Shown piece after piece: positions 1 through 64,000 of a stretch of DNA of 64,000 bases (its first letter is position 1; each line of letters opens with the position of its first letter). The notes under the pieces are model-generated. The model searched no databases, was not told the DNA's origin, and saw only the letters and a program-made list of their open reading frames with translations. Source of the stretch: Desulforegula conservatrix Mb1Pa (GTDB lineage Bacteria > Desulfobacterota > Desulfobacteria > Desulfobacterales > Desulforegulaceae); contig NZ_AUEY01000003.1 of assembly GCF_000426225.1 (NCBI RefSeq), forward strand, positions 62,001 through 126,000, given 5' to 3'. Position numbers and translations under genes: made by a program.

Positions 1-1635
1 CTTGTCACCAAGACAGATCATTTTTGCGTTAATTTCCACAGGGATTTTAACCCCATCTTTAGTGACATGAACGGATTCAAATATTGCTGATCCATGCTCA
101 TGGATCTGGCTTAATCTTGATAATAACTGGCTGCCAAATTCCTCATCATCTATGTCTCCAGGCCCCATGGTCAAAAGCTCCGACTCTGTGTATCCGAGCT
201 TTTCTACTGCCTTGTTGTTGACAGAAACAAATCTGCCATTTTCATCCAAAATGAAAATGGAGTCGTTTGCATTTTCAAAAAGTGTCCTGTAACGCTCTTC
301 GCTGATTATAAGGTTTTCCTCCAGTCTGCGGCGTTCGGTCATGTCCGTGACTATGCACAAAAGTCTGTCTGTATTTTCCAGTTTTAAAAGTTTGCCTATT
401 ATCACTCCTTTAAGTGGTGTTCCGTCCTTTCTGATCATATCAATATCATGCCCACCGCTTTCTCCTTTTTCCTTTATCTGCCTTGCAAACATTCTGCGCT
501 GTTCAAGGTCATTCCATATGCCAAGCTCAAGATAGGTCTTTCCTGAAGTTTCTTCATGGCTGAATCCGAAAGTGCGGTGGAATACTTCGTTTGTTTCAAG
601 TATAAGGCCAGTTGCTGGGTCAGTGACAATCATGATGTTGGGGCTTGAAAGGAAAAGTTTGGAGAATTTTTCTTCAGATACCCTTAGTTCAGCTTCAATA
701 TGCCTGCGCTCATCTATTTCAGAAACTAAATCCTGGTTGAGCTGATCGAAATGTTTGTGGTTTTCAAGAAGCTTTTCTTCATGCTTTCTGCGTAATTCTA
801 AATGTCTGAGTATGATAAAAAAACTTGTGGACAGAGACATTGCTGTTATGAAGGACAGGAAATAAAACAAGAGAGAATGTGACGCAGAATGCCATCCTTT
901 TTTTGTAGATAGGGAAATGGTCCATTTGGCGTTGGGCACTTCAAAGGAAAAATCCACCGGGGATTTAAAATCCTCCGATGTTCCGTTCGTCGCAAAAATA
1001 TGCTTTTGTCCGGTATCAGGATGGATGCCGGATAATTCATATATGTATCCGTCTTTTTCAAGCTGCTGGATATCGACTCTCTTCAGAAAATCCTGAACAT
1101 TGATGATTGCGATGGCGAAGCCCCAGAATTTTTTGTTCTCAACACCTTCAGGGATAAAGACCGGCAATCTTCCAACCATCGCGAGTCCCCCCTGCACAAG
1201 CTCAAATGGCCCGGCAAAGGTCAGCTTGCCCGTCTTTATCGCCAGAAGAGATTCCTCCCGGCGCTTGGGGGCATTCAGCAGATCGTGGCCAATGGCTTTT
1301 TCGTTTCCTGCCAGGGGATACATCTTTGAAATAACTCCACCGGGTGCAAGCCCTATGCTGCTTATGACCACATTTGCCTTTATAAGGCTTTCAGCTATCT
1401 CGTCGAATTCTTCCAGAAAATTTTTGTCATGCTTGAGAAATAACTCGAGTGTAGCTGTGACGGAAAGGGCAGAGGAGAGTTCCCTCTCTATGGAATAAGC
1501 TTTGTTTGCAGCGAGCGACATTGCTGCATGGCGATGCTCTATGGAATGGTAATTATCATGGATGCTTGTGAAATAAATGCTAAAGCCCATAATTATAAAG
1601 AAAACAGCAATGGGAAGAAGAAGTTTGATTTTCAT
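1..1635 (-). CDS. CHASE-PAS-PAS membrane sensor, partial (C-terminus beyond left edge)
   Basis: The reading frame is open from an ATG at 1635 to the left edge, about 545 codons, so the output domain is not visible. A transmembrane helix lies at about residues 5-23 and a second at about 258-283. Between them is a periplasmic CHASE domain, recognised from the stretch near residue 90-110 with GLAPGGV, YPLAGNEKAIG and a following DLL. A short coiled segment then leads to a PAS domain at about 325-435 and the start of another from about 440. CHASE proteins sense small extracytoplasmic ligands, and the missing end could be a histidine kinase or GGDEF module. AAGGTG lies just upstream of the start. 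The neighbour at 1788 is a receiver-GGDEF protein on the same strand, a possible partner (inference). Confidence 0.85.
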   Translation of the reverse strand, partial: MKIKLLLPIAVFFIIMGFSIYFTSIHDNYHSIEHRHAAMSLAANKAYSIERELSSALSVTATLELFLKHDKNFLEEFDEIAESLIKANVVISSIGLAPGGVISKMYPLAGNEKAIGHDLLNAPKRREESLLAIKTGKLTFAGPFELVQGGLAMVGRLPVFIPEGVENKKFWGFAIAIINVQDFLKRVDIQQLEKDGYIYELSGIHPDTGQKHIFATNGTSEDFKSPVDFSFEVPNAKWTISLSTKKGWHSASHSLLFYFLSFITAMSLSTSFFIILRHLELRRKHEEKLLENHKHFDQLNQDLVSEIDERRHIEAELRVSEEKFSKLFLSSPNIMIVTDPATGLILETNEVFHRTFGFSHEETSGKTYLELGIWNDLEQRRMFARQIKEKGESGGHDIDMIRKDGTPLKGVIIGKLLKLENTDRLLCIVTDMTERRRLEENLIISEERYRTLFENANDSIFILDENGRFVSVNNKAVEKLGYTESELLTMGPGDIDDEEFGSQLLSRLSQIHEHGSAIFESVHVTKDGVKIPVEINAKMICLGDK

Positions 1636-1650
1636 TTTGCACCTTATATT

Positions 1651-1784
1651 GATGGTCTCGCAAAAACAGAAAAAAGGTCTTCAGCGTCGTGCCTGGCTTC
1701 ATCCGGCATCATTGTATTTCCAGACAATTAAGGATTCCGGCCTAAGCCGTAATGACTGAAATTGTACTTTTTGCGCGACAATCA
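1651..1784. repeat. Family A palindromic repeat, copy A1
   Basis: About 134 bp between two minus-strand genes. The ends are inverted copies of one another around GGTCTCGCAAAAA and TTTTTGCGCGAC. Each half holds its own smaller palindrome around GCCGG motifs. It begins 4 bp beyond the stop of the gene at 1788 and ends close to the start of the gene at 1635. Confidence 0.85.
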
Positions 1785-1787
1785 ACC

Positions 1788-2759
1788 TTATTCCATGGAA
1801 GCTGCTGTGACTCTGTTTCTTCCGTTTTCCTTGGACTTGTAAAGGGCTGAGTCGGCCTTGCTGGTGAACCATTTTGGCGACATCTTTTCGTTTGTCACCA
1901 TAGCGCTTGCCACTCCTATGCTGATTGTCACGCAGTCGGCAATATCAGAGCAGGCATGGGGCAGATTTTCGGAAATTGTTTCGAGTCTGAACTTTTCAGC
2001 GAGTCTTAACGCGCCTTCCGGGGATGTGTCCGGCAATATGATTACAAATTCTTCTCCTCCGTACCTGGCAGTAAGGTCGCTTGATCTTTGGAAAATTCTT
2101 TTAATAATCTCACTTATGTGACGGAGGCAGTCATCGCCTGCAAGGTGTCCGTAGTGGTCATTATAGCGTTTGAAGTAATCGATATCGCAGAGTATTATGG
2201 AAAGACATTCGCCGCTTCTGTGCGCTCTTCTTACTTCAGCATCCATCACTTCATCGAAGTGTCTGCGGTTTGCAAGTCCGGTTAATCCATCGTGCTTGGC
2301 AAGAATATCAAGTTCCCGGTTTTTCTGGGCAAGAACCTCGCTGAGCATTTTAAGGGCATCGCTGTAACTTTTCAGCTTAAGATGGTTTCTGATTCTGTTT
2401 TTTACAATAGGCGGGCTGAATGGCTTTGTAATATAGTCGATTGCTCCGGCTTCAAGGCCTTTGGCTTCCTCTTCAACGCTGACCATGGCTGTGACAAAAA
2501 TTACAGGGATCCATACGGTCGCTTCATCTGATTTAAGAATCGAGCAGACTTCGTATCCGTCCATTTCAGGCATGAGAATATCCAGAAGAATAATATCAGG
2601 CAGTTCTCTTTTAGCGATCTCCAGCCCCTGTTCTCCCCTTGTGGCGAAGAAAATCCTGTAATCATTGCGGAGTATTTCATTCAGAATTCTTATATTGTCA
2701 GGCGTGTCATCAATTATGAGAATCTTCTGCATTGATATGTTTTCTGACATAGAGATCAT
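1788..2759 (-). CDS. Response regulator with GGDEF domain (diguanylate cyclase)
   Basis: Two-domain protein of about 323 residues. The N-terminal receiver has the acidic IDD pair, the phospho-acceptor Asp in LLDILMPEMDG and a conserved Lys in TKPF. A short linker leads to a GGDEF domain with an intact GGEEF signature, so it should make cyclic di-GMP. RSSD stands five residues before the signature, matching the inhibitory I-site. A TTG at 2768 would extend the frame, but ATG at 2759 or 2750 is more likely; GGAG lies just upstream. It is probably phosphorylated by a sensor kinase, possibly the one cut by the left edge (inference). PleD-like cyclases often have two receivers; this one has one. 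Confidence 0.93.
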   Translation of the reverse strand: MISMSENISMQKILIIDDTPDNIRILNEILRNDYRIFFATRGEQGLEIAKRELPDIILLDILMPEMDGYEVCSILKSDEATVWIPVIFVTAMVSVEEEAKGLEAGAIDYITKPFSPPIVKNRIRNHLKLKSYSDALKMLSEVLAQKNRELDILAKHDGLTGLANRRHFDEVMDAEVRRAHRSGECLSIILCDIDYFKRYNDHYGHLAGDDCLRHISEIIKRIFQRSSDLTARYGGEEFVIILPDTSPEGALRLAEKFRLETISENLPHACSDIADCVTISIGVASAMVTNEKMSPKWFTSKADSALYKSKENGRNRVTAASME

Positions 2760-3168
2760 AATCTCCAAAGGGTTTTAGGAAAGCCTATATTTTAGGAGAG
2801 CTATCAATGGGGTGCTTCAGTTTGATTTGGAAAATGCAATTGTAAAGGATTATTTAAAAAAATGCATGCGATTTTCTTTGCTTCAAACCTGAGCCTGTGA
2901 ATCCTCGGGAAAATAATAATAGGATGATAAATATCTGTAGCATGGCATGTCCATTGTTTTCAAATACTTCTGGATTCCGGCGTGGCTATTCAGTCATTCC
3001 GGCTAAGGCATGAACCCAGAAGTGCCTGAAAATATAAAAATGACGGATCAAGTCTGTCATGAAGCTTAAACAATTGTCTGACTTTTTGCGAGATTACAAA
3101 AGATAATCTTTAAATAAAAAAAGCATTCAGCCCATTTTGTTCCAATGCAGCTGAATGCCTTATTATTT
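2760..3168. other. Intergenic region with a degenerate family A repeat
   Basis: No coding frame with gene-like content. The first 190 bases are AT-rich and show nothing recognisable. The rest is mostly the degenerate repeat A2. Confidence 0.6.
2957..3095. repeat. Family A palindromic repeat, degenerate copy A2
   Basis: Contains the family pieces TTCTGGATTCCGG, GTCATTCCGG, CAGAAGTGCCTGAAAATA, GGATCAAG and GACTTTTTGCGAG, but the left half is rearranged. The left end carries the right-half sequence in inverted form, so the copy looks like two fused halves. Confidence 0.6.
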
Positions 3169-3531
3169 TTAGTTTAGCATCAGCAGGGATTGAAGCCACT
3201 TTTTTACTTCGCCTTCAACAGGGTATACACCTCTGTTTCCCGCAACAGAATCAACGAATGATCTCTGTAATTCCTTTGGCAATTCAATTTTTGCAAGCTC
3301 AACCGCTTCTTCTGAGTTTCTTTTGATAAAGTAAACACATGGCTCCGCATCCCAGTAGTATACCGTAAAATAATAAGATACATCATTTTTACCATGCACG
3401 AAATTATTGTTTCCCTTGATCCAGCTTCCGCCCCACTCAAGGTAGAGAGACACAGCATGTGCCGGTGTCATTTCCCAGTCTATAGAATTCTTAAGATGTA
3501 AGTCATTGCCTATTTCTTCAAGTGTCATCAT
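3169..3531 (-). CDS. Small protein resembling the DVU0772 family
   Basis: A 120-residue soluble protein of unknown function. The frame can be extended upstream to 3612, but the start at 3531 is chosen because AAGGAG stands 7-8 bases before it, and the protein then begins MMTLEEIG. It is rich in aromatic and acidic residues, with a central YYFTVYYWD stretch and NSEEAVELAKIELP. From memory this matches the short DVU0772-type proteins of Desulfovibrio and relatives. No catalytic motif, signal peptide or membrane segment is visible. It stands alone on the minus strand, with long intergenic DNA on both sides. Confidence 0.65.
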   Translation of the reverse strand: MMTLEEIGNDLHLKNSIDWEMTPAHAVSLYLEWGGSWIKGNNNFVHGKNDVSYYFTVYYWDAEPCVYFIKRNSEEAVELAKIELPKELQRSFVDSVAGNRGVYPVEGEVKKWLQSLLMLN

Positions 3532-4003
3532 TCTGATTCTCCTTGTCTTGTTTATTGTTTTATAACTATTTAAATTCATCTGTATTTTGTTTTGCAATCG
3601 TCGTGCCATCAAATGAGGCGCTGGCAGGAGGCTCTAAGTTCTTTATTTTGAAGGGGGTTTTCTTTTTCTTGAAGCAATTGAATGTTTTGTGATACGTTTT
3701 TGTCTCATGGATTTGATTCATGTGTAGCAGACAAAAGCTGTTTATAATTTAAATCATTTTTGTCAGTTAAATCAGGATGTTTTTTGTTTATAACTGATCT
3801 TTTCACTGTCCTTATGGGTCAAGCTGTCCCGTCCCCCGAAGATCGGGACACTATTGAGCAGGCTCTTTTTTTCATTATTATATAGAAATAACAGCATATT
3901 AATGGTTTGTTTTCTCTTTGGCACGTAAATTGAATTAACTGCATCAAGATTTTGCGTAATTTGAATGTGATGCTGATATTCAATATAAAGGCAGGGGGTC
4001 AAG
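3532..4003. other. Intergenic region between divergent genes
   Basis: AT-rich region upstream of both the DVU0772-like gene and the oxygen-defence run, so promoters for both should lie here. A hairpin with TGTCCCG and CGGGACA arms lies at about 3827-3852. A sigma-54-like site lies at 3919-3934. Nothing else stands out. Confidence 0.5.
3919..3934 (+). promoter_or_regulatory. Possible sigma-54 promoter of the rubrerythrin run
   Basis: TGGCACG, four bases, then TTGAA. The -24 element is perfect and the spacing is correct, but the C of the -12 GC is replaced by A. It lies 70 bases before the GTG at 4004. Confidence 0.4.
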
Positions 4004-4204
4004 GTGAAGACCTGCAATCAAAACATAGAAAAAACAATAGATTTGGCAAAGATTATGCTTGAACTAGCCCAGTCAGGAGACGAGTACAGAGAAGACTCAG
4101 GATGCGGCATTTTGTTCGGGGTTTTGCGTGACTCGGCCTACAAGATAATAAAGCTGGCCGAAGCTGAAAAAAAAGCCCATGAAGTCAAAGGCTTCTGGCC
4201 ATAA
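4004..4204 (+). CDS. 66-residue conserved-looking protein upstream of rubrerythrin
   Basis: Short, soluble and probably helical, starting at GTG with AGGGGG upstream. It contains DEYREDSGCGILFGVLRDSAYKI within a helix-rich sequence, and two Cys (one near the start, one at about residue 34). No known domain could be named. It precedes rubrerythrin by 54 bp on the same strand, so it is probably first in the oxygen-defence transcript. Codon use and length look genuine, and the compact sequence reads like a real protein. A role in iron or peroxide handling is only suggested by position. Confidence 0.65.
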   Translation: MKTCNQNIEKTIDLAKIMLELAQSGDEYREDSGCGILFGVLRDSAYKIIKLAEAEKKAHEVKGFWP

Positions 4205-4258
4205 AATTTTTTAAGAATAAATGAATAGCAAATATTAAACTCTAATAAGGGGGACACA

Positions 4259-4834
4259 TTGAAGTCTATAATAGGAACCAGAACCGAAAAAAATCTTCTT
4301 GCAGCGTTCGCAGGTGAATCACAAGCCAGAAACCGTTACACTTATTTTGCAGGTCAGGCCAAAAAAGATGGATATGTTCAGATAGCGGACATTTTTGAAG
4401 AAACAGCTCATCAGGAAAAAGAGCATGCAAAGCGTTTTTTCAGTTTTCTTGAAGGCGGTATGGTGGAAATAACCGCTTCATATCCTGCCGGAATTGTAAA
4501 GTCTACCCTCGACAATCTTGTTGCAGCGGCAGAAGGCGAGCACGAGGAGTATACAATCATATATCCTGATTTTGCCAAGATTGCTCGTGAAGAAGGCTTT
4601 GAAGCGGTTGCAATGATTTTTGACATGGTTTCGGTGGCTGAAAAACAGCATGAAAAAAGATATCGTGACCTTGCCGCAAATATAGAAGCAGGCAGGGTAT
4701 TCAAGAGAAGCGAAAAAGTAACATGGAGATGCAGAAACTGCGGATACCTTCACGAAGCGCTCGAAGCTCCGAAAATGTGTCCTGCATGTGCTCATCCCCA
4801 GGCTCATTTTGAAATTATTGCTGAAAACTGGTAA
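4259..4834 (+). CDS. rbr: Rubrerythrin
   Basis: Non-heme diiron peroxidase that reduces hydrogen peroxide to water with electrons from rubredoxin. The start is TTG at 4259, preceded by AAGGGGG at good spacing. The first 150 residues form the ferritin-like four-helix domain, with diiron ligands in AGESQARN, EETAHQEKEHAKR and the later EHEEY and EKQHEKR segments. The C-terminal 40 residues form a rubredoxin-type iron site with CRNCGY and CPAC. At 191 residues the length is normal for the family. It is followed closely by desulfoferrodoxin and ferritin, a cytoplasmic oxidative-stress operon common in sulfate reducers. Confidence 0.97.
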   Translation: MKSIIGTRTEKNLLAAFAGESQARNRYTYFAGQAKKDGYVQIADIFEETAHQEKEHAKRFFSFLEGGMVEITASYPAGIVKSTLDNLVAAAEGEHEEYTIIYPDFAKIAREEGFEAVAMIFDMVSVAEKQHEKRYRDLAANIEAGRVFKRSEKVTWRCRNCGYLHEALEAPKMCPACAHPQAHFEIIAENW

Positions 4835-4878
4835 AATTATAAATATTTTAATAACTTCTGATAATTAAGGATAAAATA

Positions 4879-5253
4879 ATGCCGTCAAGACTCGAAATAT
4901 ACAAATGCGAAGCATGTGAAAATATGGTTGAAGTAATCCGCGCTGGAAAAGGCCCTCTTGCATGCTGTGGAAAGCCTATGGTTCTTATGACAGAAAACAC
5001 CGTTGATGCTGCAAAGGAAAAACATATTCCTGTTGTTGAAAAAGTGGCAGGCGGTTTTAAAGTTAAGGTTGGAAGTGTTGCTCATCCGATGGAAGACAAA
5101 CATTATATTGAGTGGATTCAGATTGTGGATGGCGATATGACATGCAGAAAATTCCTCAAGCCTGGCGAAGTTCCTGAAGCAGAGTTCAAATCAGACGCCG
5201 CATCTGTCGTCGCCAGAGAATTCTGTAACCTTCATGGCGTCTGGAAAGGCTAA
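4879..5253 (+). CDS. dfx: Desulfoferrodoxin (two-iron superoxide reductase)
   Basis: Reduces superoxide to hydrogen peroxide without making oxygen. All ligands sit at the textbook positions: Cys10, Cys13, Cys29 and Cys30 for the desulforedoxin-like centre I, and His49, His69, His75, Cys116 and His119 for the catalytic centre II. The Glu47-Lys48 pair that acts at the active site is also present. At 124 residues it is full length. It sits between rubrerythrin (44 bp upstream) and ferritin (3 bp downstream), so the peroxide it makes can be removed by its operon partner. Confidence 0.98.
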
Positions 5254-5256
5254 CCA

Positions 5257-5781
5257 ATGATAAGTGCAAAAATGGAAAAGGCTCTGAATGATCAGATAAA
5301 TGCAGAAGCATTCTCAGCCTATCTTTATATGTCGATGTCGGCTTATTTCAAGTCGTGTAATCTTCCGGGATTTGCTCACTGGATGGATATTCAGGCCCAG
5401 GAAGAATATATTCATTCTCGTAAATTCTATGATTATATCATCCAGAGGGGCGGCAAGGTAAAACTTGCAAAAATAGACGCTCCGGAAACTGAGTGGGCTT
5501 CACCCCTTGCAATATTTGAGGCAGCCCTCAAACATGAGCAGTATATTACATCAAGAATAAACAGCCTTGTTGATCTTTCAATCAAGGAAAAAGATCACGC
5601 CGCAGGTATTTTCCTTCACTGGTTCGTTACAGAACAGGTTGAAGAGGAAGAAAACGCCGGCGGAATAATTGAGCAGCTCAAGCTGATCGCAGATTCCAAG
5701 TCTGGCATTTTCATGCTGGACAGGGAGCTTGGACAGCGCCTGCCTCCTGCAGCCGGAGCCCAGGCAGCAGCAGGAGCATAA
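5257..5781 (+). CDS. ftnA: Ferritin (non-heme, bacterial Ftn type)
   Basis: Iron-storage protein of 174 residues that oxidises ferrous iron at a diiron ferroxidase site and stores it as mineral. The start is 3 bp after the desulfoferrodoxin stop and the ribosome site is inside that gene, so translation is probably coupled. Ferroxidase-centre residues are recognisable in NAEAFSAYLY and QEEYIHSRK and in the later TEQVEEEENA helix. The last dozen residues are an Ala-, Gly- and Pro-rich tail with no obvious role. By limiting free iron it reduces Fenton chemistry, consistent with the operon. Confidence 0.95.
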   Translation: MISAKMEKALNDQINAEAFSAYLYMSMSAYFKSCNLPGFAHWMDIQAQEEYIHSRKFYDYIIQRGGKVKLAKIDAPETEWASPLAIFEAALKHEQYITSRINSLVDLSIKEKDHAAGIFLHWFVTEQVEEEENAGGIIEQLKLIADSKSGIFMLDRELGQRLPPAAGAQAAAGA

Positions 5782-5793
5782 TGTAATACTTGA

Positions 5794-5923
5794 AAAGGTC
5801 GCAAAAAGTCCGGTTCACGTCATTTCTGCTCAGGCCGGAATAAAGAAGTAGCTGAAAACACTGGCTACCTGATCAAGTCCGGCATGACGCAGACACCTTT
5901 TTGATTTTTTGCGAGGCCATCAA
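5794..5923. repeat. Family A palindromic repeat, copy A3
   Basis: Begins 12 bp after the ferritin stop with AAGGTCGCAAAAAGTC and ends with TTTTTTGCGAGGCCATCAA. It could end or stabilise the rbr-dfx-ftn transcript. Confidence 0.85.
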
Positions 5924-6030
5924 GACTTGCATGGCAAGGTAATTGATAACAGACAAACATCCGGATTGAGCGGGTATCCCGTTTGATTCGGATGTTTTTT
6001 AAAAAAAGCACACAACTTGAGGAGGTATTT

Positions 6031-6189
6031 ATGGCCACAGTATGGAAATGCCAGAAATGCGGTTACCGTGTAGAAGCAGAAACACCACCCGAGCAGTGTC
6101 CTGGTTGCAAGGAAAAATGTGAGTTTGTGGATGTAACCTGTTATACACCTGATTGTGCTGGTCCCAAAGTAGATGATCGTTTGAAATAA
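6031..6189 (+). CDS. Rubredoxin-like small iron protein
   Basis: 52-residue protein starting at the ATG at 6031, just after GAGGAGG; a longer frame from 5983 is ignored for that reason. CQKCGY and CPGC give four Cys for a rubredoxin-type mononuclear iron site. The spacing is shorter than in true rubredoxin and more like the C-terminal domain of rubrerythrin. Two further Cys follow in the TCYTPDCAG stretch. It stands 290 bp before cydA. Short rubredoxin-like proteins beside cydAB are familiar in sulfate reducers, so a redox role with the oxidase is plausible but unproven. Confidence 0.85.
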   Translation: MATVWKCQKCGYRVEAETPPEQCPGCKEKCEFVDVTCYTPDCAGPKVDDRLK

Positions 6190-6249
6190 ATGCGGGTAAA
6201 GTTTTTATAAAAGCTGCGTTCAGTATTCAGATTGTTTTAAAGACACAGG

Positions 6250-6398
6250 GTTCCTCTAAAAATTTGAATTTTTAATTTGTTAATTCAAGGGAATCATCAG
6301 CGTCGCACTAAGAAGCGTAGTTCATGAGGTATAAGTGAGGCTTCGAGTACGACGCTGCCTGATTAAGCTTTGGCAAAAAAGGCAATTTTTAGAGGTGG
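6250..6398. repeat. Nested inverted-repeat element upstream of cydA
   Basis: Outer arms CCTCTAAAAATT (6253-6264) and AATTTTTAGAGG (6384-6395) are perfect inverted copies. Inside them, CAGCGTCG (6298-6305) pairs with CGACGCTG (6350-6357). The whole is about 145 bp and MITE-like. It unites with no other copy in the window. Confidence 0.65.
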
Positions 6399-6480
6399 CC
6401 TGCATAAGCTTTTCAGTCGGCGAGGGAAATATTGAACGCAGCCGCAACAGTATTTTATTATGTTAAAGGAGGCTTTTTCC

Positions 6481-7806
6481 ATGGATGTGCTGCTGCTGTC
6501 CAGGCTGCAATTTGCCGTCGCCACGATGTTTCATTTTCTTTTTGTTCCGCTCACCTTGGGCCTTTCATTCCTTATTGCAATAATGGAAACAAAGTATGCA
6601 AAAACCGGAGATGAAACATATCTTCGGATGACCAAATTCTGGGGCAAACTTTTTTTAATAAATTTTGCGGTCGGAGTTGTTACAGGCATAAGTCTTGAGT
6701 TTCAGTTCGGAACCAACTGGTCCAAGTATTCGGTCTATGTGGGTGATATTTTTGGTTCTCTTCTTGCGATTGAAGCAACTGTCGCCTTTTTTCTTGAATC
6801 CACATTCATTGGTATCTGGATTTTCGGCTGGAAAAAGCTTTCGGCAAAAGCCCATGCCTTTGTCATGTGGCTTGTGGCAATAGGAGGAAGCATTTCTGCC
6901 GTGTGGATCCTTATAGCAAACGCATGGATGCAGCATCCTGTGGGTTTTACAATAAGAAACGGCAGGGCAGAGCTGACCGATTTATGGGCAATCATAACCC
7001 AGGAATTTGCAGCTCTTGAAATTCTTCATACCCTGTCAAGTGCCTATATATTGGGCGCATTCTTTGTAATGGGCATCAGCGCTTACCATCTTCTTAAAAA
7101 ACAGCATGTTGATGTTTTTACCCGGTCATTTAACATAGCTCTTGTTTTTGGGCTTGTTGCATCAATCTTTCTTGTAATAGAAGGCGATATTCATGCAATA
7201 GACGTTGCAAAAAAACAGCCTGCAAAGCTCGCTGCAATGGAATCTCATTGGGAAACCAAGGCTATGGCCCCTGTTTATCTTTTTGCCTGGCCAGATGAAG
7301 AAAATGAAAAAAACAAGATTGAAATCGGCGCTATTCCGGGTGTTCTCAGTTTTCTTGCCTACCACGATGTGAATGCTGTTGTTAAAGGGCTTAAGGATTT
7401 TCCAAAAGAAGAAAGACCTCCTGTTGCAATAACAGCCCTCGCATTCAAGGTTATGGTGGGATTAGGTTTTTATTTTCCACTTATAACAATCATAGCGTGG
7501 TTCAGGCGCAAAAAAATTATGGAAAGCCCGTGGCTTCTCAGAATACTCCTTTTTTCAATACCTCTTCCATACCTTGCAATTGAAGCCGGATGGGTTGTGG
7601 CAGAAGTAGGCCGCCAGCCCTGGATCGTTTATGGCCTCATGAAAACCTCTCAGGCAGCTTCTGTTTTACCATCCGAACATGTCCTAATAACCTTGATCGG
7701 TTTTTTGGTGGTTTATGGTCTGCTCGGTTTCGCAGGTTTTTACATGATGGCAATCAATGCAATAAAAGGCCCTGCTCCTGCGGTTGCAGAGATTGAGCAT
7801 GCTTAA
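6481..7806 (+). CDS. cydA: Cytochrome bd oxidase subunit I
   Basis: Quinol oxidase subunit that binds the haems and reduces oxygen to water in the inner membrane. The start at 6481 is chosen because AAAGGAGG lies 8 bases before it; a start at 6460 has no such site. Recognisable features are the His of the early FHFLF segment (high-spin haem ligand), the GTNWSKYS loop, His in EILHTLSS, and the GRQPWIVYG segment followed by the Met of LMKTSQ. The periplasmic Q-loop is short, as in many anaerobes. At 441 residues the size is normal. It is followed by cydB and a cytochrome c gene. Confidence 0.97.
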   Translation: MDVLLLSRLQFAVATMFHFLFVPLTLGLSFLIAIMETKYAKTGDETYLRMTKFWGKLFLINFAVGVVTGISLEFQFGTNWSKYSVYVGDIFGSLLAIEATVAFFLESTFIGIWIFGWKKLSAKAHAFVMWLVAIGGSISAVWILIANAWMQHPVGFTIRNGRAELTDLWAIITQEFAALEILHTLSSAYILGAFFVMGISAYHLLKKQHVDVFTRSFNIALVFGLVASIFLVIEGDIHAIDVAKKQPAKLAAMESHWETKAMAPVYLFAWPDEENEKNKIEIGAIPGVLSFLAYHDVNAVVKGLKDFPKEERPPVAITALAFKVMVGLGFYFPLITIIAWFRRKKIMESPWLLRILLFSIPLPYLAIEAGWVVAEVGRQPWIVYGLMKTSQAASVLPSEHVLITLIGFLVVYGLLGFAGFYMMAINAIKGPAPAVAEIEHA

Positions 7807-7842
7807 CGAAAAACAAGAATATGGATGGAAGGAGAGCCTGAA

Positions 7843-8871
7843 ATGATAATGCAGTCGATTTGGTTTTTTCTCTGGGGCCTTTTATGGGCGCTTTTTTTCA
7901 TGACAAGCGGTTTTGACCTTGGAATAGGGATTCTTTATCCTTTTTTAGGGAAAACCGACACTGACAAAAAAATGATGATCAATTCCCTCGGCCCTTTATG
8001 GGACGGGAACGAAGTGTGGCTGATAACCGCCGGAGGCGTCACCTTCGCAGCCTTTCCTCTGGTTTATGCCACAATGTTCTCAACGCTTTATGTTCCTCTG
8101 ATGCTTATTCTTTTTACCCTTATAATAAGGGGCGTTTCTTTCGAATTCAGAGGTCTTTCCGAAAAGAAGGCATGGACGTTCATCTGGGATTCCTGCATAT
8201 TTGTGGGAAGTCTTGCTCCTGCTCTTCTTTTTGGAGTTGCTTTTGCCAATATTTTTTCAGGAATTCCTTTTGACGCAAACGGAGTATTTCAGGGCAATCT
8301 TTTCACTCTGCTTACGCCTTACGGAATACTCGGCGGCATTGTTTTTGTTCTTCTGTTTGCTATGCACGGCAGCCTCTGGCTTTGCATCAGAACCGAAAAC
8401 GACCTTCAGGCAAGGTCGATCAAGGCTGTTTCAGTGCTTTGGCCAGTGATTGTGGCTGGCGTGGCAGGTTTTGTCGCTTACAGCAAATTTGCTACCAATC
8501 TTTTTGAAAATTATTCAAAATACCCGGCCCTATACCTGATAATTGTTCTTGCTGTTGCAGGACTTGTCGTGGCAAGAATTCTGGCGGCAAAGAAAATGTA
8601 TTTCAGGGCGTGGGGCGCATCCTGCGTGGCAATTGTTTTCACGACATTTTTCGGGATAGCCGGTCTTTTCCCGAATCTTTTTCCATCCAGCATAGATAAG
8701 AATCTTTCACTTACGGCTTTCAATTCTTCGTCAAGTCCTCTGACCTTAAGAATAATGCTCATAGTCGTGCTTATTTTTATACCCATGGTACTCGCTTATC
8801 AGGGTTGGGCTTACAAGCTTTTCAGCCATAAGATAAAGGAAGAAGATCTGCATCATGAAGAAGCATATTAA
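7843..8871 (+). CDS. cydB: Cytochrome bd oxidase subunit II
   Basis: Integral membrane partner of CydA, about 342 residues with eight or so hydrophobic helices. The start at 7843 has AAGGAG 8 bases upstream and is preferred to a longer frame from 7825. Family signatures include the N-terminal FDLGIGILYPF segment, NSLGPLWDGNEVWL and FEFRGLSE. It begins 36 bp after the cydA stop and overlaps the next gene by 17 bp, so all three are likely translated from one message. No cydDC assembly genes or CydX-like small subunit were found in the window. Confidence 0.97.
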   Translation: MIMQSIWFFLWGLLWALFFMTSGFDLGIGILYPFLGKTDTDKKMMINSLGPLWDGNEVWLITAGGVTFAAFPLVYATMFSTLYVPLMLILFTLIIRGVSFEFRGLSEKKAWTFIWDSCIFVGSLAPALLFGVAFANIFSGIPFDANGVFQGNLFTLLTPYGILGGIVFVLLFAMHGSLWLCIRTENDLQARSIKAVSVLWPVIVAGVAGFVAYSKFATNLFENYSKYPALYLIIVLAVAGLVVARILAAKKMYFRAWGASCVAIVFTTFFGIAGLFPNLFPSSIDKNLSLTAFNSSSSPLTLRIMLIVVLIFIPMVLAYQGWAYKLFSHKIKEEDLHHEEAY

Positions 8872-9226
8872 TGAAAAAATACTTGGAACAGGATTCTGGC
8901 TTGTTGTTTTTGTTATAATTCTTGCAGTTATGACGGGATTGGCTCTTGGCGAAAGCGGAAAAGGCCCGGATAACCCTGCTGTGATAAAATCTTCAAAGGG
9001 GAATATTTCATTTTCCCATGAGGAGCATGTTAAGATTGATGGCGGGTGCGGAGCCTGTCATAAGATGTTCCCGCCTAAAGGCGGTCAGATTGAAGCTTTA
9101 AAGGCATCTGGCAAAATAAAGGAAAAAGGCGTGATGAATATGTGCCGGGACTGCCACGGAAAGCTGATGGCAGCAGGCAAAGACACCGGGCCTACCGCAG
9201 ATTGTCTTGGATGTCATAAGAAATGA
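8855..9226 (+). CDS. Membrane-anchored triheme cytochrome c (c7/c3-like)
   Basis: 123 residues with an N-terminal hydrophobic segment (about 12-31) that exports and perhaps anchors the protein, then a periplasmic domain with three haem-binding motifs: CGACH, CRDCH and CLGCH. The start of the domain has the FSHEEH pair of distal His found in cytochromes c7 and c3. No other His lies outside the haem motifs in the mature part, so one haem seems to lack a standard His ligand. The gene overlaps cydB by 17 bp. It may pass electrons to or from the quinol pool beside the bd oxidase, which is an inference from context. Confidence 0.88.
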   Translation: MKKHINEKILGTGFWLVVFVIILAVMTGLALGESGKGPDNPAVIKSSKGNISFSHEEHVKIDGGCGACHKMFPPKGGQIEALKASGKIKEKGVMNMCRDCHGKLMAAGKDTGPTADCLGCHKK

Positions 9227-9230
9227 TAAA

Positions 9231-9268
9231 AAAGGCTCCAGGTTTTTATAATGCCTGGAGCCTTTAAA
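9231..9268 (+). terminator. Terminator of the cydAB run
   Basis: AAGGCTCCAGG and CCTGGAGCCTT form a perfect 11-bp stem with an 11-base loop, followed by TTAAATAA. The tail is weak in T. Confidence 0.75.
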
Positions 9269-9278
9269 TAATCAGGCC

Positions 9279-9322
9279 GATCGCTTTTTTGAAAAAAAGT
9301 TACGCAAAAAAAATTTTTGATT
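9279..9322 (-). repeat. Family B repeat, minus orientation
   Basis: On the minus strand it reads TTTTTGCGTAACTTTTTTTC followed by AAAAAAGCGATC, a diverged match to family B copies near 28362, 35701 and 52224. Confidence 0.45.
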
Positions 9323-9423
9323 TTTATGAGTGCGTAACAAACCAAAGATACGGAATCTGATCTAAATAGAAACGGGCCTTTTTCGTGTTTTTCGTTTGTT
9401 CCGTGTTTCATCAAGGAGAATAT

Positions 9424-10380
9424 ATGCTTGTTTTAGGAATTCAGGGAAGTCCGAGAAAAAAAGGCAACACAGCACATCTTCTTTCGATTTTCATGAAAGC
9501 AGCTGCAGAAATGGGTGCCGAGACCATTACAATCAATCCTTATGATTACAAGATTTCTCCATGCCTTGAATATACGGCCTGCGAGAAAACAGGCACCTGT
9601 CCCATAAAAGATGATGTCGAAACCCTGATTTATCCGCTTATGCGCAGGGCGACAATTATTGTGACAGGCTCACCAGCATTTTTTTATTCGGCTCCTTCCC
9701 AGTTGAAGGCCCTGATTGACAGAACCCAGCCTTTGTGGTCAAGGAAATACAGGCTTAATCTTGATGATCCAATAAGGCCATTCAGAAAAGGTTTTTTTCT
9801 TGGCCTTGGTGCCACAAAAGGCAAAAGGCTTTTTGAAGGCTTTGATCTCATGATGAGGTATTTTTATGACGCTGCCGGAGCATCCTATGAGGGAATGCTT
9901 GGTTATAGGGAAATAGAAAAACCTGGTGATATGGCAAAGCACCCGACAGCTGAAAATGATGTCAGGACAGAGGCAGAGCGGCTAATAAGGCAATATATGA
10001 CAAGGCTGAGGCTCGTTTTTTTATGCAGGGATAATTCTTTTTTAGGGCCTGCCGCAGCTGCCTTTACCATGAAAGAAGCTGGCTGCGTTTACGATGCAGA
10101 GTCTTTCGGAATAAATCCTTCTGAAAAAGTTCATTCTGGCCTTGTTCCGCTTATGGCTGAAAAAGGGATTGATCTTGGGTTTGTAAATCCAGCGGGAATA
10201 GAGAAGTTTCATGGGGATATAAATTCTGCCATGAAAATTTTCATCGGAAGTAATGAATCAGAAGCTGATGGCTTTAAATATGATGTTTTTTGGAAAACGC
10301 CTGATTATAAGGATCAGGACGTTAATCTTGATGCAATACTTGACTTAATATCTGAGAAGGTTTCAGGTTTAAACAAATAA
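9424..10380 (+). CDS. Flavodoxin-fold FMN reductase fused to a degenerate low-MW phosphatase/arsenate-reductase-like domain
   Basis: 318-residue fusion starting at 9424, with AAGGAG upstream. Residues 1-200 are an NADPH-dependent FMN reductase-like flavodoxin fold: GSPRKKGNT near the N-terminus, a Cys-bearing stretch ending in CPIKDDV, and GSPAFFYSAPSQLKALIDR. From about residue 200 a second domain begins with LVFLCRDNSFLG, which aligns by eye with the P-loop of low-molecular-weight phosphatases and arsenate reductases. The loop keeps the Cys, but the CX5R Arg is replaced by Leu, so phosphatase activity is doubtful. Rubredoxin follows 21 bp downstream and the flavodiiron protein after that, suggesting a role in rubredoxin reduction or oxygen stress (inference). 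Confidence 0.85.
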   Translation: MLVLGIQGSPRKKGNTAHLLSIFMKAAAEMGAETITINPYDYKISPCLEYTACEKTGTCPIKDDVETLIYPLMRRATIIVTGSPAFFYSAPSQLKALIDRTQPLWSRKYRLNLDDPIRPFRKGFFLGLGATKGKRLFEGFDLMMRYFYDAAGASYEGMLGYREIEKPGDMAKHPTAENDVRTEAERLIRQYMTRLRLVFLCRDNSFLGPAAAAFTMKEAGCVYDAESFGINPSEKVHSGLVPLMAEKGIDLGFVNPAGIEKFHGDINSAMKIFIGSNESEADGFKYDVFWKTPDYKDQDVNLDAILDLISEKVSGLNK

Positions 10381-10401
10381 CTGATTTTGGAGGTAGTTTT
10401 T

Positions 10402-10560
10402 ATGGATAAATATGTTTGTACTGTATGCGGCTATGTTTATGATCCGGCAGAAGGCGATTCAGAAGGAGGTATTCCTGCTGGAACCGCTTTTGCTGATATT
10501 CCTGAAGACTGGACATGCCCGGTCTGCGGAGCTTCCAAGGATGATTTCGAAAAAAAATAA
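10402..10560 (+). CDS. rd: Rubredoxin
   Basis: 52-residue electron carrier with the classic CTVCGY and CPVCGA iron site, the internal YDPAEGD segment, and PEDWTCP before the second knuckle. TTTGGAGG lies upstream of the ATG at 10402. It sits 21 bp after the flavoprotein fusion and about 230 bp before the flavodiiron protein, which in Desulfovibrio takes its electrons from rubredoxin to reduce oxygen. It can also serve rubrerythrin and desulfoferrodoxin. Cytoplasmic, full length, no oddities. Confidence 0.97.
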
Positions 10561-10579
10561 AAGATAAAAACATGGATAA

Positions 10580-10615
10580 GGTCGGATTAATAGCAAAGGA
10601 CATTTTAATCCGACC
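10580..10615 (+). terminator. Hairpin after rubredoxin (terminator or REP-like)
   Basis: GGTCGGATTAA and TTAATCCGACC form a perfect 11-bp stem around a 14-base loop. No T-run follows, so it may be a REP-type hairpin. Confidence 0.5.
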
Positions 10616-10638
10616 TACGAATCCGCAATTACAATATA

Positions 10639-10764
10639 GCAAAAAAGTCCGATTTTCGTCATTCCCGCTAAGGCAGGAATCCAGAAGTATCTGAAAAAGC
10701 TGGATGCCGGATCAAGCAAGGCATGACGCTGATGCCTTTTTTGATTTTATGCGAGACAATCAAT
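10639..10764. repeat. Family A palindromic repeat, copy A4
   Basis: Starts with GCAAAAAAGTCCGATTTTCG and ends with TTGATTTTATGCGAGACAAT. It lies between rubredoxin and the flavodiiron gene, ending about 24 bp before the next start. Confidence 0.85.
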
Positions 10765-10787
10765 AATAAATTTAGTCAGAGGACAAA

Positions 10788-11975
10788 ATGAGACCTGTAG
10801 AAATAGCGCCAGGGATATATAATGTAGGCGTAAGAGACTGGAACATAAGGGATTTTCACGGCTATTCCACGTATCTTGGAACAACATACAATGCATTCCT
10901 TATAATCGATGAAAAAATCACCCTCATTGACACCGTAAAGTCTGATTTTACGGACGAAATGATGGCCAATATCTCAAGGGTTATAGATCCTAAAAAGATC
11001 GACGTCATAATCAGCAATCATACTGAAATGGATCATTCTGGCGGGTTGCCACATCTCATGAGCGTTATCGGGCCTGACAAGCCTATTTTATGCTCCAAAA
11101 TGGGGGCTAAAAATCTTGCTGCCCATTTCGGAAATGATCTGAAATATCAGCCTGTTGCAGATGGTGAAGCCATCAATATCGGAAAGCGTAATCTCAAGTT
11201 CATTGAAACAAGGATGCTTCACTGGCCGGACAGCATGTTCACATATGCAGTTGAGGACAAGATTCTTTTTTCCAGCGACGCATTCGGCCAGCACTATGCG
11301 GGCTCAGAGACATTTGATGATGAAGTGGGCGAACTCATCATGCCCCATGCCAAAAAATATTACGCAAATATTCTGACCCTTTTTTCCGACCTGATCCAGA
11401 AGCTTCTTAAATCGGTTGCTGAAAGCGGGCTTGAGATCAAGACAATATGCCCTGATCATGGAATAATCTGGAGAAAAGATCCGGGTGCGATCATTTCGGC
11501 ATACAATGATTGGAGTCTTCAGAAGACCGACCAGAAGGCCCTTGTTCTCTATGACAGTATGTGGCATTCGACCGAAATAATGGCGGATGAGATCGTGTCA
11601 GGCCTTCTTGCCACAGGCGTAAAAGCAATACCAATGCAGGCGAGAAAATGGCACAGAAGCGACGTAATGACCGAGATGCTCGACGCCAAGGCCCTTATAG
11701 TCGGCTCTCCGACGCTCAACAACAATATTTTCCCTGCCTTGATGGACGTCATGACCTACATCAAGGGACTGAAGCCATCAAACAGAATTGCGGCATCATT
11801 CGGTTCCTATGGCTGGAGCGGAGAAGCAGCAAACCTGCTTGCTACAGAACTTGAAAATATGAAGTTCAAGGTTGTGGAACCAGCACTGAGAGTAAAGTAT
11901 ATACCTGATACAGCTTCAAGGGATCTTTGTTTCGAATTCGGCAAGAAAATGGGCGAGCATATCAAAGCCTCATGA
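10788..11975 (+). CDS. roo: Flavodiiron protein (rubredoxin:oxygen oxidoreductase)
   Basis: Cytoplasmic enzyme that reduces oxygen to water, and in some relatives nitric oxide, with electrons from rubredoxin. The N-terminal beta-lactamase-like domain (1-250) carries the diiron motif HTEMDHSGG, the bridging Asp in FSSDAFGQH and the late His of CPDHG. From about residue 255 a flavodoxin domain begins with LVLYDSMWHSTE and continues with VGSPTLNNN and FGSYGWSGEA, which bind FMN. At 395 residues it matches class A members without a fused rubredoxin, which fits the separate rubredoxin gene just upstream. Confidence 0.97.
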   Translation: MRPVEIAPGIYNVGVRDWNIRDFHGYSTYLGTTYNAFLIIDEKITLIDTVKSDFTDEMMANISRVIDPKKIDVIISNHTEMDHSGGLPHLMSVIGPDKPILCSKMGAKNLAAHFGNDLKYQPVADGEAINIGKRNLKFIETRMLHWPDSMFTYAVEDKILFSSDAFGQHYAGSETFDDEVGELIMPHAKKYYANILTLFSDLIQKLLKSVAESGLEIKTICPDHGIIWRKDPGAIISAYNDWSLQKTDQKALVLYDSMWHSTEIMADEIVSGLLATGVKAIPMQARKWHRSDVMTEMLDAKALIVGSPTLNNNIFPALMDVMTYIKGLKPSNRIAASFGSYGWSGEAANLLATELENMKFKVVEPALRVKYIPDTASRDLCFEFGKKMGEHIKAS

Positions 11976-11982
11976 TTTGAAT

Positions 11983-12010
11983 ACGGCCCTCCCACGAGGG
12001 CCGTTAATTT
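11983..12010 (+). terminator. Rho-independent terminator after the flavodiiron gene
   Basis: ACGGCCCTC and GAGGGCCGT form a 9-bp stem with a 4-base loop, followed by TAATTTTT. Confidence 0.85.
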
Positions 12011-12073
12011 TTCTGCCACGCCTCTTGTAACCCCACATATCGAAACGTCTCTTTCCAAGAAAGGAAGTGAATA

Positions 12074-12418
12074 ATGAAAAAAGCATTTTTTGCATTCAAG
12101 GGCGATCCTGTCTGTTTTATCCATGTTCTTTTAAATGCCCTGGACATGAATGAAAAAGGAGTGGACGTCAAAATAGTAATGGAAGGAGCAGCAACGGCCC
12201 TTATTCCTGACCTTGCGTTGCCCGGCAATCCCTTAAATTCCATGTGGGAAAAAGTAAAGGAGATAGGGCTTGTCGCAGGAGTTTGCAAGGCATGCGCTAT
12301 TAAGATGAATGCTCTTGATTCGGCAAAAAACCAGAACCTTTCCATACTTGACGACATGAAGGGGCATCCTTCAATGGCCGCATTTTTTAATAACGGCTAT
12401 GACATTATAACTTTCTGA
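12074..12418 (+). CDS. DsrE-family-like protein
   Basis: 114-residue cytoplasmic protein that looks like the DsrE/DsrF fold: an initial FFAFKGDPVCFIHVLLNAL strand-helix, a central VKIVMEGAA strand, and a helix with conserved Cys in VCKACAIKM. DsrE-type proteins relay sulfur or act as small redox partners. The Cys in the CKAC stretch is the candidate active residue. The ATG at 12074 has AAAGGAAG upstream. The next gene follows in 9 bp and is probably co-transcribed. A sulfur-transfer role is inferred only from the family. Confidence 0.75.
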   Translation: MKKAFFAFKGDPVCFIHVLLNALDMNEKGVDVKIVMEGAATALIPDLALPGNPLNSMWEKVKEIGLVAGVCKACAIKMNALDSAKNQNLSILDDMKGHPSMAAFFNNGYDIITF

Positions 12419-12427
12419 CAGGAATAT

Positions 12428-13117
12428 ATGGAAAAGAAGAATTACAGCTCATCAAAACTTAAGGCCCATGTCAGGGAAATGCTTCTTTCCGAACAGTTTA
12501 CTTATGGCTGCTGTTTTGAAAGCTATTCTCCAAGACTTGTGCTTGCAGTGCTTTTTTCCATGTATTTTGACAGCAATCAGCTTCTTAGATGGAGAGCAAT
12601 CACTGCGACCGGAAGTATTGTGTCCAAAATGGCTGACGAAAACATGGAGTCTGCAAGAATAGTAATGAGGCGCCTCATGTGGACACTTAATGATGAGTCC
12701 GGCGGAATAGGCTGGGGATCTCCCGAGGCAATGGGCGAAATAATGTCCAGGCATAGGAAGCTTGCGGATGAATATAACCGTATCCTTATTTCATACTTGA
12801 TGGAAGATGGAAATTATCTTGAGCTTGAAATGCTCCAGCGCGGAGCTTTATGGGCACTGGCGAGGCTTGCGGGTGAACGCCCTGATTTATGTATAAAGGC
12901 GAAAGGACTTATCAAACCATATTTTTCATCTGATGATAAGGAAATAAAGGGTATTGCGGCAATGATCTCAGGAATTCTTAAAGAAGAAGAGGTTCTTGGA
13001 GAACTTGAAGCATTGACATCTGATGAGACCATGATAGAGTTTTACGAAAATTGTGAGATCAAAAAATTAAAACTATCCAATATAGCGGCAGACTCAATCA
13101 TAGCCATCATTAAATAA
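12428..13117 (+). CDS. HEAT-repeat-like protein (resembles DVU0298 family)
   Basis: 229-residue helical protein with no signal or membrane segment. Its middle section (RWRAITATGSIVSKMA, then GALWALARLAGE and KGIAAMISGIL) has the regular helix pairs of PBS-lyase/HEAT-like repeats, which serve as protein-protein scaffolds. It also has the GGIGWGSPEAMGEI stretch that I associate with the DVU0298-type proteins of sulfate reducers. It follows the DsrE-like gene by 9 bp, so the two are likely an operon and may interact. No enzyme motif is present. Confidence 0.7.
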   Translation: MEKKNYSSSKLKAHVREMLLSEQFTYGCCFESYSPRLVLAVLFSMYFDSNQLLRWRAITATGSIVSKMADENMESARIVMRRLMWTLNDESGGIGWGSPEAMGEIMSRHRKLADEYNRILISYLMEDGNYLELEMLQRGALWALARLAGERPDLCIKAKGLIKPYFSSDDKEIKGIAAMISGILKEEEVLGELEALTSDETMIEFYENCEIKKLKLSNIAADSIIAIIK

Positions 13118-13206
13118 GACCCCGGATTTTTAGAAGTAATTGCGCGTGAAGTCTATCTTGCCAAACGATTGGGGGTCATCATAAGCAATTGGGAGATAAG
13201 GTGATT

Positions 13207-14694
13207 ATGAAACCAGGAGCTCTCGTAGCAAAATGCTTTATCCTGACAGCAGCTTTTTTTCTTTCCTCTGGATTTACAGGTTTTAAGACCTACACCTACG
13301 ATGAAATTATTAAGGAGCATCCTGACGCTTTATGCGACGCTTCAGGAAATATTCTGAAAGATGGGCCCGGCCCCGGAACCTGTATCCTCAGCGGAAGCGC
13401 AGGCATTGGCGATGCCATAAAAATTGCCCTTAAAAACAATCCTGAAATGCTGATGGCTTCGGCCAGGATTGACAGGGCCGACGCAATGAGAACAGAGGCC
13501 GAGTCAGCATTATGGCCAAAGGCTGGAGTTTATGGCGAATATTCCCAGGGCGATGCTCCGTCCGGATATCTTTTCAAGACAATAGACCAGAGAAAGCTTC
13601 CGCCTGGCACAAATTTCAATGATCCTGGCTGGTATGACAATTATGAATTCGGTGCAAGCGCAGGTGTAAATTTGTATCGCGGTGGTCAGGATATGACACG
13701 AGTCAGAATGGCCGGAATCGAAAAAAAGATTTCTGAAAAGGATCGTCTTGCTGCTGGAAACAGGGTCATCTCTTCGGTTATAAATGCCTATTTTGATTTA
13801 TTTTCTGCGAGGGAATTTGAAAGAATAGCAAAGCAGTCATCTGATACAGTCAGGGAGCAGCTGAGAATTATGGAGGTCAGATTCGCCTCGGGCGGTGCTC
13901 TTAAGTCTGATATTCTTTCCCTTAAAGTTCGGGTTGCAGAGGCTGACGAGGAAATTGTCAAAAGCCGCAACAGGGTTATGATGGCCGAAGCTGCTCTTAA
14001 AAGGGCAATGGGAATGCCGCTTGAAACAAAAATAGAGTTCAAGGAAGCGTCTCTTCCCGCGACTGATAAGCCTGAGAGCTATGAAAAAGCCCTTGAAACA
14101 GCTGTGGCAAAAAGGCCGGAGCTTGAATCCGTAAGGCAGAAGGTGGTTCAGGCAAGAATGTCCCAGGATGTTGCAAAAGGGATGTGGATGCCCAAAGTCG
14201 ATCTGAATGGAAGACTTTATGCGGATTATCCAGATACAAAGTTTGACACAGAAGACGCAAACTGGATGGTTGCAGCCCTCGTCTCATGGGATCTTTTCAC
14301 AGGAAATTACAGAAAAGCCGAGGCTGACAAGGCAAGAGCCAATCTTTATGAATCGCTTGCAGCAAGCAGACAGGCTTTAATGGATATCCAGCTTGACGTC
14401 AAAAACGCTTATCTGAAAACTTCGGAATCAGAAGAAAGATTTAAGGTCGCTGAAAGCGGGGTGTCAATGGCAGAAGAATCGTTAAAGCTCGTAAAACAGC
14501 AGTATGACGGCGGTTCTGTGCCGATTACGAGGTATCTTGAAACAGAATTAGCAAGAAACGGTTCTTTAATACGAAAAGCCTCTGCCCATTATGACAGGGA
14601 AAAGTCAAGGGCTGATATGGCCAGGGCGACAGGCGTCCTTATTAACCTTTTCAATGAAGATGCTGGAGAAGGTAGAGAAAATGAAAAAAAATAA
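13207..14694 (+). CDS. TolC-family outer membrane efflux protein
   Basis: Outer-membrane channel of a tripartite efflux pump, about 495 residues. A signal peptide (about 1-25) precedes two structural repeats with long alpha-helical coiled coils. Typical TolC pieces are the IKIALKNNPEML segment, SAGVNLYRGGQ, and the second-half match AALVSWDLFTGNYRKAE. The start could be GTG at 13201 or ATG at 13207; GGGAG and AAGG lie upstream. It overlaps the membrane-fusion gene by 14 bp. The RND pump follows after an insertion, so the trio should be one exporter. The substrate cannot be read from sequence. Confidence 0.93.
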   Translation: MKPGALVAKCFILTAAFFLSSGFTGFKTYTYDEIIKEHPDALCDASGNILKDGPGPGTCILSGSAGIGDAIKIALKNNPEMLMASARIDRADAMRTEAESALWPKAGVYGEYSQGDAPSGYLFKTIDQRKLPPGTNFNDPGWYDNYEFGASAGVNLYRGGQDMTRVRMAGIEKKISEKDRLAAGNRVISSVINAYFDLFSAREFERIAKQSSDTVREQLRIMEVRFASGGALKSDILSLKVRVAEADEEIVKSRNRVMMAEAALKRAMGMPLETKIEFKEASLPATDKPESYEKALETAVAKRPELESVRQKVVQARMSQDVAKGMWMPKVDLNGRLYADYPDTKFDTEDANWMVAALVSWDLFTGNYRKAEADKARANLYESLAASRQALMDIQLDVKNAYLKTSESEERFKVAESGVSMAEESLKLVKQQYDGGSVPITRYLETELARNGSLIRKASAHYDREKSRADMARATGVLINLFNEDAGEGRENEKK

Positions 14695-15829
14695 TAATTA
14701 CGGAAAGAATTTTGCTTTGTCCTTGGCCTTTGCTGCTCTGGTCGCTTTTTCAGGAGGATGTTCCGGAGATATCAAGCCAGGAACAGTTGAGTCCAAGGGC
14801 AACGAGGATCTTAAATTCACAAACACTGCAAAAGCCGAGAAAACAGAAGTAACTGACTGGTATGAAGCTGTGGGAACAGTCAGGCCAAGAACTGAATCAA
14901 GGATAGAAGCCTTGGTTACAGCCAATGTAAAAAGTGTAGAGGTTTCGGCGGGCGCAAAGGTAAAAAAAGACCAGGTACTTGCAGAAATTGATGACAGGCA
15001 GCTTGTAGCAAAACTGGATCAGGCCAAGCAGGCCCTTGCTGGAGCAAGATCTGCGGAAAAAGGAGCGACCCAGGCTGTGGCTTCTGCCCAGGCCGCATTC
15101 ACCCAGGCTGATTCGGAATATAAAAGAGTCCAGAAATATTTTTCGTCCCAGGCAGCAACCGCCAGAGAGCTTGAAGAGGCAAAATCAAGATATCTACAGG
15201 CAGAAGCAGGACTCCAGCAGGCAAAGGAGGCTCTTTCAGGAGCAAGATCAGGAATAAGGCAGGTTGAGGAAGTCGTCAAAGAAGCCGAGATCGGCCTAGG
15301 ATATACAAAGATAAAAGCTCCTGCAGACGGAGAGATTCTGAACAGGATGGTCGAGCCAGGAGACCTCGCTTCTCCAGGAAAGCCTCTTTTCATGATGAAG
15401 ACCAGCGGACTCATGAGGCTTGAGGCCTTTGTCCGCGAGGGACTCATAAACAGCGTGAAACCAGGACAGCTCCTTAAAGTGTCAATGCCTAATCTCAAAA
15501 ACGAAATAGACGCCACCCTTGAAGAAATAGTTCCCTACGCAGATCCCAAAAGCAGATCATTTCTTGTGAAGGCATCGATATCTAAGGATGAAGGTATTTA
15601 TCCCGGAATGTTCGGAAAGCTACTTATTCCCCTTGAAAAGCATGAAGCCGTGGTTTTGCCAGCGGAGTCGATTCAGAAAATAGGCCAGCTTGAACTCGTT
15701 ATGGTTCAAAAAGAAAAGGGCTGGGAGCGGAGATACGTGAAAACCGGTTCCTTTTCTGATGGAAAGACAGAGATTTTATCTGGGCTTACCGGGGATGAGA
15801 TCATTGGGTATAATGCCGTAAAAAAATAA
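14681..15829 (+). CDS. RND efflux periplasmic adaptor (membrane fusion protein), lipoprotein
   Basis: 382-residue adaptor that links the RND pump to the TolC channel. It starts at 14681 inside the end of the TolC gene, with GGAGAAGG upstream; a longer frame from 14591 is not needed. The signal peptide ends in a lipobox (SGGC), so the protein is lipid-anchored. The biotinyl-lipoyl half-motifs appear near VEVSAGAKVKKDQVLAEID and KIKAPADGEILNRMVEPGD, separated by a long Ala/Gln-rich coiled coil of about 110 residues. Barrel and membrane-proximal domains follow. Confidence 0.95.
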   Translation: MKKNNNYGKNFALSLAFAALVAFSGGCSGDIKPGTVESKGNEDLKFTNTAKAEKTEVTDWYEAVGTVRPRTESRIEALVTANVKSVEVSAGAKVKKDQVLAEIDDRQLVAKLDQAKQALAGARSAEKGATQAVASAQAAFTQADSEYKRVQKYFSSQAATARELEEAKSRYLQAEAGLQQAKEALSGARSGIRQVEEVVKEAEIGLGYTKIKAPADGEILNRMVEPGDLASPGKPLFMMKTSGLMRLEAFVREGLINSVKPGQLLKVSMPNLKNEIDATLEEIVPYADPKSRSFLVKASISKDEGIYPGMFGKLLIPLEKHEAVVLPAESIQKIGQLELVMVQKEKGWERRYVKTGSFSDGKTEILSGLTGDEIIGYNAVKK

Positions 15830-15835
15830 AAAACC

Positions 15836-15859
15836 TGGGGGCTTTTTTTTAAAGCCCCA
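15836..15859 (+). terminator. Hairpin after the adaptor gene (possible terminator)
   Basis: GGGGCTTT and AAAGCCCC form a perfect 8-bp stem. T-rich bases are in the loop rather than after it, so strength is uncertain. If active, it would separate the adaptor from the RND gene. Confidence 0.5.
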
Positions 15860-15886
15860 CGCCCCTATGAGCTACGAATTGTAAAT

Positions 15887-15922
15887 GTAGGGTGCTCAAG
15901 CCGCAAGGCTTGCGCACCAATG
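15887..15922 (+). repeat. REP hairpin, left flank of the transposase
   Basis: GTAGGGTGC and CAAGCC, then loop GCAA, then GGCTTG and GCGCACC, making an imperfect 12-bp stem. It is the inverted partner of the hairpin at 16487-16518. Confidence 0.8.
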
Positions 15923-15941
15923 TATTTCATGGAGAGCAAGT

Positions 15942-16481
15942 ATGTCAGAATACAGGCGTGTAAAAATTCCAGAAGCTACCTATTTTTTTACGGTGACGAC
16001 ATACCTTCGTAGAAATATTTTCGGGAATGAGGATAACGTTCGCATTCTTGGAGAAACAGCAAGATCAGTAAGAAAAAAGCATCCTTTTCACGTGGATGCC
16101 TGGGTCGTTCTGCCTGACCATATGCACTGCATTTGGACAATGCCTGAAAATGACAGCGATTTCTCCATCAGGTGGCGGCTTATCAAGGCGGGATTTTCAA
16201 AGAAAGCCAATCATCTGCATGCCCCGGCGCTTGCAGATCCTTCACGTATAAAGCGAAGAGAGCTGACCATTTGGCACAGGAGATTCTGGGAGCATATGAT
16301 CAGGGACGAAAGTGATTATGAAAATCATATGAATTATGTCCATTTTAACCCTGTAAAACACAATTTTGTGAAAAAAGCGTCGGAATGGAAATGGTCGACG
16401 TTTCATAGATATGTAAAGCTCGGAGTATATTCAGATGACTGGGAAATCAAAGAAAATCCAGCAGGAGCCTTTTTTGACTGA
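15942..16481 (+). CDS. REP-associated tyrosine transposase (RAYT, Y1/HUH type)
   Basis: 179-residue single-strand transposase of the TnpA-REP group. The HUH motif is in LPDHMHCIW and the catalytic Tyr in NYVHFNPVKHN, both near their usual places, so the enzyme looks intact. GGAGAGCAAG lies upstream of the start. It is flanked on both sides by inverted REP hairpins (15887-15922 and 16487-16518), the known arrangement for these enzymes, which recognise and move REP sequences. It stands between the adaptor and RND genes of an efflux operon, so it is an insertion or domesticated gene there. A third REP of the same design is at 63258. Confidence 0.93.
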   Translation: MSEYRRVKIPEATYFFTVTTYLRRNIFGNEDNVRILGETARSVRKKHPFHVDAWVVLPDHMHCIWTMPENDSDFSIRWRLIKAGFSKKANHLHAPALADPSRIKRRELTIWHRRFWEHMIRDESDYENHMNYVHFNPVKHNFVKKASEWKWSTFHRYVKLGVYSDDWEIKENPAGAFFD

Positions 16482-16486
16482 AAGAT

Positions 16487-16518
16487 GGTGCGCAGGCCTG
16501 AGAGCCTGAGCACCCTAC
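16487..16518 (-). repeat. REP hairpin, right flank of the transposase
   Basis: GGTGCGCAGGC and GCCTGAGCACC around a 6-base loop, then CTAC. On the minus strand it reads GTAGGGTGCTCAGGC, matching the left flank. Confidence 0.8.
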
Positions 16519-16596
16519 GCCTAAACCGGCAACATAACATAAATTCAGGGTAAACCCTTGGCACACATTGCTTTTTGTTATTAACGAGGAAACATC

Positions 16597-19500
16597 ATGG
16601 AAGAAAACGCAGAAAAACCCAAAGGCATGATTCTTGGCCTTGTGAATACATTTCTGACAACAAAGCTTTCCCTGTTTTTTGTGGCAATTTCCATTCTTCT
16701 AGGGATTGCGGCGGTAACACTTACTCCGCGTGAAGAGGAACCCCAGATCGTTGTTCCCATGGCAGATGTTTACGTCAATGTGCCGGGCGCGTCTCCGGAG
16801 GAAATTGAAAAGCTTGTGGCGACTCCGCTTGAAAAGCTTCTGTGGCAGCTTGACGGTGTTGAATATGTCTATTCCATGTCAGGGCATGAGATGGCCGTGG
16901 TTACCGTCAGGTTTTATGTCGGCCAGAACAGGGAGGATTCCCTTGTAAAGCTTCATAACAAGATCATGATGAATGTCGACAGGGTTCCTTCGATTGTTAA
17001 AGGTTGGGTTGTCAAGCCGGTTGAGATTGATGATGTTCCGATTGTTAATATCACGCTTTATTCTGAAAAATATAATGACCATGAACTTCATAGAATAGGC
17101 GAGGAAGCCTTAAGCCGCCTTGCGGAGGTGAAAAATACTTCCGGAACTTCTATTGTCGGAGGAAGAACAAGGGAGGTAAGGGTAGAACTTCAGCCTGAGA
17201 GAATGGCAGGGCTTGGGGTTTCTCTTCTTGAGGTTCAAAATGCTCTTAGGGGAACGGACGCATCAGTCAAAGCTGGTGAATACACAAGATTTAATAAGGA
17301 GTTTACTGTCTCTGCTAATTCTTTCATTAAAAAAGCATCCGAAGTATCTGACCTTGTCGTGGGAGTCAGTCAGGGGCGGCCGGTTTATCTAAAAGACATT
17401 GCATCCATAACTGACGGGCCTGAAGAAGTTTCAAGCTATACAAAAATAGGTTTCTCAAACAGGGAAAGAAACGAGAATGCGGATAAGCCTGAAACTGCAT
17501 CAGCCGTAACCCTTGCGATATCCAAGAAAAAGGGTACAAATGCCGTGAGCGTTGCCAATGATGTTCTTGTAAAACTCGAAGAACTCAAAAAGACGGTTAT
17601 CCCGGATGGCGTGAATGTGGAAATTACGAGGAATTACGGATATTCGGCCCAAGGCAAGGTTAATGAGCTGCTTCGGGGGCTTTTGGAAGCCATAATAATC
17701 GTCGTTGTTCTGATCATCTTTTCAATGGGCTGGAAGGAATCAGTGGTTGTTGCGCTTTCCATTCCTGTCAGCTTTGCGCTCGCGCTTTTTGTCAATCTTC
17801 TTCTTGGCTACACAATAAACAGAGTGACTCTTTTCGCCCTGATTTTGTCCCTTGGGCTTGTTGTTGACGACCCTATAATGAATGTGGACAATATCCAGAG
17901 GCATATGCTGTCCGGCAGATTCAAGAACAGCATTGACGCGGCTCTTTTTGCGGTTAAGGAGGTTCTGCGGCCTGTAATAATTTCGACATTCACCATAATA
18001 GCCTGCTTTGTTCCGCTTTTTTTCATCACTGGCATGATGGGGCCATATATGGCTCCAATGGCAATAAACGTGCCTATGGCACTGATCTTTTCTCTTATTT
18101 CTTCACTTACATTTGTTCCTTGGTTGAGCCACACTCTGATTAAGAAATCGATCAAGCCAGGAGATGCCGGCCATCCCGGCGGACATAATGAAGAATCTGG
18201 ATCCTGGGCAAAAAGTGTGGGGCCTGTTTACAGAAAAATAGTCGAGCCTTTGTTAGATTCTTCAAAAAAGCGGAACCTGTTTTTCGGTGGTATTTTTCTT
18301 CTTTTTGTTTTTTCGGTTCTTCTTGCTGTTTTCAGAATAGTGCCGCTTAAACTTCTTCCATTTGATAACAAGAACGAGTTCATGATCATCCTTGATATGC
18401 CTGAAGGATCAGGGCTTGAGAAAACAGCTGCCACAGTGAATGATTTAGAGGCATATCTAAAGACTGTTCCCGAAGTCACAAATTTTGTGTCTTATACTGG
18501 CATGGGCGCTCCAATGGATTTTAACGGCATGGTGCGTCATTATTATCTGAGAAAAGGAAGCAACTTAGCGGATATTCAGGTGAATCTTGCTGACAAGCAC
18601 AGAAGGAAAGAGCAGAGCCATGCCATTGTTTTAAGGCTCAGAACTGATCTTGAGGCCATAGCTCTAAAACACGGAGCCTTGATAAAACTTGTTGAGACTC
18701 CTCCTGGCCCACCTGTGCTTTCAACGGTTGTGGCGGAAATTTATGGCCAGCCTGATAATTCCTACTCAGACCTTTTGGCAGGTTCTGAAAAAGTACAGAA
18801 GATGCTTGGTTCAATGCCGTATGTATCTGATATTGATTCTTCAGCAGAGGCTGACAGAAAAAAACTCGAAATCAGCGTTGACAGGGAAAAGGCAGCTTTA
18901 CACGGGGTTTCTGCCCAGGAAATTGTCGGAACACTTCAATCCGCAATTCAGGGAACCATTGCCGCTACTGTGCATGAATCTGATGAAAGGCAGCCGCTTG
19001 GCATAAGAATTGTTCTTCCGAGGGACAAGAGGACGGGAGAGGCTTCAATAGCCCAGATTCCTGTTAAAACTGCTTCTGGAGACATGGTTCCCATTGCCGA
19101 AATTGTGAACATGAAATGGGTGGATGAATCCCAGCCCATATATCACAAAAATCTTGAAAGAGTTGTGTTCACTTATGCGGAAATGGCAGGCAAATCTCCT
19201 GTCGAGGCTATTTTGGCCCTGAAATCCGATCTGAAGAAAAATCCACTTCCTCAAGGCATAAAGGCTGATCTTGCAGGTGAAGGTGAATGGAAGATAACCG
19301 TGGATGTTTTCAGGGACATGGGAATTGCCTTTGGCGTTGCCATGATTGCTATTTACCTGCTGCTCGTGATTCAGTCAGGTTCATACTCCATGCCTGTTCT
19401 TATCATGACTTCTATTCCCCTGACTCTTCTTGGCATAATGCCGGGATTTGTGATTCTTAATCTTGTTTCCGGCGGAAAGTCGGGAGGTTTTGACAATCCG

Positions 19501-19839
19501 GTTTTTTTAACTGCCACGAGCATGATCGGTATGATAGCGCTTGGCGGAATTGTAATCAGAAACTCACTTATTCTGATTGAATTCATTGAGGAAAGCCTTA
19601 AAGAAGGCCTTTCGCTTAAAGAGGCGCTTTTAAAAAGCGGGGCAATAAGAATCAGACCCATCTTTTTGACAGCGGCGTCAGCAGCTCTTGGCGCTTGGCC
19701 GATAACAAAAGATCCGGTTTTTTCTGGCCTTGCATGGGCGTTGATATTCGGTCTGACCGCATCGACTGTCTTCACTTTGATAGTTATACCTGTGGCTTAT
19801 TATGCTTTCTTTGGCGCTAAAGAAGGTAAGGCCGTCTGA
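16597..19839 (+). CDS. RND efflux pump permease subunit (AcrB-like)
   Basis: Inner-membrane proton-driven exporter of 1080 residues, normal for the family. One N-terminal helix and a periplasmic porter domain precede the first helix bundle, which has the proton-relay Asp pair in LGLVVDDPIMNVDN. The two-fold internal repeat is visible: a second porter domain from about 600 and a second bundle ending around 1070. AACGAGG lies upstream of the ATG. Partner genes are the TolC channel and lipoprotein adaptor, but 767 bp carrying a transposase and two REP hairpins separate the pump from the adaptor, so it may have its own promoter or read through. The substrate is unknown. Confidence 0.95.
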   Translation: MEENAEKPKGMILGLVNTFLTTKLSLFFVAISILLGIAAVTLTPREEEPQIVVPMADVYVNVPGASPEEIEKLVATPLEKLLWQLDGVEYVYSMSGHEMAVVTVRFYVGQNREDSLVKLHNKIMMNVDRVPSIVKGWVVKPVEIDDVPIVNITLYSEKYNDHELHRIGEEALSRLAEVKNTSGTSIVGGRTREVRVELQPERMAGLGVSLLEVQNALRGTDASVKAGEYTRFNKEFTVSANSFIKKASEVSDLVVGVSQGRPVYLKDIASITDGPEEVSSYTKIGFSNRERNENADKPETASAVTLAISKKKGTNAVSVANDVLVKLEELKKTVIPDGVNVEITRNYGYSAQGKVNELLRGLLEAIIIVVVLIIFSMGWKESVVVALSIPVSFALALFVNLLLGYTINRVTLFALILSLGLVVDDPIMNVDNIQRHMLSGRFKNSIDAALFAVKEVLRPVIISTFTIIACFVPLFFITGMMGPYMAPMAINVPMALIFSLISSLTFVPWLSHTLIKKSIKPGDAGHPGGHNEESGSWAKSVGPVYRKIVEPLLDSSKKRNLFFGGIFLLFVFSVLLAVFRIVPLKLLPFDNKNEFMIILDMPEGSGLEKTAATVNDLEAYLKTVPEVTNFVSYTGMGAPMDFNGMVRHYYLRKGSNLADIQVNLADKHRRKEQSHAIVLRLRTDLEAIALKHGALIKLVETPPGPPVLSTVVAEIYGQPDNSYSDLLAGSEKVQKMLGSMPYVSDIDSSAEADRKKLEISVDREKAALHGVSAQEIVGTLQSAIQGTIAATVHESDERQPLGIRIVLPRDKRTGEASIAQIPVKTASGDMVPIAEIVNMKWVDESQPIYHKNLERVVFTYAEMAGKSPVEAILALKSDLKKNPLPQGIKADLAGEGEWKITVDVFRDMGIAFGVAMIAIYLLLVIQSGSYSMPVLIMTSIPLTLLGIMPGFVILNLVSGGKSGGFDNPVFLTATSMIGMIALGGIVIRNSLILIEFIEESLKEGLSLKEALLKSGAIRIRPIFLTAASAALGAWPITKDPVFSGLAWALIFGLTASTVFTLIVIPVAYYAFFGAKEGKAV

Positions 19840-19845
19840 TTTTGG

Positions 19846-19878
19846 GCCGGTCATCAAAAAATGTTTTTGATGACCGGC
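19846..19878 (+). terminator. Strong hairpin after the RND gene
   Basis: GCCGGTCATCAAAAA and TTTTTGATGACCGGC form a perfect 15-bp stem with a 3-base loop. The right arm starts with five T, so it could work in both directions. Confidence 0.75.
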
Positions 19879-20134
19879 AAATGGGCCATGAAAAATATTG
19901 CCCAACTCATTGCTTTAACACCATGCCTTTTTGTGTTATCAGTAAAGCAAGTTAAAAATCATTTTCTCAGCTTCAATTACAGCTTTCCATAACAATTCTT
20001 AAAACCTGTTTAATAGCAATTCCAGTAATGTTTGGATGTCCCCTGATAAGGGTTTTCAGTAAGTCAATTTGCATTGTTTATCGGAAACTTTTTTGTCTCA
20101 TATTGTTTAATCTTTGCTTTCTGGATCAGCTGCC

Positions 20135-22294
20135 ATGAAAAAGAGTTTCATCTCATTATTGCGGAAAGCCCTTTTTATACCCCCCCTTGTCATTATTCTT
20201 TTTTCCGTTATTGGATGGAGTATTCTTGAATATTTCAGCTGGCATCATGAGTTTGTCGAAGAAACCTCAAAACTAATTGAAGAACGTAAGAATTTTATAT
20301 TGGAAAGATCAAGGATCGCGGCTTCATATATCGATTTTCAGAGGTCATCTTCACTCGGCAGAAAAAAAGTTCTCATGGAAGCGAAAATTTCAGATACCTA
20401 TGATTTCATTGATTCTCTTTATGGAACTTATGATGGCGCTTCTAAAGAAGACGTAGAAAAAAAGATCTTCAATACCCTTGACGATATGGCTTTTGGCGAG
20501 GCCGGCGGCTTTATAATGAAGGAAACCGGAGATCTTGTCTTTTATCCGGGGGAATCGAGTCCTTCACTTTTTCCAAATCATAACAGCATTCCCACAGACT
20601 ACCTGATCGAAAATCTGGATAAAAATATGGATGGACGTTTCCTTGTTTCCTATGTCTTTGAAAAAAAAGAAGACGCCCAGGATAAGCCTAAGAGGATCTT
20701 CTGCCTAAAAAGGTTCCGTCAGTCAGGGTGGGTGATAGGCATATCCGCTTCTTATGAAGAGGTTGAAAAAGAGGCAAGGGCAACAATCTCAGGATGGTTT
20801 TCCAGGCTTGAATCAATTGGCAGTCAGGGCTTTATTTTCATAATGGACTCAGAAGGTCAGATTATTTCAAATTCCGGGCTTCAGAACGTGGTCGGGAAAA
20901 ACATAAAGGAAGTTGCGCCAGGAAATGTGTCCGAAGCCATTTTTAATAAACTCGGTAAAAAAAGCGAGGAGTTTGCAGACATTGAATGGATATCAGGTGC
21001 GGCAGAAAATGCCAGGATCAGTCGGGTCTCATTCTTTAATGTCCCGGAATGGGGCTGGACTGTCGGAGTAGGCTTTTTTACCGATGACCTTGATAAAGCC
21101 CTTGAATACAAAAAAGCCCAGGGACGCCAAGAAATTTTTGTCGCTATTCGCTTTCTGATCATCGTGCTTCCATTATTTTTGATCATTGGGTTTTTTTTCT
21201 ACAGAATAATTTCCATGAGACTTGAAAAGAATTTTCTGAACTTCCATAGTTTTTTTAAAAACGCCCAGGAAAAGGGTGCAAGGATAGACTCCTCTGAAAT
21301 GGATTTCGGGGAATTTGTGTCAATGGCTGATGCTGCAAACAAAATGCTTGAAGAGCGGCAAAGCACTGAATCAAGGCTCAGGCAGAGCGAGTCTAATTTC
21401 GCCTCTTTCTTTAATTCCATTGAAGACAGCATATTCGTTGTTAATGACGATCTTAAGATTCTTGCCATGAATCCTTCTGCCATAGGTATCCTTGATATAT
21501 CCAATAAAAATGATTCACCGAATAACCTGTCTGATTTTTATGACGCAGATACAATCTCCAGGATACAATGTTTTGTACTAAATCATGAAAAATACTCCAG
21601 GGATATGGGCCAGGGTTTTCTGTCTCATGCAGATTCCTTGAAAAAAAATGTTCAAACTTCTGCTTTTGAAGGAACGTGGAACTCTGAAAAGGCTTTTTTT
21701 ATTCTTAGCAGGGATATTTCGTTCATTGTCGCGTCTGAAGAGAAGTTCTCGAAAATATTCAGTGAAAGCCCTGTAATGATGTCCGTCTCAACAGCCGATG
21801 AGGGCAGGTTTGTGGACATAAACAAAACGGCCACAGAATATCTTGGATATCCAAGAGAGGCTTTTATCGGGAGTCTTTCAACTGAAGTCGGGATTTTTGC
21901 CGATCCTTCCTGGCGTAACAAAATGAAGCCTTTCATGAAAAAATACGGCAATATCAGAAACGAGGAAGTGGATCTTGTAACAAAAAGCGGAGAAATACTT
22001 CACTGCATACTGTCCATGGATATCATCTCTTTTGCGGGGCAGAAGTATATTCTTACGGTCGGCAATAATATCACAGAAAGAAAAAAAGCGGAAAAATCAC
22101 TTGTGGCCGCCAAGGAAGAGGCCCTTGCTTCCAAGGCAAGGCTTGAAGAAACTCTGCGGGAGCTTGAACTTTTCAACAGATTCATGATGGACAGGGAAGA
22201 AAGGCTCATGTCCCTCAAAGAGGAGGTTAACCAGCTTCTTCAAGAGGCTGGCAAGACTCCCCGTTACAATATTTCTGATTATATCGGTGCATGA
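20135..22294 (+). CDS. Membrane sensor with two Cache-like domains and two PAS domains, no output domain
   Basis: About 719 residues. TM helix 1 spans about 12-35 and TM helix 2 about 335-358. Between them are two Cache-like sensing modules, the second starting near 230 (QGFIFIMDSEGQ, then VGKNI). Cytoplasmic PAS domains follow at about 420-530 and 535-650, then a coiled coil with LMSLKEEVNQLLQEAG near the end. No HisKA, GGDEF or methyl-accepting region is present. The start at 20135 (MKKS) is preferred to a TTG at 20114, though the ribosome site is weak. A hybrid kinase begins 75 bp downstream on the same strand, so the two may form a split sensor (inference). Confidence 0.85.
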   Translation: MKKSFISLLRKALFIPPLVIILFSVIGWSILEYFSWHHEFVEETSKLIEERKNFILERSRIAASYIDFQRSSSLGRKKVLMEAKISDTYDFIDSLYGTYDGASKEDVEKKIFNTLDDMAFGEAGGFIMKETGDLVFYPGESSPSLFPNHNSIPTDYLIENLDKNMDGRFLVSYVFEKKEDAQDKPKRIFCLKRFRQSGWVIGISASYEEVEKEARATISGWFSRLESIGSQGFIFIMDSEGQIISNSGLQNVVGKNIKEVAPGNVSEAIFNKLGKKSEEFADIEWISGAAENARISRVSFFNVPEWGWTVGVGFFTDDLDKALEYKKAQGRQEIFVAIRFLIIVLPLFLIIGFFFYRIISMRLEKNFLNFHSFFKNAQEKGARIDSSEMDFGEFVSMADAANKMLEERQSTESRLRQSESNFASFFNSIEDSIFVVNDDLKILAMNPSAIGILDISNKNDSPNNLSDFYDADTISRIQCFVLNHEKYSRDMGQGFLSHADSLKKNVQTSAFEGTWNSEKAFFILSRDISFIVASEEKFSKIFSESPVMMSVSTADEGRFVDINKTATEYLGYPREAFIGSLSTEVGIFADPSWRNKMKPFMKKYGNIRNEEVDLVTKSGEILHCILSMDIISFAGQKYILTVGNNITERKKAEKSLVAAKEEALASKARLEETLRELELFNRFMMDREERLMSLKEEVNQLLQEAGKTPRYNISDYIGA

Positions 22295-22369
22295 GCCGGT
22301 TTTTAAAGGCAAGGGAATGTCTGACTTAATATGGTTTTAAATAACGGAATCGAACCATGAAGGCTTGAA

Positions 22370-25300
22370 ATGACAGGAAATACCTTATCCAGAAAAAATA
22401 TATGCCCGGTTACAGGGCTTGAAATCAGAAAAGAGGCTGGCTGGGATAGTCTGAATATTTCGGGCGATCTTTCAGTCTCTGTATATCTGATCGGAGAAAG
22501 GATTTTTTGCTTTTCCCTTATTGGCAGAATGTCTGAAAAGGATGGGATGGAGTTCATAAAGCTCCGCAGCCTGATTGCAGGCTCATCAATCTGCGACGGA
22601 TGGAGGTATTCCGAGGTTATTGATTTTTCAGGGACGACCGGGAACTATTCCCTTAAAAACATGGTGGAGGCTCTTACCAGAAGCGCCATGCCAGGGATTT
22701 TTCTTGGAGGAATCATAACAGGCATCAGAAATCATAAATATATTTTTGCAAAAGCGGGCTTTTCCTTAAAAAGAAAAAAAACCGGATACCTTTTTGAGAA
22801 AGGGCATGATTCCTCCGTTATGCACGCTTTCAGTATGTGCAACGAATATGACGCAGCACATGAGTTAAAGGAAGATCTTCTTGTCTCAAAGGAGGACTGG
22901 GTTTTTTCGAGGGAAGATTTTTCGATCAGTTACAAGGTCATCAGGGAGAGAGTCCTTTACATAAAAACAACCGGATATGGAAACGCTTCGGATGTTGATG
23001 AAGCCTGCCGCATACTCGATGTGATTTTCATGGGAGGGTGGTTCAACAAGAGCATACCATATTACAGAATATCCGATTATACAGATTGTATTGGCGGGTC
23101 ATGGGCCGCAAAAAAAAAGTATGCAAGGGTTCTTATGGACCCGGAAAGACTCCCTCCGGCTGCAAGCTATGTAATAGGTGCCAGCCCTGTTTTAAAGGCT
23201 GCAATGCTGCTTGTTCGCTATATATACCCTGTGGATATTTTTTTTCTGGACACGGTCAAAGATGCTTTGCAGTGCATTTCCTCGGCCATTTCAAACCATG
23301 GAACCATAAAAAGGCATGGTGGCCATTTGAAAAGAATCGGTGATTTCGTCCTGCCTTTTTTCAAGGGTTCTTATTATTCGAGGGAATGGCTTGAAAATGA
23401 GTCCAGAAAGATTCTGGCCGAGATGGGGCTTGTCAAATGGGGCACTGACAAGCCTAAGGCTTATCTTCCCGACGCCAATCATCCTTTCAGGAGCCTTTAT
23501 GAAGCCATGGGGCTGATCGCCGAAGAAATGCAGTATCTGGTTTCCGAGCTTTCGAGCTCAGAAATCCGTTTCCGGCAAAAGGCGGAAGAGCAGAGTCTTC
23601 TTCTTGATACCATTCAGGTGCAGATATGGCATCTTACAGATCCTGAAACCTACGGTCTGGTGAATATGGCCCATGCTGAATTTCTGGGAATGAAGCCCTC
23701 AGAGATTCAGGGCAGAAGGCTTTATGATATTTATCCTGATAATATTGCAAGCGCCTATGTTCAGAGTAACCGGGATGTTTTTGAATCAGGAGAAAGCAAG
23801 AGACTCGAGCTATGGGTTGAGAATTCCAAGGGCCGCAAGCGATTTCTGGATCTCGTCAAGACCCCTAAGAAGGGCCCGGAAGGCGTGGAATATGTCGTAT
23901 GCTCGGCCCTTGATATCACGGATAAATGGCAGACCGACCAGGTATTGAAAGAGAGTGAAAACAGGATAAGGTCTATCCTTAACTCTATCCAGGCCGGTAT
24001 TCTGATTATTAATGAAAACAATCATATAATAGAGTACGCAAATCCTTCAGCCCTTGAAATGTCAGGTTATTCAAAGGAAGAACTGATTGGCCAGACATGT
24101 CATATGGTTGTCTGCCCTGCTGAAAGAGGTTGCTGCCCGATAGCTGATCTTAATCAGCGTGTTGACAGATCTGAAAGGACTCTTCTCAGAAAAGACGGAA
24201 ATTCAATCCCGATATTAAAGACTGTGACAAAGATCACGCTTGATGGCAGACCAAGTTTTCTGGAAAGCTTTGTTGATATAAGCGATATTCATTACGCCCA
24301 GATAGAAAGAGATAAAGCCATTGTTCTTCTGACAGCGGAAAAGGAAAAACTCAGAAAAAGTCAGAGAATCATTATGAGCATGATGGAGGACGCCAACAAT
24401 GCCCGCCATGAAGCTGAAAACGCCAACAGAAAACTGACCGAAGCCGTTGACAGGGCGAATGTTCTTGCAAGGGAAGCAGATGCTGCGAATCAGGCCAAAA
24501 GCGCTTTTCTTGCAAATATGAGCCATGAAATAAGAACGCCCATGAATGGCGTGATAGGTATGACAGGCCTTCTTCTTGGAACCGGCCTCACCCAGGAACA
24601 GCGTGGGTATGGAGAGATAATAAAAAGAAGCGCTGACAGCCTTCTCTCGCTTATAAATGATGTTCTTGATTTCTCAAAGATTGAGGCAGGCAGGCTTGAT
24701 CTTGAAATAGTGGAATTTGATTTGCGGGCTGTTCTTGAGGAAACAATAGACATATTATCATCCAAAGCCATTGAAAAAGCGCTTGAGCTTTTCTGCTTTT
24801 TGGAACCCGACGTACAGTTTTGTCTGAAGGGCGATCCTGGCCGCCTGAGGCAGATAATTGTGAATCTCGGAGCCAATGCAATAAAATTTACCGAGCATGG
24901 AGAAGTCTCAATAAGAGTATCAAAAATGTGGGAGAGCCAGAATTCCACAAAACTCAGATTCGAGGTTAAAGACACAGGAATCGGTATACCTGCCGATAAA
25001 CAGAACGGTCTATTTTCGCCGTTTATCCAGGCCGATGTCTCCACAACAAGAAAATACGGGGGGTCAGGACTGGGGCTTGCCATTTCAAGACAGCTTGTGA
25101 GCCTTATGGGGGGTGAGATAGGCTGTTCAAGCCGGCTGGGAGAGGGATCCTTGTTCTGGTTTGAGATAATCATGGACATTGCGTCGTTGCAGTACCGTGA
25201 TGATCAGAAAGAGAGAAAGCTGAAGACCAGGGAAAAAATTCTTGTGGTTGACGGCAATGATGCTGGCAGGTCTTTCATGCTTGATTGCATTTCGGCTGCC

Positions 25301-26086
25301 GGAGGTATCGCAGAAGGAGCCTCTGATGAAGAAAGCGCCATGAGCATTCTCAAAAAAGCCTCATCAGGCGGACATCCATTCAAGGCAGCCATCATAGATA
25401 TGAAAATAGCCGGGAATAAGGGCGAGCTTCTTGCAAGAAGTATCAAGGAAAACAATGCATTCTCCGATACCATGCTTATTCTGATGGGTAGTGCAGGACA
25501 GACAAGAAGGCATACGGATCTGGCCTCAATGGGTTTTGGGGCTTATCTGAATAAACCCGTAAAATATTCACATATCTTAAACTGTATAGAATCTGTTTTG
25601 GACAGAAATGATCCGAGAACGTCTGGAAAAGCCTCAGCAGTGAATGAAATCTGTGAGGACTGCGGTCAGAAAACCAGGGCTCTCAAGATACTCATTGCAG
25701 AAGATAATGTGATAAATCAGAAAGTGGCGACTATTATACTTGAAAAGCTTGGGCACAAGGTCGATGTTGTGGCAAACGGACTTGAGGCATTAAGCTCCCT
25801 CGAGAATATAGAATACGATCTTGTTTTTATGGATTGTCAGATGCCTGAAATGGATGGCTTTGACGCGGTAAAAAATATCAGGGCATGGAAGAACGAAGAT
25901 AAAGATGGATTGAGATTCAAAGCTTCGGGTAATATAATTGTGGCAATGACGGCCCATGCTCTTCAGGGCGACAGGGAGAGATGTCTTGCTGCCGGGATGG
26001 ATGATTATATAGCCAAGCCAATAAGACCCGATTCCATATCAGGAATCATAAAAAAGTGGATGGACAGATTGTGCGACAGTGATTGA
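22370..26086 (+). CDS. Hybrid histidine kinase with duplicated N-terminal modules, two PAS and two receiver domains
   Basis: 1238 residues, apparently soluble. Residues 27-165 and 179-320 look like two copies of one unfamiliar module (a [16 protein letters not shown]-type strand pair, then an SEVIDFSG or RISDYTD segment). PAS1 spans about 412-525 and PAS2 531-645. PAS2 carries a Cys cluster (Cys577, Cys582, Cys588, Cys589). The kinase core has the phospho-acceptor His719 in MSHEIRTP, the N-box near Asn836, and the DTGIGIP and GGSGLGLA boxes. Receiver 1 has Asp961 and Asp1010 and a Lys in NKPV. Receiver 2 is canonical with Asp1155 in [12 protein letters not shown]. No phosphotransfer domain was found, so a partner is expected. 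Confidence 0.92.
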
Positions 26087-26150
26087 TTCTCCTGGGCTTT
26101 ACTTCATATTATAAGGTTTGGTGCTTCTTAACCCAGGGATATGACGGAAT

Positions 26151-26284
26151 TGATGGACTCGAAAAAGTCCGATTACAGTCATTCCGGCGCAGGCCGGAAT
26201 CCAGAAGTGGTTGAAATTACAGGTTGCCGGATCAAGTCCTGCATGACGCGAAAGCCATTTTTTGATTTTTTTGCGAGTCCATTA
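26151..26284. repeat. Family A palindromic repeat, copy A5
   Basis: Begins TGATGGACTCGAAAAAGTCC and ends with TTTTTTTGCGAGTCCATTA. It lies 65 bp after the kinase stop. Confidence 0.85.
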
Positions 26285-26332
26285 TACTTGATATATGCTC
26301 CTCAAATAATGCTTTAGCCAAGGGAGGCCTGA

Positions 26333-28117
26333 GTGAAGATTGAGAAAAAAGAAACAAAGATAATTTTTCCTGATGAATTGATGGAAATACTTTCCATGTC
26401 TCCAGCCGAGAACTCCGAAAACTTTGACACCGTTGTCCACTGGAAAAGTATTTTCGTTGGAGGGATTGTTCGTCAGATGTTTGAGTTCAGAGATATATTA
26501 GAAGAGCTTTCAAGGCACAAGGAAGACCTTGGGCTTATGTCCCTTTACGCAGGTTTTTATAATGACCTTTTCACTAGGTTTTGCATCGATCCAATTAAAT
26601 TTCAGACCCAGGGAGCCGTACGATCTTCAAGGGATCCTGACCCCTTTATCGAGCAAAATATATGGATAGAGACTTCATACGCAGGAGCCATAAAGGATCT
26701 GTGTTCTCATTTCATGGATGGAGATTCCTTCAGTTATGAAATGGCCGAGGAATTTTGTGCTTCGGAGGAAGGTCAGGAGTTCCTTAAAAAGAAAATGCTT
26801 GAGTTCGCATGGCTTGAATACAGATATCATTCATATGGATTGTCTCCTTTAAGGGCATTGAGGGAGCTTCTTGAGGCTCTTGTTGTAATGATTACAAGGA
26901 AGCCTTTCACGAAGAAAGATGTCCCGTTCATGAAAAAAGGGATGGATTTTGATGCTTATCTTGCCGAAGGGAAAATAAGGTTTGAGAATCTGTACAGAGA
27001 AGATGCCTTTGATATCGTAAGGTACTGCGAGGACTTTACAGGAGGAAAAATCGGCTGTACTCCATATGAATATGTCGAAGGCTCCCATATGGGCAGCGTC
27101 AGGTTGAGGCATTATTATCTGCCTGATTCGATAAAGTCTAATGGGAAAGTCATATACATGGCAAGCCCCCTGATAAACAAGCCCGAGCTTTTTGATATGG
27201 CAAAGGGCAAGTCAGTCGTCGAGGCCATGCAGGTTCGCGGATATGACATTTATCTTGTCGATCCTGGAAATCCAGGGGCAATGCATACTGATCTTGGTCT
27301 GGATTTTTATGGCAAGACAGTGCATGACGCTTATCTGGATATTATAACGGCAAGAAATCCTGGTCAGGAAATCCTCGTCATGGGTTACTGCATGGGCGGT
27401 ACCCTCGTTCTTCCATATCTTGCAAGGAGAGCGGAAGAGCGCCTTTCAAAAGGGCTTGGGATGGACATTAAAAAGGTTGCCCTGATGGCGGCCCCTGTGA
27501 AATTTGATGATGGTTCCACAGGTCATGGCATGATGAGGGCCTCGATCCGTAAAAATTACAGCAGCTCGGTCATGAACGGACTTTTTGACAATGTTAACAT
27601 TCCTCCCCAGGTGATTGAATTCGGAATGAATGAGATCCAGCCTGGCGTCAGGTATAACGTCAAAAAAGGTTTTTATGAACGAGCCATGTATGAAGGAGCG
27701 ATAAGGGATTCCGCAGACTTTCTTTACTGGCTTTCCCACGGCACAAGGTTCGCCACAAAAGCCCACGGAGAATGGATAGAAAATATTTTTCTCGGCAATC
27801 AGATATTTGAAGGTAAATATGTACTTCCTTCCAAAGACCCTGCCTTTGACGGAAAGCCAGTAAATATGGACATGCTCACTAAAGCCGGAGTTGTTATTTT
27901 TGACTACAGGGGTGACAGAGACCCTATCTCGCCACCAGGGTCATGTGTGGCGAGCGAGACATGGGGAGCGTCTTCTGGCAAGGGAAGCAAATCAACTACT
28001 GCTGCAGGTCTGAACCGTACAATTGAAAAGAATGTCGGCCATATTTTTGTAGTGAGCAAAAAGCTCCTTGCGGATTATATAGGAGAAGTTTCCGAGTTTT
28101 ATGAAGAAGGGGTGTGA
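26333..28117 (+). CDS. phaC: Polyhydroxyalkanoate synthase-like alpha/beta hydrolase
   Basis: 594 residues from a GTG start with AAGGGAGG upstream. The C-terminal two thirds is an alpha/beta-hydrolase fold like PHA synthases. The lipase-type box GYCMGGT holds the nucleophilic Cys, with an Asp in DYRGDRDPIS and a His in NVGHIFVVS. The GYDIYLVDPGNPG strand precedes the box. The first 200 residues are helical and match less well to the usual PhaC N-terminal domain. No phaA, phaB, phaE or phasin gene is nearby, so it could be a stand-alone polymerase or a related hydrolase. The catalytic triad looks intact. Confidence 0.8.
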   Translation: MKIEKKETKIIFPDELMEILSMSPAENSENFDTVVHWKSIFVGGIVRQMFEFRDILEELSRHKEDLGLMSLYAGFYNDLFTRFCIDPIKFQTQGAVRSSRDPDPFIEQNIWIETSYAGAIKDLCSHFMDGDSFSYEMAEEFCASEEGQEFLKKKMLEFAWLEYRYHSYGLSPLRALRELLEALVVMITRKPFTKKDVPFMKKGMDFDAYLAEGKIRFENLYREDAFDIVRYCEDFTGGKIGCTPYEYVEGSHMGSVRLRHYYLPDSIKSNGKVIYMASPLINKPELFDMAKGKSVVEAMQVRGYDIYLVDPGNPGAMHTDLGLDFYGKTVHDAYLDIITARNPGQEILVMGYCMGGTLVLPYLARRAEERLSKGLGMDIKKVALMAAPVKFDDGSTGHGMMRASIRKNYSSSVMNGLFDNVNIPPQVIEFGMNEIQPGVRYNVKKGFYERAMYEGAIRDSADFLYWLSHGTRFATKAHGEWIENIFLGNQIFEGKYVLPSKDPAFDGKPVNMDMLTKAGVVIFDYRGDRDPISPPGSCVASETWGASSGKGSKSTTAAGLNRTIEKNVGHIFVVSKKLLADYIGEVSEFYEEGV

Positions 28118-28129
28118 CCAGTTTTTGAG

Positions 28130-28546
28130 AAGGCCACAAAAAAACAGATTACAGTCATTCCGGCGCAGGCCGGAATCCGGAAGTATTTAAAAATGGCTCT
28201 GTTCCCCTTTGATGTTGAAAACCGAAATAATGAAACTCTTTGTAGCTTTTGATCTTGGGGAACTTTTTGAAAAAAGTTCCCCAAATCCCTCAAAAACTTT
28301 ATGTTTTCATTATTGTCAGACGCAAATGTCCTAAAGTTGTGTATGCACCGTTTCCTTACCTGAAAGTTTTTGCGGAACTTTTTCCAAAAAGCGACCCGCC
28401 GGAGGCAGCTTTTAGATTTGAATATCAAATAGTTATTGTATATATCCTTCTCCGCACTTAAGGGGAACAGAGCCTTAAAAATATAAAGATGCCGTATCAA
28501 GTCCGGCATGACGTAGTTGCCTTTTTTTGGTTTTTGCTAGTCCATC
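28130..28546. repeat. Family A palindromic repeat, copy A6, split by a MITE
   Basis: Left part 28130-28194 carries GTCATTCCGGCGCAGGCCGG. Right part 28475-28546 carries ATGCCGTATCAAGTCCGGC and ends at TCCATCAG. The 280-bp element at 28195-28474 interrupts it, with duplicated TTAAAAAT at each junction. Confidence 0.9.
28195..28474. mobile_element. 280-bp MITE-like element with 15-bp terminal inverted repeats
   Basis: The ends are GGCTCTGTTCCCCTT and AAGGGGAACAGAGCC, exact inverted copies. Both sides are flanked by TTAAAAAT, an 8-bp target duplication. No transposase is encoded. Inside are a GGGGAACTTTTT hairpin and a family B copy at 28362-28410. An 8-bp duplication occurs in families such as IS6 and IS1595, but no parent could be identified. 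Confidence 0.88.
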
Positions 28547-28686
28547 AGTTTTAACATTGATGTGTATTGAGTGCCGGACGGAATTAAAACTGTTTTTGAC
28601 ACTATTCATGGTCTGGAGTATAACTTCCGCCGTTTTATAAGTGTTTAATTTGTCTTTGAAAAAAAAGGCGTAACGCGGAGGTTTCT

Positions 28687-28902
28687 TTGAACATTAAATT
28701 TATTATTACTTGCATAGCTGTATTTGGAATAGCTCTTATTTTAGGGAGATGGCATCAGCAGGAAAGAATAAAGAACAGATTCGCGGGTCTGCCCTGGTAT
28801 GCGGACTACATGAATCTTCCAAGTTTTATAATATATATTCTTGTGATAGCTCTTCTCCTGCTGAGGCTTTATATAGCCAGAACCGGAGGAATCAGTTACT
28901 GA
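28687..28902 (+). CDS. Small two-helix membrane protein
   Basis: 71 residues from a TTG start at 28687, with GCGGAGG upstream at good spacing. Two hydrophobic helices (about 4-20 and 46-64) flank a polar central loop with a GRWHQQERIK stretch. Its stop overlaps the ATG of the deaminase gene by one base (TGATG), so translation is probably coupled. No family could be named. The strong ribosome site and coupling make it likely to be real; a regulatory or membrane-tethering role is a guess. Confidence 0.6.
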   Translation: MNIKFIITCIAVFGIALILGRWHQQERIKNRFAGLPWYADYMNLPSFIIYILVIALLLLRLYIARTGGISY

Positions 28903-29477
28903 TGAATATCGAGCTTGTCATTCCTTACTGGATTGAAGAAAGGTTGCTTGATTATGAGAGTGATTTTTCATCCATCGAGGCAAGAATGGAGTTCGTCGTA
29001 GCCCTTGCAGAAGAAAATGTGACAAAGGGAACAGGCGGCCCGTTTGCTGCCGTTATCTTTGATATGGACTCATGGAGGCCTGTGGCAGCTGGTGTTAATC
29101 TTGTGACCTCCCATAACTGCAGTGTATTTCACGCTGAAATCGTGGCAATAATTTCAGCCCAGAAAAAAATGGGCTGTTTTGATTTGAGCGAAGCGTTGCA
29201 CGGTAAATTCGAGCTTGTCACAAGTACAGAACCATGTGCAATGTGTTTTGGAGCGATTCCCTGGTCAGGAGTAATCAGTCTTGTATGCGGAGCAAGAGAC
29301 GTTGATGCCCGTGCAATAGGTTTTGACGAAGGCCCTAAACTGCCTGATTGGGAAAAAGCTCTTGAAGAAAGAGGCATACAGGTGACCCTGGATATAGCAA
29401 GGGAAAAGGCGGCCGCTGTTTTGAAGTCGTATGCAGCTTCGGGCGGAGTCATATATAATGGAAGGGGCAGAGTCTGA
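28902..29477 (+). CDS. Zinc-dependent nucleoside/base deaminase (guanine or tRNA adenosine deaminase type)
   Basis: 191-residue enzyme of the cytidine deaminase-like fold. The zinc ligand and catalytic Glu are in FHAEIVAI, and the second zinc motif is in TEPCAMC. The GGPFAAVIFD strand is typical of the guanine deaminase/TadA group. It starts at 28902, overlapping the membrane-protein stop by one base, with AGGAA-like sequence inside that gene. A longer in-frame start at 28710 lies within the small membrane protein and is rejected. QueF lies about 100 bp downstream. Substrate is uncertain. Confidence 0.88.
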   Translation: MNIELVIPYWIEERLLDYESDFSSIEARMEFVVALAEENVTKGTGGPFAAVIFDMDSWRPVAAGVNLVTSHNCSVFHAEIVAIISAQKKMGCFDLSEALHGKFELVTSTEPCAMCFGAIPWSGVISLVCGARDVDARAIGFDEGPKLPDWEKALEERGIQVTLDIAREKAAAVLKSYAASGGVIYNGRGRV

Positions 29478-29576
29478 TTTTTGTTTATCCCCTTCTGATA
29501 TTATGAATTAAAGGGGTATCCAGATATGGCTGGCAACGCTATAATGTTATTGAAATTAACAGTTTAAGAGGTTTTG

Positions 29577-29981
29577 ATGAAAGTAGCCCACGAAAAAAAT
29601 GTTACCTATGAAATACTGTCTCCGGACACCATAAGAACAGATGTTCTTGATCCCATAGAGTATAAATACAGACAGAAGAGAGACATAGACATAATAATAA
29701 AAAATCCTGAACATACCTCGGTCTGTCCAATGACAGGCCTTCCTGACATGGGCTGTATAACAATAAGATATGTCCCGGATATGCATATTGTGGAATTGAA
29801 GTCCCTGAAATTCTATATGCTCCAATACAGAAATGTGGGCATTTTCTATGAGCATATTGTGAACAGGATTCTGGACGATCTTGTCGAAGTTCTTAAACCA
29901 AAGAAAATGAGCGTAACTGGCGATTTTACATCAAGGGGGGGGATTACCTCCATTGTAACCGCCGAATATAATGGAGCATAG
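29577..29981 (+). CDS. queF: NADPH-dependent 7-cyano-7-deazaguanine reductase
   Basis: 134-residue QueF of the short (type I, unimodular) class. It reduces preQ0 to preQ1 in the synthesis of the tRNA wobble base queuosine. The nucleophilic Cys is in TSVCPMTGLPD, and the ELKSLK plus NVGIFYEH segments hold the substrate-binding Glu and His. The ATG at 29577 has AAGAGG upstream. It directly precedes a lipoprotein gene by 4 bp. No preQ1 riboswitch was recognised upstream. A TATAAT at 29540-29545 may be part of a weak promoter. Confidence 0.95.
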   Translation: MKVAHEKNVTYEILSPDTIRTDVLDPIEYKYRQKRDIDIIIKNPEHTSVCPMTGLPDMGCITIRYVPDMHIVELKSLKFYMLQYRNVGIFYEHIVNRILDDLVEVLKPKKMSVTGDFTSRGGITSIVTAEYNGA

Positions 29982-29985
29982 TTTG

Positions 29986-30891
29986 ATGAAGCGTCTCTAT
30001 CCTTTGTTGGTGTTTGCCGTTTGCATGCTTGTTTCTGGATGCATGAAAAATGGATCTTTGACAATGATCGGGGGAAACAAGGATATAGAGCCTCCCCTTA
30101 AAAAGATATGGGTAATGCCTTTTCCCTCAACAGGGGAGAATGCTTTTTCAGAAAAATTCGGGAATAGTCTTAAAAAAGTATTTGGGGCTGAAAAAACCCT
30201 GTTTCTTGTGAACTCACATTTATCAGATTATAAGGCCTTGCCTGAAAGATTACCTCTTCTTCCAGGAGGCAGAATCAATAATTCCACGCTTTCTTCAATT
30301 GCCGAAGAAGCAGGCATTCAGGCCGTAGGAGTTTATTCTGCTGTTGATGTGTCAGTTGAGGAAAAATACACAGAGACAATGTATCTGAGCAAGACGAGAT
30401 GGTTTCTCAAGGCCTTTTTTTCATTTTCAGTTTATGACACAGAAACATCCTCAAAACTTTGTGATTTTTACATTGAAGAAAAGGTTAAAATAACTAAAGA
30501 AGAATTTGACGAGTATTCAAAATTCCCTGAAAAAATTTCCGAAGCCTCTGTATCAGAGCTTTTTAATCAGGCTTCTTTAACTATCTCAGAAAAAGCGCTC
30601 GATGCTCTTTCAAAAGTATCATGGAAAGCTTTTATTGTCAGTGTTAATGGAAACAGGGCCAGGATTTCATCTGGCAAAGAAGTTCTTGTAAAACCAGGGG
30701 ACGAGATGGATGTATTTTCGCTTGGCCAGATATTTGAAGGCAAAGATGGTTTCAGATACAGAATTCCTGGTGACATAAAGGGAAAGATAAAAATTGAAAG
30801 AAGCGAAAACAATTATTCGGAAGCGGAAATTCCGGGAGGACTGACCGTGGTTCCGGGGATGACCCTGAAGCCAATCCCTATGGCTGAATAA
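29986..30891 (+). CDS. Putative lipoprotein of unknown function
   Basis: 301 residues with a signal peptide and lipobox (LVSGC), so probably anchored in the outer or inner membrane facing the periplasm. It starts 4 bp after the queF stop. Acidic and Lys-rich throughout, it has a WVMPFPSTGE segment soon after the signal, and a C-terminal part with short beta-strands (GKEVLVKPGDEMDVFSLGQ) that could be a small barrel. No domain could be named. Operon linkage with queF is probably positional. A strong terminator follows. Confidence 0.8.
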   Translation: MKRLYPLLVFAVCMLVSGCMKNGSLTMIGGNKDIEPPLKKIWVMPFPSTGENAFSEKFGNSLKKVFGAEKTLFLVNSHLSDYKALPERLPLLPGGRINNSTLSSIAEEAGIQAVGVYSAVDVSVEEKYTETMYLSKTRWFLKAFFSFSVYDTETSSKLCDFYIEEKVKITKEEFDEYSKFPEKISEASVSELFNQASLTISEKALDALSKVSWKAFIVSVNGNRARISSGKEVLVKPGDEMDVFSLGQIFEGKDGFRYRIPGDIKGKIKIERSENNYSEAEIPGGLTVVPGMTLKPIPMAE

Positions 30892-30913
30892 TCCTTAAAA
30901 AAGAGAAAATGAT

Positions 30914-30951
30914 GGCCGCAGACCTTCTTTAAAGGTCTGCGGCTTTTTTTT
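30914..30951 (+). terminator. Strong rho-independent terminator
   Basis: GCCGCAGACCTT and AAGGTCTGCGGC form a 12-bp GC-rich stem followed by eight T. It ends the queF-lipoprotein transcript. Confidence 0.95.
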
Positions 30952-31476
30952 ACTTGGTTGTTATGCTGTTCTATGCTTTATAGAAGTAGAAAATTTTTGA
31001 CGAGACCTTGTAAATAAAATCCTTCCTTTTAAATAGCACATAATAAAAAATACGCCCTGATTTATGGCAGGGCTGCCTTGTCGCTCTTTTAGTCGTTTTA
31101 TAATTAAAACTTATATGAGTATGCTCTGATAAATAAATAAAACAGCTGTTTGACCGATATCCTGATCTCGTAAAACAGGTTTTGACTACCCATGCTTTTA
31201 CATTTTGAATCTGAAACCCTGCTGCACCTTTTTTGCTGAACAGGCAGCCCTGCGGCCAGGATTCATCAAAAAGGCATTTTTATCAAAAAAATCATTGAGT
31301 TGACATTTTTTACCCGTTTATTTATAGAAAAAAATTCTAATTATCGAAATATATAATAATAAACAATGTTTATTTTATGGAAGTGCTGGATTTCTTATTT
31401 CGAATCATATACTAATTAAGACCGAAATTTGAAAAGAAAAATAACTGACTTTTGATCAATAATAACAGGGGGAGAC
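30952..31476. other. Long AT-rich leader region of the CoA-transferase gene
   Basis: About 525 bp with no coding signal. It contains the sigma-70 promoter at 31300-31328 and a leader of about 140 bases before the ATG. Nothing else is recognised in the upstream part. Confidence 0.5.
31300..31328 (+). promoter_or_regulatory. Sigma-70 promoter of the CoA-transferase gene
   Basis: Perfect TTGACA at 31300-31305, a 17-base spacer and TATAGA at 31323-31328. It is the best sigma-70 match noticed in the window. Confidence 0.7.
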
Positions 31477-33675
31477 ATGACAGCAGGCAAGGAGCCGGTA
31501 TATTTTAAAGATCCTGACAAGCTCGTGGATCATATTATTGCAACTGTTGGAAAGGAAATAACCTTTGGAACCCAGCTTGGCCTTGGAAAACCTAATAATA
31601 TAATGAATGCTCTATTCAGAAGAGCAAAGGAAGATCCAAGCATCAAGCTTAGAATAATAACAGCCCTTTCTCTTGAACCGCCTGTATGGTCAAGTGATCT
31701 TGAGCGCCGCATGCTTGAGCCAATCAGGGAAAGACTGTGGAAAGGTTATGTAGAGCTTGAATATGCCGCTGCCGCCAGAACCAAGACCCTGCCTCCGAAT
31801 GTTGAAATCAGCGAGTTTTTCTACAAAGCCGGCGCTTTCATGAATAATGACCACATGCAGCAGAACTACATCAGTACTAACTATACTCATGCAGCAAGGG
31901 ATGTTGTTAATAACGGCATGAACGTGGCTGGAGCACTTCTTGGCAGAAAAGAAATAGATGGTAAGGTCATGTTCAGCATGGGCTGTAACGGTGACACAGC
32001 CATGGACGCCATCGACCTGATGAGGGAAAGACAGGAAAAAGACGGCAAACCTACCCTTGTTCTTGGTGAAATCAATACAAAGCTTCCGTTTATGTATGGA
32101 GATGCTGTTGGTGAGCCATCACTCTGTGATGCTGTTCTTGATAACGCTGAAATAGAAACCCGCCTTTTCAATGTTCCAAGGGAAGCTGTCAGCACTGTCG
32201 ATTATATGATCGGTGTAAATGCAAGCACACTTCTTAAAGATGACGGAACACTCCAGGTGGGTATAGGCTCACTGGGCGATGCCGTTGCTTATGCCCTTAT
32301 TGCAAGACATAAGAATAACGCTGATTACAGGGGCGTTGTTGAAAGATCTGGTCTTCTTGATTCCTCTAAGGAACTGATTGAAGAATGGGGTGGTCTGGAC
32401 GTTTTTGACAAGGGACTTTACGGCTCTACTGAAATGTTCGTTGACGGCTTCCTTCAGCTTTACAAGAACGACATAATGAAACGCCGCTGCTATGACAATA
32501 TTCATATACAGCGTCTTGTTCATGATGGAGTCGTTAAGGACGGAGTCGTAACCCCAAATGCTCTTGTTGCACTCATCAAGAATGAATCCATCCACAGAAG
32601 AATGCAGAAAAAAGATTTTGATCTGCTTCTTGAGTTCGGAATTCTTAAAGACGGCCTCAAATACGAAGACGGATCTATCATTGACGGTGATAAACGTTAT
32701 TCTGCTGATTTCCATGATACAGACAATCTTAAGGCTGTCGCGGCCAACTGCATGGGCACAAAACTGAAGAAAGGTTACTGGATACATGCGGGTTTCTATG
32801 TCGGGCCTCAAGACTTCTACGACACTGTCAATGCGATGTCTGAAGAAGAGCGCATGCAGATCAATATGACCAGCGTACTTAATGTTAATCAGCTTTATGC
32901 AAACAATAAGTATATTGGCGAAGATCTTAAAGTTCTTCACAGAAAGAATGGCCGTTTTATCAATGCTGGTCTTATGGTGACACTCTCAGGTGCGGTTGTT
33001 TCAGATATGCTTGAGAGCGGTAAGGTTGTCAGCGGTGTTGGTGGTCAGTACAATTTCGTTTCAATGGCACAGGCGCTTGCAGATGGACGCGGGGCGCTCA
33101 TGATTCGCAGTACAAGAGGTGAAGGCAAAGACGTTGTTTCAAATGTTGTCTTCAACTATGGACATACAACCGTTCCACGCCATCTCCGTGACATAATCAT
33201 AACTGAATACGGGCTCGCTGATATCCGCGGAAAACGTGACAAGGATATTGCAACTCTTCTCATAAATGTAGCTGACTCAAGATTTCAGGAAAACCTTCTT
33301 GCTCAGGCCAAAAAGGCTGGCAAGGTTCCGGCATCCTATATGATTCCTGAACAGTTCAGGAACAACACACCTGAAAAGCTTGAAAAAATTCTTGCTCCGG
33401 CAAGGGAAAAAGGTCTTTTCCCTGCGTTCCCATTCGGAACAGATTTCATGCCTGATGAAATTGCCCTTGGAAAAGCACTCAGAACCTTCAAGGCAAAAGC
33501 TGAAGAAAGCAAATTTGGAGTAATGAAGGACATTGCTTCTTCATGGTTCTCTCCGGCTCCAGCAAACGCCCAGAAATATCTTGAGCGCATGAAGCTTGAA
33601 AAACCTGCCAACGGCAAGGAAAAATTCATGCAGAAGGTTGTTATTAACGCCCTTAAGATGACTGGCGCAATATAA
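31477..33675 (+). CDS. Acetyl-CoA hydrolase/CoA-transferase family protein (large form)
   Basis: 732-residue member of the acetyl-CoA hydrolase/transferase family, which moves CoA between acyl groups such as acetate, succinate or butyrate. The catalytic Glu is in TEYGLADIRGK. The GIGSLGDAV and GVGGQYNFV glycine loops that line the CoA site are present. Most relatives have 430-510 residues; the extra length is spread in the middle and C-terminal part, so it may be a distinct subfamily. AGGGGGAG precedes the ATG. It is transcribed alone, between a strong promoter and a strong terminator. The acyl donor cannot be told from sequence. Confidence 0.88.
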   Translation: MTAGKEPVYFKDPDKLVDHIIATVGKEITFGTQLGLGKPNNIMNALFRRAKEDPSIKLRIITALSLEPPVWSSDLERRMLEPIRERLWKGYVELEYAAAARTKTLPPNVEISEFFYKAGAFMNNDHMQQNYISTNYTHAARDVVNNGMNVAGALLGRKEIDGKVMFSMGCNGDTAMDAIDLMRERQEKDGKPTLVLGEINTKLPFMYGDAVGEPSLCDAVLDNAEIETRLFNVPREAVSTVDYMIGVNASTLLKDDGTLQVGIGSLGDAVAYALIARHKNNADYRGVVERSGLLDSSKELIEEWGGLDVFDKGLYGSTEMFVDGFLQLYKNDIMKRRCYDNIHIQRLVHDGVVKDGVVTPNALVALIKNESIHRRMQKKDFDLLLEFGILKDGLKYEDGSIIDGDKRYSADFHDTDNLKAVAANCMGTKLKKGYWIHAGFYVGPQDFYDTVNAMSEEERMQINMTSVLNVNQLYANNKYIGEDLKVLHRKNGRFINAGLMVTLSGAVVSDMLESGKVVSGVGGQYNFVSMAQALADGRGALMIRSTRGEGKDVVSNVVFNYGHTTVPRHLRDIIITEYGLADIRGKRDKDIATLLINVADSRFQENLLAQAKKAGKVPASYMIPEQFRNNTPEKLEKILAPAREKGLFPAFPFGTDFMPDEIALGKALRTFKAKAEESKFGVMKDIASSWFSPAPANAQKYLERMKLEKPANGKEKFMQKVVINALKMTGAI

Positions 33676-33699
33676 GTTTTAAAGTTTTTAACTAAAATT

Positions 33700-33737
33700 A
33701 AACCCTCCATTCCCAAAAAGGAATGGAGGGTTTTTTT
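33700..33737 (+). terminator. Strong rho-independent terminator
   Basis: AACCCTCCATTCC and GGAATGGAGGGTT form a 13-bp stem with a short A-rich loop, then seven T. Confidence 0.95.
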
Positions 33738-33824
33738 GAAGCAATTCTTTTTTTTGATGAATGATTTTTAAAATAACCATCCTATCAATCCTGAATCAGA
33801 TATCAAAAATCAGTAATTCATGAC

Positions 33825-33858
33825 GTCGGGTTAAGATAAGCGAACGCCCTAACCCGAC
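33825..33858 (-). repeat. Hairpin between convergent genes (REP-like)
   Basis: GTCGGGTTA and TAACCCGAC form a perfect 9-bp stem around a 16-base loop. It sits just past the lysA stop on the minus strand and may act as its terminator. Confidence 0.55.
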
Positions 33859-33876
33859 ATACGACGGCGCATTTTT

Positions 33877-35136
33877 TTACAGAGCGAGTCTGTCTGGCGT
33901 GAAATTTAGGGTGGCGAACAGATCATCCAGGGTTTCTTCCCTTCTGATCATATCAACGCTTCCGTCTTGTTTCAGCATCAGCTCTTTTGGTCTGAGCTTG
34001 CCGTTGTAGTTGAAGCACATTGCATGGCCGTGGGCGCCGGTGTCTTGGATAATCAAAAGATCGCCGTCTTCTATGGCCGGAAGTTCTCTCTGAACGGCAA
34101 ATTTGTCGTTGTTTTCACAGAGAGATCCTACAACGTCCGCAACAAGTGTTTTTGGCATGTCTTCTTTGCCGAGCACGTCTATGTGATGATAGGAACCGTA
34201 CATGCCTGGTCTCATGAGGGATGACATGCACGCGTCAACGCCAACGTATCTTCTGTAGATTTCCTTTTTGTTTATTGCCCTTGTAACAAGAACTCCGTGC
34301 GGGCCTGTCATGTATCTGCCGCTTTCCATGAAAAGGGCGGGAGCGTATCCGTGCTTTTCCTTGAATTCATTGAAGAGGGCTGTGATTTCCTTGCCCATTG
34401 AATCAAGGTCAAGATCGTTGTCTTCCGGTCTGTATGGAATTCCGAGGCCGCCGCCAATGTTTGTGAATTCGAATTTTATACCCAAGGCAGATCCGATTTC
34501 TTCCACAAGATTAAGAAGCATTCTGGCAGTTTCGACCATATATGTGTAGTCGCGCTCGTTGGACGCGAGCATGGTGTGGATTCCGAAGCGCTTTGCTCCT
34601 TTTTCCATAGCCAATTTGTATGCATCTATAATCTGATGATGTGCAACTCCGTATTTGGCCTCAATCGGGTTACCAATGATGGAATTGCCTGTTCTTCTTT
34701 CGCCTGGATTGTACCTGAAGCAGATCAGTTCAGGCATTTTCGGGGTTTTTTCCACAAGGGTGATGTCATCGAGATTGAGGATGCATCCTCCGTTTGAAAG
34801 TGCCGCTTCGAAATCTTCCGGCGAGGTATTGTTCGATGTGAACATGATATCTGAAGGGCCGGATCCGATTTTTCTGCTTAGGGCAAGTTCCGCAATTGAG
34901 CTGCAATCCATTCCAAAACCTTCTTCATGCATGATTTTCAGTATGGACGGATTTGGAAGAGCCTTTACAGCGTAGAATTCCTTGAAGCCTTTTATTCCTG
35001 CAAAAGCCTTTTTGAGCTTTGATGTTGTTTCCCTGATGCCTTTTTCATCGTAAATATGAAAAGGAGTTCCGTAGTGCTGCGCGATTTTTTCGGCAGACGG
35101 GAAAAGACGACTCTTATAATCCTTTGACATTGGCAT
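33877..35136 (-). CDS. lysA: Diaminopimelate decarboxylase family protein
   Basis: 419-residue PLP enzyme of the alanine racemase-fold decarboxylases, which forms lysine from meso-diaminopimelate. The PLP-binding Lys is in EFYAVKALPNP, the phosphate loop is NIGGGLGIPY, and the C-terminal domain has ESGRYM, LCENNDKF and DTGAHGHAM. The ATG at 35136 has AGGAGT upstream. An Lrp/AsnC regulator lies immediately upstream on the same strand, 6 bp away. A close relative such as a carboxynorspermidine or ornithine decarboxylase cannot be excluded, but LysA is the best fit. Confidence 0.88.
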   Translation of the reverse strand: MPMSKDYKSRLFPSAEKIAQHYGTPFHIYDEKGIRETTSKLKKAFAGIKGFKEFYAVKALPNPSILKIMHEEGFGMDCSSIAELALSRKIGSGPSDIMFTSNNTSPEDFEAALSNGGCILNLDDITLVEKTPKMPELICFRYNPGERRTGNSIIGNPIEAKYGVAHHQIIDAYKLAMEKGAKRFGIHTMLASNERDYTYMVETARMLLNLVEEIGSALGIKFEFTNIGGGLGIPYRPEDNDLDLDSMGKEITALFNEFKEKHGYAPALFMESGRYMTGPHGVLVTRAINKKEIYRRYVGVDACMSSLMRPGMYGSYHHIDVLGKEDMPKTLVADVVGSLCENNDKFAVQRELPAIEDGDLLIIQDTGAHGHAMCFNYNGKLRPKELMLKQDGSVDMIRREETLDDLFATLNFTPDRLAL

Positions 35137-35142
35137 GGCAGA

Positions 35143-35628
35143 TTACTCCTGGTCTGTGTCTGTTTTCATGTCAGGCATGGAATCAATCGGGATTTTTGAC
35201 GTCTCCTTGAACGTATCAAGGACTGTGTGGGTCTTTGTCGCCATGACGCCTTCGATTTTTCTGATTCTGTCCTGCAATATTCGTTTGAGGGCTTCTGGCC
35301 CTGATGTCCTGATTTTTATGAAATAGCAGTCCTCGCCGCTGATAAAGTGAACTTCCTGGATTTCAGGAATCAGGGCAAGGGTTTCGGCAACTTTACCTTC
35401 GTCTGTTTTTTCCGGATAAACCCAGGCAAAGGACAGAAAATTCCTGTCAAACATGCGAGGGTTCAGCTTTACTTCATATCCGTCGATTATTCCTGATTTT
35501 TCCAGCTTTCTTATGCGTTCAAGAACAGCGGACGGCGTAAGCCCCACCTGTCTGGCCACCTCGACATTGGGGATTCTTGCCTTCTCCTGAAGAATATGAA
35601 GTATTTTCTGGCTAATTTCATCTATCAT
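35143..35628 (-). CDS. Lrp/AsnC family transcriptional regulator
   Basis: 161-residue amino-acid-responsive regulator. The N-terminal winged helix-turn-helix reads EKARIPNVEVARQVGLTPSA and continues into a recognition helix. The C-terminal RAM domain carries the effector site (EVHFISGEDCYFIKI). It ends 6 bp before the lysA start and probably controls lysA, itself or both. The ATG at 35628 has no clear Shine-Dalgarno, and an AT-rich stretch lies upstream. Linking Lrp with lysine synthesis is consistent with the family. Confidence 0.93.
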   Translation of the reverse strand: MIDEISQKILHILQEKARIPNVEVARQVGLTPSAVLERIRKLEKSGIIDGYEVKLNPRMFDRNFLSFAWVYPEKTDEGKVAETLALIPEIQEVHFISGEDCYFIKIRTSGPEALKRILQDRIRKIEGVMATKTHTVLDTFKETSKIPIDSMPDMKTDTDQE

Positions 35629-35700
35629 TCGGAATTAATGCCATATTGCCATAAAATATTCAATATTTTTATATTAATGCCAAATTTTATTCATAAACTC

Positions 35701-35749
35701 AAAAGTTTTTTTACGGAGCTTTTTCCAAAAAGCGACCCGCTCGAGGCAC
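35701..35749 (+). repeat. Family B repeat
   Basis: Reads AAAAGTTTTTTTACGGAGC then TTTTTCCAAAAAGCGACCCG. The GCTTTTTCCAAAAAGC core is a short palindrome. Confidence 0.7.
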
Positions 35750-35829
35750 ACGAATCTGGAGCACAAACCTTAGTGCTTGAGCGCACTACGAATCGGCCTT
35801 TTTAGCTAAATTGACCATACAGGCAAAAA

Positions 35830-37230
35830 TCATCTGTCGTCCTCAGGCTGTTCTCCGCTGTAGATTCTCTGCCTTGCCATTGCTCCTGAAACAAGGACAT
35901 CCACATTTACATCCACATAATCAAATACCCTGGCTTTTTCTTTACCAGGTGCGGGGCGCAGAACCCTTCCGAGATACTGAAGAAGCCTTCCGCTGAACCT
36001 GACGGGCGTGGCAAGAAAAAGAGTCGATAACTCTTTTAAATCAAAGCCTTCACCGACAAGCTGGCCTGTTGCCACAATAATCCTGGATTCGCCTGATGAG
36101 ATCTTGTCCATGGTTTCCTTTCTCTGGGCTGAACTCATGTCTCCGGTGAGCATGACGGCTTCGATATTATGGCCGAATTTCAGCATGGCACAGAGGGTCT
36201 CGCAGTGTTTTTTTCTGTCTGACAGGACTATGCAGATGCCTTCTCTTGTTGAAGACTCTTTTGCAACGTCTGCTGCAATGAGTCTGTTTCTTTCGTCATC
36301 AGAAACAAGTTCTGTCATTACTTTTGTGTAATGGGTGACGGGATCGAAGTGGGCCTTGAATTCTGTCCGCCTTATGACAATGTCTGCCTTAAGAATATCT
36401 CCGCGCATTATAAGCCCTGCCTTGTTGACCTGATGAAGGCAGGGGCCTATGAACCAGTATATGAGCTTTGTGAGGCGGTCGCGCCTGTATAGCGTCGCAG
36501 AAAGACCGAGCATGTATTTTGAGTCAAATGCGCTGACAGCTTCGGTGAAGGTTCTTGAAGGCGCTCTGTGGCATTCATCCACGATTATATGTCCGAAGAA
36601 AGGAGCTATTTCAGCCGCGCATTTATAAACACTCTGGACTGTTCCGACTGTGAATTCCCTGCCAATTTTTTTTTCTCCTCCGCCGATGAATCCGATTTCT
36701 TCGGTTTTTATGCCTGTGAAGCTTTCTATTCTTTCGATCCATTGAAGCGCTAAGTCTTTGGTGTGGACAAGAATAAGACAGGGCTGTTTTCTTTGGGCCG
36801 CAATGAAAATTCCCATGACGGTCTTTCCAGCGCCCGTTGGGGCGTTGAGTGTTCCAAAGTCCTTTTTCATTACTTCAGAACAAGCAAACTCCTGGAACTC
36901 GCGCAGTTTTCCTGTAAACGGAATATCTATGGGAACCAGGGATCTTCTTTGATCATTCAGGGCAAACGGAATGGAATGCCTTCTGCATATTTCAATCAGC
37001 TGTCTTGCGTATCCCCTTGGAATTATGATTTCCCCGGCTGCGGTTTCTTCAAAAAATTTCAGGGATTCGGGAGTTGTTCCGTTCCATCTGCCAAGTCTTT
37101 GATTTTCGAGCCATTTAGGGTTCTGGATTGTAAGATTTTGTTTGAGTATGACAAAAAGGCCTGGGGGAAGCAGACGCAGCTTCAGATTGTTTTTAATTAA
37201 TATTTCCAGAGTACTTGCTTGGTCGTTCAT
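35830..37230 (-). CDS. DEAD/DEAH-type superfamily II helicase (XPB/Ssl2-like)
   Basis: 466-residue helicase with the seven usual motifs in order: Walker A APTGAGKT, Walker B DECHRA, motif III LSATLYRRD, and motif VI YLGRVLRPAPGKEK near the C-terminus. A DNA-binding N-terminal region of about 110 residues precedes the core, similar to the XPB-type enzymes, which act in transcription, repair or phage defence. AAGGAAG lies upstream of the ATG. It stands alone, with no nuclease or methylase gene beside it, so a defence role is not supported here. Confidence 0.9.
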   Translation of the reverse strand: MNDQASTLEILIKNNLKLRLLPPGLFVILKQNLTIQNPKWLENQRLGRWNGTTPESLKFFEETAAGEIIIPRGYARQLIEICRRHSIPFALNDQRRSLVPIDIPFTGKLREFQEFACSEVMKKDFGTLNAPTGAGKTVMGIFIAAQRKQPCLILVHTKDLALQWIERIESFTGIKTEEIGFIGGGEKKIGREFTVGTVQSVYKCAAEIAPFFGHIIVDECHRAPSRTFTEAVSAFDSKYMLGLSATLYRRDRLTKLIYWFIGPCLHQVNKAGLIMRGDILKADIVIRRTEFKAHFDPVTHYTKVMTELVSDDERNRLIAADVAKESSTREGICIVLSDRKKHCETLCAMLKFGHNIEAVMLTGDMSSAQRKETMDKISSGESRIIVATGQLVGEGFDLKELSTLFLATPVRFSGRLLQYLGRVLRPAPGKEKARVFDYVDVNVDVLVSGAMARQRIYSGEQPEDDR

Positions 37231-37745
37231 TCAAAAGCTTCCTTAATTTACGCATCAAAAAAACAATGTGATTTTGTCATTCTTGATGGTCTCGCAAAAA
37301 GTCAGAAAAAGGCATCGGCGTCATGCCGGACTTGATCAGGCATTTTTGTATTTTCAAATATTTCTGAATTCCGGCCTGCGCCGGAATGACCGAAATCAAA
37401 CTTTTTGCGACCTTTTCATTCTTAAATCCCGGTCAGATAGAGTCTTGACCTTACAAATTTTATCCATGATTTGGTCATGGGATAAAACCGCCGCGACTCT
37501 GCTCAGCTTGTCAGAGCCTTCATGGACTCAATGCCATCATGGGTTTTTTATGTCATTATTTTTAATTGTGCTTAAATATTTGATAGTATTTATTTCATCT
37601 GTTGGTATATTAAGCAATTCTATCACTGTCATAGGTAGCCAGTCTGTATAAATGCCATACAGCGCTTATCCAAAGCGCTTTTGGCAAAAAAATGGCATTT
37701 AAATATAAGATTTTATAAAGTCACTGTATCATAAGGTTTAGGAAA
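37231..37745. other. Intergenic region between divergent genes with family A copy A7
   Basis: The promoters of the helicase and the HD-GYP gene must lie here. Apart from repeat A7 (37284-37417), the remaining 330 bp is AT-rich with a few short inverted pieces (AGCGCTTATCCAAAGCGCT at about 37660) and no clear promoter. Confidence 0.5.
37284..37417. repeat. Family A palindromic repeat, copy A7 (reverse orientation)
   Basis: Begins TGATGGTCTCGCAAAAAGTC and ends AACTTTTTGCGACCTTTTCA. The inner part has GTCATGCCGGACTTGATC and CGGCCTGCGCCGGAATGACC. It is one of the best conserved copies. Confidence 0.9.
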
Positions 37746-39311
37746 ATGCCGGTTCTAACCGCATCAAGCAGAGACAATTCCACTAATAATATTTTAGATT
37801 CATTCTCTGAACAAAAAAAGACAGTTCTTTTTGTTGATGATGAAGAAAGTATCCTTGAGATTGTTGCTGAATACTTCACGCACAAAGGATACCATGTTCT
37901 TACTGCCCCGAATGGCGTTGAGGCATTAAAAGTTATTGTCGGGCATCATATAGACTGCTGTTTTACTGACATCAATATGCCCGAAATGACAGGGCTTGAA
38001 CTGGCAGAGCGCCTCAGAGCGACGGACAACACAATCCCTGTCGTTATAATGACAGGCTATCCTTCGCTTGATAATACAATAAGAACCCTTAGAAACGGCG
38101 TAGTTGATTTTTTGATCAAGCCTGTCAATCTTAGCCAGATGGAGCTTTGCCTGAAGAGGGTTTTGAGGGAAAGAGAGCTTTTCATTGAGAATGTCCTTCT
38201 CAAGGAAGAACTTGAAAGCAAAAGCAAGATTGAGCAGCTGAACAAGGAGCTTGTCGTCAAGATTGACGAGCTTAATATATTGAACCAGATAATGTCTGAA
38301 TTTGCGCAGCCGAGCTCAAGCAGGGATATTTTCAGGCGTATAGTTGATATGGCCGTATTTCTGAAAAAGAATTCCGAAGCCAAATTCTATATAGTCAATG
38401 AAGAAATGCACGCGCCCTGCCTTGTGGCGTCGTCGACGGTCCAGGGAAAAGGGAATGAATCTCTGCAGGAAGCTGAGGAACAACTTGTTCTTGATGTTTT
38501 GAATGACGGAATCCCTCTTCTCATTCCTGAGCTTGATCAGGCAAAACCCATATCTTCCGAGTATGGATCATTCATGCTGGTTCCTCTTAAGATAAGGGAA
38601 AAAATATTCGGGGTGCTGACACTTTCGGTCGGCAAGTCAACCGAAGCATTTAATTTCAAGGAACTTTATTATCTTTCCTTCATAGCCAACAAGGCTGCGT
38701 ACAGCATAGAAAATCTTGCACTCTACGAAAATATTTATGAAAATCTTTTTTCCACGCTCTATGCTTTTGTTTCGGCCATAGAAGCAAAGGATACCTATAC
38801 CCAGATGCATTCCAAGCGGGTTGCCGAGCTGTCAATAATGATAGGCAAGGAAATAGGATGTACTCTTGAAGAGCTGGAAATACTCAATGTTGTCGGCCAG
38901 CTTCATGATATAGGCAAGATTGGAATAAGGGATGAGATTTTGCTCAAGCCCGGAAAACTGACAGATGAAGAGTATGAGATCATAAAACAGCATCCTGGAA
39001 TAGGAGCCAATATTGTTGGTAAGCTGGGTTTCTGGAACAGGGAGATGGAAATAATCAGGTACCACCACGAAAAATACGATGGCACTGGATATCCTGAAGG
39101 CCTGAAACGCGAGGAAATACCATTTCTGGCAAGAATTATTTCCGTGGCAGACTCATACGATGCCATGGCTTCAAACAGAGCTTACAGAAACAGGCTTTCA
39201 GACAATGAAATAATGAATATTCTTAAAAAAGGATCAGGAACCCAGTTTGATCCAGGGATAGTGGGCCTCTTTATTTCCATGCTTGAAAAAGGCCAGATTA
39301 AAACGGACTGA
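37746..39311 (+). CDS. HD-GYP response regulator (REC-GAF-like-HD-GYP)
   Basis: 521 residues. An N-terminal receiver has the DDEE acidic cluster, the Asp in FTDINMPEMTG and the Lys of IKPV. A coiled-coil and a GAF-like segment (about 190-330) follow. The HD-GYP domain has LHDIGKIGI, the HHEKYDGTGYPEGL signature and RIISVADSYDAM, so it should degrade cyclic di-GMP. RpfG-like organisation. It starts a plus-strand run with two PilZ genes, CheX and CheY, linking second-messenger turnover with motility. Start chosen as the first ATG of the frame. Confidence 0.93.
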   Translation: MPVLTASSRDNSTNNILDSFSEQKKTVLFVDDEESILEIVAEYFTHKGYHVLTAPNGVEALKVIVGHHIDCCFTDINMPEMTGLELAERLRATDNTIPVVIMTGYPSLDNTIRTLRNGVVDFLIKPVNLSQMELCLKRVLRERELFIENVLLKEELESKSKIEQLNKELVVKIDELNILNQIMSEFAQPSSSRDIFRRIVDMAVFLKKNSEAKFYIVNEEMHAPCLVASSTVQGKGNESLQEAEEQLVLDVLNDGIPLLIPELDQAKPISSEYGSFMLVPLKIREKIFGVLTLSVGKSTEAFNFKELYYLSFIANKAAYSIENLALYENIYENLFSTLYAFVSAIEAKDTYTQMHSKRVAELSIMIGKEIGCTLEELEILNVVGQLHDIGKIGIRDEILLKPGKLTDEEYEIIKQHPGIGANIVGKLGFWNREMEIIRYHHEKYDGTGYPEGLKREEIPFLARIISVADSYDAMASNRAYRNRLSDNEIMNILKKGSGTQFDPGIVGLFISMLEKGQIKTD

Positions 39312-39505
39312 TTAAAAATGACTGACAGCACCGCCACAAGTTTTTGTTTCCATTTCTGCGTATTTTCTTGTGTTTACAGTATATGATTCAGATGTTATAA
39401 GTTTAGATACAGCGCCTGAATTCTCCAAAAGGGCCGTTTTCTGAAAGTCTTGTTAAATGCCTCTATTTTCGACTTGAACCTCAAGGGCTTGCTTAAAGAC
39501 AAACA

Positions 39506-40060
39506 ATGGTAAATAAATTCAAGGAAAAAAGAGAAAACGTCAGAACATTTCTCACTGCCCAGGTGACAGTAAAACCTGTTTCCAGGCATTATGCCGACGG
39601 TTTTTCAGGATTTTTTACCGGTATGGAGCCTCTGCTGCCCCCTTCTTCACCAAAAAAAGAATCTGTTCCGGGAACTCCGGACAGTGTGATAGGAATGCTT
39701 TTAAGTCTTGATGAAAAGCTTGACCATATTCTTTCAATACTTGAGGACAACAAGAATCTTGCCCAGAAAAGGTGCGAGGCTCTTGACATAAGTGGCACAG
39801 GGCTTTGCATTCTGATGGATGAAGAGGTCCGATTCGGCGATAATTTTGAAGTGACCATAAGATTTTCAGGTCATCCTCTGAGGGTTTTGAAAACGTGCGC
39901 CGAAGTTGTCAGGGTTTCACCTTACCTTAATAACAGATTTGAAATAGGCATGAAATTCAAAGATCTTACTGAGGCTGAAAAAGAAAATATCATAGCCCTT
40001 ACTTTTTCAGAAAACAGGAAAAGAATAAGAGAAAACAAAAGTATGTGGGACAACGACTAG
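39506..40060 (+). CDS. PilZ-domain protein with a long internal insertion
   Basis: 184 residues. The cyclic di-GMP-binding RxxxR motif is in KRENVRTFL near the N-terminus, and the second motif is in LDISGTGLCIL. The gap between them is about 70 residues, much longer than usual, and contains a Pro-rich stretch and a helical segment (MLLSLDEKLDHILSILED). The rest is the usual beta-barrel. It may therefore be a variant receptor. Weak ribosome site. It lies between the HD-GYP gene and a second PilZ gene. Confidence 0.8.
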   Translation: MVNKFKEKRENVRTFLTAQVTVKPVSRHYADGFSGFFTGMEPLLPPSSPKKESVPGTPDSVIGMLLSLDEKLDHILSILEDNKNLAQKRCEALDISGTGLCILMDEEVRFGDNFEVTIRFSGHPLRVLKTCAEVVRVSPYLNNRFEIGMKFKDLTEAEKENIIALTFSENRKRIRENKSMWDND

Positions 40061-40104
40061 TCCTTTTTGGTCTGAAATTATAACCAAGTAACGGCAGGTG
40101 AAAA

Positions 40105-40461
40105 ATGACAACTTCTGATGGCTCAGACAGACGGAAAGGTGTAAGAGTTAGATTTGATACAGGAGTTAGTCTCACCATAGATTCCGGCAGTAAGATTATC
40201 TCCGCTGTGGGAGACATACGTGATATAAGTCTTAATGGTATTTTTGTAAGAACTCCTGAGAAAATGGAGCAGGGAGCCGAGTGTGACATTAAGATAGAAC
40301 TGACAGGAACTGAAGTGCCCATTGTTCTTGAGATGAAGGGTAAGGTTGTCAGAATTGAGGATTCAGGGGTTGGCGTTCATTTTGACGCTATGGACCTTGA
40401 GACTTTCATGCACCTTAAAAATGTTGTCCGCTATAACGCTCCTGAATCAGATATTTTCTGA
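40105..40461 (+). CDS. PilZ-domain protein
   Basis: 118-residue single-domain cyclic di-GMP receptor. RRKGVRVRF holds the Arg motif and RDISLNGIFV the second motif; the remaining beta-strands are regular. No other domain is present, so it must act by binding a partner. AGGTG lies upstream of the ATG. It follows the variant PilZ gene by 44 bp and precedes cheX by 50 bp, so it is probably part of the motility-signalling operon and may couple cyclic di-GMP to chemotaxis or the flagellum. Confidence 0.93.
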   Translation: MTTSDGSDRRKGVRVRFDTGVSLTIDSGSKIISAVGDIRDISLNGIFVRTPEKMEQGAECDIKIELTGTEVPIVLEMKGKVVRIEDSGVGVHFDAMDLETFMHLKNVVRYNAPESDIF

Positions 40462-40511
40462 CTAACATAACTCCGCTAATGTCGGAGGAAATATTGGAAA
40501 TGGGGTAACTC

Positions 40512-40973
40512 ATGGATGCAAAACTTATTAATCCATTTATAAATGCTACAACTAATGTTCTGGAAACCATGGCTTTCATAAAATCGGTTCCAGGTAAGCC
40601 CTATCTCAAGAAGGATGACGTGGCCAAGGGCGATGTCACAGGCGTGATAGGCATCACAGGTGAAACCAACGGAACCATCGCGGTCACCTTTGAAGAAGGC
40701 TGCATCCTCAAAATTGTATCCAATATGTTCGGAGAGGAAATGACCACTTTGAACAGCGAGGTTGCCGATGCGGTTGGAGAGCTTACAAATATGATTTCAG
40801 GCCAGGCCAGGCGTGAACTCGAAGGCCTTGGAATGGTATTTGAGGCGGCCATTCCTTCTGTGGTCAGCGGCAGGTCTCACTCAATTACCCATTATACAGA
40901 CGGTCCAAAGATAGCTATCCCTTTCACAACGGATGGCGGGAAATTCACAATAGAAGTCTGTCTTGAAAAATAG
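40512..40973 (+). CDS. cheX: CheX family CheY-phosphatase
   Basis: 153-residue chemotaxis protein that removes phosphate from CheY-P. The ExxN catalytic motif is in DAVGELTNMISGQAR, and the AIPSVVSG strand and GGKFTIEVCL tail are typical of CheX/CheC. cheY begins 80 bp downstream, so phosphatase and substrate are adjacent. The ATG at 40512 has GGGGTAACTC upstream. No CheA or receptor genes are in the window, so the pathway is only partly visible. Cytoplasmic. Confidence 0.93.
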   Translation: MDAKLINPFINATTNVLETMAFIKSVPGKPYLKKDDVAKGDVTGVIGITGETNGTIAVTFEEGCILKIVSNMFGEEMTTLNSEVADAVGELTNMISGQARRELEGLGMVFEAAIPSVVSGRSHSITHYTDGPKIAIPFTTDGGKFTIEVCLEK

Positions 40974-41053
40974 ATTTGAGATAAAACGGGATTTGTTTTA
41001 TTAGATTCCCAATCTGAAACCGTTTATTGTTCGCATGACAGGAGGAAGGTATC

Positions 41054-41428
41054 ATGGATACATCCATCAAAATTTTATGCGTGGACGATTTTGCAACCAT
41101 GCGCAGAATTTTAAAAAATATTCTCAAGCAGCTTGGCTTTAACAATATAACCGAGGCAGACGACGGGACAACAGCTCTTGAAGAGCTTAAAAAATCCCAT
41201 TACGACCTGATAATCTCGGACTGGAATATGCCTAAGATGACAGGTCTTGAGCTTCTCAAGACAATCAGAAGCACACCTGAATTCAAGGATATTCCCTTCC
41301 TTATGGTTACTGCCGAGGCCCAGAAACAGAATGTTATCGAAGCTGTTCAGGCAGGCGTTTCTAATTATGTTGTTAAGCCTTTCACCGCAGAGGCAATAGC
41401 AGAAAAGCTCCAGAAGATCCTTGGCTAA
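41054..41428 (+). CDS. cheY: Chemotaxis response regulator CheY
   Basis: 124-residue single receiver. The acidic pair is in CVDDFATM, the phospho-acceptor Asp in [12 protein letters not shown], then Thr in MVTAEA and Lys in VKPF. The DWNMPKMTG motif is the one typical of CheY that binds the flagellar switch, so it should control motor direction. GACAGGAGGA lies upstream. The gene pairs with cheX. A strong hairpin follows at 41446. Confidence 0.96.
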
Positions 41429-41445
41429 GTTTTTACCGGGTTTTT

Positions 41446-41494
41446 CGGACAGAAAAGAGTATTTCACGGCATAAAACCGGAACTTTTCTGTCCG
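41446..41494 (+). terminator. Long hairpin after cheY
   Basis: CGGACAGAAAAG and CTTTTCTGTCCG form a perfect 12-bp stem with a 25-base loop. No T-run follows, so it may be a weak terminator or a stabilising hairpin. Confidence 0.55.
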
Positions 41495-41553
41495 GAGCCT
41501 GATTTGCAAAGTGCGGATAATTTGTTTTATTATTAGGTATATATCTTTCTTAA

Positions 41554-42603
41554 ATGCCAGTGTCCAACTCCTTAAAAAAAACACCTGTCCAGGAAGATCT
41601 TTCTGAAATGATCGGTTTCGTTGGGAAAAGTCCTGAAGTTCAGGCTGTTTTGAAAAAGATCACCAAGGTGGCGGCCTCGGACAGCACTGTCCTCATTACG
41701 GGCGAAAGCGGCACTGGAAAAGAGTTGATCGCAAGGGCCATACATTGCCTAAGCAAAAGAAGCGCCGGGCCTATGATCACCATCAATTGCGGCGCAATTC
41801 CTTCCGAACTTCTTGAAAGCGAGCTTTTTGGTCATGAGAAAGGTTCTTTCACCGGAGCCCATAAGGCAAGAATGGGCAGATTCGAGATGGCCGCAGCCGG
41901 AACCATATTCCTTGATGAAATAGGGGACATGAATCCAATGCTCCAGGTCAAGCTTCTCAGGGCAATCCAGGAGCAGACCTTTGAGCGTGTAGGCGGCGAA
42001 AAGCCCATAAGTGTTGACATCAGAATTATTTCTGCCACAAATAAAAATCTCAAAAAGGCCGTGGAAGAAGGCTCTTTCAGGGATGACCTTTTCTACCGGC
42101 TAAATGTAATACCTCTCCATATTCCTCCTCTGCGTGAAAGAACCGGAGATATTCCAGTTCTGTGCTCTTATTTTTTAGAACGTTTTTCAGAACGAATGGA
42201 AGAGCCTGTCAAAAAAATATCAGACAAGGCAGGGGCTTTTCTGGAGGCTTATGCCTGGCCAGGCAATGTGCGTGAACTTGAGAACCTCATGGAGCGTCTT
42301 TCTGTGATGGTGGACGGTGAAATCATTGATGTTGAGGATTTACCTGAAAATATCAATGTGCAGGCAGAAAATTCTGTAAGCAAAGGCTTCCCGGATGGGT
42401 TTCAGTACGATGAGAACATCGGGTTCAACGACGCGGTTGATAATTTCCAGCGCCACCTTATCCTGAAAGCCCTGAAAAAGACGGGATGGGTAAAGGCAAA
42501 GGCGGCAGAACTTCTTAAAATAAACCGTACGACCCTTGTTGAAAAGATCAAAAAGCTTGAGATAGAATCAAAAGCTTCGGATGTTTTTGAAATAGATAAA
42601 TAA
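41554..42603 (+). CDS. Sigma-54 dependent transcriptional activator without receiver domain
   Basis: 349-residue activator. The AAA+ domain (about 20-255) has Walker A GESGTGKE, the sigma-54 contact loop GSFTGA (Ser in place of the usual first Ala), the Walker B FLDEIGD and the sensor region near the [10 protein letters not shown] segment. A Fis-type helix-turn-helix lies at the C-terminus ([15 protein letters not shown]). No N-terminal receiver is present, as in FlrA/FleQ-like flagellar masters. A sigma-54 promoter lies 276 bp downstream, before the TPR gene, a likely target. No clear ribosome site precedes the ATG at 41554. Confidence 0.92.
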
Positions 42604-42970
42604 CAGCCCTCTGTCAAAATAATGCCACATGCATCCCCGAAAACTGTTTTAATGACTATTTGATCTTGATTTTGATCCCATAAAGCGCAGGTTGTTTTGT
42701 AAAAACCGCAACAATAATCTTTCTGATTTTTTTAATAGAGCCTGTAATTATAAGCACAAAAAGCCTCATGGATATTACTTGGCAATGATCCCCCAATTTT
42801 TTCTGTCTCTTTATTCCGTACTTTTTTATTGGCATCCACTTATCTTTATTCATACCCGTTTTATTTTAATAATAGATATGGCATTTTATTTGCAGTATTT
42901 GCTTACAAGTGCGGACGGACTTAAATAACGTCCGTGTAAAAATGGCTAAATCTATTATTGTGGAAAGAAT
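42604..42970. other. Intergenic region before the TPR gene
   Basis: AT-rich, with no coding frame. The only clear signal is the sigma-54 promoter at 42879-42894. The rest shows nothing recognisable. Confidence 0.5.
42879..42894 (+). promoter_or_regulatory. Sigma-54 promoter of the TPR-protein gene
   Basis: TGGCATT, TTAT, TTGCA matches the -24/-12 consensus with correct spacing. It lies about 77 bases before the ATG at 42971 and is flanked by two sigma-54 activator genes. Confidence 0.75.
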
Positions 42971-45382
42971 ATGAACTCCGGAAATTATAAAATCTTAAAA
43001 GCAGCGATGTGCATTCTTCTGATATTATTTATGTCAGTCGTTTTCACAGATACTTATGCTGCGGAGAAAAAGGCGGCTGCTTCTGCCGAGGCTGCCCCTG
43101 CCGGAGATTCCCTTGGCATAAATATCGAATTCATGGGTAAGAAGCCGGAAATCAGGATAGCGAGGGTGGACGGAACTGAGCTCATGATAGCTTTCAGGAT
43201 GAAGGCATCAGGCGATGATTTTAAGATAGGCGCTGGAAAACAAAAATTTGCCGGATTGAGATATGAGATTTTGCCTGGCGGGGCCGGAGCTATATTTTTA
43301 AAAACCCATGACAGAATAGATTCCTTTGACAGCAAATGGGATCAGGATGGAAAAAATCTTCAGGTTTCCGTTATAACAAAAAAGGCTGAAGCCCCCAAGC
43401 AACCTGAAAAGACAGTTGAGTCGGCAGGGTCAACAATTTCAAGTGAAGATGCGGAGTTTATTTCAAATATTAAAGAAATGCCCTGCTTTTCCGCCGGCGG
43501 ATTATCATCAGCTTTCGGTGCCTTGTCGAATGAAAACTGGGACAGTGCAGCCGAAATTCTCGACGAATTTTTGACAGACGCCCAAAACAGCGGCAAGTGC
43601 GCGGATGCAGCAAGTTTTCTCAGTGCTTACGTTTTTTACAGATCAAAAGGCAAGGATGATCCCGCAGTTAGCAGGAGAATGTTCCAGGAGATGATGGTCG
43701 AGTATCCTGATTCTCCATATATTCCTTATTCTGCCCTTTATCTTGGGGAACTCGAGCTTTCGCTCACAGGCTATGCTCCGGCATCAGGGTATTTCAACTA
43801 CATACTCACGGAGTTTCCTGATTTCAGGGCAAAGCCCCAGGCAATCTACGGATATGCCATATCAAACATATATCTCGATAATCTGGTGAGTTCATATAAG
43901 GCCCTTAGCGAACTTTCGTCCAAATATCCTGACAGTGCATACACTGAACATGCTGCTTTTCAACAGGGAAGAATTTTTTTCAAGCGCGGAGACTATGAGG
44001 ATGCCCTGAAACGCTTTGAAGTCTATTATTCCAAAAATAAGGATGCTGTTTATGATTCTCCTGAATTGTTATACTATCTTGGAAGTTCCGCCTACCACAT
44101 AGGTAATTACAAAAAGGCCATAGAATATCTTTCAATGGCTTATAATCTTTTTCCTGAAATTGAAGAGCCAGATATTCTATTTTCAAGAATTGCCGACAGC
44201 TACGTTGAAGAAGGCCAGCTTGAAAAGGCAAAAAAGATTTACGAACTGGTCAGGTCAAAATATTCGGGTACTGACGGTTTCGCCGTAAGTTCTGTGAGAC
44301 TTGCGGGCCTTGTGGATAATCAGGAGGAAAAAGAGGGGATCTACCAGGAGGTTATTGATGGTTTCCCTGATAATCCCCTTGCAAAGCTTTCCATGCTCAA
44401 ACTTGCAAAGGCAAAGTTTGACACAGGCGATTTTGAAAGCAGTATGGAGCTTCTTTTCCAGCTATTATCTGAAAATCCCGGCGCAACAAAAAAAGAAGCT
44501 GATGCATTTTTGCAGCTGGCAACTGAAAAGTATTTTTCCTCAAAAGTATCCGAAGGCAAGGCCTTTGAAGCAGTTAAGAATTTTGAGGCAAAGAAAAAAA
44601 AAATTGAACCCTATATGAATCCAAAGATTCAATACCTTGTAGGAAAATCATATCTGAATCTCGGGCTTTATGAGCCTGCCTACGAATATCTGGCCGCATC
44701 CGCTCCTGCTTACGCGAACAAGGCCAAACCTCCGGGGTTTGACTATGATCTTGCACTGAGCATGGACGAGACAGGCCGGGCTGCGGAAGCAAAGCATATG
44801 TTCGTGTCCGCTTCTTCATCTGATTCTCTTTCGTCTGTGGATGCTCTGAAAAGACTTGCCCGCATTCAGATCTCGGAAGGTAAGCAGGACGATGCCCTGA
44901 ACACATACAGGGAAGCTTTTTCAAAAAGTGAAAAACCGGATCAGAAAGCCGAAATACTGCTTGATCAGGCCCCAATATTTGAGAGCCGGAAAGATACCGA
45001 TGCGGTGGCGTCTCTTATGGCCAAGGCCGAGGATCTTTTAAGGGCGAATAATGCGTCACCGGACAGGGACTTGCTTTTGAAAATTTTAAAAAAGCGGGGA
45101 GAGGCCGAGGCAAAAAAAGAAAATTATCTTGCAGCATCAGGAGCTTTTGAGCGTGCCCTTGCTCTGAAAAAAGAGGGAGATAATTTTGAAGAAATTTCCT
45201 TTTTACTCGCAGATACTTACGAGCGTCTGACCAAGACAAAAGAGGCGTCTGAAATATTCAAAAGCATTTCAGAGGGAGAAAACGATTTCTGGGCAAAGCT
45301 TGCCAAGGAAAGGCTCGAGCAGCTCATTTTTTTCGATAAGCTTAAAAGCCCTGAAAAAAAACTGGCGTCCCAGGCTAATTAA
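42971..45382 (+). CDS. Large periplasmic TPR-repeat protein
   Basis: 803 residues with an N-terminal signal peptide (about 1-32), so exported. The mature part is rich in Ala, Leu, Glu and Tyr with regular helix pairs. Many tetratricopeptide-like motifs can be seen, for example near ALYLGELELSLTGYAPASGYF, DYEDALKRFEVYY and NYKKAIEYLSMAY. TPR arrays scaffold protein complexes. The gene is preceded by a sigma-54 promoter and sits between two sigma-54 activators before the flagellar operon, so it is probably made with the motility programme; a role in basal-body or sheath assembly is a guess. Confidence 0.88.
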   Translation: MNSGNYKILKAAMCILLILFMSVVFTDTYAAEKKAAASAEAAPAGDSLGINIEFMGKKPEIRIARVDGTELMIAFRMKASGDDFKIGAGKQKFAGLRYEILPGGAGAIFLKTHDRIDSFDSKWDQDGKNLQVSVITKKAEAPKQPEKTVESAGSTISSEDAEFISNIKEMPCFSAGGLSSAFGALSNENWDSAAEILDEFLTDAQNSGKCADAASFLSAYVFYRSKGKDDPAVSRRMFQEMMVEYPDSPYIPYSALYLGELELSLTGYAPASGYFNYILTEFPDFRAKPQAIYGYAISNIYLDNLVSSYKALSELSSKYPDSAYTEHAAFQQGRIFFKRGDYEDALKRFEVYYSKNKDAVYDSPELLYYLGSSAYHIGNYKKAIEYLSMAYNLFPEIEEPDILFSRIADSYVEEGQLEKAKKIYELVRSKYSGTDGFAVSSVRLAGLVDNQEEKEGIYQEVIDGFPDNPLAKLSMLKLAKAKFDTGDFESSMELLFQLLSENPGATKKEADAFLQLATEKYFSSKVSEGKAFEAVKNFEAKKKKIEPYMNPKIQYLVGKSYLNLGLYEPAYEYLAASAPAYANKAKPPGFDYDLALSMDETGRAAEAKHMFVSASSSDSLSSVDALKRLARIQISEGKQDDALNTYREAFSKSEKPDQKAEILLDQAPIFESRKDTDAVASLMAKAEDLLRANNASPDRDLLLKILKKRGEAEAKKENYLAASGAFERALALKKEGDNFEEISFLLADTYERLTKTKEASEIFKSISEGENDFWAKLAKERLEQLIFFDKLKSPEKKLASQAN

Positions 45383-45393
45383 CTGATGATCGG

Positions 45394-45510
45394 CCCTCAG
45401 AAAGTCTGATTACCGTCATTCCTGCGCAGACCGGAATTCAGAAGTATCTGAAAATACAAAGATGCCTGAGCAGGTATGACAAAAAACCGACTTTTTGCTG
45501 TTTTTTCATA
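45394..45510. repeat. Family A palindromic repeat, degenerate copy A8
   Basis: Has GTCATTCCTGCGCAGACCGG, GAAGTATCTGAAAATAC and CGACTTTTTGCTG. It starts shortly after the TPR stop. Confidence 0.7.
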
Positions 45511-45675
45511 CGGATTGTTCATCAGGCGTATAAAAATGATAATATAAATATAGATATTTGAGTTTATTTCAGTTTCCTGTTAATAACTTTAGATCTTAAG
45601 CTACAGCGGCCGCCACTCCTCAATGTTTTTTTGGGGTATTCATGTTTTTTTCGATTTTTGATATTTAATGCCATC

Positions 45676-47076
45676 ATGTCCAGAGTAGAAATTCTCATAG
45701 TTGAAGACAATCATAAAGAAAGAAGCCTGATTCTCCGTTATCTGGAAGATATTGGCGCTTATCCTTCTTTTGCTTCTGATGTTTCAGAGGCTCTGGAAAA
45801 AGTCAGAACCGGGAATTTCTGCCTTGTTATTTTAAGCTATGAGACACTCGGCCTCCAGACCCATATCTTTCTCGATGCTATATCAGTTATGGATTCAGCC
45901 CCAAGAACCGTAATAACATCAAATACTCCATCCGTTGAAACAGCTGTTGCCCTTATAAAAGCAGGCGCAATGGATTTTCTGGCAAAGCCGGTTCAGAGGG
46001 ACAGCATAAAGGCTGTACTTGATCTGGTTCTTGAACAGAAAATTGATAAGCTGGACGGATCAGAGCCGCAGAGACCTTCTAAAAAAATCGAGATAATAAC
46101 CAGAGACAAGGGAATGGAAAAACTCATTGCCCTTGTTGATCAGGTAGCAGACAGCACCGCTTCAGTGCTTATTAACGGTGAAAGCGGCACTGGTAAAGAA
46201 GTATTTGCCAGATATATCCATGACAAAAGCAGCAGAAGAAAAAAGGCCTTTGTTGCGGTGAACTGCGCAGCTCTTCCTGAGTCGCTTCTTGAAAGCGAGC
46301 TTTTTGGTTATGAGAAAGGCGCTTTCACAGGAGCTGCAGCAAGAAAACCGGGCAAATTTGAAATTGCCAGCGGCGGAACCATCCTGCTTGACGAAATAAC
46401 TGAAATGCAGCCCCATCTCCAGTCAAAGCTTCTCAGGGTAATACAGGAGAGGGAGATTGACAGGATAGGCGGTATTGCGCCGGTTCCTGTGGATGTTAGA
46501 ATAATTGCAACCACAAATCGGGATATAAGGGCTTCTGTGGACTCAGGCTCTTTCAGGGACGACCTTTTCTACAGATTAAGCACAATTCCTTTGAATATCC
46601 CGTCACTCAGGAAAAGAGCCGGGGATATACCCTTCCTTGCCGAGTTTTTTATCCAGAAGTATAGTCTTATTGACGGTCGCCGTGTCAAAGGTTTGACGGA
46701 TGCCGCTCTTTCAAGGATCTGTGCATATGAGTTTCCCGGAAATGTCCGTGAGCTTGAAAACATGATGCACAGAGCTGTTCTTCTTGCAAAAGCCGAGCTT
46801 ATAAAGCCGGTTGACCTCATGATGGAAGATGATGAAGATGATGAATTCAAAGAGATTGTAAAGACTGGTGACCAGCAGGCAGTCAGTTTTTCCATACCCG
46901 AAGATTTTTATTCTGCTCCCCTGCGCGACGTTGAAAGACAGATGATTTTCCATACGCTTGAAAAGACCCAGGGCAACAGAACCCACGCTGCCAAGCTGCT
47001 TGGGATCAGCGTCAGAACGCTTCGAAACAAGCTTAATGAGTATCGGGAAGAGTTTGGGGATATCCCGGATATTTAA
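45676..47076 (+). CDS. Sigma-54 response regulator with a degenerate receiver (FlrC/FleR-like)
   Basis: About 466 residues, NtrC-type. The receiver keeps the acidic VEDN and a Lys in AKPV, but the phospho-acceptor position reads CLVILSYET, with Ser where Asp is expected, so ordinary phosphorylation is unlikely. The AAA+ core is complete: Walker [15 protein letters not shown] loop, Walker B LLDEITE. A Fis-type HTH ends the protein (HAAKLLGISVRTLRNKL). It lies just before the sigma-54 promoter and flgB, consistent with a flagellar activator. The ATG at 45676 is preferred to a TTG 45 bases upstream. Confidence 0.92.
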   Translation: MSRVEILIVEDNHKERSLILRYLEDIGAYPSFASDVSEALEKVRTGNFCLVILSYETLGLQTHIFLDAISVMDSAPRTVITSNTPSVETAVALIKAGAMDFLAKPVQRDSIKAVLDLVLEQKIDKLDGSEPQRPSKKIEIITRDKGMEKLIALVDQVADSTASVLINGESGTGKEVFARYIHDKSSRRKKAFVAVNCAALPESLLESELFGYEKGAFTGAAARKPGKFEIASGGTILLDEITEMQPHLQSKLLRVIQEREIDRIGGIAPVPVDVRIIATTNRDIRASVDSGSFRDDLFYRLSTIPLNIPSLRKRAGDIPFLAEFFIQKYSLIDGRRVKGLTDAALSRICAYEFPGNVRELENMMHRAVLLAKAELIKPVDLMMEDDEDDEFKEIVKTGDQQAVSFSIPEDFYSAPLRDVERQMIFHTLEKTQGNRTHAAKLLGISVRTLRNKLNEYREEFGDIPDI

Positions 47077-47089
47077 CTTGCTTCATGTT

Positions 47090-47105
47090 AGGCATGAAAA
47101 TTGCT
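47090..47105 (+). promoter_or_regulatory. Sigma-54 promoter of the flagellar operon
   Basis: AGGCATG, AAAA, TTGCT fits -24/-12 spacing with one mismatch at the first base. It lies about 47 bases before flgB and just after the sigma-54 activator gene. Confidence 0.75.
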
Positions 47106-47151
47106 TTTTAGTATTATCAATGAGAAGAACAATACTGAAAAGGAGTTTACC

Positions 47152-47556
47152 ATGTCTGGTTTAAAAATATTTGACAATACATACAATTTTCTGGGCAACG
47201 CCCTTAATGTTTCGTCCAGGCGTCATAATCTCATCACTTCCAATATTGCCAATATAGATACCATCGGTTACAAGCCAAGTGACCTCGATTTCAAATCCAC
47301 TCTTGAGGCTTTGATGGCAGAGCCCAAAAAAGAAATGGCAGTGACACATCCCAAGCACATCACTCCTGAAACCGCTCCTCCTGACATGAATGGAGAAAGA
47401 TTCGACATGGCCAATATCTATCATCTTGATTCAGTCGATCTGGACAGGGAGATGGAGAGTCTTGTTGAAAACAATATCAATTACAGAACCACTGCCGAAA
47501 TGATGATGAGAAAGATAACTCTGTTGAAGCACGCTATAAGTGAGGGAGGCAGATAA
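47152..47556 (+). CDS. flgB: Flagellar proximal rod protein FlgB
   Basis: 134-residue rod subunit that follows the basal body export gate. It starts at 47152 with AAAGGAG upstream. Typical features are the conserved N-terminal SRRHNLITSNIANIDT segment and the C-terminal ENNINYRTTAEMMMRKI helix, which assemble into the rod. It begins the structural operon after a sigma-54 promoter. The stop overlaps the flgC start by one base (TAATG), so the two are coupled. Exported by the flagellar type III system without a signal peptide. Confidence 0.95.
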   Translation: MSGLKIFDNTYNFLGNALNVSSRRHNLITSNIANIDTIGYKPSDLDFKSTLEALMAEPKKEMAVTHPKHITPETAPPDMNGERFDMANIYHLDSVDLDREMESLVENNINYRTTAEMMMRKITLLKHAISEGGR

Positions 47557-47993
47557 TGGATTTTTATACTTCTATGAGAATAAGCGCTGGGGGCCTTACT
47601 GCCCAGCGCACTAAAATGAATGTCATCTCCGAGAACATTGCGAATGTCGATACCACAAGAACCCCGGAAGGCGGGCCATACAGGAGAAAAATGGTTGTCT
47701 TCGGATCAACTCCCGTAAAAGATGATTTCGGCAAGAAGCTTGAAGAAGCAGGCAAGGCTCACACGGGGGTTGAAGTGAAGCAGATTGTCCGCTCCCAGGA
47801 AGATTTCAGGCTTGTATACAATCCGAGCCATCCTGACTCTGATCCAGTAACAGGTTACGTGGCCATGCCTAATGTGGATCATATCACAGAGATTTCTGAC
47901 ATGATGGTGGCAAGAAGAGCTTATGACGCGAACGTTTCAGCCCTCAACAACAGCAAGAGTATGATTCTTAAAGCCCTTGAAATAGGCAAATAA
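47556..47993 (+). CDS. flgC: Flagellar proximal rod protein FlgC
   Basis: 145-residue rod subunit. The start overlaps the flgB stop, and GAGGGAGG upstream serves as its ribosome site. The N-terminal segment AGGLTAQRTKMNVISENIANVDT is characteristic, as are GYVAMPNVDHITEISDMMVARRAYDAN and the C-terminal helix with LNNSKSMILKALEI. It polymerises with FlgB, FlgF and FlgG to form the rod that carries the export channel. fliE follows after 14 bp. Confidence 0.96.
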   Translation: MDFYTSMRISAGGLTAQRTKMNVISENIANVDTTRTPEGGPYRRKMVVFGSTPVKDDFGKKLEEAGKAHTGVEVKQIVRSQEDFRLVYNPSHPDSDPVTGYVAMPNVDHITEISDMMVARRAYDANVSALNNSKSMILKALEIGK

Positions 47994-48007
47994 CCGGGAG
48001 GTTTATC

Positions 48008-48313
48008 ATGAATACAATCAGACCAATATTCGGTTCGGCTCCGCAGCTGATGAACCAGCTTAACAAAAGCACTCCAGCACCATCCCAGGGCGAAGGAATA
48101 AATTTCATGGATAGATTAAAGAGTGCCATGAGTGATGTCAATAATCGTCAGGTGGTTGCAGATACTGCCTCTGAACAGGTTGTACAGGGAAAAATGGGAA
48201 TCCATGAAGGCATGATGGCGGTTCAGGAAGCGGATGTATCGCTCAGGTATATGCTCCAGGTAAGGGGCAAGACAGTTGAGGCATACCGCGAGATAATGCG
48301 TATGCAGTTCTGA
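48008..48313 (+). CDS. fliE: Flagellar hook-basal body protein FliE
   Basis: 101-residue basal-body protein that links the MS-ring to the proximal rod. GGGAGG lies just upstream of the ATG. The C-terminal half has the conserved VQEADVSLRYMLQVRGKTVEAYREI region, and a Gln- and Met-rich centre precedes it. The position after flgBC and before fliF is the standard order. A family A repeat fills the 217-bp gap to fliF. Confidence 0.95.
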   Translation: MNTIRPIFGSAPQLMNQLNKSTPAPSQGEGINFMDRLKSAMSDVNNRQVVADTASEQVVQGKMGIHEGMMAVQEADVSLRYMLQVRGKTVEAYREIMRMQF

Positions 48314-48376
48314 TTTTGCTGTTAAAATTTAAGGCCGTTAATAAAATGATCCTGATCAATATCCTTGCATAAACTT

Positions 48377-48510
48377 TGACAAGGTCGCAAAAAGTTCGGT
48401 TCCCGTCATTCCGGCGTATGCCGGAATCCAGAAGTAGCTGAAAACACTGGGTACCGGATCAAGTCCGGCATAATGCCGACGCCTTTTTTGACTTTTTGCG
48501 AGACCATCAA
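48377..48510. repeat. Family A palindromic repeat, copy A9, inside the flagellar operon
   Basis: Begins AAGGTCGCAAAAAGTTCGG and ends GACTTTTTGCGAGACCATCA, between fliE and fliF. Confidence 0.9.
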
Positions 48511-48530
48511 CTTTAAATTAGGTTGGCACC

Positions 48531-50126
48531 ATGAATCCTATCCTTGAACAGATTCTTAATATCTACAGAAATATGCCTCTATCGAGAAAAATTTTCATAG
48601 GGGCGGCCACAGCTATAATGATTGCCGGTTTTGCCGCGCTTTTCATATGGGCCAACCGCGTGCAGTATAATACTCTTTATACCAATCTTTCGTCCGAAGA
48701 TGCTTCCCAGATTTTAACCAAACTCAAGGAACAGCGGGTGCCATATCAGCTCGAAGGCGGCGGCTCGACCATCAAAATACCTGAGGAGAAAGTCTATGAA
48801 ACAAGACTGGGAATGGCTGGTCTGGGGCTTCCAAAGGGTGGGGGAGCAGGCTTTGAGATTTTTGACAAGACTGATTTTGGCGCCACTGAGTTTGTGCAGA
48901 ATCTGAATTATCAGCGTGCTCTTCAGGGTGAGCTTGCACGAACCATAAAAGAATTTGATGAAGTTGAAGACGCCAGGGTAATGATTGTAATGCCCAAGGA
49001 TTCTGTTTTCATAGAAGATAAAAAACCTCCGACAGCATCAATCATGCTTAAGCTTAAAAAAGATCTGCCAAAGGAAAAGGTCAATGCAGTGGTTTATCTT
49101 GTGTCAAGTTCGATTTCAGATCTTGCGCCTGAAAGAATTTCTGTGGTTGACACAACCGGTAAGGTTTTGTTCAAGCATAAGCAGGAAGATGAAGATGGAG
49201 GCGATATTGTTGCCAAACGCCAGAAATACAAAACCTCGGTTGAAGAAGAGCTTTCCGCAAGCATACAGTCAATGCTTGAACATATTATAGGCAAGAATAA
49301 AGCTATTGTTCGTGTTACTACAGAGATGAATTTTGCCCAGATAGACGAGCAGGAAGAAATCTTTGATCCGGAAGGACAGGTTGCAAGAAGCAGGCATAAT
49401 ATCGGGGAGGCTGCGGACAAGCAGGGCAAGAATCCCGCAGATGTTTCAAGCGTTAATCCTGTAGTTCCTCCTGAAGAACAGGTTGCAGGTGGTACTCCAT
49501 ATAATGAAAAAAATCAGAAGACCGATGATACGGTAAACTATGATATAACAAAGACCCTTAGAAAAACCGTTAAGCCCATTGGCCAGGTAACAAGACTTTC
49601 AGTTGCTGCTGTTCTTGATGGCAAGTATGAAGATGCAAAGGATGATAAAGGCTTCATAGTAAAGAAGTTTGTTCCAAGATCCCAGCAGGAAATGGATCAG
49701 TTCATGGCTATTGTGAAAAAATCCATGGGTTTCAACGAAGACAGAGGCGACCAGATTTCAGTAGAGTCCCTTCCTTTCTCAAGTGTTGACGAAGTTGCTC
49801 CTGATACAAGGTTTGACATAGGAAAAATGAGGAAGGATTATGGAAATATAATTGCAAATATCCTTCTTATACTGGCAATATTCATATTCATTGTACGACC
49901 GGTGGCAAAGACCATCAAAGAAGTCAAGACTGTGGTTCAGGAGCCGGCGCTTCCTCCTGGTGAGGAAGAGACAAGACTTATATCAGAAATTGAGGAAGAC
50001 ACCATTCATCTGCCCAAGCCCGAGGAAATTGAGGCCAAGGAAAGGGCTTATGAACTGGCTCTCAGGGATCATGACAGAACAGCCAGCATAATCAGGGGCT
50101 GGCTAAACGAGGCGGCGCAATCATGA
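48531..50126 (+). CDS. fliF: Flagellar MS-ring protein FliF
   Basis: 531-residue inner-membrane protein that forms the MS-ring. TM1 (about 20-42) is followed by the two ring-building motifs, with the EGGGSTIKIPEEKVYETRL region and FVQNLNYQRALQGELARTI. A second TM segment lies near 440-460, and the cytoplasmic C-terminal tail that binds FliG follows. It begins 20 bp after repeat A9, and the fliG gene starts inside its last codons. At about 530 residues it is normal. Confidence 0.97.
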   Translation: MNPILEQILNIYRNMPLSRKIFIGAATAIMIAGFAALFIWANRVQYNTLYTNLSSEDASQILTKLKEQRVPYQLEGGGSTIKIPEEKVYETRLGMAGLGLPKGGGAGFEIFDKTDFGATEFVQNLNYQRALQGELARTIKEFDEVEDARVMIVMPKDSVFIEDKKPPTASIMLKLKKDLPKEKVNAVVYLVSSSISDLAPERISVVDTTGKVLFKHKQEDEDGGDIVAKRQKYKTSVEEELSASIQSMLEHIIGKNKAIVRVTTEMNFAQIDEQEEIFDPEGQVARSRHNIGEAADKQGKNPADVSSVNPVVPPEEQVAGGTPYNEKNQKTDDTVNYDITKTLRKTVKPIGQVTRLSVAAVLDGKYEDAKDDKGFIVKKFVPRSQQEMDQFMAIVKKSMGFNEDRGDQISVESLPFSSVDEVAPDTRFDIGKMRKDYGNIIANILLILAIFIFIVRPVAKTIKEVKTVVQEPALPPGEEETRLISEIEEDTIHLPKPEEIEAKERAYELALRDHDRTASIIRGWLNEAAQS

Positions 50127-51136
50127 CAGATGAAGAAAAAGGCGGACTTACAGGTCAACAGAAGGCGGCAATCTTTTTGATTGCGATGGGAGAGGATTAT
50201 GCCGCCAATGTTTTCAAGCGAATGTCTGATCGTGAGATCAGAAAGGCCGCCACTGCCATGGCCACCCTGGAAAAGATAGAACCTGCCGTGGTGGCTAAAG
50301 TCATGGAAGAATTCATAGAGCAATACGAAGGTGATGTGCCGATCATGGTTCAGGGAGACACCTTCATAAAAAATGTTCTTGGCAAGGCGCTGGAAAAGGA
50401 GCGGGCTGACATTTTCATCAAAGAAGTGGAGGAAGGTAAGAGGGATGTCCCGTTCGACTGGAGCTGGAAGGTCAATACATCCACAATGTCATCATATCTG
50501 GGCGCGGAGCATCCCCAGACTGTCGCCATGGTTCTGGCCCATCTGCCTCCTGAAATATCTGCTGAGGTCATGATTGGTCTGCCTGATGAAAGAAAGGGTG
50601 ACATAGCTCTGCGTATTGCAAAACTTGGTCAGATTCCTGAGGACATAATAAGAGATGTGGATGACGCTTTGAGGGCTGAATTCAGCGGTGTGGCAGGCAA
50701 GGGAAGTAAAGGCGGCGGTCTTCAGGTTCTTGTTGATATATTGAACGGAGTTAATAAGGAAACCGAAGAGCTTGTCATGGAAACCATAGAAGAAGAAAAT
50801 CCGGATATGGCTGAAGACATTAAAGGCATGATGTTCGTATTTGAAGATCTGCTCAATGTAGATGACAAGGCTATGCGCGAGATTCTGAAGAAAGTTGAAG
50901 GCAGCCAGCTTACCATTGCGTTAAAGACGGCAAGTGATGAAATGAAGAAAAAGATTCTTGGAAACCTCTCTGCACGCGCGGCTGAAATGCTCATGGAAGA
51001 CCTTGAGATTATGGGGCCTGTAAAGCTTTCAGATGTTGAAGGCGCTCAGTCTGAAGTTGTAAGAGCGGCCAAGGAGCTTGAGTCAGAAGGTACCATCACA
51101 CTTGGAGGCAAAGGAAAGGGCGATGTCTTCGTCTGA
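50123..51136 (+). CDS. fliG: Flagellar motor switch protein FliG
   Basis: 337-residue rotor protein that binds FliF and interacts with the stator to produce torque. It overlaps fliF by 4 bp. The N-terminal domain starts with QQKAAIFLIAMGED; the middle domain has EHPQTVAMVLAHLPPE; the C-terminal domain has FEDLLNVDDKAMREILKKV, matching the torque-generating charged helix, then MLMEDLEIMGPVKLSDVE. It is complete. A second, shorter FliG-like protein is encoded at 60898, so this is the canonical copy. Confidence 0.98.
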   Translation: MTDEEKGGLTGQQKAAIFLIAMGEDYAANVFKRMSDREIRKAATAMATLEKIEPAVVAKVMEEFIEQYEGDVPIMVQGDTFIKNVLGKALEKERADIFIKEVEEGKRDVPFDWSWKVNTSTMSSYLGAEHPQTVAMVLAHLPPEISAEVMIGLPDERKGDIALRIAKLGQIPEDIIRDVDDALRAEFSGVAGKGSKGGGLQVLVDILNGVNKETEELVMETIEEENPDMAEDIKGMMFVFEDLLNVDDKAMREILKKVEGSQLTIALKTASDEMKKKILGNLSARAAEMLMEDLEIMGPVKLSDVEGAQSEVVRAAKELESEGTITLGGKGKGDVFV

Positions 51137-52001
51137 TAATAAAAACAGGCCTGATGATGATTGGAAGCCCATGTCAGTAGATGCTTCCGATCATTTCGAG
51201 GATATATCCTCTCCCCAAAGGGAGGAATCGGATTTCAGCGCCCTTTTCAGCCAAGAGGGCAAGAAGAAGAAAAAACAGGTCGATTCCTTTGTTCCTTTTG
51301 TTTCTAAAGATGGTGATTCCGTAAAGGTTACGGAAATGACCGAAGATCTCTTTGAAGAAGATCCTGCTGAAAATGTATCCGATCATGTTGAGGAACCTGA
51401 AATACCGAGGATTTCCGAAGAAGAGCTGAACGCTATAAGGGAAGTGGCCAGAAAAGAAGGCTTTGATCAGGGCTATGCGGACGGGTTTTCCAAAGGAGAA
51501 AAAGACGGATTCAGCAAGGGGGAAAAAGACGGCTTTGCAAAGGGTGAGGCAACAGGTCATGACAATGGTTTGAAAATAGCAGCCAGCCAGGCTGAAAGTA
51601 TAGAATCCCTCTTATCTGATATGAATTCGGCATATTCCGTTCTTATTAAAAAGAATGAGGCATTCATAATAAGTCTTATATGCCGTGCAGTTGAAAAAAT
51701 TGTGTATGGTCTTCTTTCCATAGATCATCTGATAGTCAAGCGTGCTGTAATGGAAGCCTTTTCGCTTATTCCCGAGCCAGAGGACGTTACGGTCAGAATC
51801 AATACCGAAGATTACGAATTCATAGAGCATGTCAAAGATGATTTTTTCAGGGAAATTTCTTCTCTCAAGCAGGTGACCGTGATTGCTGATCCAGGAGTCA
51901 AAAAAGGCGGATGCCAGATAGAATGTGCGGCAGGAACTGTTGATATGAATCTTGAAAAAAGACTTGAAAGCATAAAAAAGAAGATAATTGAACTCAGCTG
52001 A
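51123..52001 (+). CDS. fliH: Flagellar assembly protein FliH
   Basis: 292-residue regulator that holds the FliI ATPase at the export gate. The start at 51123 has AAAGGAAAGG upstream and overlaps the fliG end by 14 bp; a longer frame from 51078 is rejected. After an acidic N-terminal half there is a short tandem GFSKGEKD/GFSKGEKD/GFAKGEAT stretch of GxxxG-type repeats, known in FliH proteins as a helical dimer segment. The C-terminal half is helical, with SLICRAVEKIVYGLL. It precedes fliI, with a 315-bp gap. Confidence 0.9.
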   Translation: MSSSDNKNRPDDDWKPMSVDASDHFEDISSPQREESDFSALFSQEGKKKKKQVDSFVPFVSKDGDSVKVTEMTEDLFEEDPAENVSDHVEEPEIPRISEEELNAIREVARKEGFDQGYADGFSKGEKDGFSKGEKDGFAKGEATGHDNGLKIAASQAESIESLLSDMNSAYSVLIKKNEAFIISLICRAVEKIVYGLLSIDHLIVKRAVMEAFSLIPEPEDVTVRINTEDYEFIEHVKDDFFREISSLKQVTVIADPGVKKGGCQIECAAGTVDMNLEKRLESIKKKIIELS

Positions 52002-52316
52002 TGGAATGAATCTGTAATAATATAAAGATGGTTGTTTTTAGATTCTTGATTGGTGATTTTTGCGGTTGGCATTAATAATCAATATTCATACTTCTAAAAT
52101 CAAAAATCAGCATTAAAAAATTCAAGATGGCTATGCAGTATTTTCAGTTTGATTGTCTGCCCTGAAAATAATGACTTACAAGAATAACGGAAGTATTGTT
52201 TTCCAGGCATCTGACATAATCATAAAATTTTTGCGGAGCTTTTTTCAAAAAGCGACTCGCCGAAGGCACTCATAACTGAAAATAAGACAGAGCCGCAAAA
52301 ATCAATAAGGCTTTTA
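52002..52316. other. Intergenic gap inside the flagellar cluster (fliH-fliI)
   Basis: AT-rich, with no coding frame. It holds a family B copy at 52224-52270 and short inverted pieces (GATTCTTGATTGGTGA). No promoter was recognised, so read-through from fliH is likely. Confidence 0.5.
52224..52270 (+). repeat. Family B repeat
   Basis: Reads AAATTTTTGCGGAGC then TTTTTTCAAAAAGCGACTCG, close to the copies at 28362 and 35701. Confidence 0.7.
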
Positions 52317-53648
52317 ATGACCGACCCCCATATACATGAGATTCACTGGGAAAAATACTTCGATGCCATTGATTCCTGCAGGCTTGGAGAAATAGAGGGC
52401 AGGATTGTAAATGTCATCGGACTTATTGCAGAGGCTGATGGCCTGGGTATGGGGATCGGCAGTCTTTGCAGAATTACAAAGGATGACGGCCATGAAATGA
52501 TGGCAGAGGTTGTCGGATTCAGAGGCAGCCGTGTTCTTCTCATGCCATATGGAGAAACAAGGGGAATAAGGGCTGGCAGTAAGGTCACACTCATGGACAA
52601 GAGCCCCAGGGCTTTTGTTGGCGACGCTTTTCTTGGAAGAGTCGTGAGCGGAATGGGTGAACCCCTGGACGGGCTTGGGCCAATAAAACCCGAGGCTGAA
52701 TACCCCCTTTACGGCAATCCCATCAATCCACTTGAAAGACGCCAGATTCACGAGCCCCTTGATGTCGGCGTGGCAGCCATTAATGTCATGATCCCTCTTG
52801 GAAGAGGCCAAAGAATAGCCATCATGGCTGGTTCAGGAGTTGGTAAAAGCATGCTCATGGGCATGATGGCCAAGCATACGACAGCCAATGTTTCAGTAAT
52901 AGCACTCATTGGTGAGCGAGGCAGGGAGGTTAAGGATTTTGTTGAAAGCAATCTTGGCCCTGACGGATTAAAAAATTCTGTCGTGATCGCGGCCACTTCC
53001 GACACTCCGCCCCTGGTAAGAATGAGGGGAGCTTATCTTGCCACCACAATTGCGGAATATTTCCGGGATCAGGGCAAAGACGTGCTTTTGATCATGGACT
53101 CCATCACCCGTTTTGCCATGTCTTCGAGAGACGTAGGCCTAGCTGCTGGTGAGCCCCCGACCAGTCGAGGCTACACGCCTTCTTTTTTCGTGCAGATTCC
53201 TATTCTGCTTGAAAGGGCCGGCGCAGTTGCAGGCAAGGGAAGTATCACCGGAATATATACGGTTCTTGTGGAAGGTGACGATCTCAATGACCCTGTCGGA
53301 GATACCGTGCGTTCTATAGTTGACGGTCATATTGTATTGTCCAGACGTCTTGCCAACAAAGGTCATTATCCTGCAATAGAGGTTCTTGAAAGCGTAAGCC
53401 GTGTAATCAGGGATGTGACTGAGCCGGAGCATCTTAAAATGAGGCAGAAGGCCATAGATCTGATGGCCGCATACCGGGAGGTCGAGGATATGATCAATAT
53501 CGGAGCTTATGTGGAAGGTTCTGACAGCAGAATCGACTATGCCAGAAAGGTAATGCCTAAAATAAATGCTTTTCTGAGACAGTCTGTTGACAAGAAAATG
53601 TCCATTGAGATGGGCGTGGCTGAATTGAAGAATATCTTCAAGAACTAA
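52317..53648 (+). CDS. fliI: Flagellar export ATPase FliI
   Basis: 443-residue ATPase that powers substrate entry into the flagellar type III export gate. Walker A is AGSGVGKS, Walker B LLIMDSITRFAM, and the GERGREVKDF segment is characteristic. The N-terminal ring domain and the C-terminal helical lid have normal lengths. AAGG lies upstream of the ATG at 52317. It follows fliH and precedes fliJ, the usual order, with a family A repeat between fliI and fliJ. Confidence 0.98.
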   Translation: MTDPHIHEIHWEKYFDAIDSCRLGEIEGRIVNVIGLIAEADGLGMGIGSLCRITKDDGHEMMAEVVGFRGSRVLLMPYGETRGIRAGSKVTLMDKSPRAFVGDAFLGRVVSGMGEPLDGLGPIKPEAEYPLYGNPINPLERRQIHEPLDVGVAAINVMIPLGRGQRIAIMAGSGVGKSMLMGMMAKHTTANVSVIALIGERGREVKDFVESNLGPDGLKNSVVIAATSDTPPLVRMRGAYLATTIAEYFRDQGKDVLLIMDSITRFAMSSRDVGLAAGEPPTSRGYTPSFFVQIPILLERAGAVAGKGSITGIYTVLVEGDDLNDPVGDTVRSIVDGHIVLSRRLANKGHYPAIEVLESVSRVIRDVTEPEHLKMRQKAIDLMAAYREVEDMINIGAYVEGSDSRIDYARKVMPKINAFLRQSVDKKMSIEMGVAELKNIFKN

Positions 53649-53654
53649 GGATTA

Positions 53655-53784
53655 CAAGGTCGTAAAAAGTCCGATTAAAGTCATTGCGGCGCAGGCCTGA
53701 ATCCAGAAATAATTGAAATTACTGGATGTTTTATCAAGTCCGGCATAACGCTGATGCTTTATTTGACTTTTTGCAAGTCCATCA
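53655..53784. repeat. Family A palindromic repeat, copy A10
   Basis: Begins AAGGTCGTAAAAAGTCCG and ends TGACTTTTTGCAAGTCCATC. It sits 7 bp after the fliI stop. Confidence 0.85.
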
Positions 53785-53797
53785 AGGATGATGTTTT

Positions 53798-54247
53798 ATG
53801 AAAAAATTCAGATTCAGTCTTGAGCCTCTTTTAAAATATCGTACCTTCATGGAGCAGAAGGCAAAGCAGGAACTTGCCGAAGCTTTGAAAAATCTCTCAG
53901 ACTGTGAGGAACAGATAAAAAAACTGGAAAATGACAAGATCAACGCCATGGTTGAAATGGACAGGGAAATGGCAAAGGGTATTTCATCAGACCAGTACAG
54001 GCTTCACACTTCTTTCATCGACTCCCTGGATGCAATGATTCTCAGTGAAGAAGACAGAAGAATCAGACTAATGAAGGTCGTGAGGGAAAAACAGCAGGCT
54101 CTTGCAAAAAGATCGGTTGATAAAAAAGCCATTGAGAATCTTAAACAGAAAAAGAGGACTGAATACCTTGAAGAAATGGCATCGAGCCAGCAAAAAATTG
54201 CGGATGAGATAATCATGGTCAGAAAAGCGAGGGAAAACCTGAAATGA
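53798..54247 (+). CDS. fliJ: Flagellar export chaperone FliJ
   Basis: 149-residue coiled-coil protein that sits in the FliI ATPase ring as a rotor-like stalk and brings export substrates to the gate. The sequence is almost all charged helix: Lys- and Glu-rich heptads such as LKNLSDCEEQIKKLEND and the MVEMDREMAKG segment. It begins 150 bp after fliI and overlaps the next gene by 4 bp (ATGA). No other motif is needed for the call; position and heptad pattern support it. Confidence 0.9.
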   Translation: MKKFRFSLEPLLKYRTFMEQKAKQELAEALKNLSDCEEQIKKLENDKINAMVEMDREMAKGISSDQYRLHTSFIDSLDAMILSEEDRRIRLMKVVREKQQALAKRSVDKKAIENLKQKKRTEYLEEMASSQQKIADEIIMVRKARENLK

Positions 54248-55053
54248 AATATTCAATCATACTGTTTTCATTGGTTTTGTTCATGGTTTTTTATTTTTCT
54301 CCGCCTGGAACAGAGAAGAATTCTATTTCTGTTTCCCCGGTTTTTGCCGAGGCAAAGAAAGAAGAAAAGCCCGCTGAAAAAAAAGAAGATAAGGCAGAGG
54401 CCAAAAAGGAAGAAAAAAAAGCGGATAAGGACGAAAAACCGGCTGAAGAAAAAGGCAAGGAAGGCGAAGAAAAAGCCGCTGAAGGTGAAAAAAAGGCCGA
54501 GGGCGAGGCTGCCAAAGCAGAAGAGGCTCCAAAAGGTCCGTCAGAGGAAGAAGTTTCTGCAATGCTCAAGGCAATAGAGGATAAGAAAAAAGCACTTGCG
54601 GCAGAAGAAGAAAGAATCAATTCAGAAAGAAAACGTCTTGAGACCCTGAAAGAAGAAATAGATGAAAAAGTTGATGAGCTTACCAAGATTCGTCAGGAAA
54701 CAGAAGGATCTATAAAGAATCTGGATTCCAAAAAATCAGCCGAAGAGATTGCAAAGGACGCGGCTGAAAAAGCCGAAGAAGAAACAAGGCTCAAGCAGCT
54801 TGTTAAAACATATTCCGCCATGAAACCCAAAAGCGCCGCTGCCCTGTTTGACAAACTCGATAACGATGTAGCCAAAAAAGTGATTCTCAGAATGAATGGC
54901 GATGTTGCAGGTAAGATCATGTCTTATGTAAACAGTGAAAAGGCTGCTACCATAAGCGAGGTGATTGCCGCAAAAAATGGCACGAAAACTGTCCGTCCCG
55001 AGACTGAAAAAAAGCCCCAGGACGCAAAAGAAGCACCTCCTGAGAAAAAGTGA
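54244..55053 (+). CDS. MotE-like flagellar protein with Lys/Glu-rich region
   Basis: 269 residues with an N-terminal hydrophobic segment (about 4-20), so exported or membrane-anchored. Residues 33-100 are very low complexity, built from K, E and A. A coiled coil follows (KKKALAAEEERINSERKRL). The C-terminal 60 residues (YSAMKPKSAAALFDKLDND and VAGKIMSYVNSEKAA) match the MgtE N-terminal-like domain of MotE, a flagellar chaperone/stator accessory. It overlaps fliJ by 4 bp and ends the flagellar run. The motA/motB genes are elsewhere. Confidence 0.8.
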   Translation: MKYSIILFSLVLFMVFYFSPPGTEKNSISVSPVFAEAKKEEKPAEKKEDKAEAKKEEKKADKDEKPAEEKGKEGEEKAAEGEKKAEGEAAKAEEAPKGPSEEEVSAMLKAIEDKKKALAAEEERINSERKRLETLKEEIDEKVDELTKIRQETEGSIKNLDSKKSAEEIAKDAAEKAEEETRLKQLVKTYSAMKPKSAAALFDKLDNDVAKKVILRMNGDVAGKIMSYVNSEKAATISEVIAAKNGTKTVRPETEKKPQDAKEAPPEKK

Positions 55054-55099
55054 TTTGGATTCGCAGGTCTGATTAGAGCGCCCTTTGCTCGTAATCAGA

Positions 55100-55213
55100 C
55101 GTCATAATTTTTGATTTATGATTGATGTAATCAGACCAATATTTCAAAAATCATAAATTGAAAATCATGTGCCGTCGGGCCGCTTTTTTGGAAAAAGCTC
55201 AGCAAAAAACTTA
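55100..55213 (-). repeat. Composite repeat B plus C (minus orientation)
   Basis: On the minus strand it reads AAGTTTTTTGCTGAGC and TTTTTCCAAAAAAGCGG, then the C part with ATTTATGATTTTTGAAA and CATCAATCATAAATC. The same B-C order is found at 63321-63453. Confidence 0.65.
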
Positions 55214-55242
55214 TGTTCATATTTTGAAAGGTAATACTCATA

Positions 55243-56244
55243 ATGATATTAAAACAGCAGATTCATCGGCTGATTTTTTTGAATAAATGCATTGTCTTCA
55301 TATTTTTGAGTTTTTTTCTTTTTTGCGGACTTACCGGATGTTCTGGTCTTCAAAAAGACTCAAAATCCATATCTGCCATATATTCAATGTCAGATGAAAA
55401 ATCTGAATTCTCCCCTGTTTTTGAAATTCAGGGTTATGAAAAAGATCTCAACAGGATCGGAACTCCATCAGCCGTAATTCTTGATGGAGGTGACGAGGAA
55501 ATCATCATAGATATAACAAAGCCGTCTGTTTTCACCCAGACCCAGAAATTCAAAACAGAAAATGGAAGCTATACAAATAGAATTTACAGGGTTCACTTTC
55601 CCAGAGTGCCATATTTCCATCTTACAGCCGGAAACAATGTTGGCCTTCTTGTGATTGTCACCATGGATTCTTCAAACAAGGCTGTTCTTGTCACCACAGT
55701 GCATACATGCGGGTGCTACAATGCCATAATTCCGACAAACTATCTCCAGGAAAGCGCGTATCCTGATGGCTGGAATAAAGAATCTTTTGATTTATATGGG
55801 GAAACCCTTCCCGGAATGATAGATCTTTCCAATTCTGATTCATCCTCCATTCTTCTGAAAATAAGGCCTGATGTGCACAGGGTCATGGATATAAGGCCTT
55901 TGGCAAAAGAGAATTTGAATGCCTCGGATGAACGTCCCAGATTTGAAATGAAGAAGCATGATATGTCCGAACTTGAAAAGATCTCGGCAGGCGAAGGCAA
56001 AACCGTGAATTTTTTCCATAAGGACGGCTTAATGAAAGGCCATGTAAAAGGGACTGTAAAACCCCTTGAGATGATGTTCATGAGTCTCATCAGCCTTGAT
56101 CTTTTTGTCGGTTCGGACAAAATTTACTCACCGCCCGATGAGTATGGGAATCCCTTTTATACGAGCTTGAAACCCTGGAACAGAAATGAATCAGATATGC
56201 GTGACTTTGCCGGATATCTCAAGTTTTGGGGATGGAAGCTGTGA
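55243..56244 (+). CDS. Putative lipoprotein of unknown function
   Basis: 333 residues with a signal peptide ending in a lipobox (LTGC), so lipid-anchored outside the inner membrane. The central region carries a TTVHTCGCYNAIIPT stretch with two close Cys that could bind metal or form a disulfide. The end is rich in aromatic residues (KPWNRNESDMRDFAGYLKFWG). No domain could be named. It follows the flagellar operon by about 190 bp on the same strand, separated by a B-C repeat, so a motility link is only positional. Confidence 0.75.
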   Translation: MILKQQIHRLIFLNKCIVFIFLSFFLFCGLTGCSGLQKDSKSISAIYSMSDEKSEFSPVFEIQGYEKDLNRIGTPSAVILDGGDEEIIIDITKPSVFTQTQKFKTENGSYTNRIYRVHFPRVPYFHLTAGNNVGLLVIVTMDSSNKAVLVTTVHTCGCYNAIIPTNYLQESAYPDGWNKESFDLYGETLPGMIDLSNSDSSSILLKIRPDVHRVMDIRPLAKENLNASDERPRFEMKKHDMSELEKISAGEGKTVNFFHKDGLMKGHVKGTVKPLEMMFMSLISLDLFVGSDKIYSPPDEYGNPFYTSLKPWNRNESDMRDFAGYLKFWGWKL

Positions 56245-56352
56245 TTTGATTTATGGCTTGACTCGTTACCGTGCTTTGCGTTTTCAGGTTTAAATACCAG
56301 AATATACTTCACATCATCATAAATGGAACTCTTCAGTTAGATGAAAGGTCAA

Positions 56353-56389
56353 AGGCCGCTTTTTGAAAAAAGCTTGGCAAAAACTTTTC
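56353..56389 (-). repeat. Family B repeat, minus orientation
   Basis: On the minus strand it reads AAAAGTTTTTGCCAAGC then TTTTTTCAAAAAGCGGCC. Confidence 0.6.
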
Positions 56390-56581
56390 GGTTATGGATT
56401 CTTTTGCGTGAAAAAACATATGTTCTCAACTCTTAATAAAAAAATATAAAAGTTTTGGGAAAGGTCTGGAAAACCCTTTTTCAAAAGAGTTTTCCAGTAA
56501 TAATGCAACAACAGGCAGGCATTTAAACTGCCTGACTCATTTCAAATGTTCAGGCTGTGACATTGATGAGTATAAATAAAG

Positions 56582-56607
56582 GCCCCGCAGAAATCAGCGG
56601 GACTTTC
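56582..56607 (-). terminator. Terminator of the AraC-type regulator
   Basis: On the minus strand CCCGC and GCGGG form a short stem around an 8-base loop, followed by GCCTTTATTTAT. It lies just past the regulator stop. Confidence 0.65.
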
Positions 56608-56619
56608 GTAAAATGTCGA

Positions 56620-57495
56620 TTATTTATGAATAGGAATGCAGATATCAGTTACAAGCTCTTCGGCAGGAGTTGTTTCTGGGCTGTTTCTGTATATTTCCAG
56701 GGAAGGCGCAAGTCCTGGTTCATAGCCGCTTGAAGGAAGCCATTCTCCGTAAAGCCAGCGGTAACAGTCATGCAATCCGTCATAACTTCCTTTGTGGGTA
56801 AGAACCGCAAATTCCCCGCCCATGATTTTTTGTTTTATTACCCCATTTTCCGGAATGTAATTGTCATTTACTTTGATGCAGGCGTCATAACGAATTTTGT
56901 CCTTTTCTGTTATGTCAGGATCATCGTAGCCAATACCAACGCAAAGATGTGGCATAACGGCATTTTTCATAACCGAGTCATTGCTGCATAGTTTCTGCCA
57001 AGCTGTATGGCATTCAAAATAGCTTCCAGTATGGCGTACAGATGCCACAGTTATTTCTTCAAGGTTTTCAATTCTTACGTCCATTTTAGTCTCTCCATAA
57101 TTTTTTATTGTGACTTCTGAATAAATAGTCTTTTCAGGAGATAACCCGATGCTTGTGCCAGATTTCCTGTAATCCATTGGAGACATAAGGAAAATTTTCT
57201 TGAACGCACGGGAAAACGATTCATGATTTTCATAGCCAGCATCAAAAGCTATATCTGTGACTGGCCTTGAGGTGTATTTCAGATCCCAGGCAGCGCGCTC
57301 AAGCTTGAGCCTCCTTGTGTAATCCATGAGCGACTCTCCTGTCATGGCCCTGAAAATCCTGTTGAAATGCCACGGTGAAAAGCAAGCAACACCTGCAAGT
57401 TCTTTAGTCCCGAGCTGTCTGTCGAGATGCTTTTGAATATGCATCTGCACCCTCAGAATGCGTTCTTCGTAATCCTGTCTGGTTCTTTCATTCAT
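56620..57495 (-). CDS. AraC family regulator with GyrI-like effector domain
   Basis: 291 residues. The N-terminal 110 residues contain two helix-turn-helices of the AraC/XylS family: LGTKELAGVACFSPWHFNRIF and DIAFDAGYENHESFSRAFK. The C-terminal 160 residues are a GyrI/SOUL-like effector-binding domain (SVRHTGSYFECHTAW and GGEFAVLTHKGSYDG) that usually binds drugs or other small molecules. The start at 57495 has AAGGGAG upstream. It stands alone and may regulate a distant target. Confidence 0.93.
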   Translation of the reverse strand: MNERTRQDYEERILRVQMHIQKHLDRQLGTKELAGVACFSPWHFNRIFRAMTGESLMDYTRRLKLERAAWDLKYTSRPVTDIAFDAGYENHESFSRAFKKIFLMSPMDYRKSGTSIGLSPEKTIYSEVTIKNYGETKMDVRIENLEEITVASVRHTGSYFECHTAWQKLCSNDSVMKNAVMPHLCVGIGYDDPDITEKDKIRYDACIKVNDNYIPENGVIKQKIMGGEFAVLTHKGSYDGLHDCYRWLYGEWLPSSGYEPGLAPSLEIYRNSPETTPAEELVTDICIPIHK

Positions 57496-57600
57496 GCTAT
57501 CTCCCTTCATGAGGAGATATATAATGGATAATAATATGGACTGCTTGACAATTTGTGCTTTTTCTCACGGAGGATTAATCAGAGTTCTTTAATCGAATAA

Positions 57601-57690
57601 AAGGTCCCGAAGTGTCTGTAAATACAGGATGCCGGATCAGGCCCGGCATGAAGTCAACGCCTTTTGGGTTTTTTTGCAAGTTCATCAATT
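57601..57690. repeat. Family A palindromic repeat, half copy A11
   Basis: Only the half with ATGCCGGATCAGGCCCGGC and TTTTTTTGCAAGTTCATCAA is clear. It slightly overlaps the end of the cyclase gene at 57685. Confidence 0.7.
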
Positions 57691-59154
57691 TTCAATGATG
57701 GTTTCAATTCTGTTGCGGCCGTTATCCTTGGCCAGATAAAGTGCCTTGTCAGCCCTTTCCATAATAGATTCAGGGGTTATGTCTGATTCCATAAGCCCTG
57801 ATATTCCTATGCTGAGAGTTGCCTTTATTTCATTTGAACCTGCGGTTATCCTGATATCTTCACATCTGCTCCTGATTCGTTCAGCCGCGTCATTCGCTGA
57901 TGTTATGTCTGTCTCAGGTAAAATAACGCAGAATTCTTCTCCGCCTATCCTTCCGGCAATATCCATATTTCTGATAGTGTCTTTGAAAAGCTTTCCCATT
58001 GATCTTAGAACTTCATCTCCTGCGCTATGTCCATATTTGTCGTTGACCTTTTTGAAGTAGTCAACATCAATCATTAATAGCGAAAGGGATCTTGAATAAC
58101 GGTGGGATCTTTCAATTTCTGTGTTTAGTTCCTCAAGAAAGGCCCTTCTGTTAAGAAGACCTGTCAATGCGTCAATCTTTGCCTGAAACTCGAGCTTTGC
58201 TTGGGCCTCTTCACTGTATTTTATTGAAGCCAGCAGATGGTACCAGAGAAAAGCCACAAAAACCGTAACCCAGAAACAAAGGCCAATGATCGTCATGGTC
58301 TGCTTTTTCCATGGCGCAAGAACATCTTTCATCGCAGAAGAAACCGCAATGACAAGGGGATAACTCTTTAGCCTTGAAAAACTCACTAATCTGGTCACGC
58401 CGTCCGTAGCGCTGCCATCAGTCAGAAAAGTCCCGCTTTCTTTTTGCATATGAGTGCTGAACTCAGAATAACTCAAGATAGATTTGCCAATGATTTTTTC
58501 GTTAAACGGGGCTCGTGCAATAATCTGCCCCTTATTTGAGAGTATTGTTATTGTCCCGTTTGGCTTGATTCTGGAATTTTCGTGAAGTTCTGCAATCCTG
58601 TCAAGTTCTATTGCTGCGAAAATCACTGCTACGTATTTTGACTTGGCATTAACAGGTATAGATATAGGCACCAGCCATTTATTGGTGACCCTGCTTTTCA
58701 GTGGCTGGGATATATAAAATCCTTTTGTGGAGTCATCCAGCTGGACTTTGAAATATTCGCGGTCAGAAACATTTGCCAGCTCGTATTCGGACTGTTTCGG
58801 AATATAATGAAGCCCTCCTGAAGGAGAGACTATCCTTATATCCACAAGATTGTCCGAAAGCTTTCTGAATCCGTCCACAAGACCTATGAATTCCTCAGCG
58901 CTGGCTGGGTCTGAGTCAGGATGATCCGCAATCCACCTTTCGGAAGCCTGGAGAGAAAGCTCTATAATCCTGAACAGACCAGTTGTCTGCTCATCTAATG
59001 CTGATCTGAGCTGACCGAGGATTTTGGCGTCTGCGTCAAGAATCCTTTCACGTTCTGAGAAAGACCAGAAAAAGACCATGCCCCACATGAAACAAACGAG
59101 TAAGGATATTATGCCAAATATGCCTGCCCTGGTTCTTCTGAATTTGATTTTCAT
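57685..59154 (-). CDS. Membrane dCache-GGDEF diguanylate cyclase (copy 1)
   Basis: 489 residues. TM1 lies at about 13-32 and TM2 at about 285-308. Between them is a periplasmic dCache-like sensor with a SDREYFKVQLDDSTKGFYIS segment. The cytoplasmic GGDEF domain has an intact GGEEF signature, with RNMD five residues before it, the I-site. It should make cyclic di-GMP in response to a small external ligand. AAAGGGAC precedes the ATG. It is closely similar to the gene directly upstream at 59232, with 77 bp between them, indicating a tandem duplication. Confidence 0.94.
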   Translation of the reverse strand: MKIKFRRTRAGIFGIISLLVCFMWGMVFFWSFSERERILDADAKILGQLRSALDEQTTGLFRIIELSLQASERWIADHPDSDPASAEEFIGLVDGFRKLSDNLVDIRIVSPSGGLHYIPKQSEYELANVSDREYFKVQLDDSTKGFYISQPLKSRVTNKWLVPISIPVNAKSKYVAVIFAAIELDRIAELHENSRIKPNGTITILSNKGQIIARAPFNEKIIGKSILSYSEFSTHMQKESGTFLTDGSATDGVTRLVSFSRLKSYPLVIAVSSAMKDVLAPWKKQTMTIIGLCFWVTVFVAFLWYHLLASIKYSEEAQAKLEFQAKIDALTGLLNRRAFLEELNTEIERSHRYSRSLSLLMIDVDYFKKVNDKYGHSAGDEVLRSMGKLFKDTIRNMDIAGRIGGEEFCVILPETDITSANDAAERIRSRCEDIRITAGSNEIKATLSIGISGLMESDITPESIMERADKALYLAKDNGRNRIETIIEN

Positions 59155-59231
59155 GTGTCCCTTTGCGAATATTTTGGGGAAAATTTATTTTTTAAATATC
59201 ATGTATTCCAAGGCGATTCGTATCTATTGCT

Positions 59232-60689
59232 TCAGAAAGACGCCTCAACCCTGTTGCGGCCCTTGTCCTTTGCCAGATAAAGCGCTTTGTCGGCTCTATC
59301 CATAATGGTTTCTGGCGCTTTATCCGATTCCATAAGCCTTGATACGCCGATGCTCAGCGTTGCCCTGATTTCATTTGTTCCAGAGATTATCTTGAGCTTT
59401 TCAAATTTGCTCCTTATCCTTTCCGCCACGTCGGTCGCTGATTTAATATCAGACTCTGGCAGAAGAATGCAGAATTCCTCGCCTCCTATTCTGCCTGCAA
59501 TATCAACGCCCCTTATTGTGTCGCAGAAGAGCTTTCCAAGTGATTTGAGGACTTCATCGCCTGCGCTGTGGCCAAATCTGTCGTTAATCTTTTTGAAATA
59601 ATCCAGATCAATCATGAGCAGTGAAAGGGGTCTTGAATATCTATTCGATCTTTCGATTTCAGAACCGAGTTTTTCGAGAAAGGCTCGTCTGTTACGAAGC
59701 CCGGTCAAAACATCAATTTTAGCCTGATACTCAAGCTTTGTCTGGGCTTCTTCCCTTGATCTGATTGCATCAAGCAGCTGGAACCAAAAGAAAACCACAA
59801 AAAAAGTAACGCCTGTGCCAAGGCCTATGATTGCAATGGTCAGCTTTTTCCATGTTTCGAGGATATCGTCCATTGCGGACGAAACCGAAACGATTATGGG
59901 GAAATCCTTTAGCTTTGAAAAGCTCACCATTCTGGTAACTCCGTCTGTGATATTGCCATCGGTCAGGAATGTTTCCATGTCCTTGTTCCTATGCTTATAA
60001 AGTTCAGATTTTTCCAGAATTGGCTTGCCAATCATTTTTTCATTAAACGGAACCCTCACATTGATGAGGCCCTCAGGTGACAGTATGGCTATTGTGCCCT
60101 TAGGCTTTATCCGTGACTTTTCGAGCAGTTCGATTATCTTTTTTAATTCGATTGTAGCAAGAATCACGCCAGCATATTTTGACGCCGAATTTACAGGAAT
60201 GGATACTGGTAAAAGCCATTCATTTGTGATTTTGCTTTTAACCGGAGAGCCAACATAGAAACCTCTTGTAGCCTCACTAAACTGGGCCTTGAAGTATTCA
60301 TGGTCAGAAACATTGACCCTGGCCCGCTCACTGCTTTGGGCTATGATTTGAAGGTCACCTGATGGAGAGATTATTGTGATATCCACTTTATTGTCAGAGA
60401 GTCTTCTGAATCCGTCGACAAGATTTATGAATTCTGCCGATGTGGCCGGATTTGCGTAGGGATGGGTTGAAATCCATCTTTCCGATGAATAAAGAGAAAG
60501 TTCGATTGTTTTGAACAATCCCTTTATCTGCTCTTCAAGAAGGGATAGCAGCTGCTCTATTATGCGGGAGCTGGAATCAAGCACCCTTTCTCTTTCGTTA
60601 AAAGCGCCGAAAAGCATTATTCCCCACATGAATAATATGGGTATGAAAATTACACAGAATATTCTGGCTCTTTCGAATTGATGCCTCAT
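59232..60689 (-). CDS. Membrane dCache-GGDEF diguanylate cyclase (copy 2)
   Basis: 485 residues with the same architecture as its neighbour: TM1, dCache periplasmic domain (SDHEYFKAQFSEATRGFYVG), TM2 and a GGDEF domain with GGEEF and RGVD (I-site). Blocks of identical sequence run through both proteins, most strongly in the GGDEF domain. The start at 60689 (MRHQ) has AAGGGGG upstream; a longer start at 60719 is rejected. The divergence in the Cache domain suggests different ligands. It is upstream of copy 1 on the minus strand and probably co-transcribed. Confidence 0.94.
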   Translation of the reverse strand: MRHQFERARIFCVIFIPILFMWGIMLFGAFNERERVLDSSSRIIEQLLSLLEEQIKGLFKTIELSLYSSERWISTHPYANPATSAEFINLVDGFRRLSDNKVDITIISPSGDLQIIAQSSERARVNVSDHEYFKAQFSEATRGFYVGSPVKSKITNEWLLPVSIPVNSASKYAGVILATIELKKIIELLEKSRIKPKGTIAILSPEGLINVRVPFNEKMIGKPILEKSELYKHRNKDMETFLTDGNITDGVTRMVSFSKLKDFPIIVSVSSAMDDILETWKKLTIAIIGLGTGVTFFVVFFWFQLLDAIRSREEAQTKLEYQAKIDVLTGLRNRRAFLEKLGSEIERSNRYSRPLSLLMIDLDYFKKINDRFGHSAGDEVLKSLGKLFCDTIRGVDIAGRIGGEEFCILLPESDIKSATDVAERIRSKFEKLKIISGTNEIRATLSIGVSRLMESDKAPETIMDRADKALYLAKDKGRNRVEASF

Positions 60690-60710
60690 ATGCCCCCTTG
60701 CTGTTTGACA

Positions 60711-60853
60711 CGCCCGCAAAAAGCCGTTTTAAATATTTCCTCTAATGCCGGAAGTATGAATCTGTTGTGGGCGGTCTGACACCGGGGCACAACAGATTAA
60801 ACCAGATCCGGCATGGCATTATGCCATTTTGATATTTTGCGAGGGCTCATCAT
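60711..60853. repeat. Family A palindromic repeat, degenerate copy A12 with replaced centre
   Basis: The outer parts (GCCCGCAAAAAG near the left end, TATTTTGCGAGGGCTCATCA at the right) are family A. The centre holds a separate hairpin with AATCTGTTGTG (60759-60769) and CACAACAGATT (60788-60798). Confidence 0.7.
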
Positions 60854-60897
60854 TCAAGGCCGTCAAGATGCCAAAGTTTGATTGGTGTTCATTCGCT

Positions 60898-61581
60898 TTA
60901 AGGTCTGATAAGAGCTTCAACAAGAGTTTGCTGGGCCTCGTCAATTTCTTCGGGATCTGCTCCTGATGCGAATTTCATATCTTCTTCTATTATTTCCCTG
61001 AATCTTGAGGGTATATTCGAGAATATCTTGTTTTTTATGGCATCGGTTGAATCAAGGAGGGCCATAGCTATGATTCCTATATCAACCCTGAAAATTCTGG
61101 AGCTTATGTCCATATCCCTTATGCCCATGATGTCCTCGAAAAAATAGACTCCGTGCTTTTCTTTGTAGGCCTTGATTTCCTTTTCAAGAATGCTGAAATA
61201 GGTTTTCTTTTTTTCCTTGATGGCAGACATCATATGGGATCTTTCTTTTGTATCCGAGATGCATATCATCTCTGCCAGATGTTTTTTTGGGTTGAAATCC
61301 TTATATCTGACCTCTAGTGACCTGACAATTTCTTCTTCTACCTTATCAAGGATCTGGTTTAGAGCGGTTTCGGTTATGCTTTCAAGATCGATGAGGATTG
61401 ACAGGATCTTCTCGCGCTTTTCAGGCTTGATTATCTTCATGAGTCCCGCAGCGCCTTCGACTGTCATGTTCATTATTATGACAGCCGCACTCGTATCCGA
61501 GATATGCATCAGTATTGAAAGAAGATCTTTCGGTGGTATTGTTCTTACGAGCATCCATGTATTGAAATTGAGCTTCTTCAT
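60898..61581 (-). CDS. Short FliG-like paralogue (middle and C-terminal domains)
   Basis: 227 residues. The C-terminal third matches the FliG torque domain: VYFFEDIMGIRDMDISSRIF, then VDIGIIAMALLDSTDAIKNK and IPSRFREIIEEDMKFASG, ending with DEAQQTLVEALI. The N-terminal part (PPKDLLSILMHISDTSAAVI) matches the middle domain loosely, and the FliF-binding N-terminal domain is absent. The charged residues of the rotor helix are partly changed compared with the real FliG at 50123. It lies outside the flagellar operon, after two cyclase genes, so a distinct or regulatory role is likely. Confidence 0.8.
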   Translation of the reverse strand: MKKLNFNTWMLVRTIPPKDLLSILMHISDTSAAVIIMNMTVEGAAGLMKIIKPEKREKILSILIDLESITETALNQILDKVEEEIVRSLEVRYKDFNPKKHLAEMICISDTKERSHMMSAIKEKKKTYFSILEKEIKAYKEKHGVYFFEDIMGIRDMDISSRIFRVDIGIIAMALLDSTDAIKNKIFSNIPSRFREIIEEDMKFASGADPEEIDEAQQTLVEALIRP

Positions 61582-61836
61582 CTATTAACGCCAAGGATCA
61601 TTTAAGGTTTTTGCTGATTGCCAATGCTGCAAGAAAGTCAGGGACAAAAGCAGCCCATCCCCTTTTTTATTACACCATTGATAAATGCTCAAGAATTTAT
61701 AATTTGAAAAGACTCTATCATGATTATGGAGATTTTTTTCATGCTATTGATTAAATTGTGTCTGGGAAATTCACTGTCAAGTGGCATGGATGTCACATTA
61801 ACTGTTATATTTGGGGAGACAATGGGGGCAGGGCTG
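61582..61836. other. Intergenic region, no clear signal
   Basis: 255 bp between two minus-strand genes. AT-rich, without repeats, hairpins or a convincing promoter by eye. Confidence 0.4.
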
Positions 61837-62679
61837 TCAGATCTTATAAACTTCAGAAGCTGATGTCTGATCAGCGACCGTTATCCCTACGCGTCTGCCT
61901 CTTATCGCTTCAGATACGGTTCCGAGGGCCATTTCACGGGTGTTGTTTTTTTCGCTTACATGGCCGATTATTACCTGTCTGAGTCCTGGATGGATAATCT
62001 GGGTGACGAGTTCTTTGGCTTCCTGGTTTGACAGATGCCCGACCCTGCTTCTCACTCTCTGCTTGAGTGTCCACGGATATGGGCCGGATGCAAGCATTAC
62101 CGGATCATGGTTTGCCTCGATCATTACGAGACCGCAGTTCATGAGTCTTGTTTTGACAAGGGATGTGGCGATTCCAAGATCGGTTGCAATACCCATTTTT
62201 TTTAAACCGGATGAAACAGTGAATCCTGCCGGATCTACAGCGTCGTGGGATATACTGAATGGTTGGATTTCCATTCCGTTTATTCTGAATGCATTGCCGC
62301 ATACAAATTCCCGGATTTCATGGAATGATTTTTTTTTGTCACCGATTGCGGCCATTGTCGCCCTTGAGGCGTAAACAGGAATTTTATATCTTTTTGATAA
62401 TACGAACGCGGCCTGGACATGGTCAGTGTGTTCGTGGGTTATGAGTATAGCCTTCAGATTTGAGGTCGGCAGATTCTTGGAGGCCATTCTTTTTTCAAGC
62501 TCTATGCCCGAAAGACCCGCATCGATAAGGATAGAATATTTGCCTGATGAAACATATGTGGAATTACCCTTGCTGCCGCTGGCAAGGACACATACTGACA
62601 TCTCTTGATCAATGCTGCCGGATTCATCGTAAATATGTTCTGTGGATTTGTAATTGTTAAATGTCACTGGATCAGGCAT
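61837..62679 (-). CDS. MBL-fold metallohydrolase (YycJ/WalJ-like)
   Basis: 280-residue metallo-beta-lactamase-fold enzyme. The metal-binding THEHTDHV motif is followed by SHDAVDPAGF, the Asp in TDLG, GHLSN and a final GHVSEKN. The N-terminal GSKGNSTYV segment and overall layout match the YycJ/WalJ group of 5' exonuclease-like enzymes. About 25 residues before MSVCVL may be non-native; an internal start there is possible, but neither start has a strong ribosome site. It lies 14 bp after dut on the same strand and is probably in an operon with it. Confidence 0.88.
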   Translation of the reverse strand: MPDPVTFNNYKSTEHIYDESGSIDQEMSVCVLASGSKGNSTYVSSGKYSILIDAGLSGIELEKRMASKNLPTSNLKAILITHEHTDHVQAAFVLSKRYKIPVYASRATMAAIGDKKKSFHEIREFVCGNAFRINGMEIQPFSISHDAVDPAGFTVSSGLKKMGIATDLGIATSLVKTRLMNCGLVMIEANHDPVMLASGPYPWTLKQRVRSRVGHLSNQEAKELVTQIIHPGLRQVIIGHVSEKNNTREMALGTVSEAIRGRRVGITVADQTSASEVYKI

Positions 62680-62693
62680 TGATTTATTTTCCG

Positions 62694-63149
62694 TTATATC
62701 CCGGTATGTCCGAACCCGCCGGTTCTTTCTGTTTTTGAAAGCTTTTCAACTTCATCAATTGTCACCTGATAAACCTTCTTGATCAGCATCTGGGCCACAC
62801 GATCGCCTCTTTTAAGCACGAACGGGGCCTTCCCAAGGTTTATTATGGCCACCTTAACTTCTTCACGATAGTCTGCATCAACAGTTCCTGGTGAATTAAT
62901 CAGGGTTATTCCGAATTTTACGGCAAGTCCGCTTCTTGGCCTTATTTCACCTTCATAACCTTGAGGAATGGCCATGGCAAAACCTGTGGGAACAAGAAAA
63001 ATGTCTCCTGGCTCAATGACCGTATCTTCGTTTACAGCCGCGCAGAGATCCATGCCCGCAGAACCGGGAGTCATATATCTTGGTATGGGAATATCAGCGT
63101 CCTGGTCAGGTCTGAGTCTTACAATTTTCAGAAGGGGTATTTCTGGCAT
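62694..63149 (-). CDS. dut: Deoxyuridine triphosphate nucleotidohydrolase
   Basis: 151-residue trimeric dUTPase that hydrolyses dUTP to dUMP, keeping uracil out of DNA. All five motifs are present: TPGSAGMDLCA, PRSGLA, GTVDADYREEVKV, GDRVAQMLI and the C-terminal TGGFGHTG, which closes over the active site. It ends 14 bp before the MBL-fold gene. Codon use and length are normal. The gene upstream in the same direction is the M16 peptidase, about 340 bp away. Confidence 0.97.
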   Translation of the reverse strand: MPEIPLLKIVRLRPDQDADIPIPRYMTPGSAGMDLCAAVNEDTVIEPGDIFLVPTGFAMAIPQGYEGEIRPRSGLAVKFGITLINSPGTVDADYREEVKVAIINLGKAPFVLKRGDRVAQMLIKKVYQVTIDEVEKLSKTERTGGFGHTGI

Positions 63150-63257
63150 AATGCTCCGGTATTAATTTTAAAAAAACGTTTCTGTATCAATTTGTCTGTT
63201 TTAGGAAGAGGAGAGCCTTTTGTACAGCTTTTTCCTTGTGCGGGTTCCAAAAAAAAT

Positions 63258-63285
63258 GGTGCGCAGACCATATAGTCCGGGCACC
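63258..63285 (-). repeat. REP hairpin, isolated copy
   Basis: GGTGCGCAGAC and GTCCGGGCACC around a 6-base loop. It matches the REP flanking the transposase at 16487, in the same orientation. Confidence 0.65.
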
Positions 63286-63320
63286 ATATCTTTATCAAAG
63301 CTTAATGAGACAAAATATCA

Positions 63321-63453
63321 ATTTTTTTGTGAAACTTTTTTACAAAAAATCGACCCGCGAATGCTAATATTTCTGATTTTTGAACGATGTTTTTTGAAAC
63401 ATTGGTTTGGTTCCATCAATCATAAATTCAAATTCTAAAATCAAAAATCCTGG
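63321..63453 (+). repeat. Composite repeat B plus C
   Basis: Reads GTGAAACTTTTTTAC then AAAAAATCGACCCGCG, followed by CTGATTTTTGAACGATG and CATCAATCATAAATTCAAA and ending CAAAAATCCTGG. Same B-C order as at 55100-55213. Confidence 0.65.
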
Positions 63454-63488
63454 CGTTGGATCACGGACAAAATGCGTCCTAATCTGAC

Positions 63489-64000
63489 TTACGAATAAAG
63501 CGCTTCTTTGAGCTTATTTCTGTCCAGGTCAGGGCCGAGCGCTGTCAGAGCGAGGCTTTCAGGAGAGAAACATTCTGACGCAAGGCGCTGAATGTCTTCC
63601 CTTGTGACCTGGTCAAGCTTTTCAGAAACCTCTTCGACGGATATGAATCTTCCGAAGTATGCTTCGTTCTGGGCTATTCTCATAACCTGACCGTCTGTAT
63701 TTTCCTCGGCAAGAAGTATGTTCCCGCGTATGAATTCCCTTGCAGCATCGAATTCAGACTGGCTGACAGTCTCTTTTATGAGCCTGTCCAGCTCTTTTTT
63801 TATGAGAGCCACTGATTTTTGGGCGTTCTCAGGAGCGACTCCGGCATAAACGCCAAATGATCCTGAATCTGTATTTGTGCTGTTAAAGGAGTAAACATTA
63901 TAAGCAAGGCCGCGCTTTTCCCTTATTTCCTGGAAAAGACGGGAGCTCATATTTCCACCCAGAATTGTATTCATGATCCCTGCTGCAAACCTGTCCGGTG
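63489..64000 (-). CDS. M16 family zinc peptidase, partial (N-terminus beyond right edge)
   Basis: The frame stays open to the right edge, so only the last 170 residues or so are visible. They include the conserved GGNMSSRLFQEIREKRGLAY region typical of the second M16 domain in processing-peptidase-like proteins, and the C-terminal helices. The HxxEH zinc motif lies in the part not seen. Such peptidases degrade or process small proteins; in many bacteria this gene lies close to dut, as here. Apparent start at 63974 is internal, because the reading frame continues upstream with PDRFAAGIM. Confidence 0.9.
   Translation of the reverse strand, partial: PDRFAAGIMNTILGGNMSSRLFQEIREKRGLAYNVYSFNSTNTDSGSFGVYAGVAPENAQKSVALIKKELDRLIKETVSQSEFDAAREFIRGNILLAEENTDGQVMRIAQNEAYFGRFISVEEVSEKLDQVTREDIQRLASECFSPESLALTALGPDLDRNKLKEALYS

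Follow-up and report, generated by a model that had tools for sequence, protein, structure and literature searches.

Insertion sequences of the IS1595 family usually generate 8-bp target duplications and carry one transposase gene, whose product displays a DDE_Tnp_IS1595 domain and, except in the IS1016 group, an N-terminal zinc finger (PMC8101967). Merlin, the eukaryotic relative of the IS1016 group, has GG ends and 8-9-bp duplications (PMC8101967). Here we describe a 280-bp MITE located in a window of 64,000 nucleotides (the whole stretch of DNA that was analysed). Among its closest described counterparts is ISAma5 of the Alteromonas mediterranea plasmid pAMEDUM8_300, which is annotated as IS1595-like and displays the ends GGCTATGTTCTGCTAAATTGTTG / GGCTATGTTCGGATTAACTGTTG with TTTAAAAA on both sides. 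Like the MITE, ISAma5 starts with GGCTATGTTC, has TGTTG just inside and is bounded by an 8-bp A/T duplication (TTTAAAAA); while ISAma5 is autonomous and about 1.0 kb long, the MITE contains no gene. Merlin shares the GG ends and the duplication length with the MITE, although as a eukaryotic element without zinc finger it is a distant analogue only.

The 280-bp element and its insertion site

The initial annotation described a 280-bp element with exact 15-bp inverted ends and a perfect 8-bp target duplication, and the limits it gave proved exact (Table 1). The two arms are complementary at 15/15 positions and TTAAAAAT is found on each side of the element. The exact 13-mer end occurs at two sites in the whole window, both of them being the arms of this element, and the sole ORF overlapping it (136 aa) has no Pfam match. 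The element is short and multi-copy, with terminal inverted repeats and a target duplication but no transposase gene, and thus belongs to the MITE class. Single-strand folding is far better than that of shuffled sequences (z -6.6) because of the inverted repeats, and provides no evidence for an RNA function. Rfam returned only matches to microRNA precursors, which arise by chance from the hairpins.

The insertion site is intergenic, with a gene encoding a PhaC-like alpha/beta-hydrolase (26333-28117) on one side and, from about 28902, a deaminase gene on the other. Once the element is taken out together with one duplication, the rejoined flanking sequence forms a single alignment block across the junction with 41 of the 44 family A copies found in the stretches read, and the continuity of the family A repeat proposed in the initial annotation is thereby confirmed. 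The simplest reading of this one-block alignment is that the MITE inserted into an existing family A copy, and a later arrival of the MITE is supported at the window locus. As a general order of events, the claim that the MITE is the younger of the two does not hold, since the nesting is reversed at C37:1380-1801 (locus L137). There, a 131-bp family A copy with CATACTT on either side separates positions 1-268 of a MITE from its positions 261-283, and family A is the younger element. The opposite nesting indicates that the MITE and family A were active in overlapping periods and that the window locus dates itself only. The ends of family A, GATGGAGTCGCAAAAGTC / GCAAGGTCGCAAAAAGTC, form inverted repeats; family A is probably also a small transposable element. 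Among the genomes searched, the genus and the family are represented by the source genome alone.

Table 1. Coordinates of the features at the insertion locus (positions in the window).
Feature	Positions	Strand	Remarks
Interrupted family A repeat, left part	28126..28194	+	start approximate; alignment of the rejoined flanks with other copies spans the junction
Left target-site duplication TTAAAAAT	28187..28194	.	read from the sequence
MITE, mosaic subfamily	28195..28474	+	280 bp; sister copies C14:44156-44435 and split copy C25:33936-34339
Left terminal inverted repeat GGCTCTGTTCCCCTT	28195..28209	+	inward continuation TGATGTTGAAAA, as at the left end of the relatives' IS1595-type elements
Palindromic module M1	28255..28303	-	inverted relative of M2; 14-bp perfect hairpin 28255-28268/28271-28284
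Palindromic module M2	28360..28406	+	also dispersed alone in the genome
Right terminal inverted repeat AAGGGGAACAGAGCC (reverse complement of GGCTCTGTTCCCCTT)	28460..28474	-	
Right target-site duplication TTAAAAAT	28475..28482	.	read from the sequence
Interrupted family A repeat, right part	28475..28547	+	end approximate; same alignment basis as the left part

A dispersed and partly mosaic MITE family

The element is no singleton. The source genome (4.47 Mb, a draft of 178 contigs, 96.4% complete) contains several dozen relatives, with 54 blastn matches to the 280-bp element, and the 16-nt ends GGCTMTGTTCCCSTTA occur at 113 genome sites with at most two mismatches, as compared to 13 for the reversed control. 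An absence of any other copies of these ends, which the initial annotation had held would speak against its reading, is therefore not what we observed. Per-copy statistics were obtained from 64 genome stretches totalling 366 kb, in which a profile built from 14 copies yields 76 match clusters, with solo internal modules counted among them. A perfect 8-bp duplication flanks 10 of the 29 two-ended copies (0.6% in a swapped-flank control), and 18 of the 29 have a duplication with at most one mismatch (5.9% in the control). The ten perfect duplications consist of 78/80 A+T (2 G/C), while the surrounding stretches are 42% G+C. Clean copies range in size from 140 to 474 bp, and the interiors of some are unrelated to that of the window copy. 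We found no DNA match to the MITE in the plasmid collection and no published description of such a MITE family in the literature library searched.

Several loci display further arrangements. At C10:27226-27611 (L049), a palindromic insert of about 106 bp flanked by CCTTAG lies within a 386-bp MITE that has perfect TTTTAAAA duplications; this nested insert is a third mini-element. Near position 13723 of the same contig (L106), an element with MITE-type ends has another interior, built on a GGAAAACCCTTTT palindrome. At C42:1-360 (L133), an IS200/IS605-like TnpA gene, identified by visual inspection, begins on the inner side of a MITE-type end.

The nearest relative of the window copy is C14:44156-44435 (93%). 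Both match subfamily I across most of their left two thirds, while over the last 65 columns the identity is 95% with subfamily II versus 68% with subfamily I. The switch lies within or close to the shared module M2, and the comparison of the two segments suggests that recombination between subfamilies likely produced the mosaic window copy. In the 366 kb analysed, M2-like sequences are also found on their own at 38 sites. Standalone copies of about 45 nt (AAAGTTTTTGCGGAGCTTTTTTCAAAAAGCGACCCGC...) are seen in the window at 9272, 35708, 52224, 55172 and 56354, and at many other loci. It is conceivable, if doubtful, that the MITE family is a vehicle spreading the ~45-nt M1/M2 module, the dispersed REP-like repeat deriving from dying MITEs, or the reverse.

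Transposases with matching ends in the order and a transposase relic in the source genome

The initial annotation pointed out that the element has no transposase and needs a helper acting in trans; this is supported, and the helper can be assigned by type to the IS1595 family. A scan for MITE ends covering 389 genomes of the order returned 55 sites in the source genome, 29 in G272 (a Deltaproteobacteria MAG, EthSRB1) and 18 in G284, with a reversed control of 0 in each of these three, as well as five sites each in G357 and G385. The G272 ends, GGCTATGTTCCCTTTAAATGTTGAAAAT, agree with the left end of MITE subfamily I at 25 of 28 positions and lead into an intact transposase N-terminal half with an IS1/IS1595 zinc-binding domain (48.9 bits in NCBIfam against a cut-off of 28). 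When genome contigs were scanned for this helper N-half, it was found in essentially G272 alone. In the single-contig genome G244, a MITE-type end lies at the 3' side of an IS1595-family transposase gene whose score with NF033547, the model for IS1595 transposases, is 179 bits (cut-off 75) and which also passes the cut-off of PF12762. Finally, G357 harbours a version that has an internal deletion and measures 679 bp; it is bounded by perfect TTTGAAAA duplications and retains both terminal portions of this transposase.

The zinc finger and the DDE_Tnp_IS1595 domain are thus found across two genomes, the former in the N-half of G272 and the latter (PF12762/NF033547) in the C-half of G244, and the MITE ends match those of the G272 and G244 elements and of ISAma5. 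The ISAma5 transposase is related to this helper type, with 37% over the N-half and 44% over the C-half. A complete helper copy was not assembled in any genome examined, the G272 N-half, the G244 C-half and the internally deleted G357 copy being the only forms recovered. These IS1595-type elements of the same order resemble the MITE in duplication length and left end but contain a transposase gene or fragments thereof, and the MITE interior is unrelated to theirs. Short gene-less elements with MITE-like ends and 8-bp duplications were also identified in G284 (147 bp), G186 (145 bp), G385 and G302 (160 bp) and G357 (158 bp); they differ from the window MITE in interior and length.

IS6 and ISL3 elements both make 8-bp duplications and start with GG, and IS6 ends begin with GGNTCTGTTGC. 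The resemblance of the MITE ends to these could suggest that they come from an element of the IS6 or ISL3 type, a reading we consider barely credible given that the elements with MITE-type ends in relatives carry IS1595 transposases. As helpers, IS6 and ISL3 were rejected, as the source genome has no PF13610 and no PF01610 transposase, respectively.

The kind of insertion sequence that the initial annotation proposed to look for, sharing both the ends and the 8-bp duplications, is thus represented in the order, while the source genome holds a relic only. A search with a composite query (G272 N-half and G244 C-half) retrieved C93:9422-9937 as the sole find at E<=10. This relic has 51% identity, contains six in-frame stops and misses the N-terminal part. 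No recognisable GGCTATGTTCCC end was detected beside it, so that what connects the MITE to the C93 gene is the transposase lineage, not a common end sequence. Inspection of orphan end sites for a transposase revealed only further small elements, copies of family A or an IS200-like gene. In the 178-contig draft, the C93 relic is all that was found of an autonomous partner, which would be in ancestors or relatives.

The source genome also contains a resident multi-copy IS1595 element, mostly as pieces at contig ends (L079-L098, L171-L190). The element has the ends TTTGATTACC..., and in L171 and L173 it adjoins or lies inside MITE or module sequence. It belongs to the same broad family, is present in tens of copies and has A/T-rich insertion sites, all of which would fit a role in mobilising the GGCTMTGTTCCC-ended MITE. 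However, its ends, TTTGATTACCATTTTTACTCCGCC / TCTGATTACCACTCTGCTTC, do not match the MITE ends and its transposase pieces have no tblastn match (E<=0.01) to the helper-type transposase, which makes such a role very improbable.

Altogether, we propose, with a probability of roughly 0.85, that the 280-bp element is a copy of a non-autonomous family that was moved by an IS1595-family transposase and is now stranded. Judging from the ends, the mover would be the transposase lineage ended by GGCTATGTTC...TGTTGAAA, which is ISAma5-like and which we take to be probably of the ISPna2 group from its end type (GGC, 8 bp). The transposase would bind the ~26-bp MITE ends and insert the 280-bp unit at an 8-bp target made up of A and T only, within the pre-existing family A repeat, after which host repair would leave TTAAAAAT on each side. 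Because the only gene of this lineage found in the source genome is a pseudogene, we infer that the helper decayed or was lost there and that the MITEs were orphaned. The main alternative is that the family is still active, the intact helper being missing from the draft or carried on another replicon. The genome is in 178 contigs at 96.4% completeness, and the helper-like elements of G272 are also broken at contig ends; yet transposase fragments of the resident IS1595 element can be recognised at dozens of contig ends, while the helper lineage left only the C93 relic. Besides, the MITE copies are moderately diverged and not fresh (subfamily I copies are 91.5-96.8% identical to their own consensus, and the window copy is 93% identical to its nearest relative). 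We thus regard continued activity as unlikely and favour a stranded family.

Implications for IS1595-type elements

That this is a real MITE family of a known kind, mobilised by an IS1595-type transposase, is well supported. What is new is the family itself, together with its seemingly orphaned state, the nesting with family A in both directions and the mosaic structure, and nothing beyond; how IS1595-type elements work is seen no differently as a result. The family offers a clear example of bacterial MITEs left behind by their helper, whose type could be inferred because the ends are shared with transposase-bearing elements of other genomes. Clean nesting in either direction allows the activity of the two repeat families to be ordered, and IS1595-type elements gain a well-documented MITE family in a deltaproteobacterial order.
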